Shown here: piece after piece, positions 1 through 64,000 of the stretch
Layout: every line of letters starts with the position of its first letter
Numbering within the stretch: position 1 is the first letter of the stretch
From: an uncultured bacterium
GTDB taxonomy: Bacteria; Cyanobacteriota; Vampirovibrionia; Gastranaerophilales; Gastranaerophilaceae
Direction of reading: 5' to 3'
Assembly: GCA_902760645.1 (NCBI GenBank)
Contig: CACWHC010000015.1
Coordinates: 1 to 64,000, forward strand
Length of the DNA stretch: 64,000 nt
The notes under the pieces: model-generated
Seen by the model: only the letters and a program-made list of their open reading frames with translations
Told to the model about the DNA's origin: nothing
Databases searched by the model: none
Position numbers and translations under genes: made by a program

Positions 1-141
1 ACATTTTCCGCAAAATTGTTCAGTTTTTCCGCACTGTAATTTTTCACAGCAAATATTGCATTCAACGAGCGAAGCATCTGTAAGGGCAGGCTAGCCTGCC
101 TTTTTAAATTTTTCAAGGGGGTGTTCATCAATTATCAGTCA
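1..141. repeat. repeat-rich intergenic DNA downstream of nth
   Basis: There is no credible gene here. Positions 4-35 carry two TTTTCCGCA words, related to the 50-bp tandem repeat at 20931-21095. Positions about 40-106 are a near-copy of 22134-22192, with the word CGAGCGAAGCATCT followed by the perfect palindrome GGCAGGCTAGCCTGCC. On the + strand the palindrome is followed by TTTTTAAA, so it could also act as a terminator for a + strand transcript entering from the left. Confidence 0.6.
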
Positions 142-777
142 TTACAAATTTTTATCACAGTATTTTTCTATCGGACAGACAGAACACATAGGCTTTTGAG
201 GTTTACAAACGTTTTGCCCGTGAGTCACGATAAGAGTATTTATATCTATCCAATGCTTTACGGGAAGTTTATCTCTGAGTGCAAATTCCGTTTCCTCCGG
301 ATTTCTTGTTTTTACATATCCCATACGGTTAAAAATTCTGTGAACATGCACATCCACGCATATAGCAGGCTTATTAAACCCTCTTGCAACAACGAGATTA
401 GCTGTTTTCCTGCCGACACCGTTAAATTTTACAAGCTCATCTATCGTATCGGGAACTTTCCCGTCATATTTTTCGACAATTTCTTTTGATAATCGGATAA
501 TTTGTTTTGCTTTGTTTGCGTAAAACCCGACAGGATAAATTGCATCCGCCAAAGTTTTTTCATCACACTTTGCAAACTCTTGCGGTGTTTTTCCGAGTTT
601 CAGCATTCTTAAAGTTGCAGGATATGTCGTTCTGTCATTAGTTCTCAAACTCAATATACAAGCTATCAAAACCAAATACGGGTCATTAAAGCTGTCCATT
701 AAGCCGACAAATTCACTCTTTTGCTGTTTTGCAGCTTTTAAAGTTTTGACAATTTTATCAATATCTTTATCGTTCAT
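142..777 (-). CDS. nth: endonuclease III (DNA glycosylase/AP lyase)
   Basis: Base-excision repair enzyme that removes oxidised pyrimidines and nicks abasic sites, 211 aa, the usual length. The helix-hairpin-helix GVGRKTANL carries the catalytic Lys124 and VDVHVHR gives Asp142. The C-terminal [4Fe-4S] loop C191-x6-C198-x2-C201-x5-C207 is complete. The substrate-pocket motif reads LSLRTND rather than the LSAQTTD of E. coli. The ATG lies 2 nt after the mnmG stop with only a weak Shine-Dalgarno sequence, so it is probably cotranscribed and translationally coupled to mnmG. Confidence 0.95.
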   Translation of the reverse strand: MNDKDIDKIVKTLKAAKQQKSEFVGLMDSFNDPYLVLIACILSLRTNDRTTYPATLRMLKLGKTPQEFAKCDEKTLADAIYPVGFYANKAKQIIRLSKEIVEKYDGKVPDTIDELVKFNGVGRKTANLVVARGFNKPAICVDVHVHRIFNRMGYVKTRNPEETEFALRDKLPVKHWIDINTLIVTHGQNVCKPQKPMCSVCPIEKYCDKNL

Positions 778-779
778 AT

Positions 780-2663
780 TTATTTTCTTGCAACCGCATG
801 TCTTTCCAAAAGTACCATAAGAACAGATATATCTGCAGGTTTAACACCACCGATACGGGATGCCTGAGCTAATGTTTTTGGTCTGATTTTATTCAATTTT
901 TCCTTTGTTTCTGATGATATGTGTTCTATCGCCATATAATCAATATCTTCAGGAATTTTAAATTTATCGAGTTTCCCTGCTTGCTCAACCTGTGCTGTCT
1001 GACGTTTCAGATAACCGTCATATTTAATCATAATTTCAACCTGCTCGTAAACATCACGGCTTAAATTCAGGTTATTTGTTTCTTCGTCCAATTCTTTCAA
1101 AATATTATAATTAATATTCGGACGTTTCAGAAGCTCTGCCAATCTCATACCTCTTTCAATACCCTCGCCGTATTTACCAAGTATTGACTTGACTTCCTCA
1201 CTTGCAGGGATTTTTACATTTGAAAGTCTTTGTATTTCACGCTGAATATTCTCCTGCTTTTGAATAAATCTTTGATATTGTGCTTCATCAATCAAACCGA
1301 CTTTATACCCGATTGGGGTTAATCTTTCATCGGCATTATCCTGTCTTAGCAATAATCTGTACTCTGAACGGGAAGTCAGCATTCTGTACGGGTCTTGTAT
1401 ATCTTTTGTTACCAAATCATCTATCAAAGTACCCGTATAGGATGAACTTCTCGACAATTCAAGCATTTCGGAACCGTTTAAGTAATTGAACGCATTAATA
1501 CCTGCAATTAATCCTTGTGCGGCAGCTTCTTCATAACCGCTTGTACCGTTAATTTGACCAGCCAAAAACAGTCCTTTGATTTTTTTTGACATCAGAGAAT
1601 GCGTAGTCTGTACAGCAGGGACATAATCGTATTCAACCGCATAAGCAGGCTTAATTACATGTGCATTTTCCAACCCCGGTAAAGTTCTGAGCATCTTAAC
1701 CTGAACATCTGCCGGCAAACTGCTTGAAAATCCCTGAATATAAGCCTCGTAATTACCTAATCCCTCAGGCTCAACAAATATATGATGAGAAGGATTTTTG
1801 GCAAATCTTACGACTTTATCCTCAATTGACGGACAGTATCTCGGACCTACACCCTGTATCAAACCCTTAAACATTGGGGATTTATCAAGATTTGCCTTAA
1901 TAATTTTATGAGTTTCTTCATTTGTTCTCGTTAAATAACACGGATACTGCTTTCTTATCGGTCTGTCAGGTCTGAACGAATAAAAACTCAAAACTTCGTC
2001 CCCCGGCTGAATATCAAGTTTTGAATAGTCGATTGACCTTTTATCAACACGAGGAGGAGTCCCCGTTTTTAATTTTTTTAATTCTATTCCCAAATTTCTG
2101 AGGGAATCAGAAAGTCCGTATGCGGCTTTTTCACCTAATCTACCCGCACTGTATGACTGGAGTCCGACCCATATTTTACCGTCTAAAGATGTCCCTGTCG
2201 TAAGAATTGCAGCGTTAACCGTAAATTCAATACCGTACTCATCAATAGCACCCGTAACTTTGCCGTCTTTAACAAGTAAATCCGTAATACAAGCCTGTCT
2301 TAAATAAATATTTTCGTTATGTTCAATAACATTACGCATATAATCGGAATACTGACGTTTATCCGACTGAGCCCTTAAAGCTCGGACAGCAGGTCCTTTT
2401 GAGGAATTAAGGGTTTTCATTTGCAGGTATGTAGCATCAGCAGCAAGTCCCATTTCACCGCCGAGAGCGTCAATTTCACGAACCAACGTCGATTTTGCAG
2501 GACCGCCTATTGCAGGATTACAAGGCTGTAACGCTATATGCTCAACATCCAATGTTGCAAGAAGAACTTTCAGCCCTAATCTTGCACAGGATAAAGCGGC
2601 TTCACAACCTGCGTGACCTGCACCCACTACTATTACGTCATATTGATTATTGAGGTAATTCAT
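780..2663 (-). CDS. mnmG: tRNA uridine 5-carboxymethylaminomethyl modification enzyme MnmG (GidA)
   Basis: FAD-dependent partner of MnmE in wobble-uridine modification of tRNA. From the ATG at 2663 it has 627 aa. The Rossmann motif VVGAGHAG (residues 12-19) and the GidA signatures around TPPRVD and GPRYCPSIEDK are intact. An upstream in-frame TTG (2681) would add MCYTVT, but those bases contain a TATACT -10 box exactly 6 nt before the ATG. I therefore take ATG 2663 as the start and predict a leaderless mRNA. First gene of mnmG-nth. Confidence 0.95.
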   Translation of the reverse strand: MNYLNNQYDVIVVGAGHAGCEAALSCARLGLKVLLATLDVEHIALQPCNPAIGGPAKSTLVREIDALGGEMGLAADATYLQMKTLNSSKGPAVRALRAQSDKRQYSDYMRNVIEHNENIYLRQACITDLLVKDGKVTGAIDEYGIEFTVNAAILTTGTSLDGKIWVGLQSYSAGRLGEKAAYGLSDSLRNLGIELKKLKTGTPPRVDKRSIDYSKLDIQPGDEVLSFYSFRPDRPIRKQYPCYLTRTNEETHKIIKANLDKSPMFKGLIQGVGPRYCPSIEDKVVRFAKNPSHHIFVEPEGLGNYEAYIQGFSSSLPADVQVKMLRTLPGLENAHVIKPAYAVEYDYVPAVQTTHSLMSKKIKGLFLAGQINGTSGYEEAAAQGLIAGINAFNYLNGSEMLELSRSSSYTGTLIDDLVTKDIQDPYRMLTSRSEYRLLLRQDNADERLTPIGYKVGLIDEAQYQRFIQKQENIQREIQRLSNVKIPASEEVKSILGKYGEGIERGMRLAELLKRPNINYNILKELDEETNNLNLSRDVYEQVEIMIKYDGYLKRQTAQVEQAGKLDKFKIPEDIDYMAIEHISSETKEKLNKIRPKTLAQASRIGGVKPADISVLMVLLERHAVARK

Positions 2664-2678
2664 AGTCACAGTATAGCA
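2664..2678 (-). promoter_or_regulatory. extended -10 promoter giving a leaderless mnmG mRNA
   Basis: Read on the minus strand: TGC-TATACT (2678-2670), then GTGACT, then ATG. Six bases between the -10 hexamer and the ATG place +1 on the A of the start codon. There is no Shine-Dalgarno sequence. The same layout precedes birA and the gene starting at 36977. Confidence 0.6.
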
Positions 2679-2801
2679 CAAAGAAAATTTTGAACTAAAA
2701 GTATATTCAGTATCTTTACGTCGGGTAACATTTTGTAAATTTTTATACCTCCAAATAGCAAAAATTTTTCTTCACGGAATTAAATATAAAGGGTTCTAAA
2801 A

Positions 2802-4343
2802 ATGATAAATCCGGTTAAATACAACATTTCATTTGGTTATAAAAGAGCTGATTATGACTTGAATAAGGACAATAAAAAGCCTGTAAGAACAAGTATTTTC
2901 TATGTTAATGATTATCACGGTAAAGCAATAAATATGGAACGCACAGTAACAGCATCCAACGCTTTTGACTGTTATACCCCTCAAGAGAAAACCGACAAAC
3001 TTAAACTTGCTTCAGGCGACATAATGGTCGGCACGGATATTAAAACTAACAAAGTTGCAATGCAGTTTTTGAAATTCATAGGAGTAAGTGCAAGTGCAGT
3101 TGGAAATCACGAATGCGATATGAAATCGGAGGATTTCTTTAACGAAATTCCGAACATGCCTGCAACACTTTTAGCCTGCAATATAAAAAATTATGACGAA
3201 AGCAAATTATCAAAATATATTAAAAAATCATGTATACAGGAAATTAACGGCAACAAATACGGAATTATAGGAACAATACCTTCCGATTTAATTTCGAGAA
3301 TAAAATACGGCAAAGTTCTTCAAGACCAAGATATACAGCCTGCAAACATTGACGACACAATTAAATATATTCAGGAAGAAGTAAATAAGTTAAAATCACA
3401 GGGTATAGATAAAATAATTTTACTTTCGCACAGCGGATACGGCTATGACATAAAAATTGCACAAAATACGGAAGGCATTGATGTAATTCTTGGCGGACAT
3501 TCCCACAATCTCTTAAAAGGTATCGAAAAAGACGTTAATTTATTCAATTCGAAATCAGGCGAACCTGTTATTATTACTCAGGCAGGACGTGACGGCAGAA
3601 ATTTCGGAATACTTAATCTTGAATTTGACAAAGACGGAGTAATCACTAAAGCACAAAATAATATCGGCAATACCAAAGATTTTTCAAGAAATGCCATTGC
3701 AAAATACATTTTTGAAAAAATAAAAGGGAAACCCGAAATTATAGGTGAAATAAGAACCGCCCCACCTGTATTAAAAAATGACTTAACAGACCCGAATCCT
3801 CTGGCATATTACGGTGCCGATGCAATAAAAGAATTGTCGGGTGCAGATATAGCACTGATAGGTGCTGCAAACCTTCGGGGTACCGTTGAAAAAGGGGTAA
3901 TAGATACAGGTGTAATCTCTGAAATTTCACCGTTCAAAAATAAAATTGCAAAAATAAATTATACGGAAAAAGAAATTGTTGACGCCATAAAATACAGTGC
4001 AAAATCTATAACAACCCAACACAATAAACCCGGGATAATGCAGGTTTCGGGATTAAAATACACAATGACAAAAAATGGTGATGTTACTTCAATGAGCTAT
4101 ATTGACAGGAAAGGAAACGAGCACCCCATTGATGTAAATAATCCGAGAACGGATAAAATATATTCTACCGCAATTAATGAATATTTTTCAAGCAACAATG
4201 ACGGCTACAGCATGCTGAACAAATATTTTGAAGCGACTCAAAAGTACGACTGGGACTTAAATTACGCAATAGAACAAAAAATAAGAGCATCCAAAGGACC
4301 GATAGACATAATTGATGATGGCAGAATAACAATTACGGATTAG
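2802..4343 (+). CDS. 5'-nucleotidase/metallophosphatase family protein without a signal peptide
   Basis: 513 aa with the UshA/YfkN-type two-domain layout. The N-terminal calcineurin-like metallophosphatase domain has VNDYHGK (Asp37, His39), GNHE (101-104), His210 in LLSHSGYG and GGHSH (231-235), so the dinuclear metal site looks intact. The C-terminal nucleotide-binding domain follows (about 330-500, with GAANLRG). Relatives are usually exported, yet this protein has no signal peptide. It begins with a polar segment ending in ISFGYKR (residues 9-15), the short motif shared with other small proteins in this window. The substrate is probably a nucleotide or cyclic nucleotide (inference). An AAGGG sequence lies about 9 nt before the ATG. 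Confidence 0.8.
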   Translation: MINPVKYNISFGYKRADYDLNKDNKKPVRTSIFYVNDYHGKAINMERTVTASNAFDCYTPQEKTDKLKLASGDIMVGTDIKTNKVAMQFLKFIGVSASAVGNHECDMKSEDFFNEIPNMPATLLACNIKNYDESKLSKYIKKSCIQEINGNKYGIIGTIPSDLISRIKYGKVLQDQDIQPANIDDTIKYIQEEVNKLKSQGIDKIILLSHSGYGYDIKIAQNTEGIDVILGGHSHNLLKGIEKDVNLFNSKSGEPVIITQAGRDGRNFGILNLEFDKDGVITKAQNNIGNTKDFSRNAIAKYIFEKIKGKPEIIGEIRTAPPVLKNDLTDPNPLAYYGADAIKELSGADIALIGAANLRGTVEKGVIDTGVISEISPFKNKIAKINYTEKEIVDAIKYSAKSITTQHNKPGIMQVSGLKYTMTKNGDVTSMSYIDRKGNEHPIDVNNPRTDKIYSTAINEYFSSNNDGYSMLNKYFEATQKYDWDLNYAIEQKIRASKGPIDIIDDGRITITD

Positions 4344-4384
4344 GGAATTTGCATAAAAATAATTTTTCCTGTAATATTCAAGTT

Positions 4385-5471
4385 ATGGAAACAGAAGTAA
4401 AACAGATTTTAAATAACCTGACACCCAGAGTTAAAAGCATAAAGGAGTGTCTTTGACTTTGATAAATTAAACATAAAACTTTCTTCTCTTGAAGAAGAGA
4501 TGCAATCCCCTGATATTTGGTCAGATAAAGAGAAAGTATCAAAATTAGGTTCTGAAATAAAAGAAATTAAGGAAAACATCCAGCTTTGCCAAAAATGGCA
4601 GACTGCATTGGATGATGCGGAAGTATCTCTTGATATAGGGGATAATGACCTTATAACGGAAAGTTATAATACTTTAAAAAATACGGAAAAAGAAATTGAA
4701 AGTTTTGAAGTTCGTCTTATGCTCAGCGGAGAATATGATAACGCAGATGCAATAATTACAATTAACGCAGGTGCCGGAGGAACGGATGCACAAGATTGGG
4801 GAAGTTTACTGCTCAGAATGTACACAAGATGGGCAGAACAACACAATTGGAATGTGGAATTAATGGATAAACTTGACGGAGATGAAGCCGGCATAAAGTC
4901 TGCAACAATAAAAGTTTCCGGAAAATACGCCTTCGGATATGCAAAAGCTGAAAGAGGAGTACACCGTCTTGTCAGAATTTCACCCTTTAATGCAAACGGT
5001 AAAAGACAAACAAGTTTTGCCTCGGTAGAAGTTTCACCTATAATCGCAGATTTTGAAAAAACCATAATAATACCGCCTGAAGATTTGGAAATAGACACAA
5101 TGCGTTCAGGCGGAGCCGGCGGACAAAATGTAAACAAAGTCGAAACAGCGGTAAGAATACTCCATAAACCAACGGGCATTGTCGTTAAGTGTCAACAGGA
5201 ACGTTCTCAGCTACAAAATAAAGAAAATGCCATGCAAATGCTTGCCTCAAAATTACTTGCAATAAGACAGGCTGAACACGAAAAAAAACTTGCAGAACTA
5301 AAAGGTGAAAATGTCGATATAAACTTTGGTTCCCAGATACGTTCCTATGTATTTCACCCATACAAAATGGTTAAAGACCATCGTACAGGCTTTGAATCAG
5401 GTAACGTTGATGCCGTTATGGATGGTGAATTAGATGGATTTATTGAAGCTTATCTCAAGTCAATGGTGTAA
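4385..5471 (+). CDS. prfB: peptide chain release factor 2, with programmed +1 frameshift
   Basis: Recognises UGA and UAA stops. The zero frame starts at ATG 4385 and runs 23 codons to an in-frame TGA at 4454-4456. The site is the classical CTT TGA C (4451-4457) with an internal Shine-Dalgarno AAGGAG at 4442-4447, three bases before CTT. A +1 slip continues with GAC at 4455 and gives a 361-aa product. The SPF anticodon-like tripeptide (ISPFNANG) and the GGQ motif (245-247) are present. Frameshifting is autoregulated by RF2 level in known bacteria. A caller that ignores the shift would start falsely at ATG 4500. Confidence 0.95.
4442..4457 (+). promoter_or_regulatory. prfB +1 frameshift signal
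   Basis: The Shine-Dalgarno-like AAGGAG, three spacer bases TGT, then CTTTGAC. Spacing and slippery sequence match the well-characterised E. coli element (AGGGGG-TAT-CTTTGAC). Confidence 0.95.
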
Positions 5472-5536
5472 TTTATTTTACAATTTCTGTTATTTTTGTT
5501 AGAATAATTATTGTTATATAACAGTAGGAAGGTAAT

Positions 5537-6898
5537 ATGAAATTTTCATCATCATTTAAGGTCGGTTTATTAACGCTTTTATCCTTGATTCTATTGATTG
5601 GCGTTGTTATAAAAGTTAAAGGGAGAGCAATATCCTCAGCCCCCCGTGTAGAAATTCAGTTTAAAGACGTAAACGGTATGCGTCCCGGTGCAGGTGTTCA
5701 GATGATGGGCTTGAAGGTCGGTCAGGTTGAACAAATTACACCTACTATTGATGGTGAAGACAGCTATGTCAAAGTTAAATTCGTTATTACCAATCCTCAG
5801 GTTAAAATTCCGAGAGCATCTACTTTTTCAATACAGCAATCCGGCTTGATAGGTGAATTGTTCCTTGAAATTACCCCTCCGAAAACCAGAACTATATATA
5901 TCCCGATGATAAATAAAGATGTATTGTTTAAAGATGATGCCGTTGAGATGAAATTGAGTGATAAATATTATGACGTAGGTATAATAAGGGATGTACAAAT
6001 CGTTCACAGAGATGCTTTACCTTACAATGTAAGAGATAAAGTACAAACTAATTATGCTTACAGAGTCGATTATATAATCAACCTTCCGGGTTTAATTATG
6101 CCTAACTTTATAAAAGGGGAAGCTGTAACCGTTAACGGCGATAAAAAATTAAGAATTGCGGCTTTGGATAACACAGTACCGCCTTATCCCAAACAAAAAT
6201 CACCGTATACAATCATAGAACCTATGAGAATTGCGGACTTTTTGAATTGGCAATATAAAGCTGCAGAAAGTTTAACCGAAACGAATATGAAAGTTAATAC
6301 TTTATTATCTGATCAGACTATCGGTGAATTACAGGCAACAGTTAATAACATAGATGAAATAACCAAAAAAGCAAGCGTAACAGTTGATAAAATTAATCAG
6401 CTGATTGATGACTCAAAAAGTGACATAAAAGAACTTATAGAATTGGCAAACCACACTGCCGCAGATTTCAATGCTCTTGCAGGCAACTTAAATAACATTG
6501 TAGGTGATCCTGTATTCAAGAAAAATCTTATATCAACAACCACTTCTATTGACCAGCTTGCAAGAAACCTTAACAAAATCATGGGTAACGAAGAAGAATC
6601 TAAGAAGATGGCAGAAGACATCAGAACAATTACTAACAACTTAGCGGAAATATCAACATCTGTTACGGCAATGACAAAAGATGAACAACTTAAAAATGAT
6701 TTAAAGAATACACTTGCTAATACAAATAAAGCCTTAGAAAATGTATCAATGGCACTTGCATCAGTAAATAAGATGACTCCGGATAATAAAACCGAGCTTG
6801 ATGCAATATTAGACGATGCAAAAGTTACCACCGCTAATCTAAGGAAATTCTCGGAAAAACTTAACAAACGATTCTTAATTTTCCGACTGTTGTTCTAA
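5537..6898 (+). CDS. MCE/MlaD domain lipid-transport protein
   Basis: 453 aa. One N-terminal membrane anchor (about residues 9-26), an MCE domain (about 35-115, with the typical NGMRPGAGVQMMGLKVGQV stretch), a middle region, and a long helical C-terminal part (about 245-440) rich in Asn, Asp and Lys that probably forms coiled coil. MCE proteins are the periplasmic substrate-binding parts of phospholipid ABC transporters, and the single-MCE architecture resembles cyanobacterial and plastid TGD2-like proteins. No MlaE permease or MlaF ATPase gene is adjacent. It sits 10 bp before lpxK, which fits an envelope-lipid operon. Shine-Dalgarno GGAAGG. Confidence 0.85.
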   Translation: MKFSSSFKVGLLTLLSLILLIGVVIKVKGRAISSAPRVEIQFKDVNGMRPGAGVQMMGLKVGQVEQITPTIDGEDSYVKVKFVITNPQVKIPRASTFSIQQSGLIGELFLEITPPKTRTIYIPMINKDVLFKDDAVEMKLSDKYYDVGIIRDVQIVHRDALPYNVRDKVQTNYAYRVDYIINLPGLIMPNFIKGEAVTVNGDKKLRIAALDNTVPPYPKQKSPYTIIEPMRIADFLNWQYKAAESLTETNMKVNTLLSDQTIGELQATVNNIDEITKKASVTVDKINQLIDDSKSDIKELIELANHTAADFNALAGNLNNIVGDPVFKKNLISTTTSIDQLARNLNKIMGNEEESKKMAEDIRTITNNLAEISTSVTAMTKDEQLKNDLKNTLANTNKALENVSMALASVNKMTPDNKTELDAILDDAKVTTANLRKFSEKLNKRFLIFRLLF

Positions 6899-6908
6899 GG
6901 GAAAAAAA

Positions 6909-7943
6909 GTGAATATTAAAACAGAAATAACAAAAATACACTACAATAAAGATGCAAACGGAATAATATTTAATGTGTTAAGGTTTGCATCCTTATTTTA
7001 CGCACTTGGAAGCGAAATAAAAAATTTTCTCTATGACAAAAATATATTGAAAACACAAAAAGCAGATGCCTGCGTTATTTCTGTCGGCAATCTCACAACA
7101 GGTGGAGTAGGGAAAACCCCTGTTGTTGCTGAAATTTCAAAATATTTAATTTCACAGGGCGAAAAAGTGGCAATTATATCAAGAGGATACGGCGGAAGGC
7201 TGTCAAATAAAAATATTAATTTAATATCAGACGGGAATAAAATCTATTATAATGCGCAATTTGCAGGTGATGAGCCTTACTGGCTGGCTCAGGAAACTAA
7301 GGCAATAGTAGTTACATCAAAAAACAGATATAAAGCCGCAGAATTTGCAATAAAAGAATTTGGTGTAACTAAAATAATTCTTGATGACGGATTTCAGCAC
7401 AGAAAATTACATCGTGATATTGACCTTGTTCTTATGGATTCCGAGAAACAATTCGGCAACGAATGTCTTTTGCCTGCAGGACCGCTAAGAGAAAGTACAA
7501 AATCATTAAAACGGGCAAGCAATCTCGTTATTGTAAGCAAAAATACAGAACATGAAGATGCTGAGAGATTATCTCGCATAATGGAAAATAAATATGAATT
7601 ACCAGCAACTGTTTGTAAAACCGAACCGGATTTTATCTATAATATCAAAACTAATTTCCATTTACAAAAAGGAACATCCGTAATTGCACTTTCGGCAATC
7701 GGACAACCTGAACAGTTTTTCAAATTTTTAAACGGTTATACAATTGAAAAGAAAGTAATCTTTGATGATCATCACAAATACAATAAAGATGATATTCCGC
7801 AAACAGATTTACCGGTTATTACAACAGAAAAAGATGCTGTTAAATTAAAAGAATTTAATTTTGACAACATCTTTGCTCTTAAACTTAAAACTGAAATTGA
7901 TACTGAAAATATCCTTAAAAGCGAATTTTTCGGCGAAAAATAA
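6909..7943 (+). CDS. lpxK: tetraacyldisaccharide 4'-kinase
   Basis: Membrane-bound kinase of lipid A synthesis, 344 aa. The N-terminal hydrophobic helix is followed by the P-loop GNLTTGGVGKT (60-70), then SRGYGG, LDDGFQHRKL and the C-terminal half typical of LpxK. The start is GTG at 6909, supported by AAGGGA upstream and the lack of an ATG at a better place. Its presence says the cell makes lipid A and so has an LPS-type outer membrane. Likely cotranscribed with the preceding MCE gene. Confidence 0.92.
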   Translation: MNIKTEITKIHYNKDANGIIFNVLRFASLFYALGSEIKNFLYDKNILKTQKADACVISVGNLTTGGVGKTPVVAEISKYLISQGEKVAIISRGYGGRLSNKNINLISDGNKIYYNAQFAGDEPYWLAQETKAIVVTSKNRYKAAEFAIKEFGVTKIILDDGFQHRKLHRDIDLVLMDSEKQFGNECLLPAGPLRESTKSLKRASNLVIVSKNTEHEDAERLSRIMENKYELPATVCKTEPDFIYNIKTNFHLQKGTSVIALSAIGQPEQFFKFLNGYTIEKKVIFDDHHKYNKDDIPQTDLPVITTEKDAVKLKEFNFDNIFALKLKTEIDTENILKSEFFGEK

Positions 7944-7945
7944 CG

Positions 7946-8386
7946 CTACTTAACCCCAAATAAACTTCTTAGCTTTTTTTGATAGTTTCTTTTTAAAACC
8001 TGTTGTTCCAAAGCCTTTGCAACAATTACCATTTTTTCCAAACCTTTTGAGCCCATTATTCGCTTATATAATGACTGAACTTCCTCATAACTGTCCAAAT
8101 CCACTCTGAAACTTGTAACTTTACCCTGAACTTTATGTCCTTTATCAAAAGTTCTTATAAACAGTGCATTTTTAGCATGACGTTTTGGTTTGTCAGCAAG
8201 CTCATATACTTTAGATGTATCAGAATATTTAAGTTTATAACTGCCGTCATTATCAGCAATAACATGCCAGTGTTTACAACTTTTTAAGGCTTCCTTAGCA
8301 TCAGCAATTTCCTGATTACCTGATTCTACGGCTAAATTACCTTCTAATCGTCCAAAACTTGGTGAGAAATTACAACGAACTTCCAT
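7946..8386 (-). CDS. unknown protein with N-terminal SPSFGR motif
   Basis: 146 aa from ATG 8386, chosen over the upstream TTG because AGGAG lies 7 nt before it. No family recognised. The N-terminus MEVRCNFSPSFGRLEG contains the F-small-basic motif seen in other proteins here (SFGR at 10-13). The rest is mixed alpha/beta, Lys-rich at the C-terminus, with no signal peptide or membrane segment. It is convergent with lpxK, with stops 2 bp apart. Confidence 0.65.
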   Translation of the reverse strand: MEVRCNFSPSFGRLEGNLAVESGNQEIADAKEALKSCKHWHVIADNDGSYKLKYSDTSKVYELADKPKRHAKNALFIRTFDKGHKVQGKVTSFRVDLDSYEEVQSLYKRIMGSKGLEKMVIVAKALEQQVLKRNYQKKLRSLFGVK

Positions 8387-8471
8387 TAACAACTCCTATA
8401 AGTAAAATGTCACACACATACACAAAGATAAAACAAATTAAAAATTGCCTATATTGTTAAGAGATATTAAA

Positions 8472-8501
8472 AGAGGGAAAAATCGTAAGATTAATCCCTC
8501 T
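8472..8501 (-). terminator. terminator of the oad operon
   Basis: An interrupted hairpin: AGAGGGA pairs with TCCCTCT and an inner AATC-GTAA-GATT stem closes it. On the minus strand it is followed by TTTTAA. It lies just after the oadB stop. Confidence 0.6.
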
Positions 8502-8527
8502 CAGAAAGTATATGTTACAATCAATCT

Positions 8528-9718
8528 TTAATGACAAAGTGCAAGCAATACACCTGCAGCAACCGCAGAACCGATTACACCTGACACATTTGGTCCCATC
8601 GCATGCATCAAAAGGAAGTTTTGAGGATTTTCCTCTAAACCGACTTTGTTTGATACACGGGCTGCCATTGGTACAGCTGAAACTCCGGCTGAGCCGATAA
8701 GCGGGTTGATTTTGTTCTTAGAAAATACATTCATTAATTTAGCCATCAATACACCTGCTGCTGTTGCAAGTGAGAATGCAATGATACCTAAAATAAGGAT
8801 AAATATTGTCTGTAATGTCAAAAACTGCTCTGCTGACAGTTTTGAACCAACTGATAAACCTAAGAATATTGTTACAATATTTATTAATGCATTTTGCATT
8901 GTATCGGATAATCTTTCAACAACACCGCACTCTTTACATAAGTTACCGAAACATAACGCACCTAACAGCGGACACGCACTCGGCAAAAGAATTACACAAA
9001 GAAGTAATATCATAAGAGGAAATACTATTTTTTCTCTTTTTGAAACTTCTCTTAATTGTGTCATCTGAATTTGTCTTTCAGCTTTTGTAGTTAACAATCT
9101 CATAATTGGCGGCTGAATTACCGGAACTAATGCCATATATGAATAAGCAGCAACAGCAATAGGTCCTAAAAGATTTTCAGCTAACTTTGTCGTCACATAA
9201 ATTGAAGTCGGACCGTCAGCACCACCTATAATACCGATTGATGCTGCTTCAGGTAAAGTGAACCCGAATATACAGTATGCCATTAATAAAGCACCGAATA
9301 TACCGAATTGGGCTGCACCACCTAACAGTGCCATTCTCGGATTTGCAATCAAAGGACCGAAGTCTGTCATTGCTCCGACACCCATGAAGATTATCAATGG
9401 GAATAATCCTTTATGAATACCTGCTTCAAATATAATTCCCAAAAATCCGTTTGGACCTGCTATTTCTTCACCAAGAGGCATAGGAATATTTGATAACAAT
9501 CCGCCAAATGCAATTGGAACGAGTAATAACGGTTCAAATTGTTTTTTAATTCCTAACCAAAGCAAGAATAAACAAACAAGAATCATTATCCAATGTCCGT
9601 GAACATGTAAAAACTGTTCAAAGCAATTTGTGATGGACGGGTCTTGCGGTTGTAAAAACGTCATTATACCCGTGGAATTCCATAGTTGGAGTAAACCGTC
9701 TTGAATATTAATAGTCAT
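8528..9718 (-). CDS. oadB: Na+-transporting decarboxylase beta subunit (OadB/MmdB/GcdB family)
   Basis: 396 aa, about ten hydrophobic segments. The integral membrane subunit decarboxylates carboxybiotin and pumps Na+ outward. The family signature [15 protein letters not shown], with its conserved Asp, and the C-terminal [11 protein letters not shown] stretch are visible. Last gene of birA-oadG-oadA-oadB, 11 bp after oadA, with Shine-Dalgarno AAGGAGG. The nature of the acid (oxaloacetate versus methylmalonyl-CoA) cannot be read from this subunit. Confidence 0.92.
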
Positions 9719-9729
9719 TGTTTACCTCC

Positions 9730-11544
9730 TTATCCAATTGTTACCAAAGCTTGACCTGTTACAACTTTATCACCCTGAGCAACAAGAACTGATTGTACTG
9801 TACCTGCTTTTGGAGCTTTTACTTCTGTTTCCATTTTCATAGCTTCCATAACCAAAAGCACATCACCTTCAGCAACTTCGTCGCCTTCTGAAACTTCAAG
9901 TCTTAAAACATTACCCGGTAAACCGGCTTTAACTTCTTCGCCATCACCTGTTGATGCTGATGAACCTTTAGTTTCAATACCTGCTTTAACAGCAATATCA
10001 TAAGTCTTACCGTTAACAACAGCTTTATTATCGCCGTCAAGTTTTACTGCATAATTTTTACCGTTAACTTTTATTGTATATTCACCTGTTGAAGACGCTT
10101 GAGCTGTAGATACAGCAGGAGCATCAGCGGATTTTTTATTAACCGATATCTGCCCTTTGCCTAACAAGAAATCAATACCCTTATCTACGTTACCGTCTTT
10201 ACAAGCAGCAGCAATGAATAAGTTTTCATCCGTTACAGGAAGTCCTGCGGCTTTTAATCTTTCTTCAGCAGCCTTTAGACCCTTTTCAGGATCTTTTTCA
10301 TTCAAATCAACAACTTTTTCCGTAGTAGGTTTAAGACCTGTTTTTTCTTCTGCCCATTTAACCAATTCAGGATCAGGTTCACAAGGAGTTTTACCAAAAT
10401 AACCTAACAACATTTTGGCATAACCCGGATTAGCTTGTTCCCAAGGTTCATTGGTAATTGCATTTAAGAAAGATTGTTGAGCATAGAACTGAGAAACAGG
10501 AGTAACAGATGTTGCAAATCCACCTCTTGCAACTACTTCTTTCATGTTAGCAATAAGTTTAGGGAATTTATCAAGCATACCCATATCTTTTAACTGATTA
10601 ACGGTTGTAGCTGTGGCTCCACCCGGCAACGGTGCCTGAATTAATATCGGATTTACCGCCAAAGAAATAGGCGATATAGGATAATCTTTCATGCATTCTT
10701 TAAAGATTTCTTCAGTTTCCATGATTTTCTTTATATCTAAGCCTAAATCATATTCCGTACCTTTTAGAGCATGCCACATAGAAATAATATCCGGCTGACC
10801 CGTACCGCCTGAAACAGGTTTCATAGCAAGGTCGATACCGTCAGCACCGCCCTCTAAAGCAGCTAAATATGCTGCCAGACCTGTACCTGCAGTTTCATGT
10901 GAATGGAATCTTATGTGAGCATCAGCACCCAATATTTCACGAGCCATTTTTACGGTTGCATAAACTTTTCTCGGGTTAGAAGTACCTGATGCATCTTTAA
11001 ATGCCAAACTGTCAAACGGAATACCTGCATCTAAAATATTTCTTAAAACTCTTTCATAAAAAGCAACGTCATGAGCACCTTCACAACCATAAGGTAATTC
11101 CATCATAGTAATTGTTACTTCATGCTGAAGTCCGTGTTTTTTTATACTTTTTGCGGAATCAATCAAATTATTCACATCATTTAAAGCATCAAAGTTTCTT
11201 ATAACATTAACACCGTGTTTTGCAAACATTTTTGCGTGCAGGTCAATAACATCACGAGGCTGAGAATTTAAACCTACAACATTTACGCCACGGGCTAATG
11301 ACTGTAATTTAACATCAGGACCTACTGCTGCTCTGATTTTATCCATTGTTTCAAAAGCATTTTCATTACAGAAAAATATTGGAGCCTGAAATCTTGCACC
11401 ACCTGCTGTTTCAAAATGTTTTAAACCGGCATCAACAGCAGACTGCAAAGCCGGAATAAAGTCATCAACGAGGACTTTTGCCCCGAATATTGATTGGAAA
11501 CCGTCTCTGAATGACGTATCCATAACTTTAATTAGTTTTGTCAT
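9730..11544 (-). CDS. oadA: biotin-dependent decarboxylase alpha subunit (oxaloacetate decarboxylase type)
   Basis: 604 aa. The N-terminal carboxyltransferase TIM barrel (about 1-280) has DTSFRDGFQS, the active-site Lys in LAFKDASG and the metal ligands in RFHSHETAG. The PYC_OADA-type domain follows (about 290-450), then an Ala/Ser linker and a C-terminal biotinyl domain with EAMKM, where Lys570 lies 34 residues from the end. It transfers CO2 from oxaloacetate to biotin and hands it to OadB. The motif RDGFQS differs from the usual RDAHQS. The nearby pckA supports oxaloacetate as substrate, but methylmalonyl-CoA remains possible. Confidence 0.9.
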   Translation of the reverse strand: MTKLIKVMDTSFRDGFQSIFGAKVLVDDFIPALQSAVDAGLKHFETAGGARFQAPIFFCNENAFETMDKIRAAVGPDVKLQSLARGVNVVGLNSQPRDVIDLHAKMFAKHGVNVIRNFDALNDVNNLIDSAKSIKKHGLQHEVTITMMELPYGCEGAHDVAFYERVLRNILDAGIPFDSLAFKDASGTSNPRKVYATVKMAREILGADAHIRFHSHETAGTGLAAYLAALEGGADGIDLAMKPVSGGTGQPDIISMWHALKGTEYDLGLDIKKIMETEEIFKECMKDYPISPISLAVNPILIQAPLPGGATATTVNQLKDMGMLDKFPKLIANMKEVVARGGFATSVTPVSQFYAQQSFLNAITNEPWEQANPGYAKMLLGYFGKTPCEPDPELVKWAEEKTGLKPTTEKVVDLNEKDPEKGLKAAEERLKAAGLPVTDENLFIAAACKDGNVDKGIDFLLGKGQISVNKKSADAPAVSTAQASSTGEYTIKVNGKNYAVKLDGDNKAVVNGKTYDIAVKAGIETKGSSASTGDGEEVKAGLPGNVLRLEVSEGDEVAEGDVLLVMEAMKMETEVKAPKAGTVQSVLVAQGDKVVTGQALVTIG

Positions 11545-11570
11545 TTATTTATCTCCCTTAATTTATTTAC

Positions 11571-11804
11571 TTATTTTCTAAACATTGCTGAAAGTATTGC
11601 TACTGCAATTTCTTCGTCATTAGAAGAAGCAACTTTTTTAACTCCTGCAGGTTGAGCAATAACTTCAGGGAATATTAGGTTTAATTTTTTTACTATGGCT
11701 GACATAATGTGCATTGCAAAAATCATTAAACAAAGGAAACTAAGTACTGTTCCCATCCCGATACACATTGCGACAAGCCCTTGTATCCATAATTCACTGT
11801 TCAT
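11571..11804 (-). CDS. oadG: decarboxylase gamma subunit (OadG family)
   Basis: 77 aa with a single membrane helix (about residues 8-33) and a short charged tail, the typical size and build of OadG/MmdD, which anchors alpha to beta. Its ATG overlaps the birA stop as ATGA (11801-11804), and its Shine-Dalgarno AGGAG lies inside birA. Identification rests mainly on size, topology and position, because these subunits diverge strongly. Confidence 0.8.
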   Translation of the reverse strand: MNSELWIQGLVAMCIGMGTVLSFLCLMIFAMHIMSAIVKKLNLIFPEVIAQPAGVKKVASSNDEEIAVAILSAMFRK

Positions 11805-12520
11805 AATATATCTCCTATTAGTAATATGTGTTCGTTATTATTTTTATCTTTGAGTTTTAACGCACCGTTTTCAGTTACATCTGTAGCTACACCGCAATAC
11901 TTCTCTTTGAGTACTTTTACGGTAATCTCTTTATTGAGGAATCCGGCTCTTCTTATGTAATCTTCTCTTATTAATAAAAATCCACCCTCAATAAATTTAT
12001 TATATAACAAACAAAATCTTGTCGATAGTTTTTCCAAAAATTCTTTCATGTTAATAGTTTTGCCGGTTTCTATATTAAGCGAGGTTGCAGGTTGATCTAT
12101 TTTATCAAGTGTTTTTTGTGTTGTGTTGAGGTTTACTCCAAAGCCTAAAACTATTCCTGCGAGTGCTCCTTTATTCATTACTGCTTCTGCTAAAATTCCT
12201 GAAATTTTTTTACCGTTAATTTGTACGTCATTTGGCCATTTTATTTTGGGATTTGTTCCGTATTCTTCAAAAGTTTGGCACAATATAAGGCACAAAAGCT
12301 GTGTCAAATTTGAATATACAGGTAAAATTGTATCGGATGGTTTAAGTACTATGCTTGCATATATATTGTCTTCTCCCATATAGGACCATTTGCGGTTTAA
12401 TCTGCCCCTCCCGTCGGTTTGATTTTGGGTGTAAACTATTGTGCCGTCACTAATTGAGGTAATATTTTCTTTGGCATATTTATTCGTTGAATCAATCTCT
12501 TCCAAATATAATAAATTCAT
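11801..12520 (-). CDS. birA: biotin-[acetyl-CoA-carboxylase] ligase, monofunctional
   Basis: 239 aa, which attaches biotin to carrier lysines. It has the biotinyl-AMP loop GRGRLNRKW (37-45) and KWPNDVQINGKKISGILAE-type core (94-112). There is no N-terminal winged helix, so it is not a repressor. As first gene of the oad operon it would biotinylate OadA Lys570. ATG 12520 has no Shine-Dalgarno sequence but a perfect extended -10 six bases upstream. Confidence 0.93.
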   Translation of the reverse strand: MNLLYLEEIDSTNKYAKENITSISDGTIVYTQNQTDGRGRLNRKWSYMGEDNIYASIVLKPSDTILPVYSNLTQLLCLILCQTFEEYGTNPKIKWPNDVQINGKKISGILAEAVMNKGALAGIVLGFGVNLNTTQKTLDKIDQPATSLNIETGKTINMKEFLEKLSTRFCLLYNKFIEGGFLLIREDYIRRAGFLNKEITVKVLKEKYCGVATDVTENGALKLKDKNNNEHILLIGDIL

Positions 12521-12535
12521 ATTAAAATTATAGCA
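12521..12535 (-). promoter_or_regulatory. extended -10 promoter giving a leaderless birA-oad mRNA
   Basis: Minus strand: TGC-TATAAT (12535-12527), then TTTAAT, then ATG at 12520. A consensus extended -10 box with 6-nt spacing to the start codon places +1 at the ATG. Confidence 0.65.
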
Positions 12536-12582
12536 AAAAAATATATTTAGGGTTTTTATAAAGTTTTGAAGGTCAGGTGAAT

Positions 12583-12930
12583 ATGATTAACAATAATACT
12601 TACAGGATATCAGGAACGCAATTTGGGGCAAAGCTTGATTCATCGGCTTATGCAAAATTGAGAAAAAGCTCTTCAAGAGAAATTTCGGATTGTATTGATT
12701 CTTGTGCCAAAAGATTTGAAAATTGGGGATATAATGATTCTGTTATATCTATTGCGGAAAATAAGAATACAGGTAAAAGCGTTTTTACTATCAGTAATAA
12801 TAGACTTGGTGATAAAGCGGTAAAATTGGGTTTTGAAAAAAGAGATAGTGAATTGATACATGCTTTCTTATCTATTACGGAAGATATGATTAAATCTGCT
12901 GAAAACTTTATAAAAAAATCACACTCATAA
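12583..12930 (+). CDS. unknown small protein with N-terminal TQFGAK motif
   Basis: 115 aa from ATG 12583, preferred over GTG 12577 because AGGTGA lies just upstream. No family recognised. It starts with an Asn-rich stretch and TQFGAKL (12-18), matching the shared F-G-A-K pattern. The remainder is predicted soluble alpha/beta with a C-terminal Lys/His end. Divergent from birA across about 60 bp. Confidence 0.65.
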   Translation: MINNNTYRISGTQFGAKLDSSAYAKLRKSSSREISDCIDSCAKRFENWGYNDSVISIAENKNTGKSVFTISNNRLGDKAVKLGFEKRDSELIHAFLSITEDMIKSAENFIKKSHS

Positions 12931-13020
12931 TTTTCACGTTACATGATTTTAAACTTCAATGTAAAGTATGAGTGTTATAAAAGTTTATACAAGAATTTCT
13001 TAATCCTTGGTGTATTACTA

Positions 13021-13049
13021 TTGAAAATTTTTAGTGTTTATAGTACACT
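13021..13049 (+). promoter_or_regulatory. pckA promoter
   Basis: TTGAAA (13021-13026), 17-nt spacer, TACACT (13044-13049). The predicted leader is about 42 nt and includes the strong AAAGGAGGA ribosome site before ATG 13098. Confidence 0.5.
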
Positions 13050-13097
13050 AACTATATATAGGTAAATTTCAAACCCATAAAAAAGGAGGAAATATAA

Positions 13098-14699
13098 ATG
13101 GAAACTTATGGTATTGAAAAATTAGGTATCACTTCTCCTTCTGCAGTACATAGAAACTGGACTCCGGCTCAGTTGACCGAGGCTGCTTTGAGAAGAGGTG
13201 AAGGTACATTATGTGAAACAGGTGCACTTGTTGTTACTACAGGTAAATATACAGGTCGTTCACCTAAGGATAAATTTATCGTTGATACTCCAACTATTCA
13301 TGACGATATCGCATGGGGCAAGGTAAATCGTCCTATTTCAAGAGAAGCTTTTAATTCAATTAAGTCAAAAATGGTTGACTACTTGAATGGTAAAGAAGTA
13401 TTTATTTTTGATGGTTTTGCAGGTGCAGACAAGAAATATACTCAAAAATTTAGAGTAATTAACGAAATGGCATCTCAAAACATGTTTATTCACCAATTGT
13501 TAATCAGACCTACAGCAGAAGAATTAGCAAACTATGGTGAAGCTGATTACACAATCATTTGTGCTCCTGGATTCAAATGTGATCCGGCTGTTGATGGTAC
13601 AAACTCTGAAGCTTGTATTGCAATTGATTATGAAGCTCACATGATTATTATTGCAGGTTCTCAATATTCTGGTGAAATTAAAAAATCTGTATTTGCAACT
13701 ATGAACTATGTAATGACTAAGAAAAATGTTCTTCCAATGCACTGTTCAGCTAATATGGATCCTGAAACTCATGAAACAGCTGTATTCTTTGGACTTTCAG
13801 GTACCGGTAAAACAACTTTATCAGCAGACCCTTGCCGTAAATTAATCGGTGATGATGAACACGGTTGGTCACCTGATGGCGTATTCAATTTTGAAGGCGG
13901 CTGCTATGCAAAATGTATCAACCTTACTGAAGAAAATGAACCTGATATTTACAACGCAATTAAATTTGGTTCATTGGTTGAAAACGTAATCATGAACCCT
14001 GAAACAAGAGAATTAGATTTCTTTGACGGTTCATTAACTGAAAATACTCGTGTTGGTTACCCTGTAAACTATATTAACAACGCAGCTATCCCTTCAATGG
14101 GCGGTATCCCGAAAGTTGTTGTATTCTTGACAGCTGATGCATTTGGTGTTCTTCCTCCAATCTCAAGATTAGATAAGAATGCTGCTATGTATCACTTCGT
14201 AACCGGATTTACTTCAAAATTGGCAGGAACAGAAAGAGGTATTACAGAACCTGTTCCTACATTCTCTACTTTGTTTGGTGAACCATTTATGCCGATGGAC
14301 GCTTCTGTTTACGCCAAAATGTTAGGTGATAAATTAGACCAATACGGTACTAAGGTTTACTTAGTAAACACAGGATGGGCAGGCGGTTCTGCATCATCAG
14401 GTGCTAAGAGAATGAAATTAGCTTTTACAAGAGCTATGGTTACGGCTGCATTGAATGGTTCATTTGATTCTGTTGAATTCAAACACCACGATGTATTCAA
14501 TGTAGATTATCCTACATCTTGTCCTAACGTTCCTGATGAAATGTTAGATGCAAGAGGTATGTGGTCTGATAAAGCAGCATACGATGAAGCTGCTAACAAG
14601 TTAGCTCAAATGTTTGCTGACAACTTCTCAAGCAAATATCCAAATATGCCTTCAGAAATTGTAAACGCTGGTCCAAAGCCATTAAGCTCAGTTAAGTAA
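13098..14699 (+). CDS. pckA: phosphoenolpyruvate carboxykinase (ATP)
   Basis: 533 aa, interconverts oxaloacetate + ATP and PEP + CO2 + ADP. It has the P-loop GLSGTGKTT (232-240), the metal-binding LIGDDEHGWSPDG and the EGGCYAK stretch typical of the ATP-dependent class. Codon use is more even and translation signals stronger (AAAGGAGGA) than in neighbours, suggesting high expression. In a fermenter it may run toward oxaloacetate, gaining ATP, with the adjacent Oad complex converting oxaloacetate to pyruvate and a Na+ gradient (inference). Confidence 0.95.
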   Translation: METYGIEKLGITSPSAVHRNWTPAQLTEAALRRGEGTLCETGALVVTTGKYTGRSPKDKFIVDTPTIHDDIAWGKVNRPISREAFNSIKSKMVDYLNGKEVFIFDGFAGADKKYTQKFRVINEMASQNMFIHQLLIRPTAEELANYGEADYTIICAPGFKCDPAVDGTNSEACIAIDYEAHMIIIAGSQYSGEIKKSVFATMNYVMTKKNVLPMHCSANMDPETHETAVFFGLSGTGKTTLSADPCRKLIGDDEHGWSPDGVFNFEGGCYAKCINLTEENEPDIYNAIKFGSLVENVIMNPETRELDFFDGSLTENTRVGYPVNYINNAAIPSMGGIPKVVVFLTADAFGVLPPISRLDKNAAMYHFVTGFTSKLAGTERGITEPVPTFSTLFGEPFMPMDASVYAKMLGDKLDQYGTKVYLVNTGWAGGSASSGAKRMKLAFTRAMVTAALNGSFDSVEFKHHDVFNVDYPTSCPNVPDEMLDARGMWSDKAAYDEAANKLAQMFADNFSSKYPNMPSEIVNAGPKPLSSVK

Positions 14700-14718
14700 T
14701 TTAATTTTATTTAACATA

Positions 14719-14749
14719 AAAAAGCTCTGTCATAATGACAGAGCTTTTT
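14719..14749. terminator. bidirectional terminator between pckA and the 14765 gene
   Basis: Perfect 14-bp stem (14719-14732 with 14736-14749) around AGCTCTGTCA, loop TAA. An A-run on one side and a T-run on the other make it work for both converging genes. Confidence 0.9.
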
Positions 14750-14764
14750 ATTTGAAATATAAAT

Positions 14765-15151
14765 TTAATTTCGCCCAAAAATAGTATTTTTACCAATATT
14801 TTCTTTAGCTTTAGCTTTTTTATCTGCCTCAATTGATTGTTTAAATTCTTTTTCTGTTTCAGCTTTCTGTTTTCTTAAATCTTCTGCCTGTTCAACTGCA
14901 ATGCTGAATGGAACAACTTTATCAAATATTTCAGGGTCTGTTTTTTCTAATTCACCTAAAAATTTTGCTCTGTTGTCAATTTTAGAAATTTCTCCGTCTT
15001 TCTTTTCATTTTTGGCATCATATTTATTGAAAACAGAGTTTAATTTTTTAGTATCATTTTGATTTAACTTGATACCCTGATCTTTAAAAAATCTGTTCAT
15101 ATCTGCCATACTAAACTTTAAATCTGAATAATCAGGAATATTACCCGGCAT
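14765..15151 (-). CDS. unknown helical protein with degenerate EF-hand-like loop
   Basis: 128 aa, soluble, mostly charged helix. A segment NEKKDGEISKID (about residues 48-59) matches EF-hand positions 5, 6, 8 and 12 (D, G, I, D), but positions 1 and 3 are poor, so calcium binding is doubtful. The C-terminal third is Lys/Glu/Ala-rich and probably a single long helix. Shine-Dalgarno AGGAG. Same direction as the next unknown gene. Confidence 0.6.
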   Translation of the reverse strand: MPGNIPDYSDLKFSMADMNRFFKDQGIKLNQNDTKKLNSVFNKYDAKNEKKDGEISKIDNRAKFLGELEKTDPEIFDKVVPFSIAVEQAEDLRKQKAETEKEFKQSIEADKKAKAKENIGKNTIFGRN

Positions 15152-15238
15152 AATTTTTCTCCTATACTAATACTTACAAAAAATCTTACGGATAATTTTA
15201 TAATAACTTTAAAAATTTAACTGGATTTTTACAAAATA

Positions 15239-15751
15239 TTACAAACCTAAAATCATTTTATTAATATTTGCGTTCATATTCATTGAAAGAATAAGTGCAT
15301 TTTCATTGTTTTTTACAACTGCATAACTCTTATCGATAGCGGCTAATTCCTGATTATATTCCTCATACAAATCTTTTTTGGACTTGTCCGCCGTATCAGA
15401 ATTTAGTACTTTTGAAATTTGTACAGAAATTGCTTTTAATATTTCATCAAGAGTTAAATTATTCGCAAGCTGCAAACCCATTTTTTGAGCAAGCTCCCTT
15501 GCTTTTTTCATTAACTCGATTTCGCCTGCACAACATCTTTGCTGAACATTCTCAGGCTTTGCAGATATATTTTCGGTTTCCATTTTTTTAGCTTTAAGCA
15601 CATTTTGAATAATAATCTGAGCCTGAGCCTCAGAATTAACAGTCGAAGGGTCAATTCCCAATGCAATAAGTCTGCGGCGTGTTTCCTCACTTAAAAGAGA
15701 ATTACCCGCACCGAAGTATGAATTTATTAAAGACGTCGGATTTATACCCAT
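15239..15751 (-). CDS. unknown helical protein
   Basis: 170 aa from ATG 15751; GTG 15760 is possible, and AAGGA lies 11 nt before the ATG and 2 nt before the GTG. No family recognised. The N-terminal part (NSYFGAGNSLLSEETRR) is followed by long amphipathic helices, a Cys pair (QRCCAGE) and a Met/Asn-rich end. No signal peptide. The YFGAGN sequence near the start loosely resembles the shared N-terminal motif but lacks the basic residue, so I do not count it. Confidence 0.6.
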   Translation of the reverse strand: MGINPTSLINSYFGAGNSLLSEETRRRLIALGIDPSTVNSEAQAQIIIQNVLKAKKMETENISAKPENVQQRCCAGEIELMKKARELAQKMGLQLANNLTLDEILKAISVQISKVLNSDTADKSKKDLYEEYNQELAAIDKSYAVVKNNENALILSMNMNANINKMILGL

Positions 15752-15894
15752 TTGATACACAATCCTTTCTGCAGAATATTTAATTATATTTTCATGACTG
15801 TCAAATATTTATACGGCAATACTACAAAAAACTTTAAAAAATTGACTTTTCAGATAAAATATAATAGCATTAATCAGACACTAAGGAGGTTAAT

Positions 15895-16455
15895 ATGAAA
15901 AAATTATCAGCATTTATTTTGGGAATAATGACAGTTTTAACAATAAGCGGAACATCAGCACTTGCTGATCAAACGTATATAATACACACCCAAAAAGCAA
16001 ATCCGACCGGACTAGAAAAACTTGGTACCCAAGCTGAAAATGCCGCAGTAAGTGTCGGCGAAAAAACCGAAGATACTGCGAAAAAAATCAGTAAAAAAAC
16101 TAAAAAAGCTGCAATAAAGGCATCCGAAAAAGTACAGGATACGGCATATGATGCTGCTGAAGCGACAGGCGATGCAATTAAATCCGGTGCTCAAAAAGCC
16201 AAAGATATAACTATAAAAAATGCTAAAAAAGCACAAAAAGCCACTAAAAAAGCAGCAAAGAAAGCATCCAAAAAAGTACAGGATACTGCTTATAATGTGG
16301 CAGATGCTACAGGCGAAGCAATCAAATCTGTCGGTGATGCCACCAAACGCAATGCAAAAAAAGCTACTAATTTCACTTTCCGTAAAATAAAAAGCGGTGC
16401 GGAAAAAGTAATTGAAAACACAGAACCGGAACCGGTTCAAACAATTGAAGAATAA
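15895..16455 (+). CDS. secreted Lys/Ala-rich repeat protein (histone H1-like/LEA-like composition)
   Basis: 186 aa. A signal peptide (1-24, cut after ALA) is followed by an almost entirely helical Lys/Ala region. Two repeats with a 48-residue period start at VQDTAYDAAEATGDAIKS (80) and VQDTAYNVADATGEAIKS (128). The acidic tail is EPEPVQTIEE. Composition resembles histone H1-like and LEA/apolipoprotein-like amphipathic proteins, but no family can be assigned. It could coat membrane, DNA or polysaccharide outside the cytoplasm (inference). Shine-Dalgarno AAGGAGG and its own terminator indicate a single-gene unit. Confidence 0.7.
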   Translation: MKKLSAFILGIMTVLTISGTSALADQTYIIHTQKANPTGLEKLGTQAENAAVSVGEKTEDTAKKISKKTKKAAIKASEKVQDTAYDAAEATGDAIKSGAQKAKDITIKNAKKAQKATKKAAKKASKKVQDTAYNVADATGEAIKSVGDATKRNAKKATNFTFRKIKSGAEKVIENTEPEPVQTIEE

Positions 16456-16488
16456 AATTTAATAATCATACAAAATTTTTAAATTAAC

Positions 16489-16514
16489 AGAACAGGTTTA
16501 TCCTGTTCTTTTTT
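16489..16514 (+). terminator. terminator of the 15895 gene
   Basis: Stem AGAACAGG / CCTGTTCT with a 5-nt loop, then TTTTT. Confidence 0.85.
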
Positions 16515-16515
16515 A

Positions 16516-16534
16516 TGGTGGGTCCGGTGGGACT
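16516..16534 (-). repeat. orphan 3' end of a tRNA-Lys gene, including CCA
   Basis: Minus strand reads AGTCCCACCGGACCCACCA. The first 16 bases equal the 3' end of the intact tRNA-Lys (16731-16746). Here a CCA follows, which the intact gene lacks. The two copies are direct repeats 215 bp apart. The DNA between them holds several short hairpins with TTCG-type loops (for example CAAGC-TTC-GCTTG) and no gene. Confidence 0.75.
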
Positions 16535-16690
16535 GTATCGCTGCGCTCGCATTAAACGTGTCTACGGTTTGGCTTTTTTATAAACTTCGTTTATTTCAAA
16601 GCCAAAGCCTTCGCACTCTGCTCGCTTGCTCTCGAATCCACTGACCAAGCTTCGCTTGGTTGGGTTCGGTCACGACTCTCTCTGTACATA

Positions 16691-16730
16691 AAAATAAAAG
16701 AGGATGAAAATAATCCATCCTCTTTTATTT
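16691..16730 (-). terminator. terminator of tRNA-Lys
   Basis: Long stem (AAAATAAAAGAGGATG with its complement) directly abutting the tRNA 3' end, with T-rich sequence after it on the minus strand. Confidence 0.8.
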
Positions 16731-16803
<73 letters not shown>

Positions 16804-16865
16804 ATTCGCTTGTTACTTCATCGTAACATGTAAATTTTAAAAATCAACAATTATATTAATACTGA

Positions 16866-17963
16866 TTACGCATCAATAATACCACCGCCAAGAACTATGT
16901 CGCCATCATAAAATACTGCGGACTGCCCTATGGCTATGGATTTTTGCATATTTTCAAATTTTACAAACACATTTCCGTTCTCAAGCGGTGTAACGGTTAC
17001 TTCTGTCGGTTTCTGCGTTGAACGAATCTTTGCCTGACATTTTATTTCTTCTTTTAAATAATCAAACGGTATCCAGTTTAACTTTGTTGCGACAAGAGAA
17101 TCTTTCATTGTTGCATCTTTACCGCCTACTACAACTTCGTTTGTATCTTTTCTTAATTCCAATACATATAACGGTTCTGATGCAGAAATTCCCAAACCTT
17201 TTCTCTGTCCGATTGTATAATTCCATATACCGTCATGAGAACCTAATATTTTACCCTCACGGTCTACGATATTACCTTTCTTTGGCTGAACTTCCAACAA
17301 TTCGTTATAATCGCCGTCATAAAAATCCTGACTGTCAGGTTTATCCGCAACTTTTAATCCATGCTGTTCCGCTATCGCTCTTATTTCTTCCTTTTTATAT
17401 GTACCCAAAGGCAGCACTATTTTTCCCAATTGCTCCTGTTTCAGTCTGTATAAGAAATACGACTGATCTTTACCCTCATTAAGTCCTCTTTTTAAAAGAT
17501 ATCTGTCGCCCTCTTTTTCAATTCTTGCATAGTGTCCCGTTGCAAATTTGTCATAATTAATCCCGTTTGCCAAAGCCAATTTCGGCAACACATCAAATTT
17601 TATCAAACTGTTACACCATATACACGGATTAGGAGTTCTTCCCTCCAAATATTCTTTCTTAAAATTATCAAGAACTATTTTTTCATACTGTTCGGCACAA
17701 TCAAACACATAAAAAGGAATACCGATACTCTCAGCTATCTTTCTTGCTTCTTCAATATCTTCCTTTTCATCAGGTCCGTAACAAGCACCATGAGTACCTT
17801 TTTTATTCGGCAGGGCATCAATCTTTGCTTGAATTCTTTTATGAACTCCGGTATTACCCCATATTGCCATAGTCGCACCAATAACTTCATGTCCCTGCTC
17901 TTTTAACATTAATGCGGTAACTGAAGAATCAACGCCGCCCGACATTCCGACAAGAATTTTCAT
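16866..17963 (-). CDS. mnmA: tRNA-specific 2-thiouridylase MnmA, variant cysteine set
   Basis: 365 aa, thiolates U34 of Lys, Glu and Gln tRNAs. The PP-loop SGGVDSS (8-14) and CxxC C114-IW-C117 are present. The usual second catalytic cysteine, in the motif SxxICF before the central domain, is missing: the sequence goes SQDFYDGDY (211-219) with no Cys. Instead Cys61 occurs in GACYGPDEKED and Cys89 in the following strand. It works in the same pathway as mnmG in this window. Shine-Dalgarno GGAG. Confidence 0.92.
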   Translation of the reverse strand: MKILVGMSGGVDSSVTALMLKEQGHEVIGATMAIWGNTGVHKRIQAKIDALPNKKGTHGACYGPDEKEDIEEARKIAESIGIPFYVFDCAEQYEKIVLDNFKKEYLEGRTPNPCIWCNSLIKFDVLPKLALANGINYDKFATGHYARIEKEGDRYLLKRGLNEGKDQSYFLYRLKQEQLGKIVLPLGTYKKEEIRAIAEQHGLKVADKPDSQDFYDGDYNELLEVQPKKGNIVDREGKILGSHDGIWNYTIGQRKGLGISASEPLYVLELRKDTNEVVVGGKDATMKDSLVATKLNWIPFDYLKEEIKCQAKIRSTQKPTEVTVTPLENGNVFVKFENMQKSIAIGQSAVFYDGDIVLGGGIIDA

Positions 17964-18001
17964 ACTATTATTACTCCGTGCTATTTATACTTTGCATAAA
18001 T

Positions 18002-18048
18002 AATTCTACCTGATAATAAATTTTTTTCAAATTAAATCAGGTAGAATT
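18002..18048 (-). terminator. probable terminator of the flavodoxin gene
   Basis: Perfect 13-bp inverted repeat AATTCTACCTGAT / ATCAGGTAGAATT with a 21-nt AT-rich loop. The T-tract after it is weak. Confidence 0.5.
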
Positions 18049-18069
18049 ACTATATTTATATAATTATTT

Positions 18070-18549
18070 TTACAAAAATTTTGCAGCCCATTCTTTTAAC
18101 TGTTCTATTGACGGATTACCGTTCAATACATCACCCTCAATGATTTCACAGGAATCAGCTACACTTGGCTGCAAATTCCTGACCGCACTTCCGAATCTGC
18201 TGCCGCCTGAAGTACCAAACAGTATAATTTTCTTATTTGAAAAATCATGTGCTTCCAAAAAAGTATTAATAATTGTAGGTGCAATATACCACCATATAGG
18301 AAAACCTAAAAATACCGTTTCATATCCCGAAACATCAAATTTATCATCCACGATTGCAGGTCTTGAGCTCCAGTCCTTCATCTCAACAGAAGTTCTTGAA
18401 CTCTTATCAGTCCAATTCAAATCCGCATCAGTATAAGGTACCTGCGGTCTAATTTCATAAATATCAGCTTTTGCGGCTTTTGCCAAATTTTCAGCAACTC
18501 CCTTTGTTACTCCGCTTGCAGAAAAAAATGCAACTAATAATTTTGACAT
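18070..18549 (-). CDS. flavodoxin
   Basis: 159 aa flavodoxin fold of the type FMN_red/flavodoxin_4. The N-terminal FFSASGVTKGVAENLA binds the FMN phosphate, and FLGFPIWWYIAPTIINTFL and GTSGGSRFGS shape the flavin site. Small cytosolic electron carrier or NAD(P)H-linked reductase; the partner is unknown. Stand-alone gene with Shine-Dalgarno AAGGAGG and a good promoter. Confidence 0.88.
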   Translation of the reverse strand: MSKLLVAFFSASGVTKGVAENLAKAAKADIYEIRPQVPYTDADLNWTDKSSRTSVEMKDWSSRPAIVDDKFDVSGYETVFLGFPIWWYIAPTIINTFLEAHDFSNKKIILFGTSGGSRFGSAVRNLQPSVADSCEIIEGDVLNGNPSIEQLKEWAAKFL

Positions 18550-18571
18550 AATAACCTCCTTAGTTATTATA

Positions 18572-18599
18572 ATAATACACTATTGTAATTCTTAGTCAA
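18572..18599 (-). promoter_or_regulatory. promoter of the flavodoxin gene
   Basis: Minus strand TTGACT (18599-18594), 16-nt spacer, TATTAT (18577-18572). It sits just after the terminator of the upstream gene. Confidence 0.55.
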
Positions 18600-18609
18600 G
18601 GAAGTTTAC

Positions 18610-18645
18610 AAAAAGCCCGAACTCTTTTATGAATTCGGGCTTTTT
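18610..18645 (-). terminator. terminator of the HEAT-repeat gene
   Basis: 12-bp stem AAAAAGCCCGAA / TTCGGGCTTTTT with a 12-nt loop. Confidence 0.85.
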
Positions 18646-18665
18646 AAATATATTTTAAACAGTAA

Positions 18666-18950
18666 TTAAGCTGCCATTTCACCTTTGATTTCTCTGATTA
18701 AATATTCAGCAACCCATTCGAAATCCTTATTATCGTGAGCAGCTTTTTCAAGGTATTTAATTGAAGCATCACCGATTCTGATTAAAGTCATTGCAACAAC
18801 ACCTCTTTTTACACCTCTTACAACCTGTAACTGGTCAACTAATTGAGGAACAATTGCTGAACCGCAATTTACAAGAGTATTTTCCAATTCATTTTTTGTT
18901 GTATTATCTGCTGTTTCTAACTTTGTAAGAATTTCTTTAACTGTTTCCAT
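18666..18950 (-). CDS. small HEAT-repeat protein
   Basis: 94 aa from ATG 18950 (GGAG 11 nt upstream; an ATG at 18965 overlaps that Shine-Dalgarno sequence). Two to three helical repeats with the PBS-lyase/HEAT look: VPQLVDQLQVVRGVKRGVVAMTLIRIGD, then a short repeat ending IKGEMAA. Probably a protein-protein adaptor. The partner is unknown and it stands alone between terminators. Confidence 0.7.
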   Translation of the reverse strand: METVKEILTKLETADNTTKNELENTLVNCGSAIVPQLVDQLQVVRGVKRGVVAMTLIRIGDASIKYLEKAAHDNKDFEWVAEYLIREIKGEMAA

Positions 18951-19065
18951 TATTAAAATCTCCATATATTCTAATCTATATTAACATTATAATTCAAAAT
19001 TACTTCAAACTCGATTTTCCTTACATAATCTTTATATCTTTATAAAGATTTTACATCCGAATATA

Positions 19066-19102
19066 AAAAATACCGCCACAACTCAAATGCAGCGGTATTT
19101 TT
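19066..19102 (-). terminator. terminator of the M49-like peptidase gene
   Basis: 11-bp stem AAAAATACCGC / GCGGTATTTTT, T-rich on both sides. Confidence 0.85.
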
Positions 19103-19121
19103 AGATATTAAAGCAAAAAAA

Positions 19122-20840
19122 TTAACTTAATTTATCAGCCAACTCTGTTTCTAATTTTCCGTTCAGAGTTTTACTGATTTTTTGAAGTTTTTGACCGATT
19201 AGTTCCATATTATCCGTCCAAACAAAATTATCCTTAACGTATTTTTCAGCCTTATCAAAATCACCGTCAATTTGTATTCTGACGATTTCTGCGAGCATTT
19301 CTTTTGCGATAGGAACGACCTTATCAATATTTACATGTATTTTTCCGTCAACGATATCGTAAGCACCACGTTCGGAAAAATATTTATTCTGCATAACCGT
19401 TCTTACTCTGTGTGCCTGAGATAAAGTCGGTTTTGTTTTTAAGAAATTATCGGCAATTGTTGTAACAATAATTTGTTTTCGTTGTTCCTCCGTGTACATT
19501 CCTAACTCTGTCAGCAAATCAACAAATGCCAAAGAACCCATATCGGCTTTGTTTTCTTCAATTATATTACGATATTTTCCTAAGGTTTCATTTCCCTTTT
19601 TGGGACCTAAAGAATGTGCATTCTCATGCCCTATCGTAAACCAATGATCAGCTTCATCAAGATAATATTGATGCTGCTCTTTATCTAAAATTGCATCAAG
19701 TCTTTCCTGTAACTTTTTCATATCACTGATAAATCTTATCTGTCTGTGATAAACGTTTCTTCTGCCTCCGCCTATAGTAAGCGACAATTTATCATCATTC
19801 GGGAGGTTTTCCGCTAATGTTATTCCGCCTCTGTATTCGCCAACATCACCGGTTGCCGTAACCATATCCACATCAACCATTGTTTGCTTTGAATCTTCAT
19901 CGGGCTTTATATTCTGCTCGTATTCATCATTGAACGGCATATTTTTTGCAAGTATCGGAAGATATTTTTTTATAGCCATTAAGGCATCCGTACCCTTTTT
20001 ATTGATAATTCCCACTCTGCCGCCTAAAAAATCTTTTGGAACCGGTGAAATATTATTTTCATCAAGCAAATTTTTTAATTCTTCGTTCTCAATAACTGTA
20101 CCTGTCATTTCATCGGAATAATTTTCTCTTGTTATGGTAAATTCCAGCGGAGTATCCTGTAAAGTTGCCCATTTTTTATCCGCATAAGCATCCAGCATTG
20201 GATCGGCTTCCCTAAGAGCCTTTGCCTGTAATTTTAAATACTCATTAAAGTCTGCATTAGTTGATACTTTGCTTGCAGCCTCTATTTCATCAGCCATCTT
20301 AGAAAAATCATCCTTAAATTTATCTATATAATCAATTCCGATTAGTTCATCCCCGTCACGTTCAACAACGGAACGCTGAGTAAGAATTTTTCTGACCTTA
20401 TCAGCCTTTCCTGATTTTAGCATCTTTATTAATATTGAATGAAATTCCTCTACCGGTAAATCAGTCGGATAAACACCTTTACCCGGATATGCAGGGACTT
20501 CTTTTGCAAGAAAAATAGGTTCTGACATTGTGTCTATCGCATTTATCCCTTTTTGAGCATCAAAAAGGATTTTTGTCAGCTCTGCCTGCTTATTACCTTT
20601 TTTAATTTCTTCTTCCAAAAAGTTTTTAAACGGTAAATTGTGATGGTTATCAAGCTGCATATTTATAACTTCAAGAATATTTGCCGCCCGAACAAGATGT
20701 TTTAATGCCTCTTTATCACCGTCAGCCAACCCCAAATACTCAGCTGCATCAGCCTTTAAAAACTTTTTTGTCATTAAATAATCTTTGTGTGTTCTTTTTT
20801 CCAACTCTTCCATAGAAAGATTCAATGTATAATCTGCCAT
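19122..20840 (-). CDS. M49-like (dipeptidyl-peptidase III-type) zinc metallopeptidase
   Basis: 572 aa, no signal peptide. The zinc motif H405-E-N-A-H409 followed by SLGP and, about 20 residues later, EENKAD (428-433) matches the HExxH...EExKAD arrangement of the DPP III-like proteins found next to Nudix domains. Classical DPP III has HExxGH instead. The N-terminal 350 residues are helical and give no further motif. Likely a cytosolic peptidase acting on short peptides (inference). Shine-Dalgarno AAGGAG, single-gene unit. Confidence 0.75.
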   Translation of the reverse strand: MADYTLNLSMEELEKRTHKDYLMTKKFLKADAAEYLGLADGDKEALKHLVRAANILEVINMQLDNHHNLPFKNFLEEEIKKGNKQAELTKILFDAQKGINAIDTMSEPIFLAKEVPAYPGKGVYPTDLPVEEFHSILIKMLKSGKADKVRKILTQRSVVERDGDELIGIDYIDKFKDDFSKMADEIEAASKVSTNADFNEYLKLQAKALREADPMLDAYADKKWATLQDTPLEFTITRENYSDEMTGTVIENEELKNLLDENNISPVPKDFLGGRVGIINKKGTDALMAIKKYLPILAKNMPFNDEYEQNIKPDEDSKQTMVDVDMVTATGDVGEYRGGITLAENLPNDDKLSLTIGGGRRNVYHRQIRFISDMKKLQERLDAILDKEQHQYYLDEADHWFTIGHENAHSLGPKKGNETLGKYRNIIEENKADMGSLAFVDLLTELGMYTEEQRKQIIVTTIADNFLKTKPTLSQAHRVRTVMQNKYFSERGAYDIVDGKIHVNIDKVVPIAKEMLAEIVRIQIDGDFDKAEKYVKDNFVWTDNMELIGQKLQKISKTLNGKLETELADKLS

Positions 20841-20930
20841 AATAAAGCTCCTTTTCCTGAGCCAATTATAACACTTTTTCCCATCATTTACAAGGTAGGG
20901 TAAGCTAGCTTACTTTTCTCCGCCACCACA

Positions 20931-21095
20931 TTTTCCGCATTTTTATCTTAGCTACCAATATTTCCGCAAGACTTCACTGTTTTTCCGTTTTTTTATCTCA
21001 GCTACCAATATTTCCGCGAGACTTCACTGTTTTTCCGCATTTTTATCTCAGCCACCAGTATTTCCGCAAATTTGTTCGGATTTTCCGCATTTTAA
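20931..21095. repeat. 50-bp tandem repeat, 3.3 copies
   Basis: Units at 20931, 20981, 21031 and partial 21081 have an exact 50-bp period. Each contains TTTTCCG..., TTTTTATCTCAGC, ACCAATATTTCCGC and ACTTCACTG, so each has two TTTCCGC words 25-26 bp apart. A related piece begins the window (4-35). Confidence 0.85.
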
Positions 21096-21100
21096 TTCTG

Positions 21101-21121
21101 CCCTCTACCATCGGGAGAGGG
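21101..21121. repeat. third copy of the CCCTCTACC...GAGAGGG hairpin word
   Basis: 21 bp identical to 21983-22003 (starts CCCTCTACCATC, ends GGGAGAGGG), here single and self-complementary at its ends. Confidence 0.7.
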
Positions 21122-21137
21122 GTTGGCATAATAAAAA

Positions 21138-21210
21138 CAATCCGATGGTCAGGGTATCTTGGAGGATCAAAATAATATGACAGTATTATTTTCCCTAACC
21201 AATCGGATTG
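21138..21210. repeat. inverted-repeat hairpin element
   Basis: The outer arms CAATCCGATGGTCAGGG (21138-21154) and CCCTAACCAATCGGATTG (21193-21210) pair nearly perfectly. An inner AATAATA-TGACAG-TATTATT hairpin sits at 21171-21190. A 71-codon minus-strand ORF crossing it is judged spurious. Confidence 0.65.
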
Positions 21211-21477
21211 CTTTTCAGCAATATTTTTTTTGCTTAGACTCTTTACATCATTATACACCCAAACAAATTAATCTGTAAATAGATTATTAAGCTATTAACA
21301 AAAAAATTATTAAACCCTGTTTTGCTGTCGCAAAACAGTCACTCATACCTATTTTAACTGTGCGGTAGCACCGATTTGAACTGTTCACCGGTCACTGTTT
21401 ACAGGTCACATTAATCTGTACGTTTGACCCCTCACCCAAATTTCTAAGTTCACATCCGTTCACTAAGAAATCTTTTT

Positions 21478-21655
21478 CATGTCATTGCGAGCGGAAGCGA
21501 AGCAATCCATCCGTTTGGTTATTCATGTTTTATAAATATTTACTTCCTTGCTCATTTTTTAAATTTTTTGGATTGTCTTATATTTTTATAATTATGGCTT
21601 CTAAATAGCTGGATTACGTCGTCGGGCAAACCTTTGCCCTCCTCGTAATGACATG
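21478..21655. repeat. MITE-like element with CATGTCATTRCGAG ends
   Basis: Left end CATGTCATTGCGAGCG with AGCGAAGCAATCC; right end GGATTACGTCGTCGGGC ... CCTCGTAATGACATG. The ends are inverted repeats about 178 bp apart. The same element, with a longer interior, is at 50926-51213. This word family (GTCATTGCGAG...GCAATCC) is widespread as a short interspersed repeat in many bacteria. Confidence 0.75.
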
Positions 21656-21712
21656 GTTTATTTTAACCGTGCGTCAGCACCGATACGAACTGTTCACTGT
21701 TTACTGGTCCCT

Positions 21713-21930
21713 GTTCGGGATGACGTAAAATAGGCATAATTCTTTCTTCACCGTAGTCTAAAAAATCCCACGAGCGAAGCATCTTTAAAGGCAGGCTAGC
21801 CTGCAAATCCTTGTAAACCCTTACTGCGAGAGGTTCTTACCCCACTCTTAGGTGTAAATTCGCTCATAGCAATATCCTCCGCTGTTTTCTATCTGCATTA
21901 TCATTATATCGTATTTTTTAAAATTTACAA
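21713..21930 (-). other. orphan pilin-cassette leader without its gene
   Basis: Minus strand: promoter TTGTAA (21930-21925), 16-nt spacer, TATAAT (21908-21903), Shine-Dalgarno GGAGG, then a 23-codon mini-ORF (21867-21796, starts MSEFTPKSGVRTSRSKGLQ) over the palindrome GCAGGCTAGCCTGC. It matches the leader at 52066-52305 base for base over long runs. After GTTC (21713-21716) it jumps directly to sequence that at the other locus lies beyond the pilin gene. I read it as a deleted copy. Confidence 0.65.
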
Positions 21931-21982
21931 GTCTTTTTTAAATAAAAATTTAACATCTATATACAATATCTCATTTTACTCT

Positions 21983-22121
21983 CCCTCTACCATCGGGAGA
22001 GGGTAATTTTTCAAGGCGAATTTATGAGCCTTGAGGTTTTGAAAAGATTAACCCCTCACCCGAATTGCTAAACTCAACTTCGTTTCGTTAACCAATTCTT
22101 CCCTCTCCCGTTGGTAGAGGG
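21983..22121. repeat. inverted-repeat element, about 140 bp
   Basis: 21-bp arms at 21983-22003 and 22101-22121 are inverted repeats with one mismatch (CCCTCTACC...GGGAGAGGG). Each arm is itself partly palindromic. The interior has no ORF. A third copy of the arm is at 21101-21121. Small non-autonomous mobile element is the likeliest reading. Confidence 0.65.
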
Positions 22122-22133
22122 AACATTTGCATT

Positions 22134-22192
22134 TATCACAGCATATATTTGCATTCAACGAGCAAAGCATCTTTAAGGGCAGGCTTGCCTGC
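22134..22192. repeat. dispersed CGAGCGAAGCATC palindrome repeat abutting queA
   Basis: Near-copy of 44-105. CGAGCAAAGCATCT is followed by GGCAGGCTTGCCTGC. Its right edge directly touches the queA stop codon (22194-22192). Other copies are at 21771-21804 and 52147-52180. Confidence 0.7.
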
Positions 22193-23241
22193 TATTTTAT
22201 AAACATACAATCCCCGTAGCTGAAAAATCTGTACTTGTTTTCAATAGCCTCTTTATACGCTTTAAAAATAAATTCTTTTCCTGCCAAAGCACTCACAAGC
22301 ATTAAAAGCGTTGATTTTGGTAAATGAAAATTAGTTATCAGCTTATCGACAACTTTAAATTCATAAGGGGGATAAATAAACAGTTTTGAACTGTCATGAC
22401 AAGCCTTTATACAACCGTATTTATTATATACCGTTTCAAGAGTTCTTACGGAAGTAGTACCGACTGCAATAATATTTTTCCCCTCTTTTTTTGCCTTATT
22501 TATTTTATCGGCAGCTTCCTGTGTAACCTCAAAACTCTCGGAATGCATAATATGGTCTTCCACTTTTTCGCATTTTACCGGTCTGAAAGTTCCCATACCG
22601 ACATTCAGCGTAACATATATTATATCGACACCCTTATTTTTCAGATTTTCCAAAATTTCTTCCGTAAAATGCAATCCTGCTGTAGGTGCTGCAACAGAAC
22701 CCTCATCTTTTGCATAAACTGTCTGATATCTTTCAAAATCAAGTTTCTTTATTTCTTCGGTCTGAAGTTTTCTTTCAATATACGGCGGCAAAGGAATATT
22801 TCCGTTACGATGAAGAACATCAAGTAAATTTCCGTCATAAATAAGTTCAACTAACCATTCGCCTGCATCTTCCAACGGATTAAGAACTTTTACGGACAAT
22901 TCGTCACTGATTTTTATTATTGTGCCTTCCTTCACACGTTTTGAAGGCTTAATAAGGCACTGCCAAACAGCTTCTTTATCGGTATTTTTCAGCAAAAATA
23001 CCTCAATTTTTGCACCTGTTTCTTCTTTTATACCGTATAACCTTGCAGGCAAAACTTTTGTATTATTCAGAACGAGAACAGAATCCTTATCAATTAAATC
23101 AACAATATCGTAAAAATGCTTATGTTCAATGGACTTTGAAGCCCTGTCCAACACAAGCATTCTTGAATTTTGTCTTTTATCCGCCGGCAGCTGTGCTATC
23201 AGTTCTTCGGGTAAATTATAATCGTACTCCGAAATCAGCAT
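22192..23241 (-). CDS. queA: S-adenosylmethionine:tRNA ribosyltransferase-isomerase
   Basis: 349 aa, transfers the ribosyl part of SAM to preQ1 at tRNA position 34, making epoxyqueuosine. The N-terminus YDYNLPEELIAQLP, SVAAPTAGLHFT and NFHLPKSTLLMLVSA are hallmark segments. It starts 7 bp after the yidC stop with only a weak Shine-Dalgarno sequence, so it is probably translationally coupled. The stop codon abuts a dispersed palindromic repeat. Confidence 0.95.
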   Translation of the reverse strand: MLISEYDYNLPEELIAQLPADKRQNSRMLVLDRASKSIEHKHFYDIVDLIDKDSVLVLNNTKVLPARLYGIKEETGAKIEVFLLKNTDKEAVWQCLIKPSKRVKEGTIIKISDELSVKVLNPLEDAGEWLVELIYDGNLLDVLHRNGNIPLPPYIERKLQTEEIKKLDFERYQTVYAKDEGSVAAPTAGLHFTEEILENLKNKGVDIIYVTLNVGMGTFRPVKCEKVEDHIMHSESFEVTQEAADKINKAKKEGKNIIAVGTTSVRTLETVYNKYGCIKACHDSSKLFIYPPYEFKVVDKLITNFHLPKSTLLMLVSALAGKEFIFKAYKEAIENKYRFFSYGDCMFIK

Positions 23242-23248
23242 AACTCAA

Positions 23249-24334
23249 CTACTCTTTCGTAACGTTTTTAGCGTTTGCCAAATCTATATCACTGACGGCA
23301 GCTCTTTTCGCTGCTTCCTCGCCATCAATTTGCTTATTAACAATAATCGTCTGAATTACCTGAACAATATTACTTACAATAAGGTAAATAAATACACCTG
23401 CCGGAATCGGTATCATTATAAATGTTGCCATAATCATAATCGGCATGAATGTACCCATAGATTTCTGAATAGCCTGTTGTGTCGGATCCATATCTTTTGC
23501 GGCCTTGTTATTCATTGACATCATAAGCTTTTGAGATAACCACATTGTCAAACCGAAAATTGCAATCAATATTAATACATCCCAATGTAATGACTTATTA
23601 ACAGGAACAGTAGGAACAGAAGCTACAAGTGAACCCTCCTGTCTGTTAAATGTAAGAGTTTCGGTTTCTTTTGTACTTAAATCCGTAATACTTAATTCTG
23701 CTTTTGTAACTTTTTCTAACTGAGAAAATTTCATATCAAGGTGATCAAGACTTAATTCCAAATCCATATTGTTACCCGGAACAATTTCACCCTTGACTTC
23801 AAGAGCCTTTTTAGCATCTTTTATTTTTACGTTTTCAACAACTTCATCACCAATAAATACTCTTGCGGATTTTCCGGGAGCAAAATTATCAAATTTTGAT
23901 ACGCCGATTTTTCCATCATCCGAAACCCCAACATTAGCCCTTAATGTAGTATCTAAACGGCTTATGAATAAGAATTTTGAATCTCCTGCAATCTGAATAA
24001 ACTGAGGACTCATTAATGACGTATACAAAAGAATGAATATCGGCATTTGAATCAGCAACGGCAAACATCCGCCCATCGGATTGAATTTGTGTTCTTTGTA
24101 GAACTCCATCATTTTTTGCTGCATTAACTGAGGATTATTTTTATATCTGTCCTGTATAGCTTTTAATTTAGGCTGTAATGTCTGCATTGCCCTCATATTT
24201 CTCTGTTGAGAAACATTCAGAGGCCACATAGCAGCTCGCATAATCAATGTTAAAATTATTATCGCAACACCGTAACTACCGACAAATGAAGCTAATATTT
24301 TCAAAAAATGTATTGTTAAACCGACGAAATCCAA
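23249..24334 (-). CDS. yidC: membrane protein insertase YidC
   Basis: 361 aa, inserts and folds inner-membrane proteins. The first membrane helix is followed by the conserved cytoplasmic loop (MRAAMWPLNVSQQRNM, QPKLKAIQDRYKNNP) and NPMGGCLPLLIQMPIFILLY. A roughly 120-residue soluble insert (about 125-245) then precedes the last helices, resembling cyanobacterial/Alb3-type proteins with a loop. The start is TTG 24334, with AGGATTAGGGAA before it and no ATG in frame. It is paired with queA rather than with the usual rnpA-rpmH. Confidence 0.92.
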   Translation of the reverse strand: MDFVGLTIHFLKILASFVGSYGVAIIILTLIMRAAMWPLNVSQQRNMRAMQTLQPKLKAIQDRYKNNPQLMQQKMMEFYKEHKFNPMGGCLPLLIQMPIFILLYTSLMSPQFIQIAGDSKFLFISRLDTTLRANVGVSDDGKIGVSKFDNFAPGKSARVFIGDEVVENVKIKDAKKALEVKGEIVPGNNMDLELSLDHLDMKFSQLEKVTKAELSITDLSTKETETLTFNRQEGSLVASVPTVPVNKSLHWDVLILIAIFGLTMWLSQKLMMSMNNKAAKDMDPTQQAIQKSMGTFMPIMIMATFIMIPIPAGVFIYLIVSNIVQVIQTIIVNKQIDGEEAAKRAAVSDIDLANAKNVTKE

Positions 24335-24451
24335 TTCCCTAATCCTCTCACTTATTTATAACTGATACTTTTAACACGGTATTATAAAAGCATCACCCAG
24401 TCAAGAAATAGTAAATCTTTGTAAAGAGTCGTTGATAATCAAAATTAAAAC

Positions 24452-24480
24452 TTGACTTTAAAACATGTTTAAAATAGAAT
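24452..24480 (+). promoter_or_regulatory. outer promoter of the tRNA-Pro locus
   Basis: TTGACT (24452-24457), exactly 17 nt, TAGAAT (24475-24480). It precedes the 12-base copy of the tRNA-Pro 5' end at 24514. Confidence 0.6.
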
Positions 24481-24513
24481 ATTCGGGTACCCCAAATATA
24501 GTAAATACTATAG

Positions 24514-24633
24514 ACGGGATGTGGCACTCTGCCGAGAAAAACAATTCGGCGAATTGTTTTTCGAGAGGGACTCTGCCGACGAGGAAGATTGAGTATCTTC
24601 CGAGGAGAGGAAGCACCGAGCCGCACGGTGCAA
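24514..24633 (+). repeat. tRNA-Pro 5'-end copy followed by a hairpin-rich segment
   Basis: ACGGGATGTGGC at 24514-24525 is identical to the first bases of the tRNA-Pro region (24679-24690), offset 165. After it come three clear hairpins: a 12-bp stem GAAAAACAATTC/GAATTGTTTTTC, GGAAGAT/ATCTTCC and GCACCG/CGGTGC. GC content is above the surroundings. It could be a structured leader, an ncRNA or element debris; I do not recognise a known RNA family. Confidence 0.55.
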
Positions 24634-24663
24634 TTGACAAGTTAATATCAAACCTCATATATT
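24634..24663 (+). promoter_or_regulatory. inner promoter of tRNA-Pro
   Basis: TTGACA (24634-24639), 18-nt spacer, TATATT (24658-24663), about 10 nt between predicted +1 and the tRNA. Confidence 0.6.
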
Positions 24664-24679
24664 GTTATGAGTGCATCTA

Positions 24680-24756
24680 CGGGATGTGGCGCAGCTTGGT
24701 AGCGCACCTCGCTTGGGACGAGGGGGTCGCACGTTCAAATCGTGTCATCCCGACCA
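24680..24756 (+). tRNA. tRNA-Pro (anticodon TGG), CCA encoded
   Basis: 77 nt. Acceptor CGGGATG/CATCCCG, D arm GCGC-AGCTTGGTA-GCGC, anticodon stem CCTCG/CGAGG with loop CTTGGGA (anticodon TGG), T arm CACG-TTCAAAT-CGTG, discriminator A and encoded CCA (24754-24756). Confidence 0.95.
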
Positions 24757-24966
24757 TTTAAAAAGACTAACGGAAGTTAGTTTTTTTTTATCGGATGCCA
24801 CGATTACATCGTGAGCACGCACGCAGTTTTTTACGCAATCTTTCGATTGCTAAAAACTAGCTGGCTGCATACCTCTCTCGTACGGCTCATTCTTCGCCTA
24901 CGATATCGGTATCATCCCGACCATTTAAAATGACTAACATAAGTTAGTCTTTTTTTATCGGATGCC
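24745..24966 (+). repeat. direct repeat of tRNA-Pro 3' end plus terminator
   Basis: 24745-24799 and 24912-24966 are direct repeats offset by 167 bp. Each has TCATCCCGACCA, then a terminator hairpin (ACTAAC-GGAA-GTTAGT in the first, GACTAAC-ATAA-GTTAGTC in the second) with a long T-run, then ATCGGATGCC. The 112 bp between them hold a GCAATC-TTTC-GATTGC stem-loop and no gene. The locus therefore ends in two tandem terminators. Confidence 0.75.
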
Positions 24967-25126
24967 GCACTCTGATTACAAATAATTATTGTTTTATTTA
25001 CACTTAATGTTATTTTTCTTAATATTTCGTTCTTTTCAAGTTTTCTGTGCTACCATAATAATATGCATTTATCTCATATATAAGTTGCATAGCAATTACT
25101 TTTAAGAATTGGCGGAGAAGATTTTT

Positions 25127-25708
25127 ATGCGTATAAAACCAACAGAAAACTACACTATAAATAGCAATCATCAGGCATTTACGGCAATACGCACAGACAG
25201 ATATGCAAGAAGAGTTATTAACCACATGCCGGCAGGCGATATTGCGGAGTTTAACCAAATCAAAGAAAGCCTGTCCAAAACAAAACACTGGGATTTGAAA
25301 CTGTCAGGCACCGGTTGTGATTTTAAGAATTTTATATTCAGCTTTGTACATAAAGAGAAAAAAGGAAGAACTATCCTGGATAATATAACACCTTACATGC
25401 ACAAAAACGATTCTATTGTTGCATATACTACGATTAAGCAGAAGGAAGGGTTTGCCATAAATACGATAGAAACATTAAAATACAATTCCCCGGAAACTGC
25501 AAAAACATTGTTCGATACATATGAGCAGGATTGCATGGAATCTACAAAAAAGCATTGGATATTAACACCTCTGGAAAATTTGAAAAACCATGTTGTACTA
25601 CTAAAAATGTTGGAAGAAGCGACCCAAAATTCCTTCGTAAATAACCGCAGTTCCTTTGTAAATTCACTTATCACAACTAAAGATTACATCGGAAACGGTT
25701 ATAAATAA
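25127..25708 (+). CDS. unknown protein with N-terminal QAFTAIR motif
   Basis: 193 aa from ATG 25127, chosen over TTG 25109 because GGAG lies between them. No family recognised, no signal peptide. After a polar Asn-rich start comes QAFTAIRTDRYARR (16-29), a weaker member of the shared F-small-basic motif. The middle has HWDLKLSGTGCDF and a Lys-rich segment, the end is helical. Stand-alone, convergent with the AlgJ-like gene. Confidence 0.6.
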   Translation: MRIKPTENYTINSNHQAFTAIRTDRYARRVINHMPAGDIAEFNQIKESLSKTKHWDLKLSGTGCDFKNFIFSFVHKEKKGRTILDNITPYMHKNDSIVAYTTIKQKEGFAINTIETLKYNSPETAKTLFDTYEQDCMESTKKHWILTPLENLKNHVVLLKMLEEATQNSFVNNRSSFVNSLITTKDYIGNGYK

Positions 25709-25715
25709 TCTGCCC

Positions 25716-27041
25716 CTATAATTTCTTACAGTTCAGAATATCTGTCAAACCTCTTTCGACAATTTCATAAATTACAATATCCGCATTGTCTATTTCGGAT
25801 TTTGATACCTGATGAGTCCATCTGTAGACAACATGTCCGAATGTATTTGATAAAAACGGTATCAATGAATTTGCAAATGAATCTCTGTACATAAGAACTT
25901 TTTTGTTATTTAAGTTTTTGTTTTTTGTAACTATTTCGGGAATCTGCCATAACTGATTTTCCGGTGGCACCGTACTATACACAATTTCATAATTTTTTGG
26001 AAGCTCATATTTAAGATATTTATATTCGTCAAATCTCTGAACTATTTGTGGTATTCTGCTCTGAATATCACCCTGTGATACCCTTTTATATTTAGCGTAA
26101 GATTTATAATTTACAGGCAATACATTAATTTTATCTTCCCGAATATTTTTTACAAGAATATCGTACACATAAGAAGCACCCAAATCACTCCAGTGAGTAT
26201 CTGTTTTGTAGTAGAACAAGCCTAAATGCTTATTATTCATATAATATTCGTATGGATATATGACTTTTATATCAGTATTTTCTTTTAGATAATCATATAT
26301 CATGCTGACATTACTTTCACTGTCAGGATGTTTTTTCAGAATATAATCCGGCATATATTCACCATATATTTTATTTTTATCGGGAACAATAACCAGATAG
26401 AATTTTTTATTATGCAACCTGCAATAATCATTAACAGCAGAAAAATAATCCACTATTGTCTTTATCTCAGACGAACTTATCAAATTTAAATTTTGATAAA
26501 TTGGAATATTGTTATCCAGCTTAAAAAACATCCAATTGTCTTTTGCCTGAATAACAGCATTATTTTCCCAACAGTCAGCTAGAATGTATTTTAAATTCGC
26601 AAGCACATAATAAAAATTCCTCAGAAAGAATCTGTCATTAAACCATTTGTCAAAATCCTTGCCGTAATTAAGATTTACTGACGGTTTGTTATCTGAAACG
26701 GTAAACAACGGCTTGTATACGTTTAACGTTCTGTTTTCCAACGCAGAACCCAGATACTTATTTATATGAGATGCAGGCAGTATAAACAACATAAGTATTA
26801 TTATCAGAAAGATAACATCTGATTTTGAAACACTTTTGTATAATTCTTTTTCATAAATATAAGAATACAATTTTTGAATTGCAAGAAACGAAATTAAAAA
26901 TACGGCTATAAAAGTTACGAAAGTATGCACAATAAAAAATTTATCATATATATTGTAACAGACATCACTTGCAAAATATGCAAGTATTAGAGATAACAAG
27001 ATTGCCAAACTATATTTAATATAATTACTTTGCTTCTTCAT
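25716..27041 (-). CDS. AlgJ/AlgX-like SGNH-type acyltransferase partner
   Basis: 441 aa. Two N-terminal hydrophobic segments (about 10-30, 35-55) and a third (75-95) precede an extracytoplasmic domain. The motif TDTHWSDLGASYVYD is the conserved Asp-His motif of AlgJ/AlgX/DltD-like proteins, and YRDSFANSLIPFLS supplies the Ser. These proteins take acyl groups from an MBOAT partner and esterify an exported polymer. It lies 17 bp after the MBOAT gene with AAGGA before the ATG, a clear two-gene unit. The polymer is unknown. Confidence 0.82.
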   Translation of the reverse strand: MKKQSNYIKYSLAILLSLILAYFASDVCYNIYDKFFIVHTFVTFIAVFLISFLAIQKLYSYIYEKELYKSVSKSDVIFLIIILMLFILPASHINKYLGSALENRTLNVYKPLFTVSDNKPSVNLNYGKDFDKWFNDRFFLRNFYYVLANLKYILADCWENNAVIQAKDNWMFFKLDNNIPIYQNLNLISSSEIKTIVDYFSAVNDYCRLHNKKFYLVIVPDKNKIYGEYMPDYILKKHPDSESNVSMIYDYLKENTDIKVIYPYEYYMNNKHLGLFYYKTDTHWSDLGASYVYDILVKNIREDKINVLPVNYKSYAKYKRVSQGDIQSRIPQIVQRFDEYKYLKYELPKNYEIVYSTVPPENQLWQIPEIVTKNKNLNNKKVLMYRDSFANSLIPFLSNTFGHVVYRWTHQVSKSEIDNADIVIYEIVERGLTDILNCKKL

Positions 27042-27058
27042 AGAATCATATCCTTATT

Positions 27059-28468
27059 CTAAAATCGGAAATATATAAACGGGTTGTACGTTCCTTCAGC
27101 AATTACAGCGGTAGAGGAAACAAACAATATTACTAACCAACAATTAACAAGCACTTTGACGTATTTATTTTGCCAATTTAGCATGTTACGGAACAACGGC
27201 ACAGAACATATAATTGCAACAACAAATATTATAATGTCAAACTTATCTGCATAATATGGCAGCAAATACAGAATTTTTGAAGAATCAACACTGCTTATAC
27301 AAAACATATTTTTTAAATAGTCTATGGAATACGATAAATTATCCGACCTAAATATAACCCAGCCGGCACTAATCACTATAACGGCATAAAGATGTTTTAA
27401 TATATTAAAAAACAGAGAAGATGAAGTTTTTTCAAATTCAAATATTTTTTCAAGTATTATAAATACCCCATGCCATATACCCCAAACAATAAAAGTCCAT
27501 GACGCACCATGCCAGATTCCCGTAAGCAAAAATACTATCCCCAGGTTTCTTATCTGCACAAACTTTCCATTTCTGTTTCCGCCTAACGGTATATAAATAT
27601 ATTCCTTAAACCAGGTTGATAAAGAAATATGCCATCTTCGCCAAAATTCCGTAATTGATTTTGATATATAAGGATAATTAAAATTCTCCATAAATCTGAA
27701 CCCGAAGATTAATCCCAACCCGATTGCCATATCCGAATATCCGCTAAAATCATAATAAATCTGAAAAGTATACGCAAATGAACCCAGCCAAGCAGTGATA
27801 TGACTAAACGAACTTACATCCTGAATAAATATCTTATCCGCAACAGCACCCATTGCATTTGCAATAAGCATTTTCTTTGATAAGCCTATAATAAATCGTT
27901 TCACCCCTATATTTACATTATCAAAATTCACTTCCCTTGAATCTATCTGATCGGCAATATCGTGATACTTAATTATAGGACCTGCAACCAGCTGAGGGAA
28001 TAAACAAATATATAACGCCACTTTAAAAAGATTTTTTTGCGAACTTACATTCCCTCTATATACATCGATAACGTACGACAATGCCTGAAAAGTATAAAAT
28101 GAAATACCAAGAGGCAAAACTATATTTAGTAAACTTATATGAGTATGGAATAATCCGTTCAGATTATTAACAAAAAAATCAAAATACTTGAAATAAAACA
28201 AATTCCCGAGATTAATTAACAGCGTAAATATCAAACATAATTTTTTGGCAAACAGGTTATTTGAACACTTATCTATAATCAAAGCACCTGCCCAATTTAT
28301 AAAAACTACAAAAAATATTACGGGTAAATACCTTGGCTCACCCCACGCATAAAAAATTATACTAGCAAGGAATAATAATATATTATGGTATTTTTTGTTA
28401 CATACGAAATATAACCCGCACAAAACAGGTAAAAATAAGTATATAAAACTCATTGAACAAAATAACAT
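27059..28468 (-). CDS. MBOAT family O-acyltransferase (AlgI-like)
   Basis: 469 aa, about eleven membrane segments. The AlgI/DltB signature is clear: FWRRWHISLSTWFKEYIY, LGGNRNG, then the catalytic His in LTGIWHGASWTFIVWG. It passes acetyl groups across the membrane for O-acetylation of a polysaccharide, together with the adjacent AlgJ-like protein. ATG 28468 lies in a run of TATATA; the internal ATG six codons later (MSFIYLFLP) is an alternative start. Confidence 0.88.
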   Translation of the reverse strand: MLFCSMSFIYLFLPVLCGLYFVCNKKYHNILLFLASIIFYAWGEPRYLPVIFFVVFINWAGALIIDKCSNNLFAKKLCLIFTLLINLGNLFYFKYFDFFVNNLNGLFHTHISLLNIVLPLGISFYTFQALSYVIDVYRGNVSSQKNLFKVALYICLFPQLVAGPIIKYHDIADQIDSREVNFDNVNIGVKRFIIGLSKKMLIANAMGAVADKIFIQDVSSFSHITAWLGSFAYTFQIYYDFSGYSDMAIGLGLIFGFRFMENFNYPYISKSITEFWRRWHISLSTWFKEYIYIPLGGNRNGKFVQIRNLGIVFLLTGIWHGASWTFIVWGIWHGVFIILEKIFEFEKTSSSLFFNILKHLYAVIVISAGWVIFRSDNLSYSIDYLKNMFCISSVDSSKILYLLPYYADKFDIIIFVVAIICSVPLFRNMLNWQNKYVKVLVNCWLVILFVSSTAVIAEGTYNPFIYFRF

Positions 28469-28679
28469 ATATATACCAACCTTTACAAAGAATATAATAC
28501 ACCAAGGGAAAAAACAAGATATTTAAAATACTTAAACAAATTTTCGCAATACATAAAGATTTTACAAATCTATATATATAACTTGCAAAAATTTGATTAT
28601 TGCGTTATGCTTTAGTGTATAAAATACACTTTTATATATTACCCACTTATGCGACTAAAAAAATATCGGACGGTTTAAG

Positions 28680-30476
28680 ATGACTGTAAATGAAAATATA
28701 AGAAATATAGCAATAATTGCACACGTTGACCATGGTAAAACAACACTCGTTGACTGTTTATTAAAACAGGCAGGAGTTTTCAGGGAAAACCAACAGGTTC
28801 AGGAACGTGTTTTAGATAGTAATGATTTGGAAAAAGAAAGAGGAATTACAATTCTTTCCAAAAACATTTCAATTAACTATAAGGGATGTAAGATTAACGT
28901 AGTAGATACTCCGGGTCACGCTGATTTTGGCGGTGAAGTTGAACGTGTACTCGGCATGGTTGACGGAGCATTGTTAATCGTTGATGCCGCAGAAGGTCCG
29001 ATGCCGCAGACAAGATTCGTATTGTCAAAGGCACTTGAACTCGGTTTAAAAATAATTGTTGTAATTAATAAAATTGATAAACCTGCTGCAGAACCTCTTA
29101 CAGCACTTGATAAAGTTTTTGATTTATTTACTGAGCTTACAGACAGAGAAGATTTAATAGATTTTCCGTTTATATTTTCAAGCAGTTTAAACGGATTTGC
29201 AATAAAAGACCTTGATGACCCGAGAAAGGATATGATTCCTTTGCTGGACTGCATTATGGAAAATATTCAGCCGCCGTCAGGTGATGAAAATTTACCTTTA
29301 CAGTTTCAGGCAACAACGCTGGATTACAACGAATACGTCGGAAGAATTGTTATCGGTCGTATTGTGAACGGCAGCGTAAAATCTCAGGAGCAGGTTACGG
29401 TAATCCATGCTGACGGAACACAGGAAAAGGGTAAAATTACAAAACTATTCGGATTTCACGATTTGGGCAGAGTGGAAATTCAGGAAGCTTTTGCGGGTGA
29501 TATTGTAGGTATCGCAGGATTTTCGGATATTCAAATCGGGGAAAGCATTTGTGCATTAGACAGTCCTAATCCTTTGCCGTTAATTAAAGTTGACGAACCT
29601 ACTTTACAGATGAATTTTTCGGTAAATGACAGCCCGTTTGCAGGTCAGGAAGGAAAGTTTGTAACCTCCCGTCAAATCAGAAAAAGACTGTACAATGAAC
29701 TGGAAAAGAACGTAAGTTTAAGAGTTGAAGACACAGACAGCACGGATGTATTTAAAGTCAGCGGACGTGGTGAACTTCATCTTGGTATTTTAATTGAAAC
29801 AATGCGTAGAGAAGGATACGAATTTCAGGTATCAAAACCTGAAGTTATATATAAAAACATAAACGGCGTTCAGTGTGAACCTTATGAGAACCTTATAGTT
29901 GATGTTCCGGAAAGCAATGCCGGAAGCTGTATCGAAAGATTATCAAACAGAAAAGCTGAAATGAAAGATATGCAGTCAGCTAAAGGAAGAACTACATTAA
30001 GGTTTGATATTCCTGCAAGAGGTTTGATAGGGTTCAGAAGTGAATTTATCAGAATGACGAGAGGCGAAGGTATTATGTACCACACTTTCCTTGAATACAG
30101 ACCATATGCAGGCGATATTTCAAGACAAAGAAACGGCTCTATTATAGCTCACGAAGAAGGTGAAGCTATTCCTTACGCACTTGCTCAGTTTGAAGACAGA
30201 GGAGTATTCTTTGTAACACCTAAGACCAAGGTATACAGAGGTATGATTATCGGTGAATGCAACAAACCGCAGGATGTTGTTGTTAATATTTGTAAGACTA
30301 AAAAACTTACCAATATGAGAAGCTCCACGGCTGATGTAATGGTAACTTTACAGGCACCTAAAATAATGTCACTTGAAGAAAGCCTTGAATATATCGGAGA
30401 TGATGAATTGGTAGAAATTACACCTGAGAATATCAGAATCAGAAAATCCGATTTGACAAGAAAGATTTATAACTAA
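28680..30476 (+). CDS. typA: ribosome-associated GTPase TypA/BipA
   Basis: 598 aa translational GTPase involved in 50S assembly and stress or cold adaptation. G1 AHVDHGKTT (14-22), G2 around RGITI, G3 [16 protein letters not shown]4 NKIDKP. The EF-G-like domains III and V and the BipA C-terminal domain follow at the usual length. Own transcription unit; the likely promoter has TATAAA near 28618. The start region has only a weak Shine-Dalgarno sequence. Confidence 0.96.
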
Positions 30477-30489
30477 TTTGAGTGATTTA

Positions 30490-31164
30490 CTAGTTTAATG
30501 TCAGGTTATGGTCCTTCAGATACTTCATATTGCCCTGCTGAATTACCCAATAGGCACACCCGTAACCATTAGAATTTGCAGCGGCACAATTTTCATTAAA
30601 TGGACGGCAACCATCTGATACCCCAAAAGGAACTATTCTGTTTGGCTCATTTTGAATTTCAAAAGCAAATAAGTCGTACCCCCATTGATTTGGCGGATTT
30701 ATACCGTTCACATCGTAATGTATTTCACCAAGATGATTACCTACTCTTGGATTACCTTTGAACCAAATTACAGAACCGTCGTTTAAAATGACTTTGTAAT
30801 ATTTTGAATCGGTAGAATAGTCCGCTGCAGAACTACCTTTTTTTAATTTATAAGTACCACTTATACAGCCTGCTTCATTTGTTGTCCCGCAATCTTTTGC
30901 TACATTTAAATACGGCAGAAACCAACTTGCAACAGTCGTAGCACCCTCTTCATTATCAGACACAGCAACTACTGGATTATCTTCAGAAAGATATAGATTA
31001 TATGCGTTCTGTAAAACACTGTACATCTTTTTTAATTTACTTACAGTCGCCTTTTCATTATGGTTTTGTATAAGAGCAGGCAATGTCATCGCTGCAACGA
31101 CTCCGATTATTCCGAGTGTAATTAGAACCTCTGCAAGTGTAAATGCCTTGTTTTTATTGTACAT
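30490..31164 (-). CDS. type IV pilin-like / pseudopilin protein
   Basis: 224 aa. Short basic leader (MYNKNKA), then FTLAEVLITLGIIGVVAAMTLPALI, the prepilin-peptidase site and hydrophobic N-terminal helix. The usual Gly before Phe is Ala, as commonly seen in this lineage. The globular part has four to six Cys, including pairs around CGTTNEAGC and CRPFNENC, so disulfides are likely. Surface filament or type II-like secretion pseudopilin. Shine-Dalgarno AGGGGA, single gene, convergent with typA. Confidence 0.85.
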   Translation of the reverse strand: MYNKNKAFTLAEVLITLGIIGVVAAMTLPALIQNHNEKATVSKLKKMYSVLQNAYNLYLSEDNPVVAVSDNEEGATTVASWFLPYLNVAKDCGTTNEAGCISGTYKLKKGSSAADYSTDSKYYKVILNDGSVIWFKGNPRVGNHLGEIHYDVNGINPPNQWGYDLFAFEIQNEPNRIVPFGVSDGCRPFNENCAAANSNGYGCAYWVIQQGNMKYLKDHNLTLN

Positions 31165-31221
31165 TTTTGTCCCCTATTAAATTAAATAAAATTATACCTT
31201 TATATATAAAAGTATAATTTT

Positions 31222-31251
31222 ATTATTGCAACAATTATTTTATTTTGTCAA
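31222..31251 (-). promoter_or_regulatory. promoter of the 31164 pilin gene
   Basis: Minus strand perfect -35 TTGACA (31251-31246), 18-nt spacer, AATAAT (31227-31222), leader about 50 nt. Confidence 0.55.
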
Positions 31252-31271
31252 TACCTTAATAATGTTATCGC

Positions 31272-31286
31272 TATAATTTTATTAGT
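31272..31286 (+). promoter_or_regulatory. -10 box giving a near-leaderless mRNA for the small HTH gene
   Basis: TATAAT (31272-31277) ends 9 nt before ATG 31287, and no Shine-Dalgarno sequence is present. Confidence 0.5.
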
Positions 31287-31523
31287 ATGGGCAGAGTTAA
31301 TTTAAAAACTATAAACTCAAAACAGGAAGTAAAAATCATGCTTGCAAGACGGGCATGGACGATGAAAAAACTTGCAGAAGAGTTGTCATCTGCAAGCGGT
31401 AAATATTATTCTCCCCAAAATCTGAATTACAGACTATCTCAAAATAAACTTAAGCTTTCTGAAATGGGTTATATATGTCAGATATTAGGGTTTAAGTTAA
31501 GTTTTACGGAAGAAAACTATTAA
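31287..31523 (+). CDS. small helix-turn-helix DNA-binding protein
   Basis: 78 aa. A Cro/C1-type fold is suggested by MLARRAWTMKKLAEELS (first helices) and SPQNLNYRLSQNKLKLSEM (recognition region), followed by a short hydrophobic end. Single-domain phage-like regulator size. It is divergent from the pilin gene with about 120 bp between, so it might control it; no operator is evident. Confidence 0.7.
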   Translation: MGRVNLKTINSKQEVKIMLARRAWTMKKLAEELSSASGKYYSPQNLNYRLSQNKLKLSEMGYICQILGFKLSFTEENY

Positions 31524-31537
31524 TTTGTATTTTGTGC

Positions 31538-32110
31538 TCACTTATTACTTTTTATATACTTTTTAGCACAGTCAAACATTGTATTAACTAAACCAGTATT
31601 TGCGGAAACATTCATTCCGCCTGTTTCCAGAAATTGGTGCATACGCTTTTCCCACATTTCATAAATACTATCGGAATTTAATTCCAAAACCTGCCCAATC
31701 ATAGACAACTCTTTATAATCAATAGGCATTGGCAGACTGCCTCTTAAAATATCTACAATTTCCAATCTTTTTTTACGCGGAAATGCTTTTAGGAAATTTA
31801 CTACAGACATACTTTTATCCTTCATACCTTCTTTCAGGTATTCGACAAATTCATCAATCAAAAGAGGTTCTTGCGGGATTTTATATTCTTCAAATTCCTC
31901 AGGCTCGATTTCCATAACCGTTGCAATTCTCTCTAACGTGGTGCTTCTTGTCGAAAAAGGTATCGTTTCATCAATCAGATTATAAACATAAGACAGCGTA
32001 ACTCCTATCATTTCAGCAAAATCTTTTTTGTGCAAATTATTTTTGTCCAAAAATTTTGCTAATTTTTCCGAACTTTTTTCTTTTACAATTGTTTTATTTT
32101 TTGACTTCAT
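31538..32110 (-). CDS. XRE-family transcriptional regulator
   Basis: 190 aa. N-terminal HTH (about 25-75) with KKDFAEMIGVTLSYVYNLI as the helix-turn-helix and ERIATVMEIEPEEF as the following helices. The C-terminal part is helical with no known ligand domain. Shine-Dalgarno GAGG. It converges with the small HTH gene. Confidence 0.78.
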   Translation of the reverse strand: MKSKNKTIVKEKSSEKLAKFLDKNNLHKKDFAEMIGVTLSYVYNLIDETIPFSTRSTTLERIATVMEIEPEEFEEYKIPQEPLLIDEFVEYLKEGMKDKSMSVVNFLKAFPRKKRLEIVDILRGSLPMPIDYKELSMIGQVLELNSDSIYEMWEKRMHQFLETGGMNVSANTGLVNTMFDCAKKYIKSNK

Positions 32111-32238
32111 AACTTTATCCTCATGTTGTTTGTGTTTATAAGATAAATTTATTTTATAAATTTGTTAAGCTTAAATTCGACAAGTCATGACGGTAATATT
32201 TATTTGAGTTAAAATAATAAAAAAATTACGAGGTTATT

Positions 32239-32793
32239 ATGAAGCTTATTGCAGGACTTGGAAACATAGGGGATAAATATTGTTTTACCAGACATAATGC
32301 AGGATTTATGGCATTAGACAAATGGAGTTTCCGGGATAATTTTTCATTCAAACAGGAAAGCAAATTAAAAGCATTTATATCCAAAACACACATAAATTCT
32401 GAAGATATAATATTTGTAAAACCGACTACGTTTATGAATCTATCCGGAGAAGCAGTCCGTGCGGTAATGGATTACTACAAAATTTCGGTTGAAGATATAA
32501 TAATAATATATGATGATATTGCTCTTGATATTGGAAAAATCAGGCTTCGTTCATCAGGCTCGGACGGAGGTCACAACGGCATTAAATCTATTATTAAACA
32601 TATCGGAACAGACAAGTTTAACCGTGTAAAAATAGGTATCGGACCGCAAATCGGGGCTTCAGAAAATTATGTGCTTCAAAATTTTTCCAAAGAACAAATG
32701 GAAATATTAAAAGAAATTTTGGATAAAACTATTGAGGCTTCGAAATGTCTGATGAGTGAAGGAATAGAAAAAGCACAAAACAAATACAATTAG
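32239..32793 (+). CDS. pth: peptidyl-tRNA hydrolase
   Basis: 184 aa, recycles peptidyl-tRNA dropped by ribosomes. Catalytic His19 in TRHNAGF, then KPTTFMNLSGEAV, the catalytic Asp in IYDDIALDIG and GSDGGHNGIKSI. Shine-Dalgarno GAGG. Followed 58 bp later by a TPR gene in the same direction. Confidence 0.96.
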   Translation: MKLIAGLGNIGDKYCFTRHNAGFMALDKWSFRDNFSFKQESKLKAFISKTHINSEDIIFVKPTTFMNLSGEAVRAVMDYYKISVEDIIIIYDDIALDIGKIRLRSSGSDGGHNGIKSIIKHIGTDKFNRVKIGIGPQIGASENYVLQNFSKEQMEILKEILDKTIEASKCLMSEGIEKAQNKYN

Positions 32794-32851
32794 GTTACAA
32801 AATTTTATTTTTTGATTATAATCAAAATACAGTCAGGATAAGGAGTATTTT

Positions 32852-34264
32852 ATGAGTATAGAAACTGCGGAACAGTTAGAAGAAAACGGTCAATACGAAG
32901 AAGCTTATGCGGAATACAAAAAAAGTTATGCACATAATCCTAATGATTTAAGCCTGCTTGCTCAGTTAGGGCATGTCGCAATGATTTTGGATAAAAAAGA
33001 TGAAGCAACAGAATACTACAATAAAATGCTTACACTTGATGCAACAAACCCGACTGCATATGAACAATTAATGGATATATATATTGATACGGACAAATAC
33101 AAATATTATGTATCACGAGGGAATTATCATATTGTTCAGCAGCAGCTTGAGCATGCTACTCATGATTTTCAGAAAGCAATTTCGCATGCCGGCGGAGATG
33201 AAAAAGAAATTATGCCTGTCAGATTTGTTCTTGGTACTTTATATGAACAATTAGGCAATTCTCCAAAAGCTATTGACGAATATTTGAAAGTCCTTGACTA
33301 TGAAAATGCTGAAGAAGAAGTTTATATAAGACTTGCAAACCTGTACGCACTTGATGACGTTATCGGAAGTGCCATTGAAACGCTGGAAAGAGCAATGAAC
33401 AACGGTAAAGATTCTGATGCCGTAAGAGAAAGTTTATCAAGATTATATTTCAAAGATAACACACCTGAGAAAATCAAATCAGTAAGCCGCAATGAACTGA
33501 CTCTGATTAAAGCTATGCTTGCTTTGGGTGAATTTGATGAAGCAAAAGCCGAATTGGAAAAAGTTTCGGACAAATATAAAGACGAACCTCAGTTATACGC
33601 ACTACAGGCAGAATACTATTACACTACAAAAGATTATGAAAAAGCTTTGGATGCCGTAAATACTTATGCCGAAAAAATGCCTAACCATCCGCTTGTTTTT
33701 CAGATGAGAGCATTAATATACGAATCAAAAAATGATGAATATTCGGCAACGGTAAATTGGGCAAAATATCACATGGTAAGAGGGAACACCGATGTTGCAA
33801 TCAACGAATTAATGAGTGCATACCAGTTAAAAAATGATGATGCAGAGATGATTGCAATACTGGCAACACTTTTGGAAAATTCCGGAGAGGTGCATCAGGC
33901 TATGGAATTTTATGAAAAGCTTGTTCAGGTTGACCCGACAAGCCGTGCTGCAATGGAAAAACTTGCAAGATACTGGGAAGACAACGGAGATAATCGTATG
34001 GCTGTAGATTATCTTGAAAAGATTATTGAAACAGATCCGAGAAATTTTGCAACAATGAAAAAACTGGCTGAAATGTATAAAAAATCAAAAGATTTTGGTT
34101 CTGCAATAAATATGTATAAGAAATATCTTCAGACAGCACCACAAGGAACGGAATATGAAGAAGTTACGGCAGCCCTAAATAAATTAGAAAGGACAGAAAC
34201 TGCACCTGATTCGGGTGAAGAAAGTTTGTTGGACAAACTTGTCGGCTTTTTTGTAAAGAAGTAA
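32852..34264 (+). CDS. tetratricopeptide-repeat protein
   Basis: 470 aa, almost entirely TPR-like helix pairs (for example EENGQYEEAYAEYKKSY, ENSGEVHQAMEFYEKLVQV, KDFGSAINMYKKYLQ). About eleven units are followed by a short C-terminal tail with a possible amphipathic end (LLDKLVGFFVKK). No signal peptide. A scaffold or adaptor of unknown partner. Confidence 0.85.
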   Translation: MSIETAEQLEENGQYEEAYAEYKKSYAHNPNDLSLLAQLGHVAMILDKKDEATEYYNKMLTLDATNPTAYEQLMDIYIDTDKYKYYVSRGNYHIVQQQLEHATHDFQKAISHAGGDEKEIMPVRFVLGTLYEQLGNSPKAIDEYLKVLDYENAEEEVYIRLANLYALDDVIGSAIETLERAMNNGKDSDAVRESLSRLYFKDNTPEKIKSVSRNELTLIKAMLALGEFDEAKAELEKVSDKYKDEPQLYALQAEYYYTTKDYEKALDAVNTYAEKMPNHPLVFQMRALIYESKNDEYSATVNWAKYHMVRGNTDVAINELMSAYQLKNDDAEMIAILATLLENSGEVHQAMEFYEKLVQVDPTSRAAMEKLARYWEDNGDNRMAVDYLEKIIETDPRNFATMKKLAEMYKKSKDFGSAINMYKKYLQTAPQGTEYEEVTAALNKLERTETAPDSGEESLLDKLVGFFVKK

Positions 34265-34266
34265 AA

Positions 34267-35463
34267 CTATTCCAGATAGCTTTTGTATCCTTCAATACGT
34301 TCCGATAATTGCATCTTTAGCTTTTCCAAAGATGCTGTCACAATATTTTCGTAATTTAATTTTGCCTTTCCAAAAAGCGGAGGATATTTTATATTGTCCA
34401 TAAAAATATTTTTAAACTCATTAAGAGCCTTTTTATCACTATCATTTATTAATTCAATGTTACTGCAAAGTTCAATATACAACTCTCCAAGGTGCTTTTT
34501 AGCCTGCATTATCTCGTCTTTTTCAAGACTTTTTTCACAAAGTTCAACGTATTTAAATATATTAAGATAAATTTCCAATAAACATTTTTTCTTTTCTTTA
34601 AGAGTTACCTCAAAATACTCTTTTGTTTGTCTGTAACCGCCATCAATAAGCTCTTGCCGCCTTTCATTTGAAATATTAAAATCTACAATATTCAAATCAC
34701 CCGTATCAATGACAATATAATCATATTTGTCACGTTTACCGTAAAGTTCTTTTAAAAATTTTGTTCCTATACGGGTTGCATAACTGTATATAGCATTCAA
34801 AAATTCCACCGCATTATGGTCATTTCCCTGGAAATCCCCCTCTAACCTCAACTCCATAATACGCTCATTTTCCGGTTGCAAATTTTTACTTAAACTCCAC
34901 ATAGGAGCACTCTTTTGTAAATCCCCGTCAACAAGAACTCTGTTATTATATTCAACAGGCTTCATTAATCCGGGCATACTGCTGGAAATCCTTATTGCCG
35001 TTGCAACTTCAAAATCAGGTGTTTCAAATTTTGAAAACTCCTTACACTCGAAATTGGATAAATCAGTAGTAATAATTACAAGATTTTTATCTAAATCCGC
35101 AAATGTTACTGCCTTATGAGTACCTTTTTTATAATTTTCCCCGTAAAATTTTCGCTCGATATTATCTCTTAACCAATCAAGAAAAATATCACCCTTACTC
35201 AAAGCAAACTGCGGACCTATAGCCAACTGAATATCTTTAAATAATTCGTAATTTACCTGAAACATGATATCACGAATTTCATCAGCATTATACCCGACAG
35301 CCATAAGCCCTGCAAATACTGATCCTACAGAAGAACCGGCAATCGTATCATACTTTATATCCAGTTCTTCAAACACTTTCAAAGCACCGCAATAGGCAAC
35401 ACCTCTTATGGCACCACCTCCGAATAATAATGTATACTTTAATTCTGACTTCGGTTCATTCAT
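34267..35463 (-). CDS. patatin-like phospholipase
   Basis: 398 aa from ATG 35463 (a TTG one codon upstream is less likely). Oxyanion loop GGGAIRG (15-21), nucleophile Ser45 in G-S-S-V-G, and Asp in VDGDLQ complete the Ser-Asp dyad of RssA/YchK-type bacterial patatins. The C-terminal 150 residues are helical and lineage-specific. Cytosolic, lipid acyl hydrolase. A TATAAT box lies 7 nt upstream of the ATG. Confidence 0.88.
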   Translation of the reverse strand: MNEPKSELKYTLLFGGGAIRGVAYCGALKVFEELDIKYDTIAGSSVGSVFAGLMAVGYNADEIRDIMFQVNYELFKDIQLAIGPQFALSKGDIFLDWLRDNIERKFYGENYKKGTHKAVTFADLDKNLVIITTDLSNFECKEFSKFETPDFEVATAIRISSSMPGLMKPVEYNNRVLVDGDLQKSAPMWSLSKNLQPENERIMELRLEGDFQGNDHNAVEFLNAIYSYATRIGTKFLKELYGKRDKYDYIVIDTGDLNIVDFNISNERRQELIDGGYRQTKEYFEVTLKEKKKCLLEIYLNIFKYVELCEKSLEKDEIMQAKKHLGELYIELCSNIELINDSDKKALNEFKNIFMDNIKYPPLFGKAKLNYENIVTASLEKLKMQLSERIEGYKSYLE

Positions 35464-35476
35464 CAAAAAGATTATA
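35464..35476 (-). promoter_or_regulatory. -10 box giving a leaderless patatin mRNA
   Basis: Minus strand TATAAT (35476-35471), seven bases, then ATG 35463. No Shine-Dalgarno sequence. Confidence 0.5.
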
Positions 35477-35483
35477 CATCATT

Positions 35484-36977
35484 TTAAAATTTTACGGATG
35501 TATCAAACAGAGTATTTTTATAATATTCTTTATCATTAGTCGGAAGGATATATGATTTTTTCTTATTTTCTGTTTTAACAAATATAATAAAATTTTCCGT
35601 TTCGTACACATTCGTCCATTCAGGCAATTTATTTAACATTACATAAACAGGATAGAATTTTTCAATTATCAAAATATCGGGCGGATATTTTTTCAACACT
35701 TCATCCCAATCAGGTTTCAGTAAATAAAATTTCTTCAAAAGAGGTACCATCTCATCGTAATAAACTTCTTCGTAACGCCCGTCCATAAATATTAAATTAT
35801 GCGGATACAATTTATATGACACAAAACTTCCGTAACCGAAATTTACAAGTATATTCCCTTTTATATCGTTTAATTTGATAAATTCCACTTCTCTGTGCGG
35901 ATAAACATCTGCACCCAAAGGAATATCGAACTTCTTTACAGCCGAAATTAATACACAAAATGCAATAACTATAATCAACGTAACCTGCTGAACATATTTG
36001 GGTATTTTCTCCTCGACAATATTTCTAAAATCTTCATAACAAAATATTGATGCTGATATAACAAAAAACGGCAGCAATTTCACATGCTGTATTGCAAGAA
36101 ACATTGTAACAATTAATACAATCCATTTAGTTTTATCAACAATAACATCTTTTTTTGAATGAGCCTTTTTTAAATTAAACAGTTCAAGAACAACAATAAG
36201 CAGCATAAAAATTTTAAACGGCAGCTGTCTTAACACCTGATGAATTGAAAATAATCCCCACCACTCGGCAACATCACCTCTGTGCATCGAATTTGCCATC
36301 AACAAAAATTTTATATATTCATATCCCCAAGGATTTATAATTAAGAAAGCGAAAGATAATCCTGCCGAAATTATGTAATGTTTATAAGCTTTCTTATCTA
36401 AAAATGCACCAAATCCGTACAGAATTATTAAACCTATGCCGGATACGACTCCGCCATGCAAATTATTCCATAAAACTGCAAGTACAGGCAGTAAATATAC
36501 ATATTTAAAATTCTTCTTCCTGCTTAATTCCAAAATATATATGAACAGAGTAAATAAAAAGAAACTAAATACATGACATCTTATCGGAGAAGCCAAATTC
36601 TCACATAAAGCTATTATCGGGAATATCCAAAATAAAAAATTATAAGGACAATCAATACCCCTGAGTTTTATTGTCTTATTTCCAATCCAAAATATGAAAA
36701 ACAATAAAACGGACTGGAATATTATTAACCCATAACCGCCAAAATATTTTAAAATCAAATAAAATACCACCCCTGAACCGTATTCATGGTCATACCAAAC
36801 ATGAGTCGGGGTATATGATAAAAAATCAGCCTTTAAAACCTGATGACCATCAACAACACCCATTCCGGCAATAAGTCTTGCCCAAAGATCAAAATCAAAA
36901 TTGTTTGCATTTGCACTTATTATAAAAACTAAAAATGCAACCGCAACAAAAAACATGACTATCCAAAATTTCTTCAT
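35484..36977 (-). CDS. polytopic membrane protein, glycosyltransferase-C-like
   Basis: 497 aa from ATG 36977 (MKKFWIVMFF). An in-frame ATG at 37061 would add 28 hydrophobic residues, but those bases contain a perfect extended -10 box. About ten membrane helices are followed by a soluble C-terminal domain (about 380-497). The early luminal loop FDFDLWARLIAG...HEYGSGVVF resembles GT-C folds that use lipid-linked sugars (acidic residues in loop 1), but there is no certain family match. It is divergent from rfbC, which suits a role in glycan assembly. Confidence 0.65.
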   Translation of the reverse strand: MKKFWIVMFFVAVAFLVFIISANANNFDFDLWARLIAGMGVVDGHQVLKADFLSYTPTHVWYDHEYGSGVVFYLILKYFGGYGLIIFQSVLLFFIFWIGNKTIKLRGIDCPYNFLFWIFPIIALCENLASPIRCHVFSFFLFTLFIYILELSRKKNFKYVYLLPVLAVLWNNLHGGVVSGIGLIILYGFGAFLDKKAYKHYIISAGLSFAFLIINPWGYEYIKFLLMANSMHRGDVAEWWGLFSIHQVLRQLPFKIFMLLIVVLELFNLKKAHSKKDVIVDKTKWIVLIVTMFLAIQHVKLLPFFVISASIFCYEDFRNIVEEKIPKYVQQVTLIIVIAFCVLISAVKKFDIPLGADVYPHREVEFIKLNDIKGNILVNFGYGSFVSYKLYPHNLIFMDGRYEEVYYDEMVPLLKKFYLLKPDWDEVLKKYPPDILIIEKFYPVYVMLNKLPEWTNVYETENFIIFVKTENKKKSYILPTNDKEYYKNTLFDTSVKF

Positions 36978-36992
36978 AATGAAATTATACCA
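36978..36992 (-). promoter_or_regulatory. extended -10 promoter giving a leaderless mRNA
   Basis: Minus strand TGG-TATAAT (36992-36984), then TTCATT, then ATG 36977. Spacing is exactly 6, as for mnmG and birA. Confidence 0.6.
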
Positions 36993-37094
36993 AATCATAA
37001 AACAATATGCTAAATTAATATTAACAATAATACATAATATATAGATAATACAAATTTTCATGATATGATACTTGTATTATGAAAGGATTCTATT

Positions 37095-37652
37095 ATGCCG
37101 TTTGAATTTGAAAGACAAAAGATTAAGGATGTTATATTAGTAAAACCAAAAGTTTTTGGAGATAACAGAGGATTTTTTCTTGAAAGTTACAAAAAAACGG
37201 ATTTTGTAAAAAATGGGATTGATGTTGAATTTAATCAGGATAATCATTCAAAATCAACAGCTCACGTTTTAAGAGGGTTACATTATCAGGCAAAACCGTA
37301 CGGTCAAGCTAAACTTGTCAGATGTTCAAGAGGAAGAATTTATGATGTTGCAGTTGATATCAGACCTGATTCACCTACCTTCGGACAATATGTAAAAGTG
37401 GAATTATCAGAAGAAAACAAACATATGTTATTTATTCCGGAAGGTTTTGCTCACGGGTTTGTAGTTCTGTCCGATGAAGCGGAATTACTCTATAAAGCAA
37501 GCGGAGAATACGCTCCCCAGGCAGACAGAGGTGTCCTCTGGAATGATAAAGATATTAATATTGATTGGCAAATTAATTTTGAACCTTTGCTTTCGGAAAA
37601 AGACAAAGTTCAGCCGACACTAAAAGAAATAAATAAAAAGGAGTTAATATAA
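37095..37652 (+). CDS. rfbC: dTDP-4-dehydrorhamnose 3,5-epimerase
   Basis: 185 aa RmlC cupin. FGDNRGFFLESY, the catalytic His in QDNHSKSTAHVLRGLHYQ and the conserved DVAVDIRPDSPTFG are all present. Third enzyme of dTDP-L-rhamnose synthesis, here encoded first. Shine-Dalgarno AAAGGA. The stop overlaps the rfbB start as TAATG (37650-37654). Confidence 0.95.
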   Translation: MPFEFERQKIKDVILVKPKVFGDNRGFFLESYKKTDFVKNGIDVEFNQDNHSKSTAHVLRGLHYQAKPYGQAKLVRCSRGRIYDVAVDIRPDSPTFGQYVKVELSEENKHMLFIPEGFAHGFVVLSDEAELLYKASGEYAPQADRGVLWNDKDINIDWQINFEPLLSEKDKVQPTLKEINKKELI

Positions 37653-38635
37653 TGACAACATTATTGGTTACAGGTGGTGCCGGATTTATTGGCAGTTGTT
37701 TTGTAAGACACGAATTAAAAAAACACCCTGATTATAAAATAATAAATCTTGATGCTTTAACATATTGCGGAAATATTGAAAACTTAAAGGATGTTGAAAA
37801 TAATCCTAACTATACTTTTGTTCACGGAAATATCTGTGACAGAAAGCTTGTAAGAGAATTAGTAAGTCAAAGTGATTGTATAGTGAACTTTGCAGCTGAA
37901 TCTCACGTTGATAATTCCATCAAACATCCTGAAATTTTTATAGAAACCAATGTTCAGGGTACGCTTAATTTACTGCAAGCATCTAAAGAACTCGGTGTTG
38001 AAAGATATTTACAGGTATCAACAGACGAAGTTTACGGTACATTAGGGAAGACAGGTTATTTCTACGAGACCACCCCGTTGGCTCCGAACAGCCCATATTC
38101 CGCATCAAAAGCAAGTGCAGATATGCTGGTGAGGGCATACAGAGAAACTTATGGTTTACCAACATTAAATACAAGATGTTCCAATAATTACGGACCATAT
38201 CAATATCCTGAAAAACTTATTCCGTTCTTTATTTCACAATTATTAAAGGGCGAAAAAGTTCCTGTATATGGGGATGGACTGAATGTCAGAGATTGGTTAT
38301 ATGTTTATGACCATTGTGAAGCTATTGATATTGTCCTTCATAAAGGTAAAATCGGCGAAGTTTACAATATAGGCGGACACAACGAAAAGACTAACATGGA
38401 AATCACACACCTTATTCTTGATGCAATGGGTAAAGATGAATCTTCAATAAAATATGTTGAAGACAGACTTGGCCATGACAGACGTTATGCAATCTCAAAT
38501 GACAAAATAACCTCTGAATTGGGCTGGGCACCTTCAATTACTTTTGAAGAAGGTATTAAAATTACCATTGACTGGTACCTGAAAAATCAGGATTGGATTA
38601 AAAATATTGAAAATAAGAAAGCGAGTTTGGTTTAA
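37652..38635 (+). CDS. rfbB: dTDP-glucose 4,6-dehydratase
   Basis: 327 aa short-chain dehydrogenase of the RmlB type. NAD site TGGAGFIGS near the N-terminus, STDEVYGTLG, and YSASKASAD with the catalytic Tyr-xxx-Lys; RCSNNYGPYQYPEKLIP is typical. The Shine-Dalgarno sequence lies inside rfbC and the start overlaps its stop by one base. Confidence 0.96.
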   Translation: MTTLLVTGGAGFIGSCFVRHELKKHPDYKIINLDALTYCGNIENLKDVENNPNYTFVHGNICDRKLVRELVSQSDCIVNFAAESHVDNSIKHPEIFIETNVQGTLNLLQASKELGVERYLQVSTDEVYGTLGKTGYFYETTPLAPNSPYSASKASADMLVRAYRETYGLPTLNTRCSNNYGPYQYPEKLIPFFISQLLKGEKVPVYGDGLNVRDWLYVYDHCEAIDIVLHKGKIGEVYNIGGHNEKTNMEITHLILDAMGKDESSIKYVEDRLGHDRRYAISNDKITSELGWAPSITFEEGIKITIDWYLKNQDWIKNIENKKASLV

Positions 38636-39471
38636 TGAAAAAAGTCCTTGTTACAGGTGCTAAAGGTATGTTAGGACAGGATTTATGTCCTATACTTGAA
38701 GATAACGGATATGAAGTTGTTGAAACCGATGTTGATAATTTAGACATAACAAATGAAAAAATGGTATCGGAAGTTCTTAAGACTGAAAAACCTGATATTG
38801 TAGTTCATTGTGCCGCCTACACCAATGTAGATAAAGCGGAAGAAGATATAAAAACAGCAGAATTAATCAACAAAACCGGAACTGAAAATATTGCAAAAAT
38901 CTGTTCAGAAATTGATGCCACATTGGTTTATATTTCAACAGATTATGTATTTGCAGGAAACGGCACCGAACCATACAAAGCCGATGATAAAACATCACCG
39001 TTAAATAATTACGGTTTAACTAAATGGCAAGGCGAAGAAGCTGTAAGGAAATACTGTAAAAAATATTTTATTACAAGAACAAGCTGGTTATATGGTATTC
39101 ACGGCAAAAATTTTGTTGAAACAATGTTATCCTTGGCAGACAAACCTGAATTAAAGGTAGTTGACGATCAGGTTGGTTGCCCTACCTGGACTGTTGAACT
39201 GTCAAACGGAATAGTTAAGCTGCTGGATACGGAACAATATGGAACACACCACGTTTGCGGCAGTAATTATACAAGTTGGTACGGTTTTGCAAAGGAAATT
39301 TTTAATTTAGCGGGATTAAAGGTAAATTTAAAACCATGCACAACGGAGGAATTTCCAAGACCGGCAAAAAGACCTGCATATAGTGTAATGGATAATAACA
39401 ATATTTGCAGAGATTGGAAATTAGCATTAAAAGATTATATCAGATTAAGACCTGAAAAAGGAGATATATAA
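38635..39471 (+). CDS. rfbD: dTDP-4-dehydrorhamnose reductase
   Basis: 278 aa RmlD reductase, last step to dTDP-L-rhamnose. [11 protein letters not shown] binds [13 protein letters not shown] and YGLTKWQGE (Tyr/Lys pair) are conserved; TSWLYG follows. One-base overlap with rfbB (TAATG). Confidence 0.95.
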
Positions 39472-40340
39472 TGAAAGGAATTGTATTAGCCGGCGGCAGC
39501 GGTACAAGATTATACCCAAGTACAATAGGGATATCAAAACAACTGTTACCTATTTATGATAAACCTATGATATACTACCCTATTTCAGTACTTATGCTTG
39601 CCGGAATAAAAGAAATCCTCATTATTTCAACACCGCAGGACTTACCGAACTTTGAAAAACTTCTTGGAAGCGGAGAACAGTTTGGGGTAAAATTTTCGTA
39701 CAAAGAACAACCCAGTCCGGATGGCTTGGCTCAGGCATTTATTTTAGGGGAAGAATTTATAGGTAAAGATTCTGTAGCACTTGTTCTTGGAGATAATATT
39801 TTCTATGGTCCCGGTTTTAGCGGAATGCTAAAAAATGCGGTTAAATCAGCTGAAATGGACTCTAATGCTACAGTATTCGGTTATCAGGTAAAAGATCCCG
39901 AAAGATTTGGCGTTGTAGAATTTGATAAAAATATGAAGGCTATTTCAATTGAAGAAAAACCAAAAGCACCTAAATCAAATTACGCAGTCACCGGATTGTA
40001 TTTATACGACAACAAAGTAGTTGAATACGCAAAGAACCTGAAACCTTCAGCAAGAGGCGAATTGGAAATTACCGATTTAAACAGAATTTATCTTGAAAAA
40101 GGGAAACTGAATGTTGAATTGTTCGGCAGAGGATTTGCTTGGTTGGATACCGGTACGCACAAATCTTTATTACAGGCAAGCCAATACGTTCAGACTATAG
40201 AAGAAAATCAAGGTATAAAAATAGCCTGCTTGGAAGAAATTGCTATAAGATTAGGATTTAAAACAAAATCTGAAATTGAAGATGCCATTTCCTCTTATAA
40301 GAATAATGAATATTATAATTATGTAAGAAATTTAATATAG
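39471..40340 (+). CDS. rfbA: glucose-1-phosphate thymidylyltransferase
   Basis: 289 aa RmlA, makes dTDP-glucose. Nucleotide-binding [13 protein letters not shown], then [25 protein letters not shown] and [10 protein letters not shown]. Shine-Dalgarno AAAAGGAG, one-base overlap with rfbD. The gene order C-B-D-A, with TAATG at every junction, implies equimolar coupled synthesis of the four enzymes. Confidence 0.96.
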
Positions 40341-40393
40341 TTATGACAGATATAAACTTGGGATTTATATTTGAAAGTTAAGAAAGTAAGTTA

Positions 40394-41239
40394 ATGAGAG
40401 TTTTTATTAAAAAATTACTGATAATTTTAATAGTATTTGGAATATCAATATCAACAGCAAATGCCGCTAATGATATTAAATTTGTTGCAAAAATCAATCA
40501 AGATTTCAGTACTCAAAGTTTACCCGAAGAAGTTAATTTTAAGACAATAAAAAAAATGACTATACTTGATAAGATAGAGATACCTCAAAGATCTATTATC
40601 ACGGCACAAACCATACAAGCTCAAAAAGAACGCCGCTGGCATAAAAGCGGATATATTTTGTGCAAACTAAAAAGTTATACCACAGAAACCGATAACAAGC
40701 CGATAGATATATCCGATAATGAAATTTACATGATTGTCAGAAAATATGAGCCTGTTAATAAAAAAGAAGTTGCCATTGTGGGAACAGAAATTCTTTTGGC
40801 CCAAGCCGCATCATTCTTTGCACCCGGCGTTGATATTCTTTATTTCTTCACTAAAGGTGCAATTCAGAGAAAAAAGAATCCTCATTGGTTTAAGGCCGGT
40901 GTATCTAATGCCTATGATAATTCTATATGTTGGTTTTGGTTAAAAGGAAAACCTATAGAAATAGAAGAAGGTCAACTTATATCAATAAAAGATATAAAAG
41001 AAAAAAAAGTATATAAGTTAAAAGAACAAATAGAAAAGAGAAACGAAAAAATTGCAATCAGAAACAAAAAGAAAGAATTAAGGGCAGAAAAAAGAGCTGC
41101 CAAAAAAGCCCTAAAAGCATTGAATGCTAAGGACAAAGAATACATCCCATATACTATTTTGACTGATGAGATTATAGACCAAACAATATCAACAGAATTA
41201 TTCTTCCCGGAAAATCCAAACATTCAATATGACATATAA
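40394..41239 (+). CDS. unknown exported protein
   Basis: 281 aa. Signal peptide (1-24, ending ANA). A beta-rich middle with SGYILCKLKSYT is followed by a moderately hydrophobic segment (about 130-155) and a very Lys/Glu/Arg-rich helix (205-240). No family recognised. It may continue the rfbCBDA transcript (54 bp gap, no terminator seen), which would suggest an envelope role. Confidence 0.65.
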   Translation: MRVFIKKLLIILIVFGISISTANAANDIKFVAKINQDFSTQSLPEEVNFKTIKKMTILDKIEIPQRSIITAQTIQAQKERRWHKSGYILCKLKSYTTETDNKPIDISDNEIYMIVRKYEPVNKKEVAIVGTEILLAQAASFFAPGVDILYFFTKGAIQRKKNPHWFKAGVSNAYDNSICWFWLKGKPIEIEEGQLISIKDIKEKKVYKLKEQIEKRNEKIAIRNKKKELRAEKRAAKKALKALNAKDKEYIPYTILTDEIIDQTISTELFFPENPNIQYDI

Positions 41240-41242
41240 TAA

Positions 41243-41276
41243 AAAAAGAGGGATGCTGTAAATCATCCCTCTTTTT
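41243..41276. terminator. bidirectional terminator
   Basis: 13-bp stem AAAAAGAGGGATG / CATCCCTCTTTTT with an 8-nt loop, between the converging exported-protein gene and lemA. Confidence 0.9.
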
Positions 41277-41293
41277 AAATTAAGAAACACTTA

Positions 41294-41896
41294 TTACTTT
41301 GTAAAATATTGATTCGCATCAATTCTTTCACGTTCCTGCTCATTAGCTTCAATGAACGGAGCAGCTTTAATGTTACACAAAACTGCCACAAAAGAGCTTG
41401 GGAAAATTTCTACAGCATTGTTTAAATCTTTTACTGCAGAGTTATAGAATCTTCTTGCAGCAGCAATCATAGATTCCATCTCATTATATGATTGCATAGC
41501 CTGAATCATTGTCTGATCAGATTTTAATTGAGGGTAATTTTCAACAGAAACCATCAATTTACCCATCATACCTGAAATTTTTTGGTCTAAATCGAATTTT
41601 TGCTGGGCATTATCAAAATCAGAAGATAACTTTGTTGCCTGAGCTCTCAATTCAGTAATATTTGTTAATAATTCTCTTTCATGTTCCATGAATTTATTAG
41701 CAATTGTTAATATGTTAGGAATTAAATCATAACGTTGTTTTAAGTGGGTATCAATAGATGCAAATGCTTCTTTTACATTGTTTTTCTTTTTTACAAGGCT
41801 AACATACATCAGATAAAATACAAATAAAATTGCAAGTAAAATAATCAACGGAACGAGCCATTGTTGCGGAATAATAGTGATAATTTGTTTTTCCAT
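41294..41896 (-). CDS. lemA: LemA family membrane protein
   Basis: 200 aa. One N-terminal membrane helix (about 11-31) is followed by the LemA helical bundle: NNVKEAFASIDTHLKQRYDLIPNIL and YNEMESMIAAARRFYNSAVKDLNN. The external helical domain has unknown function in all bacteria. Shine-Dalgarno AGAGGA. Confidence 0.92.
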   Translation of the reverse strand: MEKQIITIIPQQWLVPLIILLAILFVFYLMYVSLVKKKNNVKEAFASIDTHLKQRYDLIPNILTIANKFMEHERELLTNITELRAQATKLSSDFDNAQQKFDLDQKISGMMGKLMVSVENYPQLKSDQTMIQAMQSYNEMESMIAAARRFYNSAVKDLNNAVEIFPSSFVAVLCNIKAAPFIEANEQERERIDANQYFTK

Positions 41897-42036
41897 CAGA
41901 ATCCTCTTTTCTTTTTAGTAGTTACAGCTTTGAGTCTATATCATAACAAATTTTATTAAAACATACAATCGTATGATAAAAAACTTTTGACAGTAAAATC
42001 AAACCATGATAATATCCGAATAAAGGGGTATTATAT

Positions 42037-42453
42037 ATGAAAAAATTTGTAATTTTATCAGTAATAACAATTGTCGCTTCAATGGGATGTTTTTTGCCTG
42101 CAAAAGCTGATGAAGCTCCCGTAACAACAGAAGTAACGGTTCCAGCAACAGAATCCGTTAAATACTTTGCACGACCTGTTGATTCAAGATTTCAATACAG
42201 CCTGCCCGAAAGGAAACACTTTAAATCATCATTTAAAAAATCTTCGAAAGAAACAGACACTGATGAAATAACAATTGATACCTCATACAAACCTACCAAA
42301 AAAGTTATAAAAGTTATGAGTTCTGAACAAACCGAACCCATTCCAAGTGTTGATAGGTCAGATTTACCTATGAATTATGATTCATTCCCGAAATTTTATG
42401 ATGCAAATGATATGTCAACACAACAATTTATGCCGATGATACCATTCCAATAA
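42037..42453 (+). CDS. unknown exported protein
   Basis: 138 aa. Signal peptide about 1-25 (AKA cut). The mature part is low-complexity Thr/Ser/Pro/Lys-rich, probably disordered, ending in Met/Gln-rich QQFMPMIPFQ. No family recognised. Confidence 0.6.
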   Translation: MKKFVILSVITIVASMGCFLPAKADEAPVTTEVTVPATESVKYFARPVDSRFQYSLPERKHFKSSFKKSSKETDTDEITIDTSYKPTKKVIKVMSSEQTEPIPSVDRSDLPMNYDSFPKFYDANDMSTQQFMPMIPFQ

Positions 42454-42566
42454 TTTTAAGTTTTGTAAAATATTTTTACAACATTAATTTACATGTAGCA
42501 ATAATTCATATTGCCCATTTTTTACATAAGTATAATCGTGTGTAATAAAGAAAGGTTAGAATTATC

Positions 42567-43562
42567 ATGACTTCAATTCCTGCATTCGGGAAAAGCTTAT
42601 TAGACAATCCAAGCATAAATCCTGCAACAGCCCCTAAAGTAGAAGATATTTTACAGACGGCATCATCTGCACCACCTGCATATAATCAGCCGGCAGATTC
42701 TTTTGAACGAACTGATGCAATGCCAAGAAAGGGCGGTAACTCTTTGCTGCCGCTTATAACAACCGCAGTTGGTGCAACAGGATTATTCTTAGCGGGAAGA
42801 AAAGGATGGTTTGGCAAAACCATAAAAACTTGGTTTGGAGGTCGTCCGTCATTAAAGAAAGCTCACAATAAAATTGCGGAACAGATGAAAGAATATATGT
42901 CAAGATTTGGTGAAGTTGAAAAAACTTCCGTACTAAAAAATAACGAAGGCAAACATGTCCTTGATGTAACTATGAAAGACGGTTCCGTAAAATCATATAC
43001 TTTCAAAGATAATAACTCAACTATCCAATTAACAGGCAAAAATCCTGACGGCTTAGAAGAAACTATTATATTTGGCAGAGAAGATGTTGCACCAAAAACG
43101 AGAACAATGTTTATAAAAGATGGCAGCGGTAAAACTAAAGCTTATTCAAGCTTTAAAGGCGGGGATATCTTGAACAGAGATTTTGACGAAGCAACAGGCA
43201 TCTATAAAGAATCCGCAACATCAAATAAACGTCGTTTCTTCTTCGGTTTAATCGGACCTAAAAAGAATGTTGTAACAACTAAAACATATAATAATCCTGA
43301 TACAGGTAAACCAAATACGGAAAAAGTTAAGAGTTACTTCTGGAAAGGCTCGAAATCAAAAGTTAAAGTAACAAATCAAGATGGTACTAAGATATTTAAA
43401 TATGATGCGAACGGCAACGTTTCAAGAGTAAAAGTAAAACCTAAAAATGGCAAAGCATACTATGAACATTATGAATACTCATTTAATATTGACAACGGCA
43501 AATTTGAAGTTATTAACATAAAGAAAACTTCTGATAAAGCCGGGAAAAAGGTAATATCATAA
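42567..43562 (+). CDS. unknown membrane-anchored protein with N-terminal PAFGK motif
   Basis: 331 aa. The N-terminus MTSIPAFGKSLLD has the F-G-K motif at residues 7-9. A disordered Pro/Ser stretch is followed by a single hydrophobic segment (about 60-78) and a large basic, beta-rich domain with repeated K-D-G-S/N-G turns (KDGSVKSYTF, KDGSGKTKAY, QDGTKIFKYDANGN), reminiscent of toxin-immunity/MORN-like antiparallel repeats. No signal peptide. Function unknown. Confidence 0.65.
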   Translation: MTSIPAFGKSLLDNPSINPATAPKVEDILQTASSAPPAYNQPADSFERTDAMPRKGGNSLLPLITTAVGATGLFLAGRKGWFGKTIKTWFGGRPSLKKAHNKIAEQMKEYMSRFGEVEKTSVLKNNEGKHVLDVTMKDGSVKSYTFKDNNSTIQLTGKNPDGLEETIIFGREDVAPKTRTMFIKDGSGKTKAYSSFKGGDILNRDFDEATGIYKESATSNKRRFFFGLIGPKKNVVTTKTYNNPDTGKPNTEKVKSYFWKGSKSKVKVTNQDGTKIFKYDANGNVSRVKVKPKNGKAYYEHYEYSFNIDNGKFEVINIKKTSDKAGKKVIS

Positions 43563-43579
43563 AATTTTCAATATAATTT

Positions 43580-43608
43580 AAAAGTTGGGTAAATACCCAA
43601 CTTTTTTT
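43580..43608 (+). terminator. terminator of the 42567 gene
   Basis: 11-bp stem AAAAGTTGGGT / ACCCAACTTTT, loop AAAT, followed by TTT. Confidence 0.9.
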
Positions 43609-43706
43609 ATGTTTACTTAATTTCATAAACATACAAAAAACTGTTTACTTTCATATGTTTTTGATACAATTAAAACAGACATTTAGGTATTATAAGGAAG
43701 AGAAAT

Positions 43707-45485
43707 ATGATAAGAACAAAAATGAAATCTCATAACTGCGGGGAACTTAACCTCAGCAATGTTGGAGAAGAAGTAACTCTGTCAGGTTGGGCATCAACAA
43801 TCCGTGACCTTGGCGGAATTTTATTTGTAGAATTAAGGGACAGAAGCGGATTTTTCCAGATAGTTACAAATCCTCAGATTAATCCTGATGTTCATAAAAT
43901 AATGGAAAAAGTTCGTTCGGAATACGTTATAACAGTAAAAGGTAAGGTTACAAGAAGACCTGAAGAAACATATAATGAAAAATATCCTACAGGTCAGGTT
44001 GAAATGTATCCGGAAAGTATTGAAATACTTTCAACATCTAAAGTTTTACCTTTTGTCCTTGATGATGAAAACGTATCTGAAGATGTCAGATTAAAATACA
44101 GATACTTAGACATTAGACGTGAAAGTATGCTAAAAAATTTAAAACTGCGTCATGAGATTTGTCAGGCAGCAAGAAGCTATCTGAACGGGGAAGAATTTAT
44201 GGAGGTTGAAACACCTATACTTATCAAAACCACCCCGGAAGGTGCAAGAGATTATCTGGTACCATCTCGTGTACAGGAAGGTAAATTCTATGCTTTACCG
44301 CAATCTCCACAAATTTTCAAACAATTATTGATGGTAGGCGGTATTGAAAGATATTATCAGATTGCAAAATGTTTCCGTGATGAAGATTTAAGAGCAGACA
44401 GGCAACCTGAATTTACTCAAATTGACCTTGAAATGTCGTTTGTAGAACAAGATGACGTAATTAAAACGGTTGAAGGTTTAATAAAGGCTACATTTAAAGC
44501 TGCAGGTGTTGAAGTTAACCCTCCGTTTACACGCATTACATGGCAGGAAGCTATGGACCGATTCGGTTCTGATAAACCTGATACAAGATTCGGATTAGAA
44601 TTGTTCGACATCGGAGATATTATCCTTCAATCTAATTTTGAAATCGTTAAGAAAACTCTTGAAAATGGCGGTATTGTTCGTGGTATCAGAATCCCGGGCG
44701 GTGCTAAATATTCAAGAAAAGATATTGATGATATAACAAAACTTGCGGTATCATTCGGGGCAAAAGCTTTAGCTAATATTATTTATAATGAAGACGGTAC
44801 TGCAAAATCACCGGTGTTAAAATTTGTAACCGAAGAACAGGCAAAAGCTATTCAGGAAAGAGCTCAGGCTGAAGCAGGCGATATAATTTTCTTCGTTGCC
44901 GACAAGCCAAAACTCGTATACGACATTATGGGCAGATTAAGACTTCATTTCGGAAAGTCATTGAACTTAATTGATGAAAGCAAACATAATTTATTATGGG
45001 TTGTAGATTTTCCAATGTTTGAATGGAGTGATGAAGAAAACAGATTTATGGCAATGCACCATCCGTTCACATCACCGTGTATTGAGGATTTAGACAAACT
45101 TAAAGCTGGTGATTTGGGTAACGTTAAATCAATTGCGTATGATATTGTTTATAACGGTACTGAATTAGGCGGCGGCTCTGTCAGAATCCATTCATCTGAA
45201 GTTCAGTCTGAAATTTTCAAGGCTCTTGGATTAACTCAGGAAGAAGCTGAAGAAAAATTCGGATTTATGGTTAATGCATTACAATACGGAACCCCTCCGC
45301 ATGCCGGACTGGCAATAGGCTTAGACAGGTTGGTAGCCTTATTATGCAGAACTGAATCCATCCGTGATGTTATTGCATTTCCAAAGAACTCAGGTGCAAA
45401 ATGCTTAATGAGTGATGCGCCGGGAGAAGCTTCATTACAACAATTAAGAGAACTTCACTTAAAGAGTACGGCTCATACAAAATAA
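43707..45485 (+). CDS. aspS: aspartyl-tRNA synthetase
   Basis: 592 aa bacterial-type AspRS. N-terminal OB-fold anticodon domain, class II motif 2 (CFRDEDLRADRQPEFTQIDLE), the GAD insertion (about 290-410) and motif 3 (GLAIGLDRLVALL). Whether it also charges tRNA-Asn cannot be decided here because no asnS or gatCAB lies in the window. Shine-Dalgarno AAGGAAGAG. Confidence 0.97.
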   Translation: MIRTKMKSHNCGELNLSNVGEEVTLSGWASTIRDLGGILFVELRDRSGFFQIVTNPQINPDVHKIMEKVRSEYVITVKGKVTRRPEETYNEKYPTGQVEMYPESIEILSTSKVLPFVLDDENVSEDVRLKYRYLDIRRESMLKNLKLRHEICQAARSYLNGEEFMEVETPILIKTTPEGARDYLVPSRVQEGKFYALPQSPQIFKQLLMVGGIERYYQIAKCFRDEDLRADRQPEFTQIDLEMSFVEQDDVIKTVEGLIKATFKAAGVEVNPPFTRITWQEAMDRFGSDKPDTRFGLELFDIGDIILQSNFEIVKKTLENGGIVRGIRIPGGAKYSRKDIDDITKLAVSFGAKALANIIYNEDGTAKSPVLKFVTEEQAKAIQERAQAEAGDIIFFVADKPKLVYDIMGRLRLHFGKSLNLIDESKHNLLWVVDFPMFEWSDEENRFMAMHHPFTSPCIEDLDKLKAGDLGNVKSIAYDIVYNGTELGGGSVRIHSSEVQSEIFKALGLTQEEAEEKFGFMVNALQYGTPPHAGLAIGLDRLVALLCRTESIRDVIAFPKNSGAKCLMSDAPGEASLQQLRELHLKSTAHTK

Positions 45486-45492
45486 ATCATTT

Positions 45493-45525
45493 AAAGAACC
45501 CCAAAATTATTTGGGGTTCTTTTTT
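45493..45525 (+). terminator. terminator of aspS
   Basis: 13-bp stem AAAGAACCCCAAA / TTTGGGGTTCTTT, loop ATTA, then TTT. Confidence 0.92.
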
Positions 45526-45680
45526 AAATTTGAGAAATCCGCTGCAAATTCATAATTTTAAAAAAATACAGGGCTATAAAAAGTTGTAAATATTTGTAAA
45601 AGTATAATTGGTAAAACAGCAAAATTTTTCAATTATATGGTTTATAATGTAAACAGAAAAAAGTGTGAAAGGGTTTCTTT

Positions 45681-46010
45681 ATGATAGTAAATAATATCTC
45701 ATTTAGCGGAAGTTATGCCAAAACGCCTAATGGTAACTACTACAAAAAGAAAAACACAGGGAAAAGAATCGGAACAATGCTTGGACTGGCAGGAGGAGTA
45801 GGATTGGCAGCAATGCCTACGGTACAGCTTGGTGCATTGGGGATTTCGGCACAAATATTTCCTAAAAGCCCTATGAAAATGTTTGCCTCAACATACGGTA
45901 TTATAGGTGCAGGAATTCTTGGAATTGCACTTATAGGAAGAGCTTTAGGTTCAATACCTGATCACGCCATTAACAGAAAAAGAATATCCAAAGCTGATCA
46001 TATTGCATAA
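45681..46010 (+). CDS. unknown small membrane protein with N-terminal ISFSG motif
   Basis: 109 aa. MIVNNISFSGSYAK carries the shared motif (F8). A basic linker follows, then two Gly/Ala-rich membrane segments (about 34-56 and 71-93) and a short basic tail. No signal peptide. Function unknown. It lies between aspS and the polymerase gene. Confidence 0.65.
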   Translation: MIVNNISFSGSYAKTPNGNYYKKKNTGKRIGTMLGLAGGVGLAAMPTVQLGALGISAQIFPKSPMKMFASTYGIIGAGILGIALIGRALGSIPDHAINRKRISKADHIA

Positions 46011-46016
46011 ATTATA

Positions 46017-46045
46017 TTGACTACGGGAAACAAATATAGCATACT
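46017..46045 (+). promoter_or_regulatory. promoter of the Y-family polymerase gene, near-leaderless
   Basis: TTGACT (46017-46022), exactly 17 nt, CATACT (46040-46045), then 9 nt to ATG 46055. No Shine-Dalgarno sequence; the predicted leader is about 3 nt. No recognisable LexA box overlaps it. Confidence 0.65.
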
Positions 46046-46054
46046 GTTACTACT

Positions 46055-47233
46055 ATGAGTACAAAAGATAATGTAATAGCTTTAGTGGATTGTGATTCGT
46101 TTTTCGTATGCTGTGAGCAAAAAATGAATCCCGAGTTAAAAGGCAAACCTGTTTCGGTAATTTCAAATAAAAACGGGTGTGTCATTTCACGCTCGAGAGA
46201 AGCAAAACAAATGGGTATAAGAATGGGTGAGCCGTTATTTATGGCAAAAAAAGAACATCCCAAAGGTATATATGTAGTTGCAAACCACAATTTGTACTCT
46301 GAAATTTCGCATCAGGTAATGAATTTATTGAGAGATTTCTCCCCTACGGTAGATGTATATTCTATTGATGAAGCATTTGTAGAATTTACCGGGCTGTCAA
46401 AATTATACAAAATGGATTACATTCGACTGGCGAAATATTTAAGACAAAAGATTAAAGACGAGTTAGATATTTCTGTTTCTATTGGCATAAGTTCATCAAA
46501 AACTCTTGCAAAACTTGCTTCAGACAAAGCGAAAAACGTTTATGGAGGAGTTTACTATATTAACCCTGAATTAGCGCTTGAAGAAATGAAGAAAACTTCA
46601 ATAGAAGAAATTTGGGGTATAGGAAGAAACCTGACCCGTCTGCTGCACAGCTCAGGAGTAATTACGGCGTATGAACTTGTTACAAAATCCGATGAATGGC
46701 TTGATAAAAAAATAGGTATTCATGGCAAAGAAATGAAACATGAACTTCTTGGAGAAACAATTTCAAAAGTTACTAATCAGGTAAAATTGCCAAAATCAAT
46801 CCAAAATACCAAAGCACTTGGGGAATTTACTTCCGACATAAATTACATAAAAAATGAACTTAACAAACACATACACAGGAGCTGTTCAAAACTACGCCGG
46901 ATTGGTGCCAAAAGTAACACTATCGGAGTGATGCTGAGAACAAAAGATTTTAAAGTGTATTTTACAAAAACAATTCTTGATAAACCTACCTGTTATGAAT
47001 GGGAAGTATCAGACGCGGCTTTTAATTTACTCGGACAAATTTATAACCCGAAATTATTATACCGCAGCACAGGTATAATCTTAGAAAATATAACCTACGA
47101 CAGCGGAGAACAATTATTTTTATTTAGTGATGAAAAACAAGACAATAAAAACCAAAAACTGGCAGCCTGTATAGACAAGCTTGAAATAAAATTTGGAAAG
47201 GACATTGTCAAAACAGGATTTACACAAAAATAA
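46055..47233 (+). CDS. Y-family DNA polymerase, UmuC/DinB type
   Basis: 392 aa translesion polymerase. Catalytic carboxylates Asp12 (LVDCDSFF) and Asp105-Glu106 (YSIDEAFVEF) are intact. The helix-hairpin-helix (EEIWGIGRNL) and little-finger domain follow. CCEQKMNPELKGKPVSV favours the UmuC branch over DinB. No umuD-like gene is adjacent, so it may work with a UmuD encoded elsewhere or alone. Confidence 0.88.
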   Translation: MSTKDNVIALVDCDSFFVCCEQKMNPELKGKPVSVISNKNGCVISRSREAKQMGIRMGEPLFMAKKEHPKGIYVVANHNLYSEISHQVMNLLRDFSPTVDVYSIDEAFVEFTGLSKLYKMDYIRLAKYLRQKIKDELDISVSIGISSSKTLAKLASDKAKNVYGGVYYINPELALEEMKKTSIEEIWGIGRNLTRLLHSSGVITAYELVTKSDEWLDKKIGIHGKEMKHELLGETISKVTNQVKLPKSIQNTKALGEFTSDINYIKNELNKHIHRSCSKLRRIGAKSNTIGVMLRTKDFKVYFTKTILDKPTCYEWEVSDAAFNLLGQIYNPKLLYRSTGIILENITYDSGEQLFLFSDEKQDNKNQKLAACIDKLEIKFGKDIVKTGFTQK

Positions 47234-47241
47234 ACAAAAAC

Positions 47242-47589
47242 TTAAAACGGTCTTGTTTGATTTAACTTTAATCTTAATTCTCTAAATCTTGCAATATCTT
47301 CCTGAGATTTGCCGGAATCCTTGAATACAGCCTGTGTTGACGGATGTACCATTAAAACATAATCCATATGGATTTCCAAAAAATTATATTTTCTTGGTGT
47401 TTGATTTCCTGTTCTCGGATAAATTTCTGCATTAGTAACAGCAAGGAAACGTCTTTCTTTATCATTTAACAAATCCGTCAATTCACGATTTGTATTAGTA
47501 TACTTTGAAACATGGACAACACCCTTAATGTCGTGATCTGCCGTTAAAATTGTAACTTCTATAGGTACAGTATCTATATTTTTTGCCAT
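47242..47589 (-). CDS. conserved protein of unknown function
   Basis: 115 aa, soluble, beta-rich N-terminal half (VPIEVTILTADHDIKGVVHV) resembling DUF6812-like small proteins, and a helical C-terminal end. No motif reveals a reaction. Shine-Dalgarno AAGGA. Convergent with the polymerase gene, stops 8 bp apart. Confidence 0.6.
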   Translation of the reverse strand: MAKNIDTVPIEVTILTADHDIKGVVHVSKYTNTNRELTDLLNDKERRFLAVTNAEIYPRTGNQTPRKYNFLEIHMDYVLMVHPSTQAVFKDSGKSQEDIARFRELRLKLNQTRPF

Positions 47590-47656
47590 TACTTTTTCCT
47601 TAAAATTCTCTCTTTTATGTTATTTAGTATAATACCTTTTTCAAATAATGTCTATA

Positions 47657-48535
47657 CTATATTTTGTCTATTTTTTTCCTCATACGGGTACCGTAAACTT
47701 CGTGCACATCAACAACAGAAAGAAAAGCTTTCGAGTCATACTGACTCACAACCTCTTTAACTTTTGACATTTCCAAACGGGATACAACACAATATATAAG
47801 AGTTTTTTCCGTCTTTGAATATCCTCCGATACCTTTTAAATACGTTACGCTTATATCGTAATCCGATATCAACGTTTGACCTATTTCTTCCGCCTTATCG
47901 CTTATTATCCTTACGGATTTAGAACTGTTCAAACCTTCTAATACCGCATCAATAACCCTGTATGCAATAAAATAAGTAATAATTGAATACATAGCATTAT
48001 CCCAGCCAAGGACAATACCTGCGATTATATAAATAAATATATTAAATCCCATTACAATTTCGCCGACAGAATATCCGAATTTTTTGGACATAACAAGAGC
48101 CATAATTTCCGTACCGTCCATAGAACCTTCGTTTTTAAGAACAATACCCACACCGGCACCTAAAATTATACCCCCGAAAATAGTTGATAATAAATTTTCT
48201 TCGGTTACTACCAAATGTATATGGTGAAATACGTTTGTTGCAACAGAAAGCATTGATATCGCAAAAAACGTCTGAATAACAAAATATTTACCTAATTTTG
48301 TAAATGCAAGGCATATAAACGGCAAATTTATACACAATAAAGCAACACCAAGGTTAATGCCTGTTACATAATTCAAAATCATTGAAATACCGACAACACC
48401 GCCGTCAATAATTTCATTTGGAACGAGAAAACATTCCAGAGCAAAACCGGCAACAAAAGCGCCAAATGTTAAAGCTAACGCTTTTTTTGCAAGTTTAGCA
48501 AATGTAATTTTACGTTTTTGAGTACCTGCGGTCAT
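47657..48535 (-). CDS. YitT family membrane protein (DUF161 + DUF2179)
   Basis: 292 aa, five to six membrane helices with the typical GGVVGISMILNY and GGIILGAGVGIVLKNEGSMDGTEI repeats, then a soluble DUF2179 domain (about 215-285, KTLIYCVVSRLE...DVHEVYG). Transport substrate unknown for the family. Third gene of lysA-cdaA-yitT, 16 bp after cdaA. Confidence 0.88.
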   Translation of the reverse strand: MTAGTQKRKITFAKLAKKALALTFGAFVAGFALECFLVPNEIIDGGVVGISMILNYVTGINLGVALLCINLPFICLAFTKLGKYFVIQTFFAISMLSVATNVFHHIHLVVTEENLLSTIFGGIILGAGVGIVLKNEGSMDGTEIMALVMSKKFGYSVGEIVMGFNIFIYIIAGIVLGWDNAMYSIITYFIAYRVIDAVLEGLNSSKSVRIISDKAEEIGQTLISDYDISVTYLKGIGGYSKTEKTLIYCVVSRLEMSKVKEVVSQYDSKAFLSVVDVHEVYGTRMRKKIDKI

Positions 48536-48551
48536 CCTTTATTCCTTGTAA

Positions 48552-49454
48552 CTATTCCTTTTCTGTATTTTTTTTATTACGCATAATATTGTTAAATCCA
48601 AAAATAGCTTTCTTTTCATATGCAACAGACTGAACCTTATACCCTAAAATCTGTTCCAAGTCTGCTTTCAAAGTAGTTAAGTCTTCATATTTTCTCAAAG
48701 TACCGTCTAACGCAATAGAAACATCCCCTGTTTCTTCGGAAACAACCAAACAAGCCGCATCACTTGTCTCGGACATTCCGATAGCCGCACGATGACGAGT
48801 ACCATACTTCCAGCTAAGTTTAGGGTCTTCAGTCAACGGCAAAAGCACACCTGCAGAAATTATTTTTGAGCCGTTTATAACGACAGCACCATCATGCAAC
48901 GGGGTATTCGGATGAAATATCGTTAACAACAATTCAGTGGACAAATCCGCATTTAACTTTGTACCGACATCATAATATGTATTACTCAAATCTTTTTGGA
49001 ACACTATTAAAGCCCCTGTATGAGATTTTGAAAAGAATTTTACTGATTCGATTAATTCTTTTATTACGTCAATTTCCTGATTATCCTTTTTGCTGGCACC
49101 ATTACCGAAAAATCTTGCAAACAAATCAGCCTGTCCCAAAAATCCTAAAAATCTTCTGAGTTCAGGTTGGAAAATAACAATCAAACTTAATGAAATCAAT
49201 GTAACAATAGATTTAAGGAATACACCTAAAATTTTCAGATTCAGTCTGACAAGTATTTCGGAAAATACCCATAAAAAAATCAGGAAAAATATTCCTTTTA
49301 CAAATTTTTCAGACTGAGAATCTTTAATAAACTTCTTGTAAAAGAAAAACAATATCACAACAATTACAATTATTTCAAATATATTGGTCCAATTAAGCGA
49401 CCAATCCAGAGTTCCGAGTTGAAATTGTAAATAAGAAAGAATACTGTTAAACAT
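48552..49454 (-). CDS. cdaA: diadenylate cyclase CdaA (c-di-AMP synthase)
   Basis: 300 aa. Three N-terminal membrane helices (about 20-95) and a DAC domain with the catalytic DGA (188-190) and ATP-binding RHR (220-222). It makes the second messenger c-di-AMP, which controls potassium and osmotic balance in other bacteria. The usual partners cdaR/ybbR and glmM are absent. Its start overlaps the end of lysA by 8 bp. Confidence 0.93.
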   Translation of the reverse strand: MFNSILSYLQFQLGTLDWSLNWTNIFEIIVIVVILFFFYKKFIKDSQSEKFVKGIFFLIFLWVFSEILVRLNLKILGVFLKSIVTLISLSLIVIFQPELRRFLGFLGQADLFARFFGNGASKKDNQEIDVIKELIESVKFFSKSHTGALIVFQKDLSNTYYDVGTKLNADLSTELLLTIFHPNTPLHDGAVVINGSKIISAGVLLPLTEDPKLSWKYGTRHRAAIGMSETSDAACLVVSEETGDVSIALDGTLRKYEDLTTLKADLEQILGYKVQSVAYEKKAIFGFNNIMRNKKNTEKE

Positions 49455-50784
49455 TTGCTCTCAATCTGTCAGGTATCATATCGTGAGAAACTAAATCATC
49501 CAAAGTCTCTCTATTTATAATAATATCAGATTGTGAATTATTTACAAGTACCATTGCGGATTTTTCTACTCTGTTATAATTTGAAGCCATAGAATAATTA
49601 TACGCACCCGTGTTAAACACGCATAAAATGTCGCCTTCACAAATTTCCGGCAGGCTGATAGACTTAATCAAAATGTCCCCGCTCTCACAAAAACGCCCTG
49701 CAATTGTAACGTTTTGTAAATTATCCCCCTCAGGATTATTAGCCAAAACTGCTGAATATTCTGCCTGATACATTGAAGGTCTTGCATTATCCGCCATACC
49801 TCCATCAACCGCTACATATTTTTTACCGTGCGGAACCTGTTTTGACGAACCTATAGAATACAACGTTACACCCGAAGTCGAAATTATACTTCTGCCGGGT
49901 TCCAAGTATAAAACAGGTTTAGGAATATTATATTTTTCTGCGGCAGAATTTATTTTTGAAATAATAATTTCGGCAATTTCATATACTGAAGGAGGCAAAT
50001 CACTTTCAATATATTTTACGCCCAAACCGCCGCCAATATTCATTTCATCAAGTTTCAACCCAAATTTATCGTTAATTCTTGCCATTTCTTTTACAAGAAT
50101 TTCAATCTCGTCATCAAAAACTTTTGTTTCAAAAATCTGAGAACCTATATGAGCGTGTAACCCTTTAATATTCAGAGTTGAATATGTACTTAATATCAAA
50201 TCGACCGCCTCATCAATTTGAGTTAAGTCAAACCCAAACTTTGAATCCAGATGACCTGTCTGAATATACTCATGAGTATGACATTCTATTCCCGGAGTAA
50301 TTCTTAAAAGGACATCGACATTTTTGCCTTTACTTTTTGCAAGCTCATCCAAAAGAGCCAATTCGAAGAAATTATCAACGGATATTCTTCCTACACCTAA
50401 TTCAAGTGCCAGCAACAACTCATCAGCCGACTTGTTATTACCGTTAAAAAGAACTCTGCCCATCGGTACACCTGCTTTGTGTATCGTATAAATTTCACCG
50501 CCCGAAACAGCATCAAAACCAAAACCTTCTTCAGCAATAATCGCACTTGTAGCTAAAGAACATAACGCTTTTGAAGCGTACAGAAGTTTTACCTTATCAT
50601 ATGAAGAAAACGCTTTTTTATAATCTCTGCAAACACTTCTTAAAGTAACTTCATCTATGACATAAAGAGGAGTTCCGTACTTATTTACCAAATCTACGGT
50701 ATCACATCCGCCGATTTCGATATTACCTTTATCGTTAATTTTAGTTGTTAAAGGGCGTAACGATTGATTTGTACTTGTCTGCAT
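49447..50784 (-). CDS. lysA: diaminopimelate decarboxylase
   Basis: 445 aa PLP enzyme, last step of lysine synthesis from meso-DAP. PLP lysine Lys72 (YASKALCS), HIGSQI, phosphate-binding GGGLGVKY, EPGRSIIS, and active-site CESGD plus YNYSMASNYN are all present. First gene of lysA-cdaA-yitT. Shine-Dalgarno GAGAGGA. Confidence 0.95.
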   Translation of the reverse strand: MQTSTNQSLRPLTTKINDKGNIEIGGCDTVDLVNKYGTPLYVIDEVTLRSVCRDYKKAFSSYDKVKLLYASKALCSLATSAIIAEEGFGFDAVSGGEIYTIHKAGVPMGRVLFNGNNKSADELLLALELGVGRISVDNFFELALLDELAKSKGKNVDVLLRITPGIECHTHEYIQTGHLDSKFGFDLTQIDEAVDLILSTYSTLNIKGLHAHIGSQIFETKVFDDEIEILVKEMARINDKFGLKLDEMNIGGGLGVKYIESDLPPSVYEIAEIIISKINSAAEKYNIPKPVLYLEPGRSIISTSGVTLYSIGSSKQVPHGKKYVAVDGGMADNARPSMYQAEYSAVLANNPEGDNLQNVTIAGRFCESGDILIKSISLPEICEGDILCVFNTGAYNYSMASNYNRVEKSAMVLVNNSQSDIIINRETLDDLVSHDMIPDRLRANV

Positions 50785-51220
50785 AAATAAAAATCCTCTC
50801 TGTACTTTTAGGGTAACTTCATGTTTTAAGAAGATTTTAGCATAAAAGTAACTATTTAAAAATATTTATATTTAGGTAGTGAACAGTAAACTGCTCTTAA
50901 CAGCCCTACAGGCAAATTGTTTTTTCATGTCATTGCGAGCGATAGCGAAGCAATCTAGCCGTTTAGTTATTCAAAGTTTATAAATTAAAGTTATTTTTAT
51001 TTGCACAAAGTACTGTAAAAACTTAATTACTTAATCACTCAATAACTTATTTACAATTAAAAAGCTGGATTACTGCCTTGGATTTCTTCCACGCTCCGAG
51101 AGTTTCGCTACCTGCACTATGTGCAAATCGCTCAATCTCGTCGCTATCCGGTACAAGTACCGTACAGAAATCCGCTTCGCAAATCAAGCCTTTGATTTGC
51201 TCGCAATGACATGGTTTATT
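50785..51220. other. repeat-rich intergenic region
   Basis: Holds the lysA leader (50785-50840), then repeat DNA: GAACAGTAAACTG (50881-50893), which is the inverse of the AGTTTACTGTTC-type word at 51250-51275, and the MITE-like element 50926-51213. No credible ORF. Confidence 0.6.
50926..51213. repeat. MITE-like element, second copy
   Basis: Perfect 15-bp terminal inverted repeats CATGTCATTGCGAGC (50926-50940) and GCTCGCAATGACATG (51199-51213), 288 bp overall. The interior has further small palindromes (for example CGGTACAAGTACCG). The same ends flank 21478-21655. Confidence 0.8.
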
Positions 51221-52030
51221 TTAACTGTGCGACAGCACCGATACGAACTGTTCACTGTTTACTGTTCCCTGTTCACTATAAGTACGATCTCTTGTTGTTC
51301 GCCAATAAAACCCTTCATAAATATCACCTTCCGGAACTCCGCCTGCATTCAATTCAGCACTGAAGCTAGAACCAAATCCATATACTCCCCTGGTATTTAG
51401 TAGATCTAAAATAAAAATATCTCTTCCTACTGTATTTGGTTTTTTAGATCCGTTAATATCTATAGATAAATTATTAGAACCTTGATCTGTAAAATTTTTG
51501 TAAAAGTAATAATCAAAAATCTCCGAGCCATCAGAAAACTTCATACAAGTCCTACTTGAGGACTTAGCCTCCGACCAAATACGTCCATTCAAGAATTTTA
51601 CCTCAGAACCGTCACACGGAGTAAACTGAATACCGGAAAATACGCTCTGAAGTCCCTCTCTAATACTACGACAATTATCGGTAAGAATATTGTCTTGACT
51701 ACAAGTAGTCCCCATTTCGCTATATGCTTCGGTATCTTTTAATTCTGTTACTCCGTCATGTGCCATCATGAGCTTAAATCCGTCACTTAACACAGAAACA
51801 GATTTTTTAAGTTGATTAACATATACCTGTTTTTGGTAATTAGAAATCAATGTAGGTAAGGTCAACGCCGCAACCACACCGATTATACCGAGGGTGATTA
51901 GAACTTCAGCGAGAGTAAAGGCGGCACGACGAGGCTTTGCAGACTGATCTACGTGCGTAGCACCTTCAGCCAAAGTAAATGCAGCTTTCTTCTTTTTGTC
52001 ATGCTGAACTCGTTTCAGCATCTGACCCAT
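51221..52030 (-). CDS. pilin-like protein with duplicated prepilin motif and repeat-derived ends
   Basis: 269 aa as read from ATG 52030. Residues 1-13 (MGQMLKRVQHDKK) are encoded by a REP-like palindrome (GCTGAAACGAGTTCAGC). Then come two prepilin-type sites, AAFTLAEGATHV and, about 22 residues on, AAFTLAEVLITLGIIGVVAALTLPTLI, the second with the full hydrophobic helix. The globular domain has several Cys (TCSQDN, NCRS, PCDG, TCMKF). The last about 17 residues (EQGTVNSEQFVSVLSHS) are encoded by the GTTCACTG repeat. The ATG has no good Shine-Dalgarno sequence, so the true start is uncertain. Confidence 0.65.
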   Translation of the reverse strand: MGQMLKRVQHDKKKKAAFTLAEGATHVDQSAKPRRAAFTLAEVLITLGIIGVVAALTLPTLISNYQKQVYVNQLKKSVSVLSDGFKLMMAHDGVTELKDTEAYSEMGTTCSQDNILTDNCRSIREGLQSVFSGIQFTPCDGSEVKFLNGRIWSEAKSSSRTCMKFSDGSEIFDYYFYKNFTDQGSNNLSIDINGSKKPNTVGRDIFILDLLNTRGVYGFGSSFSAELNAGGVPEGDIYEGFYWRTTRDRTYSEQGTVNSEQFVSVLSHS

Positions 52031-52065
52031 GGTACTTGTTGCGATTACCTTATTTTGAGTTATCT

Positions 52066-52305
52066 CTAAAGTTTTACGGTGGCTAGATCCCGAAACAAGT
52101 TCGGGATGACATAAAGTCTTTCCTCACCGTGGTTTAAAAAATTCCACGAGCGAAGCATCTCTAAAGGCAGGCTAGCCTGCAAATCCTGTAAACCCTTACT
52201 GCGAGAGGCTCTTACCCCCCCCCCTAGGCTGAAATACTGACATAATAATAACCTCCGCTATTTTGTAATACATTATCATTATAAACTATTTTTTACATTT
52301 TGCAA
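52066..52305 (-). promoter_or_regulatory. pilin-cassette leader: promoter, mini-ORF, G10 tract and palindromes
   Basis: Minus strand: TTGCAA (52305-52300), 16-nt spacer, perfect TATAAT (52283-52278), Shine-Dalgarno GGAGG (52256-52252), ATG 52243. The mini-ORF reads MSVFQPRGGGKSLSQ and stops at 52196. A run of ten G (C10 on the + strand, 52215-52224) sits inside it; with nine G the frame stays open for 58 codons to 52066. The palindromes GCAGGCTAGCCTGC and CCCGAACTTGTTTCGGG lie downstream. Homologous to 21713-21930. Confidence 0.65.
52196..52243 (-). CDS. 15-codon leader mini-ORF with G10 tract
   Basis: GGAGG 8 nt upstream of an ATG and a strong promoter support translation. The homologous mini-ORF at 21867-21796 keeps the start, the Shine-Dalgarno sequence and RTSRSKGLQ-type coding (RASRSKGLQ here only in the nine-G frame). 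May be a leader peptide or a phase-variable remnant. Confidence 0.35.
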   Translation of the reverse strand: MSVFQPRGGGKSLSQ

Positions 52306-52390
52306 GTCCATACCCCATTCAACAAATATTTTACAAATAAACGCAAAAAAAATTTATCACGAGTTTTAATATTTCACAAGGAGAAAATCT

Positions 52391-52981
52391 ATGCAGGTAA
52401 ACTTTACAGGATTAAAAAATACGGCATACCTTTCAATGCAAAACCCTGAAACAAACGAAGGAATGTATGTACTCAATACCCAATTAACAGACGACAAAGA
52501 CGGAGCTGATTTAACAAAATACAGAGCTTTTTTGAACAGAATAAACAATAATTCAAAATCAAGTTACAGAAACGAATTTAACCCGAATTTTGTTAATTTT
52601 TTAATCCATACAAGTGATATGGGCATTGACGATATTACAGGGAAAAGAAAAACCCTTTGCAATCTTTATCTTAACGGAAAATTGTTTGAACTTAAAGATG
52701 AGCGTATACCTATATTTGAATTTTTGGCACATTTGGCAAGCAAAATTTCAGCAAAACCAAACAATGAATTTGTTGTAAATAAAGACTACATTGAGGGTGA
52801 GGACTGCCAAAACGGCATTTTACCGTTCGGAAACATAAAATACATGGTCGAAATGAACCCGAATTTAAATATGAGTTATGAAGAATTTATGAAAGAAATT
52901 CATTCACCGCAAAGAGTTAAAGACGGTGCTAAAGAAATTAACGAATTTTTCTATAAGGTTATGCTTGACTATTTTGCATAA
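52391..52981 (+). CDS. unknown protein with N-terminal VNFTGLK motif
   Basis: 196 aa. MQVNFTGLKNTAYLS puts the shared motif at residues 3-9. The rest is soluble, mixed alpha/beta, with acidic middle and a helical C-terminal end; no family recognised. Shine-Dalgarno AAGGAGAAA. Its last 23 bp overlap the 3' end of the convergent UbiA-family gene. Confidence 0.68.
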   Translation: MQVNFTGLKNTAYLSMQNPETNEGMYVLNTQLTDDKDGADLTKYRAFLNRINNNSKSSYRNEFNPNFVNFLIHTSDMGIDDITGKRKTLCNLYLNGKLFELKDERIPIFEFLAHLASKISAKPNNEFVVNKDYIEGEDCQNGILPFGNIKYMVEMNPNLNMSYEEFMKEIHSPQRVKDGAKEINEFFYKVMLDYFA

Positions 52982-53930
52982 AAATTGCAAATATAATAAA
53001 TACTGAGAACCATATCATTATATTTCTTGCAAAGTATAATCTGAAATAAAACGGTGCAGTTCCGCTTTTTATAATATTTGTTTTATTACCCATTGGAAAA
53101 TTCCACCACTTTATTTCAGGGATATTGTTTTTATCGGCATAAAATGTTTTGACCGAATTATAAAGCTGATATACAAGTACACCCGTAATCATCGGCAGGC
53201 AATAAAATATATTTTTAAACCAAAACGTAAGTACAAAACACATTAAATAACCGATTGAATATAATACCAAAAGCCCTGATGCAATAAGATTAGTATCATT
53301 TAGCCTGCAGCACAGGGATTTTTTGCCGCACTCAATATCCTTCTCATAATCCAAAACATTGTTCATATAAACTAAACCAACTGTAAATACAACAACAGCA
53401 ACAGACAATATAAAAACTTCGGGAGAAAATCTCTTACACATTACATAGTATGTACCCTCGAATAATAACGGTCCAAACGCCGTACCCACAGCCAATTCGC
53501 TAAATCCGTTTGAGGATAATTTTGCATAAGATAATACAATACCGCCACCGATTAATGCGAGCAGCACAACACCAAATCCGCTTCTGAAAGTCAAAATTAC
53601 CCCGATTATGAAAGCAATGGAACAATAAACAATAACCACTCCCAAAAGTTCATTTAATGTGGCTTTGTCCTCTTTTATATAACGACACTTTGACTTTTCA
53701 TTATTTTCCATAAAAGCATCTTCTTTTGATAAACTTCTGTAGTCAACATAATCATCAAAAAGATTGGTCGCTAAATGTGCAAACGCAATTCCGATAAGTG
53801 CCAAAATCCCGTTAACGACATTTCCGCCGTCCTTTAGTGCATATATAAAAACAACAATCCACGACATAACAGTCATCGGAAGCGAAAATAATCTTGAATT
53901 ACCAAGCCAAAATAAAACTCTCTTATACAT
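52959..53930 (-). CDS. UbiA-family prenyltransferase (MenA-like)
   Basis: 323 aa, about eight or nine membrane helices. The first Asp-rich motif is ATNLFDDYVDYRS, the second NNVLDYEKDIECGKKSL. These bind the prenyl diphosphate via Mg2+. Closest in look to MenA (naphthoate prenyltransferase for menaquinone), but ubiquinone- or lipid-type acceptors cannot be excluded. A TATAAT box (53945-53940) lies 9 nt before the ATG without a Shine-Dalgarno sequence, so the mRNA is near-leaderless. Confidence 0.8.
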   Translation of the reverse strand: MYKRVLFWLGNSRLFSLPMTVMSWIVVFIYALKDGGNVVNGILALIGIAFAHLATNLFDDYVDYRSLSKEDAFMENNEKSKCRYIKEDKATLNELLGVVIVYCSIAFIIGVILTFRSGFGVVLLALIGGGIVLSYAKLSSNGFSELAVGTAFGPLLFEGTYYVMCKRFSPEVFILSVAVVVFTVGLVYMNNVLDYEKDIECGKKSLCCRLNDTNLIASGLLVLYSIGYLMCFVLTFWFKNIFYCLPMITGVLVYQLYNSVKTFYADKNNIPEIKWWNFPMGNKTNIIKSGTAPFYFRLYFARNIMIWFSVFIIFAIFMQNSQA

Positions 53931-53957
53931 GATAAAAATATTATATCCTAAAAAGAA

Positions 53958-54479
53958 TTACCAAGACAAAAATCTGTTTACTGTTGTTTTACCGCCGTTA
54001 TTAATCAAATTCAGACCTGTCAAAGGTGTACTGTAACCGGAATATTGAGTAGTAACAGTTCCTGTAGCACCGTTTGCACGAATATTTGTTGTTGAAGTTC
54101 CGGCAGGCAAATAATACATGGTAGGAGTCGAATAAGTCGTAGTTGTCGTTGTGTAAGTAGGATAATAGTTGTTTCTGTAATAGCCGGTATTTGGATAATA
54201 CACCGTTGACCCCTTGCCGGAAACTCTGTATATAACATTGTTTCCACCATTATACATAGCAGGATTAGTAATATACCGAGGCGAAACGATACCGTTATTT
54301 CTGGTATACTTCGCTGACGGAGAACTGACATAGTATGTTGTTACGGGTCCGCTTGCGGAATTTCTCACTCTCGTATTGGTTACAGGATTATAGTACCCGT
54401 TATCAACCGCAAATGCACAGTTTAAAGATACAAGAAATGCCGATAATATAATAAATATTTTTATTGACGATTTAATCAT
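53958..54479 (-). CDS. exported Tyr/Thr/Asn-rich protein
   Basis: 173 aa. Signal peptide 1-24 (CAFA cut). The mature chain is low-complexity, with repeated Tyr-rich turns (NNGYYNP, NTGYYRNNYYPTYTTTTTTYSTPTMYY split by Pro/Gly), probably an extracellular or outer-surface protein. No family recognised. Shine-Dalgarno GGAG. Single-gene unit. Confidence 0.65.
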   Translation of the reverse strand: MIKSSIKIFIILSAFLVSLNCAFAVDNGYYNPVTNTRVRNSASGPVTTYYVSSPSAKYTRNNGIVSPRYITNPAMYNGGNNVIYRVSGKGSTVYYPNTGYYRNNYYPTYTTTTTTYSTPTMYYLPAGTSTTNIRANGATGTVTTQYSGYSTPLTGLNLINNGGKTTVNRFLSW

Positions 54480-54639
54480 GCTTCACTCCATATTATACTA
54501 ACTATGTAGTAGATAACAATGTTCATTTTGTTTCCTAATATTAAGAAATATTACAAATGCTGATTAGTGTCAAATTCACACTATAAAAGTATTTTCGCAT
54601 ACTTCTGAATACATTATAACACAAAATTTCAAGAAAAAC

Positions 54640-54668
54640 TTGCCAAAAATTTAAAAAAGTACTACAAT
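54640..54668 (+). promoter_or_regulatory. promoter of a possible small RNA
   Basis: TTGCCA (54640-54645), exactly 17 nt, TACAAT (54663-54668). No ORF begins within the next 200 bp. Confidence 0.45.
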
Positions 54669-54674
54669 TGTAGC

Positions 54675-54793
54675 AGAAAATTTGTTATACACAACATATT
54701 TTTAACTAAGCATACTTTTACTATTTAAGTTGTCTTAAAACTCCTAAATGTTTTAATTAAACCATCCATCGGCTCCGCAAGGAGCCATTATTT
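54675..54793 (+). ncRNA. candidate small RNA, about 118 nt
   Basis: It lies in a 398-bp gap. A well-spaced promoter precedes it, and a terminator GGCTCC-GCAA-GGAGCC followed by ATTATTTTTT (54771-54796) ends it. A CAAC/GTTG pairing could close a longer loop in the middle. No known RNA family recognised, and the 5' end is only a prediction. Confidence 0.35.
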
Positions 54794-54796
54794 TTT
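54771..54796 (+). terminator. terminator hairpin with GNRA-type loop
   Basis: 6-bp GC-rich stem GGCTCC/GGAGCC, loop GCAA, then ATTATTTTTT. No + strand gene lies upstream within the gap. Confidence 0.7.
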
Positions 54797-54877
54797 GGAA
54801 TTAATACTTAATAACAATTGACATATAACTTTGAAGTGATAATTTGTATAAAAAAGTGTATCTAATGGAGTGTGAAA

Positions 54878-55624
54878 ATGCAGGTCAACAGAATTTATGT
54901 GTATGGTATTGAGCCGTACGGATTACACAGTATAGCAATTAACAGAAAAAACAGGGATAAAATAGCTCCGCCTGTTATCGGACAGACGGACAGTTTTACG
55001 TTTACCGGATTGGAAAAATACGAAAAATCCCTTGTAAAAGCGATTAGGACTAATTTTAAAACAGAAGAAGGTGTTAATAACGCTTTTTCAAACTTGTTTA
55101 AAGAGATAGCAGACACTCATTTTATATACAAAAGCAGTGAATTTGAAGAACTGAAGGGAATGTTTCAAAATTCAGGATTCAGGTCAATTCTAAATTCTTT
55201 GTGGTCTGCATATCCGCCTCAAAAATTACTGAAAATGATTCAAAAAGCAGAAAACGGTAATCTTATACTTGCAAGTCACAAAGACAAACCTATACTTGAA
55301 TTGTATAATCTCGGAAGACACGGCTTTTTTAACGCACTTACCGATTCAAAAAATGCCCCCAGAGAAGTCGGGTTAAGGTTCAGTAACCCAAAACAGTCAA
55401 TATCTGCGGACATAAACTTTGAAAAAGACGGCGGATTGCACCTGAGTATTACAGATAGACACAAAAATATAACTATGGGATTTCATAAAGAAACAGGAAA
55501 TATTAAATACGAAACAAGCCAATACGGCGAATCAAAGCCTGAAACTACTTATTACAAAAAAGACGGCTCCGAATCTTTTTGGAAAAACTGGCTATACGGG
55601 GGAACCGCCGTACCTGTTTGGTAG
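54878..55624 (+). CDS. unknown protein with FTFTGLE motif
   Basis: 248 aa from ATG 54878 (GGAG 7 nt upstream; GTG 54872 is too close to it). It starts MQVN like the 52391 protein, but its motif FTFTGLE is at 40-46. The middle is helical, followed by a beta-rich part (GNLILASHKDKPILELYNLG, GLHLSITDRHKNITMGFHKETG). No signal peptide, no family recognised. Confidence 0.65.
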   Translation: MQVNRIYVYGIEPYGLHSIAINRKNRDKIAPPVIGQTDSFTFTGLEKYEKSLVKAIRTNFKTEEGVNNAFSNLFKEIADTHFIYKSSEFEELKGMFQNSGFRSILNSLWSAYPPQKLLKMIQKAENGNLILASHKDKPILELYNLGRHGFFNALTDSKNAPREVGLRFSNPKQSISADINFEKDGGLHLSITDRHKNITMGFHKETGNIKYETSQYGESKPETTYYKKDGSESFWKNWLYGGTAVPVW

Positions 55625-55642
55625 AAAAAAATTTAATAACTC

Positions 55643-55671
55643 TTGATTTTTAAATATTTTATATTTATAAT
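55643..55671 (+). promoter_or_regulatory. tRNA-Gln promoter
   Basis: TTGATT (55643-55648), exactly 17 nt, perfect TATAAT (55666-55671), about 18 nt before the tRNA. Confidence 0.65.
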
Positions 55672-55695
55672 TATAGAAGTTAAGCAAATATATGC

Positions 55696-55766
55696 TCCCG
55701 GATCGTCTAGCGGCAGGACTGATGACTCTGGATCATCCAACAGTGGTTCGAATCCATTTCCGGGAA
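55696..55766 (+). tRNA. tRNA-Gln (anticodon CTG)
   Basis: 71 nt. Acceptor TCCCGGA/TCCGGGA, anticodon stem GATGA/TCATC with loop CTCTGGA (anticodon CTG), T arm GTGG-TTCGAAT-CCAT region, discriminator A. CCA not encoded. The D arm GTCTAGCGGCAGGAC is typical of Gln tRNAs. Confidence 0.9.
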
Positions 55767-55770
55767 AATA

Positions 55771-55800
55771 AAAATGACGGTAAACTTACCGTCATTTTTA
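55771..55800. terminator. bidirectional terminator
   Basis: 12-bp stem AAAATGACGGTA / TACCGTCATTTT, loop AACT. It serves tRNA-Gln and the convergent gene ending at 55798. Confidence 0.88.
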
Positions 55801-56283
55801 TTTTTTACAATATTTTTTAAGCATATCGTATTTTACATCAGTCATTGACACAAGATATTTCCGTATATAACCTGTTTTTGGATATAATCGCTGAAACTCT
55901 CTGTCAAACGCATCTTTTAGATATGAAGTATCTTTATTTACCCTGTTAGAAAGCCGATGCTCCAATATTTCAAGAATTTTACCCGCATTAGTAATAAATT
56001 TCAGCTTGCCTTTTGATAAATTAAATTTATACATACCATAATTACCACCATCAAAACACGGATTTTTAATTGATAAGCTGATGTCATGTGCAATCATATC
56101 ATTTTCATTATCAAGAGTATGAATACTTTTAACCAATTCATCCCTCATAATCATTGATGCGACAGATGTATTTTTAATTCCCTCAGAATAAAATGCCCTC
56201 ATATGTTCATTGAGTTTAACATTATTAACACCAAAAGCATCAAATGCCCCTGAAATATCCGTTTTTAAAAGATTATAATCCAT
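55798..56283 (-). CDS. unknown protein
   Basis: 161 aa, soluble, helical N-terminal half and a basic C-terminus (KYDMLKKYCKK). No family recognised. A TATATAAA stretch lies 5-7 nt before the ATG with no Shine-Dalgarno sequence, another possible leaderless start. Divergent from the 56411 gene. Confidence 0.6.
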   Translation of the reverse strand: MDYNLLKTDISGAFDAFGVNNVKLNEHMRAFYSEGIKNTSVASMIMRDELVKSIHTLDNENDMIAHDISLSIKNPCFDGGNYGMYKFNLSKGKLKFITNAGKILEILEHRLSNRVNKDTSYLKDAFDREFQRLYPKTGYIRKYLVSMTDVKYDMLKKYCKK

Positions 56284-56410
56284 GATGCTTTATATAAATA
56301 ATGAAAATAAAAATTTTTGCGAAATAAAACTGTTAAAATATGTAAAATATTATGAAAATAATAACAACAAAAAATATTCAGATACATTAAAGCAACCGGA
56401 GGTCTCGTAT

Positions 56411-57037
56411 ATGAACACAAATTACAACAATTCTTTATCTTTTCAAGCAAAAATACAGCTTAATTCACACATCAAAGACGGCAGACGTTTAATGCAGGAA
56501 ATAGCACCATTATTTGAAGAAAAAACTGCAAACTATCCCGGTGAAAGGTTACAAATTACAAGAAATAATAAAGACAGTATTCTTGACAATTACTTATCTT
56601 TCCATCTTAACAAAGAAAAAGTGTATGATGAGTACAGAGTAAGCGTTACCGAACCTGATATTGAACAGTTAATGGAAAAATATGACAACGAAACTGTCGC
56701 AAATAAACTATTTAAAATCTTTAAATGCTTAAAACGTGAAACAGTATACGATAACCATGACAGACTGCTTGATAACGAAATTGGCAAAGTACAAACCGTT
56801 ATAAGCAGACAGATGCCTATCATAAGAAGGTATAAAGCTCAAGGTAAAGAAACTTATGCAAAACCGTTTGAAACAATCGTAGCAAGGAATCAGGAAAAAA
56901 TTAATCAAATCAATAAAGAAAAAGAACGTGAAGGGAAAAAATTAGTATCGGATTTGGACAAAATCGCACAAAATGATGAAGATATTGCAAAAGTTCCGCA
57001 AGGATGGCGAGAAGTTTTCAACTCTGTAGGCTACTAA
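56411..57037 (+). CDS. unknown protein with N-terminal LSFQAK motif
   Basis: 208 aa from ATG 56411 (GGAGG 9 nt upstream). The frame is open back to 56282, but that extension is AT-rich and lacks a ribosome site. MNTNYNNSLSFQAKIQLN places the shared motif at 9-14. The rest is helical and charged, with a central coiled-coil-like stretch (about 130-190). No signal peptide. Confidence 0.66.
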   Translation: MNTNYNNSLSFQAKIQLNSHIKDGRRLMQEIAPLFEEKTANYPGERLQITRNNKDSILDNYLSFHLNKEKVYDEYRVSVTEPDIEQLMEKYDNETVANKLFKIFKCLKRETVYDNHDRLLDNEIGKVQTVISRQMPIIRRYKAQGKETYAKPFETIVARNQEKINQINKEKEREGKKLVSDLDKIAQNDEDIAKVPQGWREVFNSVGY

Positions 57038-57057
57038 TTTTGAAACATTATAAACAG

Positions 57058-57088
57058 AAAATCCGGGTTATAATAACTCGGATTTTTT
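57058..57088. terminator. bidirectional terminator
   Basis: Stem AAAATCCG plus GGTTA paired to TAACT plus CGGATTTT, loop TAA, T-rich after. Confidence 0.85.
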
Positions 57089-58261
57089 ATTTTTCTTTTT
57101 TAAAATCTTCTTTTGGTATTTTTCATCATACTGGAATTTATAACCATTAACACATGATTTTACGATAGCCTTTGTAAAAGTACCTCTTGCCGTCCAGTAA
57201 GAAGTGTGTGCCAAAGGGAACATTCTCTTACTCCATACTCCCGAATTATCATATATAACTCCTGACGGATTTTCTATTTTCATGTCCAAAACCTTCTCAA
57301 TCTCAGAAATAGTAACATTTCTGTTTGAAGGAAATCCGAGAGGGTCTTCTCTAAAGTTAACGGTAATCAAAAAGATACCATTTTCAAGAATATATTTAAT
57401 CATCAACCTGTTATAATAATTTAATTCATACTCGGGATCCGAAATATCCGAATAAAAAAGAGGCAGCGGACTTGCAAAATTCACAACCCCAAAGACTTTA
57501 TCCTTTGGAGCACAAGCCTTTTCCGTAACTTCATCCAACTCTAAATAATTTTTCTTTAACTGCTCTTTATTCGGATTAACTATCAAATGCCCGGAAGCGG
57601 ATAAGGTACCTAATGCACCATAACTATCCGATAATGCCGACAAGCAGGTATCATTCCTCGGATTAGATTTTACAAATTTCATAAAATCTTCATCCGAATC
57701 GAGTGCAGTAAATAACTTTTCTAAATTCACATAACGTAATTTATTGAACATATACTCATAAGCGACAAATGTACCGGCAGAATAACCGTATAACATAACA
57801 CCATTACCTTGTGCAGCTTCAGACTTAACTTTTTCATTCAAATCATCAAGTATCGGCAGCATATTATGAGATTTTTGAACCCAAATTGCATCATGCATAT
57901 ATTGAGTAATCAAATTTCTTACGAGATAAGCACCTGAAGAACTTACCATTTTGGATATTTCAAGCTGCCCTTTTACATAATCCAGTTCATTTTTACTGTC
58001 ATATCCCCAGAAAAATATTACAGGCTCCTCTTTTATATTCAGTCCGCCAATCTTTTTGTAACTCTTTTTAATAGCAGAATTATTAAGAAAACGTTTTCTT
58101 AATAACGGATGTAATTTTTTTACCCCGTTTTCATACCATGTTTTCATTTTGTCATCATTATTATTTGAGCCGTTTATATAGATAAAACTCAGGTTATTTG
58201 CAGAATACGCAGAACCGGTACAACACAATAACAATACTATAATTATAAAAATCTTTTTCAT
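57068..58261 (-). CDS. exported alpha/beta-hydrolase-like protein
   Basis: 397 aa. Signal peptide 1-20 (AYS cut). FIYINGSNN (26-34) resembles an oxyanion loop and G159-Y-S-A-G163 is the nucleophile elbow with Ser161. A His near the C-terminal third (PLAHTSYW) may complete the triad. The very basic C-terminus is KKKNKKSELL. Likely periplasmic or surface lipase/esterase; substrate unknown. Its 3' end overlaps the terminator shared with the 56411 gene. Confidence 0.72.
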   Translation of the reverse strand: MKKIFIIIVLLLCCTGSAYSANNLSFIYINGSNNNDDKMKTWYENGVKKLHPLLRKRFLNNSAIKKSYKKIGGLNIKEEPVIFFWGYDSKNELDYVKGQLEISKMVSSSGAYLVRNLITQYMHDAIWVQKSHNMLPILDDLNEKVKSEAAQGNGVMLYGYSAGTFVAYEYMFNKLRYVNLEKLFTALDSDEDFMKFVKSNPRNDTCLSALSDSYGALGTLSASGHLIVNPNKEQLKKNYLELDEVTEKACAPKDKVFGVVNFASPLPLFYSDISDPEYELNYYNRLMIKYILENGIFLITVNFREDPLGFPSNRNVTISEIEKVLDMKIENPSGVIYDNSGVWSKRMFPLAHTSYWTARGTFTKAIVKSCVNGYKFQYDEKYQKKILKKKNKKSELL

Positions 58262-58374
58262 GCCAACATCCTAACACAAACCTGTTTTAAATACCACGAA
58301 AGATACAAATAAAATATTTCTATACAAAACTACACAAAAAGATGAAATTAAATATAATTTTTTAATAATTCATG

Positions 58375-58393
58375 ATAGCATACATGCTATAGA
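58375..58393 (+). promoter_or_regulatory. palindromic operator overlapping the efflux promoter
   Basis: The perfect palindrome ATAGCAT-AC-ATGCTAT (58375-58390) overlaps an extended -10 TGC-TATAGA (58385-58393). The -35 region is poor. Position between -35 and -10 is typical of a repressor site. Confidence 0.5.
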
Positions 58394-58419
58394 GAGTTAT
58401 ATTAGAAAATAGGGGAATT

Positions 58420-59610
58420 ATGAAAATTAATTGGAAATCAAAGGAAACAAAGATTGGAATTATTACACTTGCTGTGATTGTTATACCGATACTTTTTAAT
58501 CAGGCGAAATCACTCATAGCAGGAGCTTATACGGCATTTCTTATGAGTCAGCCAAAGACGGTGGAAGTTGCAAATCCCACATTAAAAGAGATTTACCCTA
58601 CATATAGTACTACAGGACGTATTGAAGCTCAAAAATCCGTAGATGTAATTGCCCGTGTCAGCGGCTGGCTGCAGGAAAGATATTTTCAGGAAGGGGACAG
58701 AGTTAAGAAAGGACAAAAATTATTCTTGATAGAGCCTGACGAATATGCTTTAGCGGCACAAACCGCGAAAGCAAGAGTTGGCGAAAATTCTGCAGTTTAT
58801 AATAATTCAGAAATAGACTTAAAGCGTGCAGAACAGCTATTTAAAGATGATTTGGTAAGCCGTGAATACTATGACAATGCTCTTACTCAAAGGAATAAAA
58901 ACAGGGCAGCTCTGGATGGGGCTATTTCTGACATGAATAAAGCAAGTTTAAACTTGAGTTATACAAATATAACATCTCCAATGGACGGAAGAATCGGAAA
59001 ATCAATTGTATCTGTAGGAAATTATGTAACCCCGTCAACGGGAGTTATTGCAAAAATTTATACTACAAACCCTATGAAAGTTACATTTTCAGTAAGAAGC
59101 GGCGATTTTATAGAACTTAAAAAGTATTTTAAGGAAAATAAGCACAAAAATCCAAGTCTTGATAATTCGGTATCAATACTTTTAGGTCTTTCTGACGGTA
59201 CAACTTATGAAAAAGAAGGTACTATAGAATTTGTAGATAATAAAGTTGATGAAACAACCGGAACCGTTACATTGAGAGCAGTATTTGAAAACCCTGATGA
59301 ACTTTTAATTCCGGGGGATTATGTTAATGTAACAATAAGGGTAAATCATCCGCAAAAAGTTATGCTTATCCCTCAATCCGCAACCAAAACTGATGTTGGA
59401 ACCGGGTATTATGTTTGGACAGTAAAAGATGGGAAAGCAGTCAAAAAAGATATTATAGTAAATGATAACTATGAAAATAACTGGATAGTAGAAAAAGGTC
59501 TTTCAGATGATGATGTCGTTGTTATGAAAGGGATTCAGGATATTTATAAATCCGGTCAGGCTGTCAAACCAATACCTTATAAAGAAGGGCAAAACGAAAA
59601 TAAAAAATAA
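58420..59610 (+). CDS. RND efflux periplasmic adaptor (membrane fusion protein)
   Basis: 396 aa AcrA/MexA family. N-terminal membrane anchor (about 12-30) and no lipobox Cys. Biotinyl-lipoyl halves (STTGRIEAQKSVDVIARVSG and TNITSPMDGRIGKSIVSVGNYV) flank a helical hairpin, then beta-barrel and membrane-proximal domains. Shine-Dalgarno AGGGG. First gene of the adaptor-pump-channel operon. Confidence 0.93.
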   Translation: MKINWKSKETKIGIITLAVIVIPILFNQAKSLIAGAYTAFLMSQPKTVEVANPTLKEIYPTYSTTGRIEAQKSVDVIARVSGWLQERYFQEGDRVKKGQKLFLIEPDEYALAAQTAKARVGENSAVYNNSEIDLKRAEQLFKDDLVSREYYDNALTQRNKNRAALDGAISDMNKASLNLSYTNITSPMDGRIGKSIVSVGNYVTPSTGVIAKIYTTNPMKVTFSVRSGDFIELKKYFKENKHKNPSLDNSVSILLGLSDGTTYEKEGTIEFVDNKVDETTGTVTLRAVFENPDELLIPGDYVNVTIRVNHPQKVMLIPQSATKTDVGTGYYVWTVKDGKAVKKDIIVNDNYENNWIVEKGLSDDDVVVMKGIQDIYKSGQAVKPIPYKEGQNENKK

Positions 59611-59693
59611 GAACATAAAGTTAGCTGTAAACGTTTACGCTAACCGGCAAATGCAGTTTAAAACTTATAAATTAAAACATTAAAGGAAAGAGA

Positions 59694-62600
59694 ATGGCAA
59701 TAAATAAGAAAGACTTATATTTTTTCATAAAAAAACCAAGATTTGCAGTTGTAATATCAGCTCTGATTGTAATATTAGGTTTGCTTTCGTTGTTTGGGCT
59801 ACAGCAAGAGAAGTATCCTAATATTACACCACCTCAGGTTACAATATCAGCAAGCTATCCTGGTGCAAGTGCAGCGGTTATAGAATCTTCCATAGCTTCG
59901 CTTTTGGAATCACAACTTAACGGTGTTCAGGATATGATTTACATGACCTCAACCAGTTATGACGCTGCTTATTCATTAACAATATACTTTAAGACGGGTA
60001 CGGATAACGATGTTAACCTGATGAATGTTCAAAACAAACTTCAACAGGTTCAGTCACTTTTACCGCAAGAAGTTTTGCAGCAGGGGTTAACAGCCGAGAA
60101 TAAAGTCGGCGGTGCCGGTGCAATTATCTTAAACCTTGCTTCCGAAAACGAATCATGGAATCAGCTTGATTTAACAAACTACGCCAATATATATATTAAA
60201 GATGCCATAAAAAGAATTAACGGTGTCGGTTCTGTAAACGTATTTGGTGCAGATGATTACAGTATTAGAATTTGGCTTGATCCTGCAAAACTTGCAAGTT
60301 ACAAAGTTTCCATATCTGAAATAAGAAATGCTGTTCAAAATCAGAATGTTCAGCTTTCAGCAGGTGCATTAGGTGATTTACCGACAAATGCAAATCCGAG
60401 TTTAAAACTTTCTCTGCTTACAAAAGGCAGACTCCAAACTCCGGAAGAATTTGGGAATATTATAATTCGCTCTAACTCGGATGGCTCAAAAATAAGACTT
60501 AAAGAACTTTCAAGAGTTGAACTAGGGGCAAAAACATACTCAATGTTTGGTATAGTTTCCGGAAAACCGGCGGCTTTAATGCAGGTAATGCCTTTACCGG
60601 GTGCTAATACGGTTGAAATATGTAACAATATCTATAAAACAATAGATGAACTTTCTCAGACTCTTCCTGATTCTTTGAAGATTGACATTATGATGGACAG
60701 CTCAACTTTCATTAACGAATCAATGTCCGAGGTTGAATTTACAATTCTTTTAACTTCACTTATCGTAATATTAATTATATTTGTATTCTTAGGGGATTTT
60801 AAAGCAACCTTAATTCCTTGTGTAACAATTCCTGTATCATTAATCGGTACATTTATTGCTTTAAAGGCTTTGGGGATGTCTTTGAACCTTTTAACTTTGT
60901 TTGCGTTGGTACTGGCAGTTGCAGTAGTAGTAGATGATGCGATTGTTGTAATAGAAAATGTTAAACGACATATAGAAGACGGCAAATCCGCACTTGAAGC
61001 GACACAGATTACAATGGGCGAAGTAGGAGGTTCGCTTGTAGCCATGGCAGCAGTTCTTATGGCTGTATTTGTTCCAATGTGTTTTATGAGCGGATTATCA
61101 GGTACAATGTATAAACAATTCGCAGTTTGTATTGCAGTATCAATTGCCTTTTCTGCAGTTTGTGCTTTATCACTTTCTCCGGCGATGTGTTCTATTTTAC
61201 TGAAACCTGCCAAAAAGAAAGAAAATAATAATCCTTCTTGGTTGAAAACTGCTGAACAATATCTGAAGAAGGCAGAAGAATATTTGAATAAAGGGCTCGC
61301 TATTTTTAATGATAAGTTTGACAAATTGACTAACTATTATATAGAACTTGTCAAAAAGTTTGTTCATAACAAAAAACTGACAATTATTGTATATGTAGCT
61401 ATGGTATTACTGATGTTAGGCTTGTTCAAAGTTATTCCGACAGGATTTATTCCTGATGAAGATCAGGGGATGCTTATTACTGTTGTAACTCTTCCTGACG
61501 GAGCCTCATTAAACAGAACCAAAGATGTGTGCCAAAAATTTATTAAAGCAATAGACGGTATAGAAGGTATTGATAAAGACCGAATTGTAGCGTTTGGCGG
61601 TATGGGACCGTCTAACCAGGCAACTATTATTACAATGTTAACGGAATGGGGTGAAAGGAAAGTCGGCCCTATCGACTGGATAGTTCGTTTGATTAAGGGT
61701 AAACAAACAGATCTTTCACACACCGGAATTTTAACGGAAATATATAAACGTACTGCTGATATTAATGAAGCATCAATATTTACACTTTCTCCGCCTGCAA
61801 TAGACGGTTTAGGTATGTCAGGCGGATTTGAATATCAGCTTATGTCTACCGGTAATGCAAGTGTTCAGGACATTGCAGCCTTCGCAAATGAATTTATAGC
61901 AAAGGCAAATCAGGATCCGGCCTTACAAAATGTTTATACCCAGTTTCAGGCTAATGTTCCGCAGTATCAGTTAGATATAGATTATGAAAAGGCCCTCGCT
62001 CAGAGTGTTGATATAGCTGAGCTTCATAATACTTTAGCATCAACTTTATCATACGCTTATATTAATGACTTTAACAAACTGGGCAGAATATTTAAAGTAT
62101 TTATGCAGGCAGAAGGTGATTACAGAAATAAAATCGAAGATTTGCATAAAATATATGTTATGAATACAAAGGGAGAACCTGTTCCGATTATGACAATGAT
62201 TACACCAAAACAGACTGTCGGTGCAGTTTCAATTACCAGATTTAATCAATTCCGAGCTGCACAGATACAGGGTTCTCCGGCAAACGGCAAATCCTCAGGT
62301 GATGCAATGAAAGCGATGACGAATTTGTCTAAGAAAAACTTACCGCATGATTATACGTTTTCGTGGTCCGGAACTTCTTTGCAGGAAATGGAATCTTCAG
62401 GACAAACCGGAATCGTAGTAGGGTTTGCTCTGCTATTTGTTTATTTGTTCTTGGTTGCACTTTACGAAAGCTGGATGATACCCGTTGCGGTACTGTTAAT
62501 CTCACCGGTTGCCTTTGTCGGAGCATTAGTTTTCCAATTAATGATGGGTCAATCGCTTGATTTGTATTCGCAAGTCGGGTTGATTACGTTGATGGGACTT

Positions 62601-62927
62601 GCTGCAAAACAATCAATTTTGATTGTTGAATTTGCAAAAGAAGAACACGAATCTAATGGATTAAACATTTATGATGCAGCAATAAAAGCGGCATTACTGA
62701 GGTTCAGAGCAATTATGATGACAGAAGCTGCATTCATATTAGGTATTTTACCTTTGCTGTTTGCATCCGGTGCCGGTGCTAACAGCAGAATTTCGGTAGG
62801 TTCTACCGTAATAGGAGGTATGATAGTTGCAGCTACACTCGGTACTGTCTTAACTCCTGCATTTTATGTAATAATACAGGAAATCGTTGATAAATATTTT
62901 AACAGTAATAAGGAATTGGAAGAATAG
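59694..62927 (+). CDS. RND multidrug efflux transporter (HAE1/AcrB family)
   Basis: 1077 aa proton-driven inner-membrane pump, normal length. The proton-relay aspartates Asp414-Asp415 lie in [18 protein letters not shown]. Two large periplasmic loops, twelve membrane helices and GFIPDEDQG after the seventh helix are visible. An internal lysine/Asn-rich stretch (about 503-540) is slightly longer than in AcrB. Substrate range cannot be read. Confidence 0.95.
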
Positions 62928-62932
62928 ATAAT

Positions 62933-64000
62933 ATGAAACACGATAAAAAATACATTATAAATTTATTTTTAGTCTTATCTTTGTTAATAACAACAGCAAA
63001 CACAGCTTTTTCGATAGATAATAAAAAGGCAAAAAAACAATCCAAACAGGAAGCCGTACAGATAAAGTCTGAGTTTACCAATGATACCCATTCGGTATTC
63101 ACTCTTATGGATTGTGTTAATATAGCACTAAAATATAATCCCAGCATACGCTCGTATGTATTCAATGAAGAGGTTTACAAATCAAAAATAGGACAAGCCT
63201 GGTCAAATTATTTCCCGACAATTACTGCAGGAGTGGACGTTTCCAGAAGCGGAAATCATTATTATAGAGGAACTCCATACGGGTACAGAAGCATGTATAA
63301 TACTATGGGATATGTTCCAAACGTATCGGCAGACATGCTAATATTTGATTTTGGTAAAACAAAAGCCTATGCAGACACTGCAAAAAGAGTGTATGAAGCA
63401 AGACAAGCAGACACAAGAGCAACAATAAACAGTATCATATATGATATTAAAGTAACCTACTACAATATATTATTTGCACAAGCACAGGTCAAAGTTTATG
63501 AAGATACAGTACAAGATTATGAGCTTCAGCTGAATCAGGCCTGGGGTTTCTATAATTTAGGGAAAAAAGCAAAGATTGATGTTGTAACAGCAGAATACAA
63601 TCTTGGAAAAGCAAGATTAAATCTCGTTAAAGCTCAAAATATACTTGAAGTAGCGTATGTTCAGTTATCAAAAATTATGGGTATCCCCGAATACAAAAAT
63701 TACGAACTTGCAGATGAACTTTCATTGAATCGTTTTAATATTAATGTTGAAGATGCACTTAAAACCGCGTATGATGTCAGACCTGAGCTTATTTCTGCAA
63801 AAAAGAATGTTGAAGCGGCACAATTAAATTTACGGGCACAAAAAAGAAATTATACTCCTGATTTGGGATTATCAGCAAGCTTCGGTTACGGGGTAGGAAA
63901 TGATTATAATGTAAGATCCACACAATATGGAGTAGGACTTAAATACAACGCATTTAATATTGCCCTTGTAAAAAAACAGGTGGATGAAGCCCGTGCAGGA
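62933..64000 (+). CDS. TolC-like outer-membrane efflux channel (3' end beyond window)
   Basis: 356 codons are present and the frame is still open at base 64000. Signal peptide 1-27 (TAFS), then the outer-membrane efflux protein fold: FTLMDCVNIALKYNP, long periplasmic helices, DMLIFDFGKTKAYADTA as the first beta/helix transition, and the second repeat starting near LKTAYDVRPELISAKKN. It starts 5 bp after the pump gene and completes the tripartite operon. Confidence 0.93.
   Translation, partial: MKHDKKYIINLFLVLSLLITTANTAFSIDNKKAKKQSKQEAVQIKSEFTNDTHSVFTLMDCVNIALKYNPSIRSYVFNEEVYKSKIGQAWSNYFPTITAGVDVSRSGNHYYRGTPYGYRSMYNTMGYVPNVSADMLIFDFGKTKAYADTAKRVYEARQADTRATINSIIYDIKVTYYNILFAQAQVKVYEDTVQDYELQLNQAWGFYNLGKKAKIDVVTAEYNLGKARLNLVKAQNILEVAYVQLSKIMGIPEYKNYELADELSLNRFNINVEDALKTAYDVRPELISAKKNVEAAQLNLRAQKRNYTPDLGLSASFGYGVGNDYNVRSTQYGVGLKYNAFNIALVKKQVDEARAG

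Follow-up and report, generated by a model that had tools for sequence, protein, structure and literature searches.

Positions 21713–21935 of the window (the whole stretch of 64,000 nucleotides analyzed here, from an uncultured bacterium of the family Gastranaerophilaceae) carry on the minus strand what has the appearance of the beginning of a gene, and no gene body follows it. To what does this leader belong, and how did it come to stand without a body? The preliminary description regarded it as the gene-less twin of a pilin cassette located at 52 kb in the window, and derived it from such a cassette by an 828-bp deletion between two copies of the tetranucleotide GTTC. We examined this proposal by a census of the genome that contains the window (G000; 1.96 Mb in 29 contigs), based on pattern and family searches, and by comparison with other genomes of the order, in particular that of the sister species, G012. 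We consider it probable that, as a whole explanation, the segment is the orphan and decaying leader of a large family of prepilin genes, which are switched by a poly-G tract and shuffled among one another.

Structure of the orphan leader

The segment 21713–21935 (minus strand) corresponds to the 5′ portion of a poly-G prepilin cassette whose gene body is missing: it belongs to a family of about 25 leader copies, and no pilin ORF is present downstream. Its first constituent is a pair of promoter-like boxes, TTGTAA and TATAAT separated by 16 nt (21930–21903, minus strand). These boxes had been described as a promoter; they are indeed present, but they represent a consensus match only (10/12), and the consensus scan found such sites in the region at a count not above that in shuffled sequences. 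A Shine–Dalgarno-like GGAGG (21876–21880, minus strand) and a mini-ORF, MSEFTPKSGVRTSRSKGLQGFAG* (21796–21867, minus strand), follow. The mini-ORF is a remnant of a prepilin leader peptide: other copies start with MSEFTPRGGG..SRSKGLQ..FTLAEV, and in these copies a type IV prepilin-like gene begins at the corresponding ATG. Its start had been noticed before, but that it is the start of a pilin gene, with a run of Gs deciding the frame, had been missed. In the 21.7-kb copy, this run has decayed to AAGAGTGGGG (21840–21849, minus strand), where the paralogues have an A and G9–G13, and an extra A after AAGAGTGGGG shifts the frame, which ends at a stop after 23 codons. At 21.7 kb itself, there is no G/C homopolymer of at least 9 nt of the kind that defines a poly-G contingency locus, and neither the prepilin motif (PF07963) nor, up to 1800 nt from the leader, an FTLAEV frame was found. 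This copy probably makes no pilin.

The rest of the segment and its surroundings consist of repeats. The palindrome that had been counted among the parts of the leader is present, but it is a separate dispersed repeat of 35 bp (21770–21804), which also occurs at 65–99 and 22158–22192. The leader is joined to a MITE-like repeat (21412–21716), and the two are also contiguous in another body-less leader, L027 (535 bp, 88.8%). Within the MITE-like repeat lies a short repeat, GAACAGGGACCAGTAAACAGTGAACAGTT (21688–21716, minus strand), which also occurs in leaders that have a gene and immediately behind pilin stops. The entire spacer between queA and the gene at 19122–20840 (20841–22191) is made of dispersed repeats, and it amounts to 1351 bp in the window as compared with 85 bp in G012.

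Relation to the 52-kb copy

The likeness on which the twin model was founded is real. BLAST within the window aligned 21738–21933 with 52114–52308 (83%, E = 3e-51), and the far side of GTTC also matches (21627–21716 versus 51185–51274; 90%, E = 6e-29). GTTC is present at all three points (21713, 51271 and 52099); the 21.7-kb leader does have the GGAGG, the ATG and the palindrome, with no pilin behind them; and taking out 51275–52102 from a cassette like that at 52 kb would yield the observed order. However, the gene-bearing leaders L021, L022, L023 and L026 continue unbroken past GTTC, to the equivalents of window positions 21696/21688. That is, the order of leader and GAACAGGGACCAGTAAACAGT exists in copies retaining the gene, in which the leader and the flank are already joined across GTTC. 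These leaders extend about 20 bp beyond it (GAACAGGGACCAGTAAACAGT...), and GTTC is therefore not the breakpoint.

Nor does the 52-kb copy represent an intact state. Its cassette has an ATG (52243–52241, minus strand) and a G10 tract (52215–52224, minus strand), and the prepilin-like ORF (51221–52030, minus strand) matches PF07963 (E = 1.7e-6), the protein scoring 27.8 bits against a curated cut-off of 21.2. Its leader frame is broken, since a stop downstream of the G run closes the pilin frame before the prepilin motif is reached, and the C-terminus has been replaced by the repeat sequence into which it reads. Furthermore, its leader bears a different repeat at the position of GTTC, and the gene at this site in G012 is likewise frameshifted. 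The 52-kb ORF is a probable pseudogene.

Gene-bearing leaders already have the two sides of GTTC joined, and the 52-kb copy is damaged; for these reasons, the 828-bp deletion across GTTC is unsupported, and we regard it as very improbable, although the description of the 21.7-kb copy as a leader without a gene is a fair one. The gene-bearing leaders go past GTTC, and any deletion therefore ended in the short repeat that is common to the leaders and the sequence following pilin stops. Judged from the sequence, this short repeat (21688–21716) is likely to be the true recombination zone.

The leader family and its G runs

A search of G000 with the leader gave 36 matches, about 25 of which are leaders including the start codon. 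The simple model of two twin copies was ruled out by these 36 matches. The members of the family have a common layout: a Shine–Dalgarno sequence and an ATG, about 19 nt, a run of G9–G13, and then, often via in-frame repeats, FTLAEVLITLGIIG. PF07963 matches were found in 55 genes of G000. The G runs of at least 9 nt in this genome number 31, where about 0.4 would be expected by chance (an estimate from base composition alone), and all of them are at prepilin loci: 28 are directly upstream of a PF07963 match, and the remaining three are at decayed pilin loci, namely, the gene-less L027 and two loci with a damaged prepilin motif, L023 and L029. In the latter two (C6:7770 and C19:7877, respectively), the motif has been deleted and the G tract has been kept. 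A further prepilin-like gene, without a G tract, is found in the region of window position 31143 (minus strand), and its G012 orthologue is 94% identical and occupies the same site.

The relation between the frame of the ATG and that of the pilin differs among the copies. In L041, L024, L044 and L046, as well as in L140, the ATG leads straight into the pilin; L041, for example, has MTVFQPRGGGKTSCDKGFNGFTLAEVLITLG and reads through as MTVFQPRGGGKTSCDKGFNGFTLAEVLITLGIIGVVAA, and its protein scores 26.0 bits against PF07963 (cut-off, 21.2). The ATG frame of most copies ends shortly after the run (GGGKNLSQ*), and the pilin frame, which is offset by 1 or 2, is open from the run to FTLAEV. The G count separates the in-frame from the out-of-frame copies: L024 with G9 and L021 with G10, for instance, have an identical downstream frame. 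Of the 45 loci of G000 and G012 with at least 60 nt between the run and the motif, 37 have a pilin frame that is open as far back as the tract; of the 90 other frames, 1 is open. Seven genes with short leaders (22–32 nt from the tract to the motif) are out of frame and have no alternative start in between. In addition, dN/dS values of 0.11–0.25 were obtained for some pairs of reciprocal best hits whose members are out of frame in G000 as well as in G012. In view of the open pilin frame, the lack of another start and these dN/dS values, the out-of-frame pilin genes appear to be used, and their use needs slippage of DNA, RNA or the ribosome.

Repeats of the REP/MITE type lie between the G run and FTLAEV and form part of the reading frame in L021, L022, L024, L026 and L032, and at 51931–52030 of the window. 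In some copies, such repeats extend the prepilin leader to more than 100 residues, and a duplicated FTLAEGATHV motif is common.

Exchange and loss of gene bodies

The prepilin motif is likely to be a point of recombination. Among the sites of which both flanks are conserved between G000 and G012, four were found to carry unrelated bodies (amino acid identities: L028/L193, 42%; L035/L169, 32%; L037/L195, 36%; L148/L230, 29%) and two were found to carry near-identical ones (L166/L262, 99%; L140/L259, 96%). The bodies of L041/L253 are also near-identical (95% in DNA), and a shared flank was not found for this pair. The site L160/L192 has the same gene in both species, joined at FTLAEV to a poly-G leader in G012 and to a plain promoter and ATG in G000. 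At the conserved sites L160/L192, L140/L259, L028/L193 and L035/L169, the sister species differ in the body or the leader, a pattern of modular shuffling round the prepilin motif.

The short repeat is located in the leaders of L021, L022, L026 and L045, and right after the pilin stops of L024, L025, L035 and L038. Recombination between such copies would therefore remove the body. The comparison of related genomes, which had been recommended as a check, gave different results for the two body-less leaders. L027 (C1:80459), which shares the 535-bp leader–repeat unit with the 21.7-kb copy, is situated beside rpsA, and G012 has a complete gene (L247) at this site, between the same neighbors (rpsA and a kinase-like gene). 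Loss is therefore demonstrated at the L027 site, and gene loss does occur in the poly-G prepilin family. At the 21.7-kb site, G012 has neither leader, gene nor repeats but the 85-bp spacer, and a gene present in a relative was thus not found there. This empty sister site counts against the preferred explanation, under which a body may once have been present at 21.7 kb.

The empty site speaks for the alternative that the leader–repeat unit may be mobile by itself and have landed between queA and the gene at 19122, without ever having been accompanied by a gene there. The unit of identical type at L027 and the separability of leaders from genes, as seen at L160/L192, are in line with such movement. 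On the other hand, L027 is a site of loss, and when the 1.35-kb mosaic filler, for which the empty site is known in G012, was inspected for the terminal inverted repeats and target duplication of a MITE, neither clean or defined ends nor a duplication were seen. Moreover, the closest relative of the leader half is the gene-bearing L025 (92%), while that of the repeat half is L027 (91%), and this difference suggests that the 21.7-kb copy is a mosaic. Independent movement of the unit is possible, but we consider it doubtful on balance. In the explanation preferred here, that of a decaying leader from the prepilin family, the orphan leader at 21.7 kb is an ordinary decay product.

Distribution in the order

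The pattern GGAGG-N4-12-ATG-N9-30-G9 was found in 93 of the 383 genomes of the order and in 14 of its 52 genera, all of which belong to the window's own family; a reversed-pattern control was nearly empty among the same 383 genomes. The leader peptides vary between genera, and the G run is kept. One genome, G014, has 68 loci with a Shine–Dalgarno sequence, an ATG and poly-G, the tracts ranging from 8 to 13. This genome is 1.7 Mb in size, many of its 68 loci are at contig ends, and some of its leaders have repeated GALGSK..GADFALE units in an open frame. IMG/VR was searched for population variants and gave one match, a glycine-rich protein, which is unrelated.

In G021 (genus g10; example loci, L200, L203 and L218), about 30 loci have near-identical mini-ORFs, MQK..I..ISGGGAT*, and the pilins visible downstream usually have their own start. 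This feature would suit a short leader that is functional in its own right, e.g., as a leader peptide or a small RNA, and the promoter boxes, the Shine–Dalgarno sequence and the 23-codon ORF have been kept at 21.7 kb. However, the tract and the frame have decayed there, and in the window's genus the ORF continues into the pilin. We give very little credence to such a function for the 21.7-kb leader. The mini-ORF as an independent leader peptide is likewise disfavored for the window's genus by the in-frame copies, which run into the pilin.

Heritable switch or programmed slippage

The following mechanism may connect these observations. A constant leader (promoter, GGAGG, ATG, about 19 nt, G9–G13 and a short basic stretch) is fused to FTLAEVLITLGIIGVVAA and a variable body. 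The G count determines if the ATG lies in the frame of the pilin, and strand slippage, by gaining or losing Gs, would turn the gene on or off. Leaders and bodies are exchanged between loci, probably via recombination at the shared prepilin motif, and the short repeats in the leaders and behind the genes let a body drop out. In the 21.7-kb copy, the body has been lost or is absent, the G run has been broken by substitutions and the frame ends after 23 codons. We infer the on/off step from the observed tract lengths, frames, open pilin frame and purifying selection, using one genome per species and comparing paralogues and the sister species.

Offset 1 was found in 33 of the 47 open loci of G000 and G012, whereas permuting the tract lengths among loci gave 19.9 on average (p < 5e-5), in a test whose related copies are not independent of one another. 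The tract and flank lengths compensate so as to hold offset 1 (context/G pairs: 0/10, 2/11 and 1/12), and for this reason the frame relation appears, at the level of sequence, to be conserved across the tract. Uniform tracts were found in G188, where 20 of 20 loci have G9 and the long open frame has offset 2 at most of the loci read out, and in G021, where 29 of 30 loci have G11. The offset-1 excess and these uniform tracts count against plain random slippage. Together with the purifying selection on genes out of frame in G000 and G012 alike, they speak for the tract being a site of programmed slippage rather than a heritable switch: RNA polymerase or the ribosome would slip, a fixed fraction of the product would be in frame, and most paralogues would be constantly off by one. 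Against this stand the copies of G000 that are in frame (five) or at offset 2 (five), the usual offset that differs by genus (1 in G000 and G012, 2 in G188), and the tracts of 8–13 in G014. Programmed slippage seems rather unlikely, and we tentatively rate heritable phase variation as somewhat more likely.

A more general proposal can be made, albeit tentatively, and we would not count on its being correct: the prepilin genes of this bacterial family may hold a conserved off-by-one frame, such that slippage, either heritable or programmed at the RNA or ribosome level, would be the only way in which dozens of pilins per cell are produced. Leaders and bodies would be shuffled between fixed sites, and body-less leaders such as that at 21.7 kb would be vacant sites.

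Relation to known systems

Campylobacter has poly-G contingency loci, with many G8–G11 tracts in the surface genes of a low-GC genome. Those tracts are spread over many gene families, whereas here every G tract of at least 9 nt is at a prepilin locus. Dispersed palindromic repeats, some of which are translated in frame, are represented by REP/MITE and in-frame palindromic elements such as RPE of Rickettsia; the repeats found here differ in that they lengthen the cleaved prepilin leader between the G tract and FTLAEV.

In pathogenic Neisseria, PilC is controlled by poly-G/C tracts of at least 9 nt inside the pilC reading frames (PMC5953494). The likeness to pilC1/pilC2 consists in a pilus-related gene with a G/C homopolymer of at least 9 nt inside its reading frame, the length of which sets the frame; PilC, however, is a pilus-retraction and adhesion protein encoded by two copies (PMC5953494). 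In the unrelated gut/rumen lineage studied here, about 28 pilin-like genes per genome have the tract immediately ahead of the prepilin motif. The pilE/pilS system of Neisseria is similar in that pilin bodies are swapped behind a constant N-terminus (PMC5953494). Here, in contrast, many loci own a leader, and a single expression locus with silent copies was not identified. The open-access literature yielded no report of a large prepilin family under poly-G control in this lineage, which is weak evidence of absence; the family is apparently unreported.

The orphan leader at 21.7 kb thus points to a genome-wide set of about 28 prepilin genes, in which a slippage-prone G run stands between the start codon and the pilin. 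The same arrangement recurs, with lineage-specific leaders, in about one-quarter of the genomes sampled from the order. Such a family would suggest combinatorial pilus variation in these gut/rumen bacteria.
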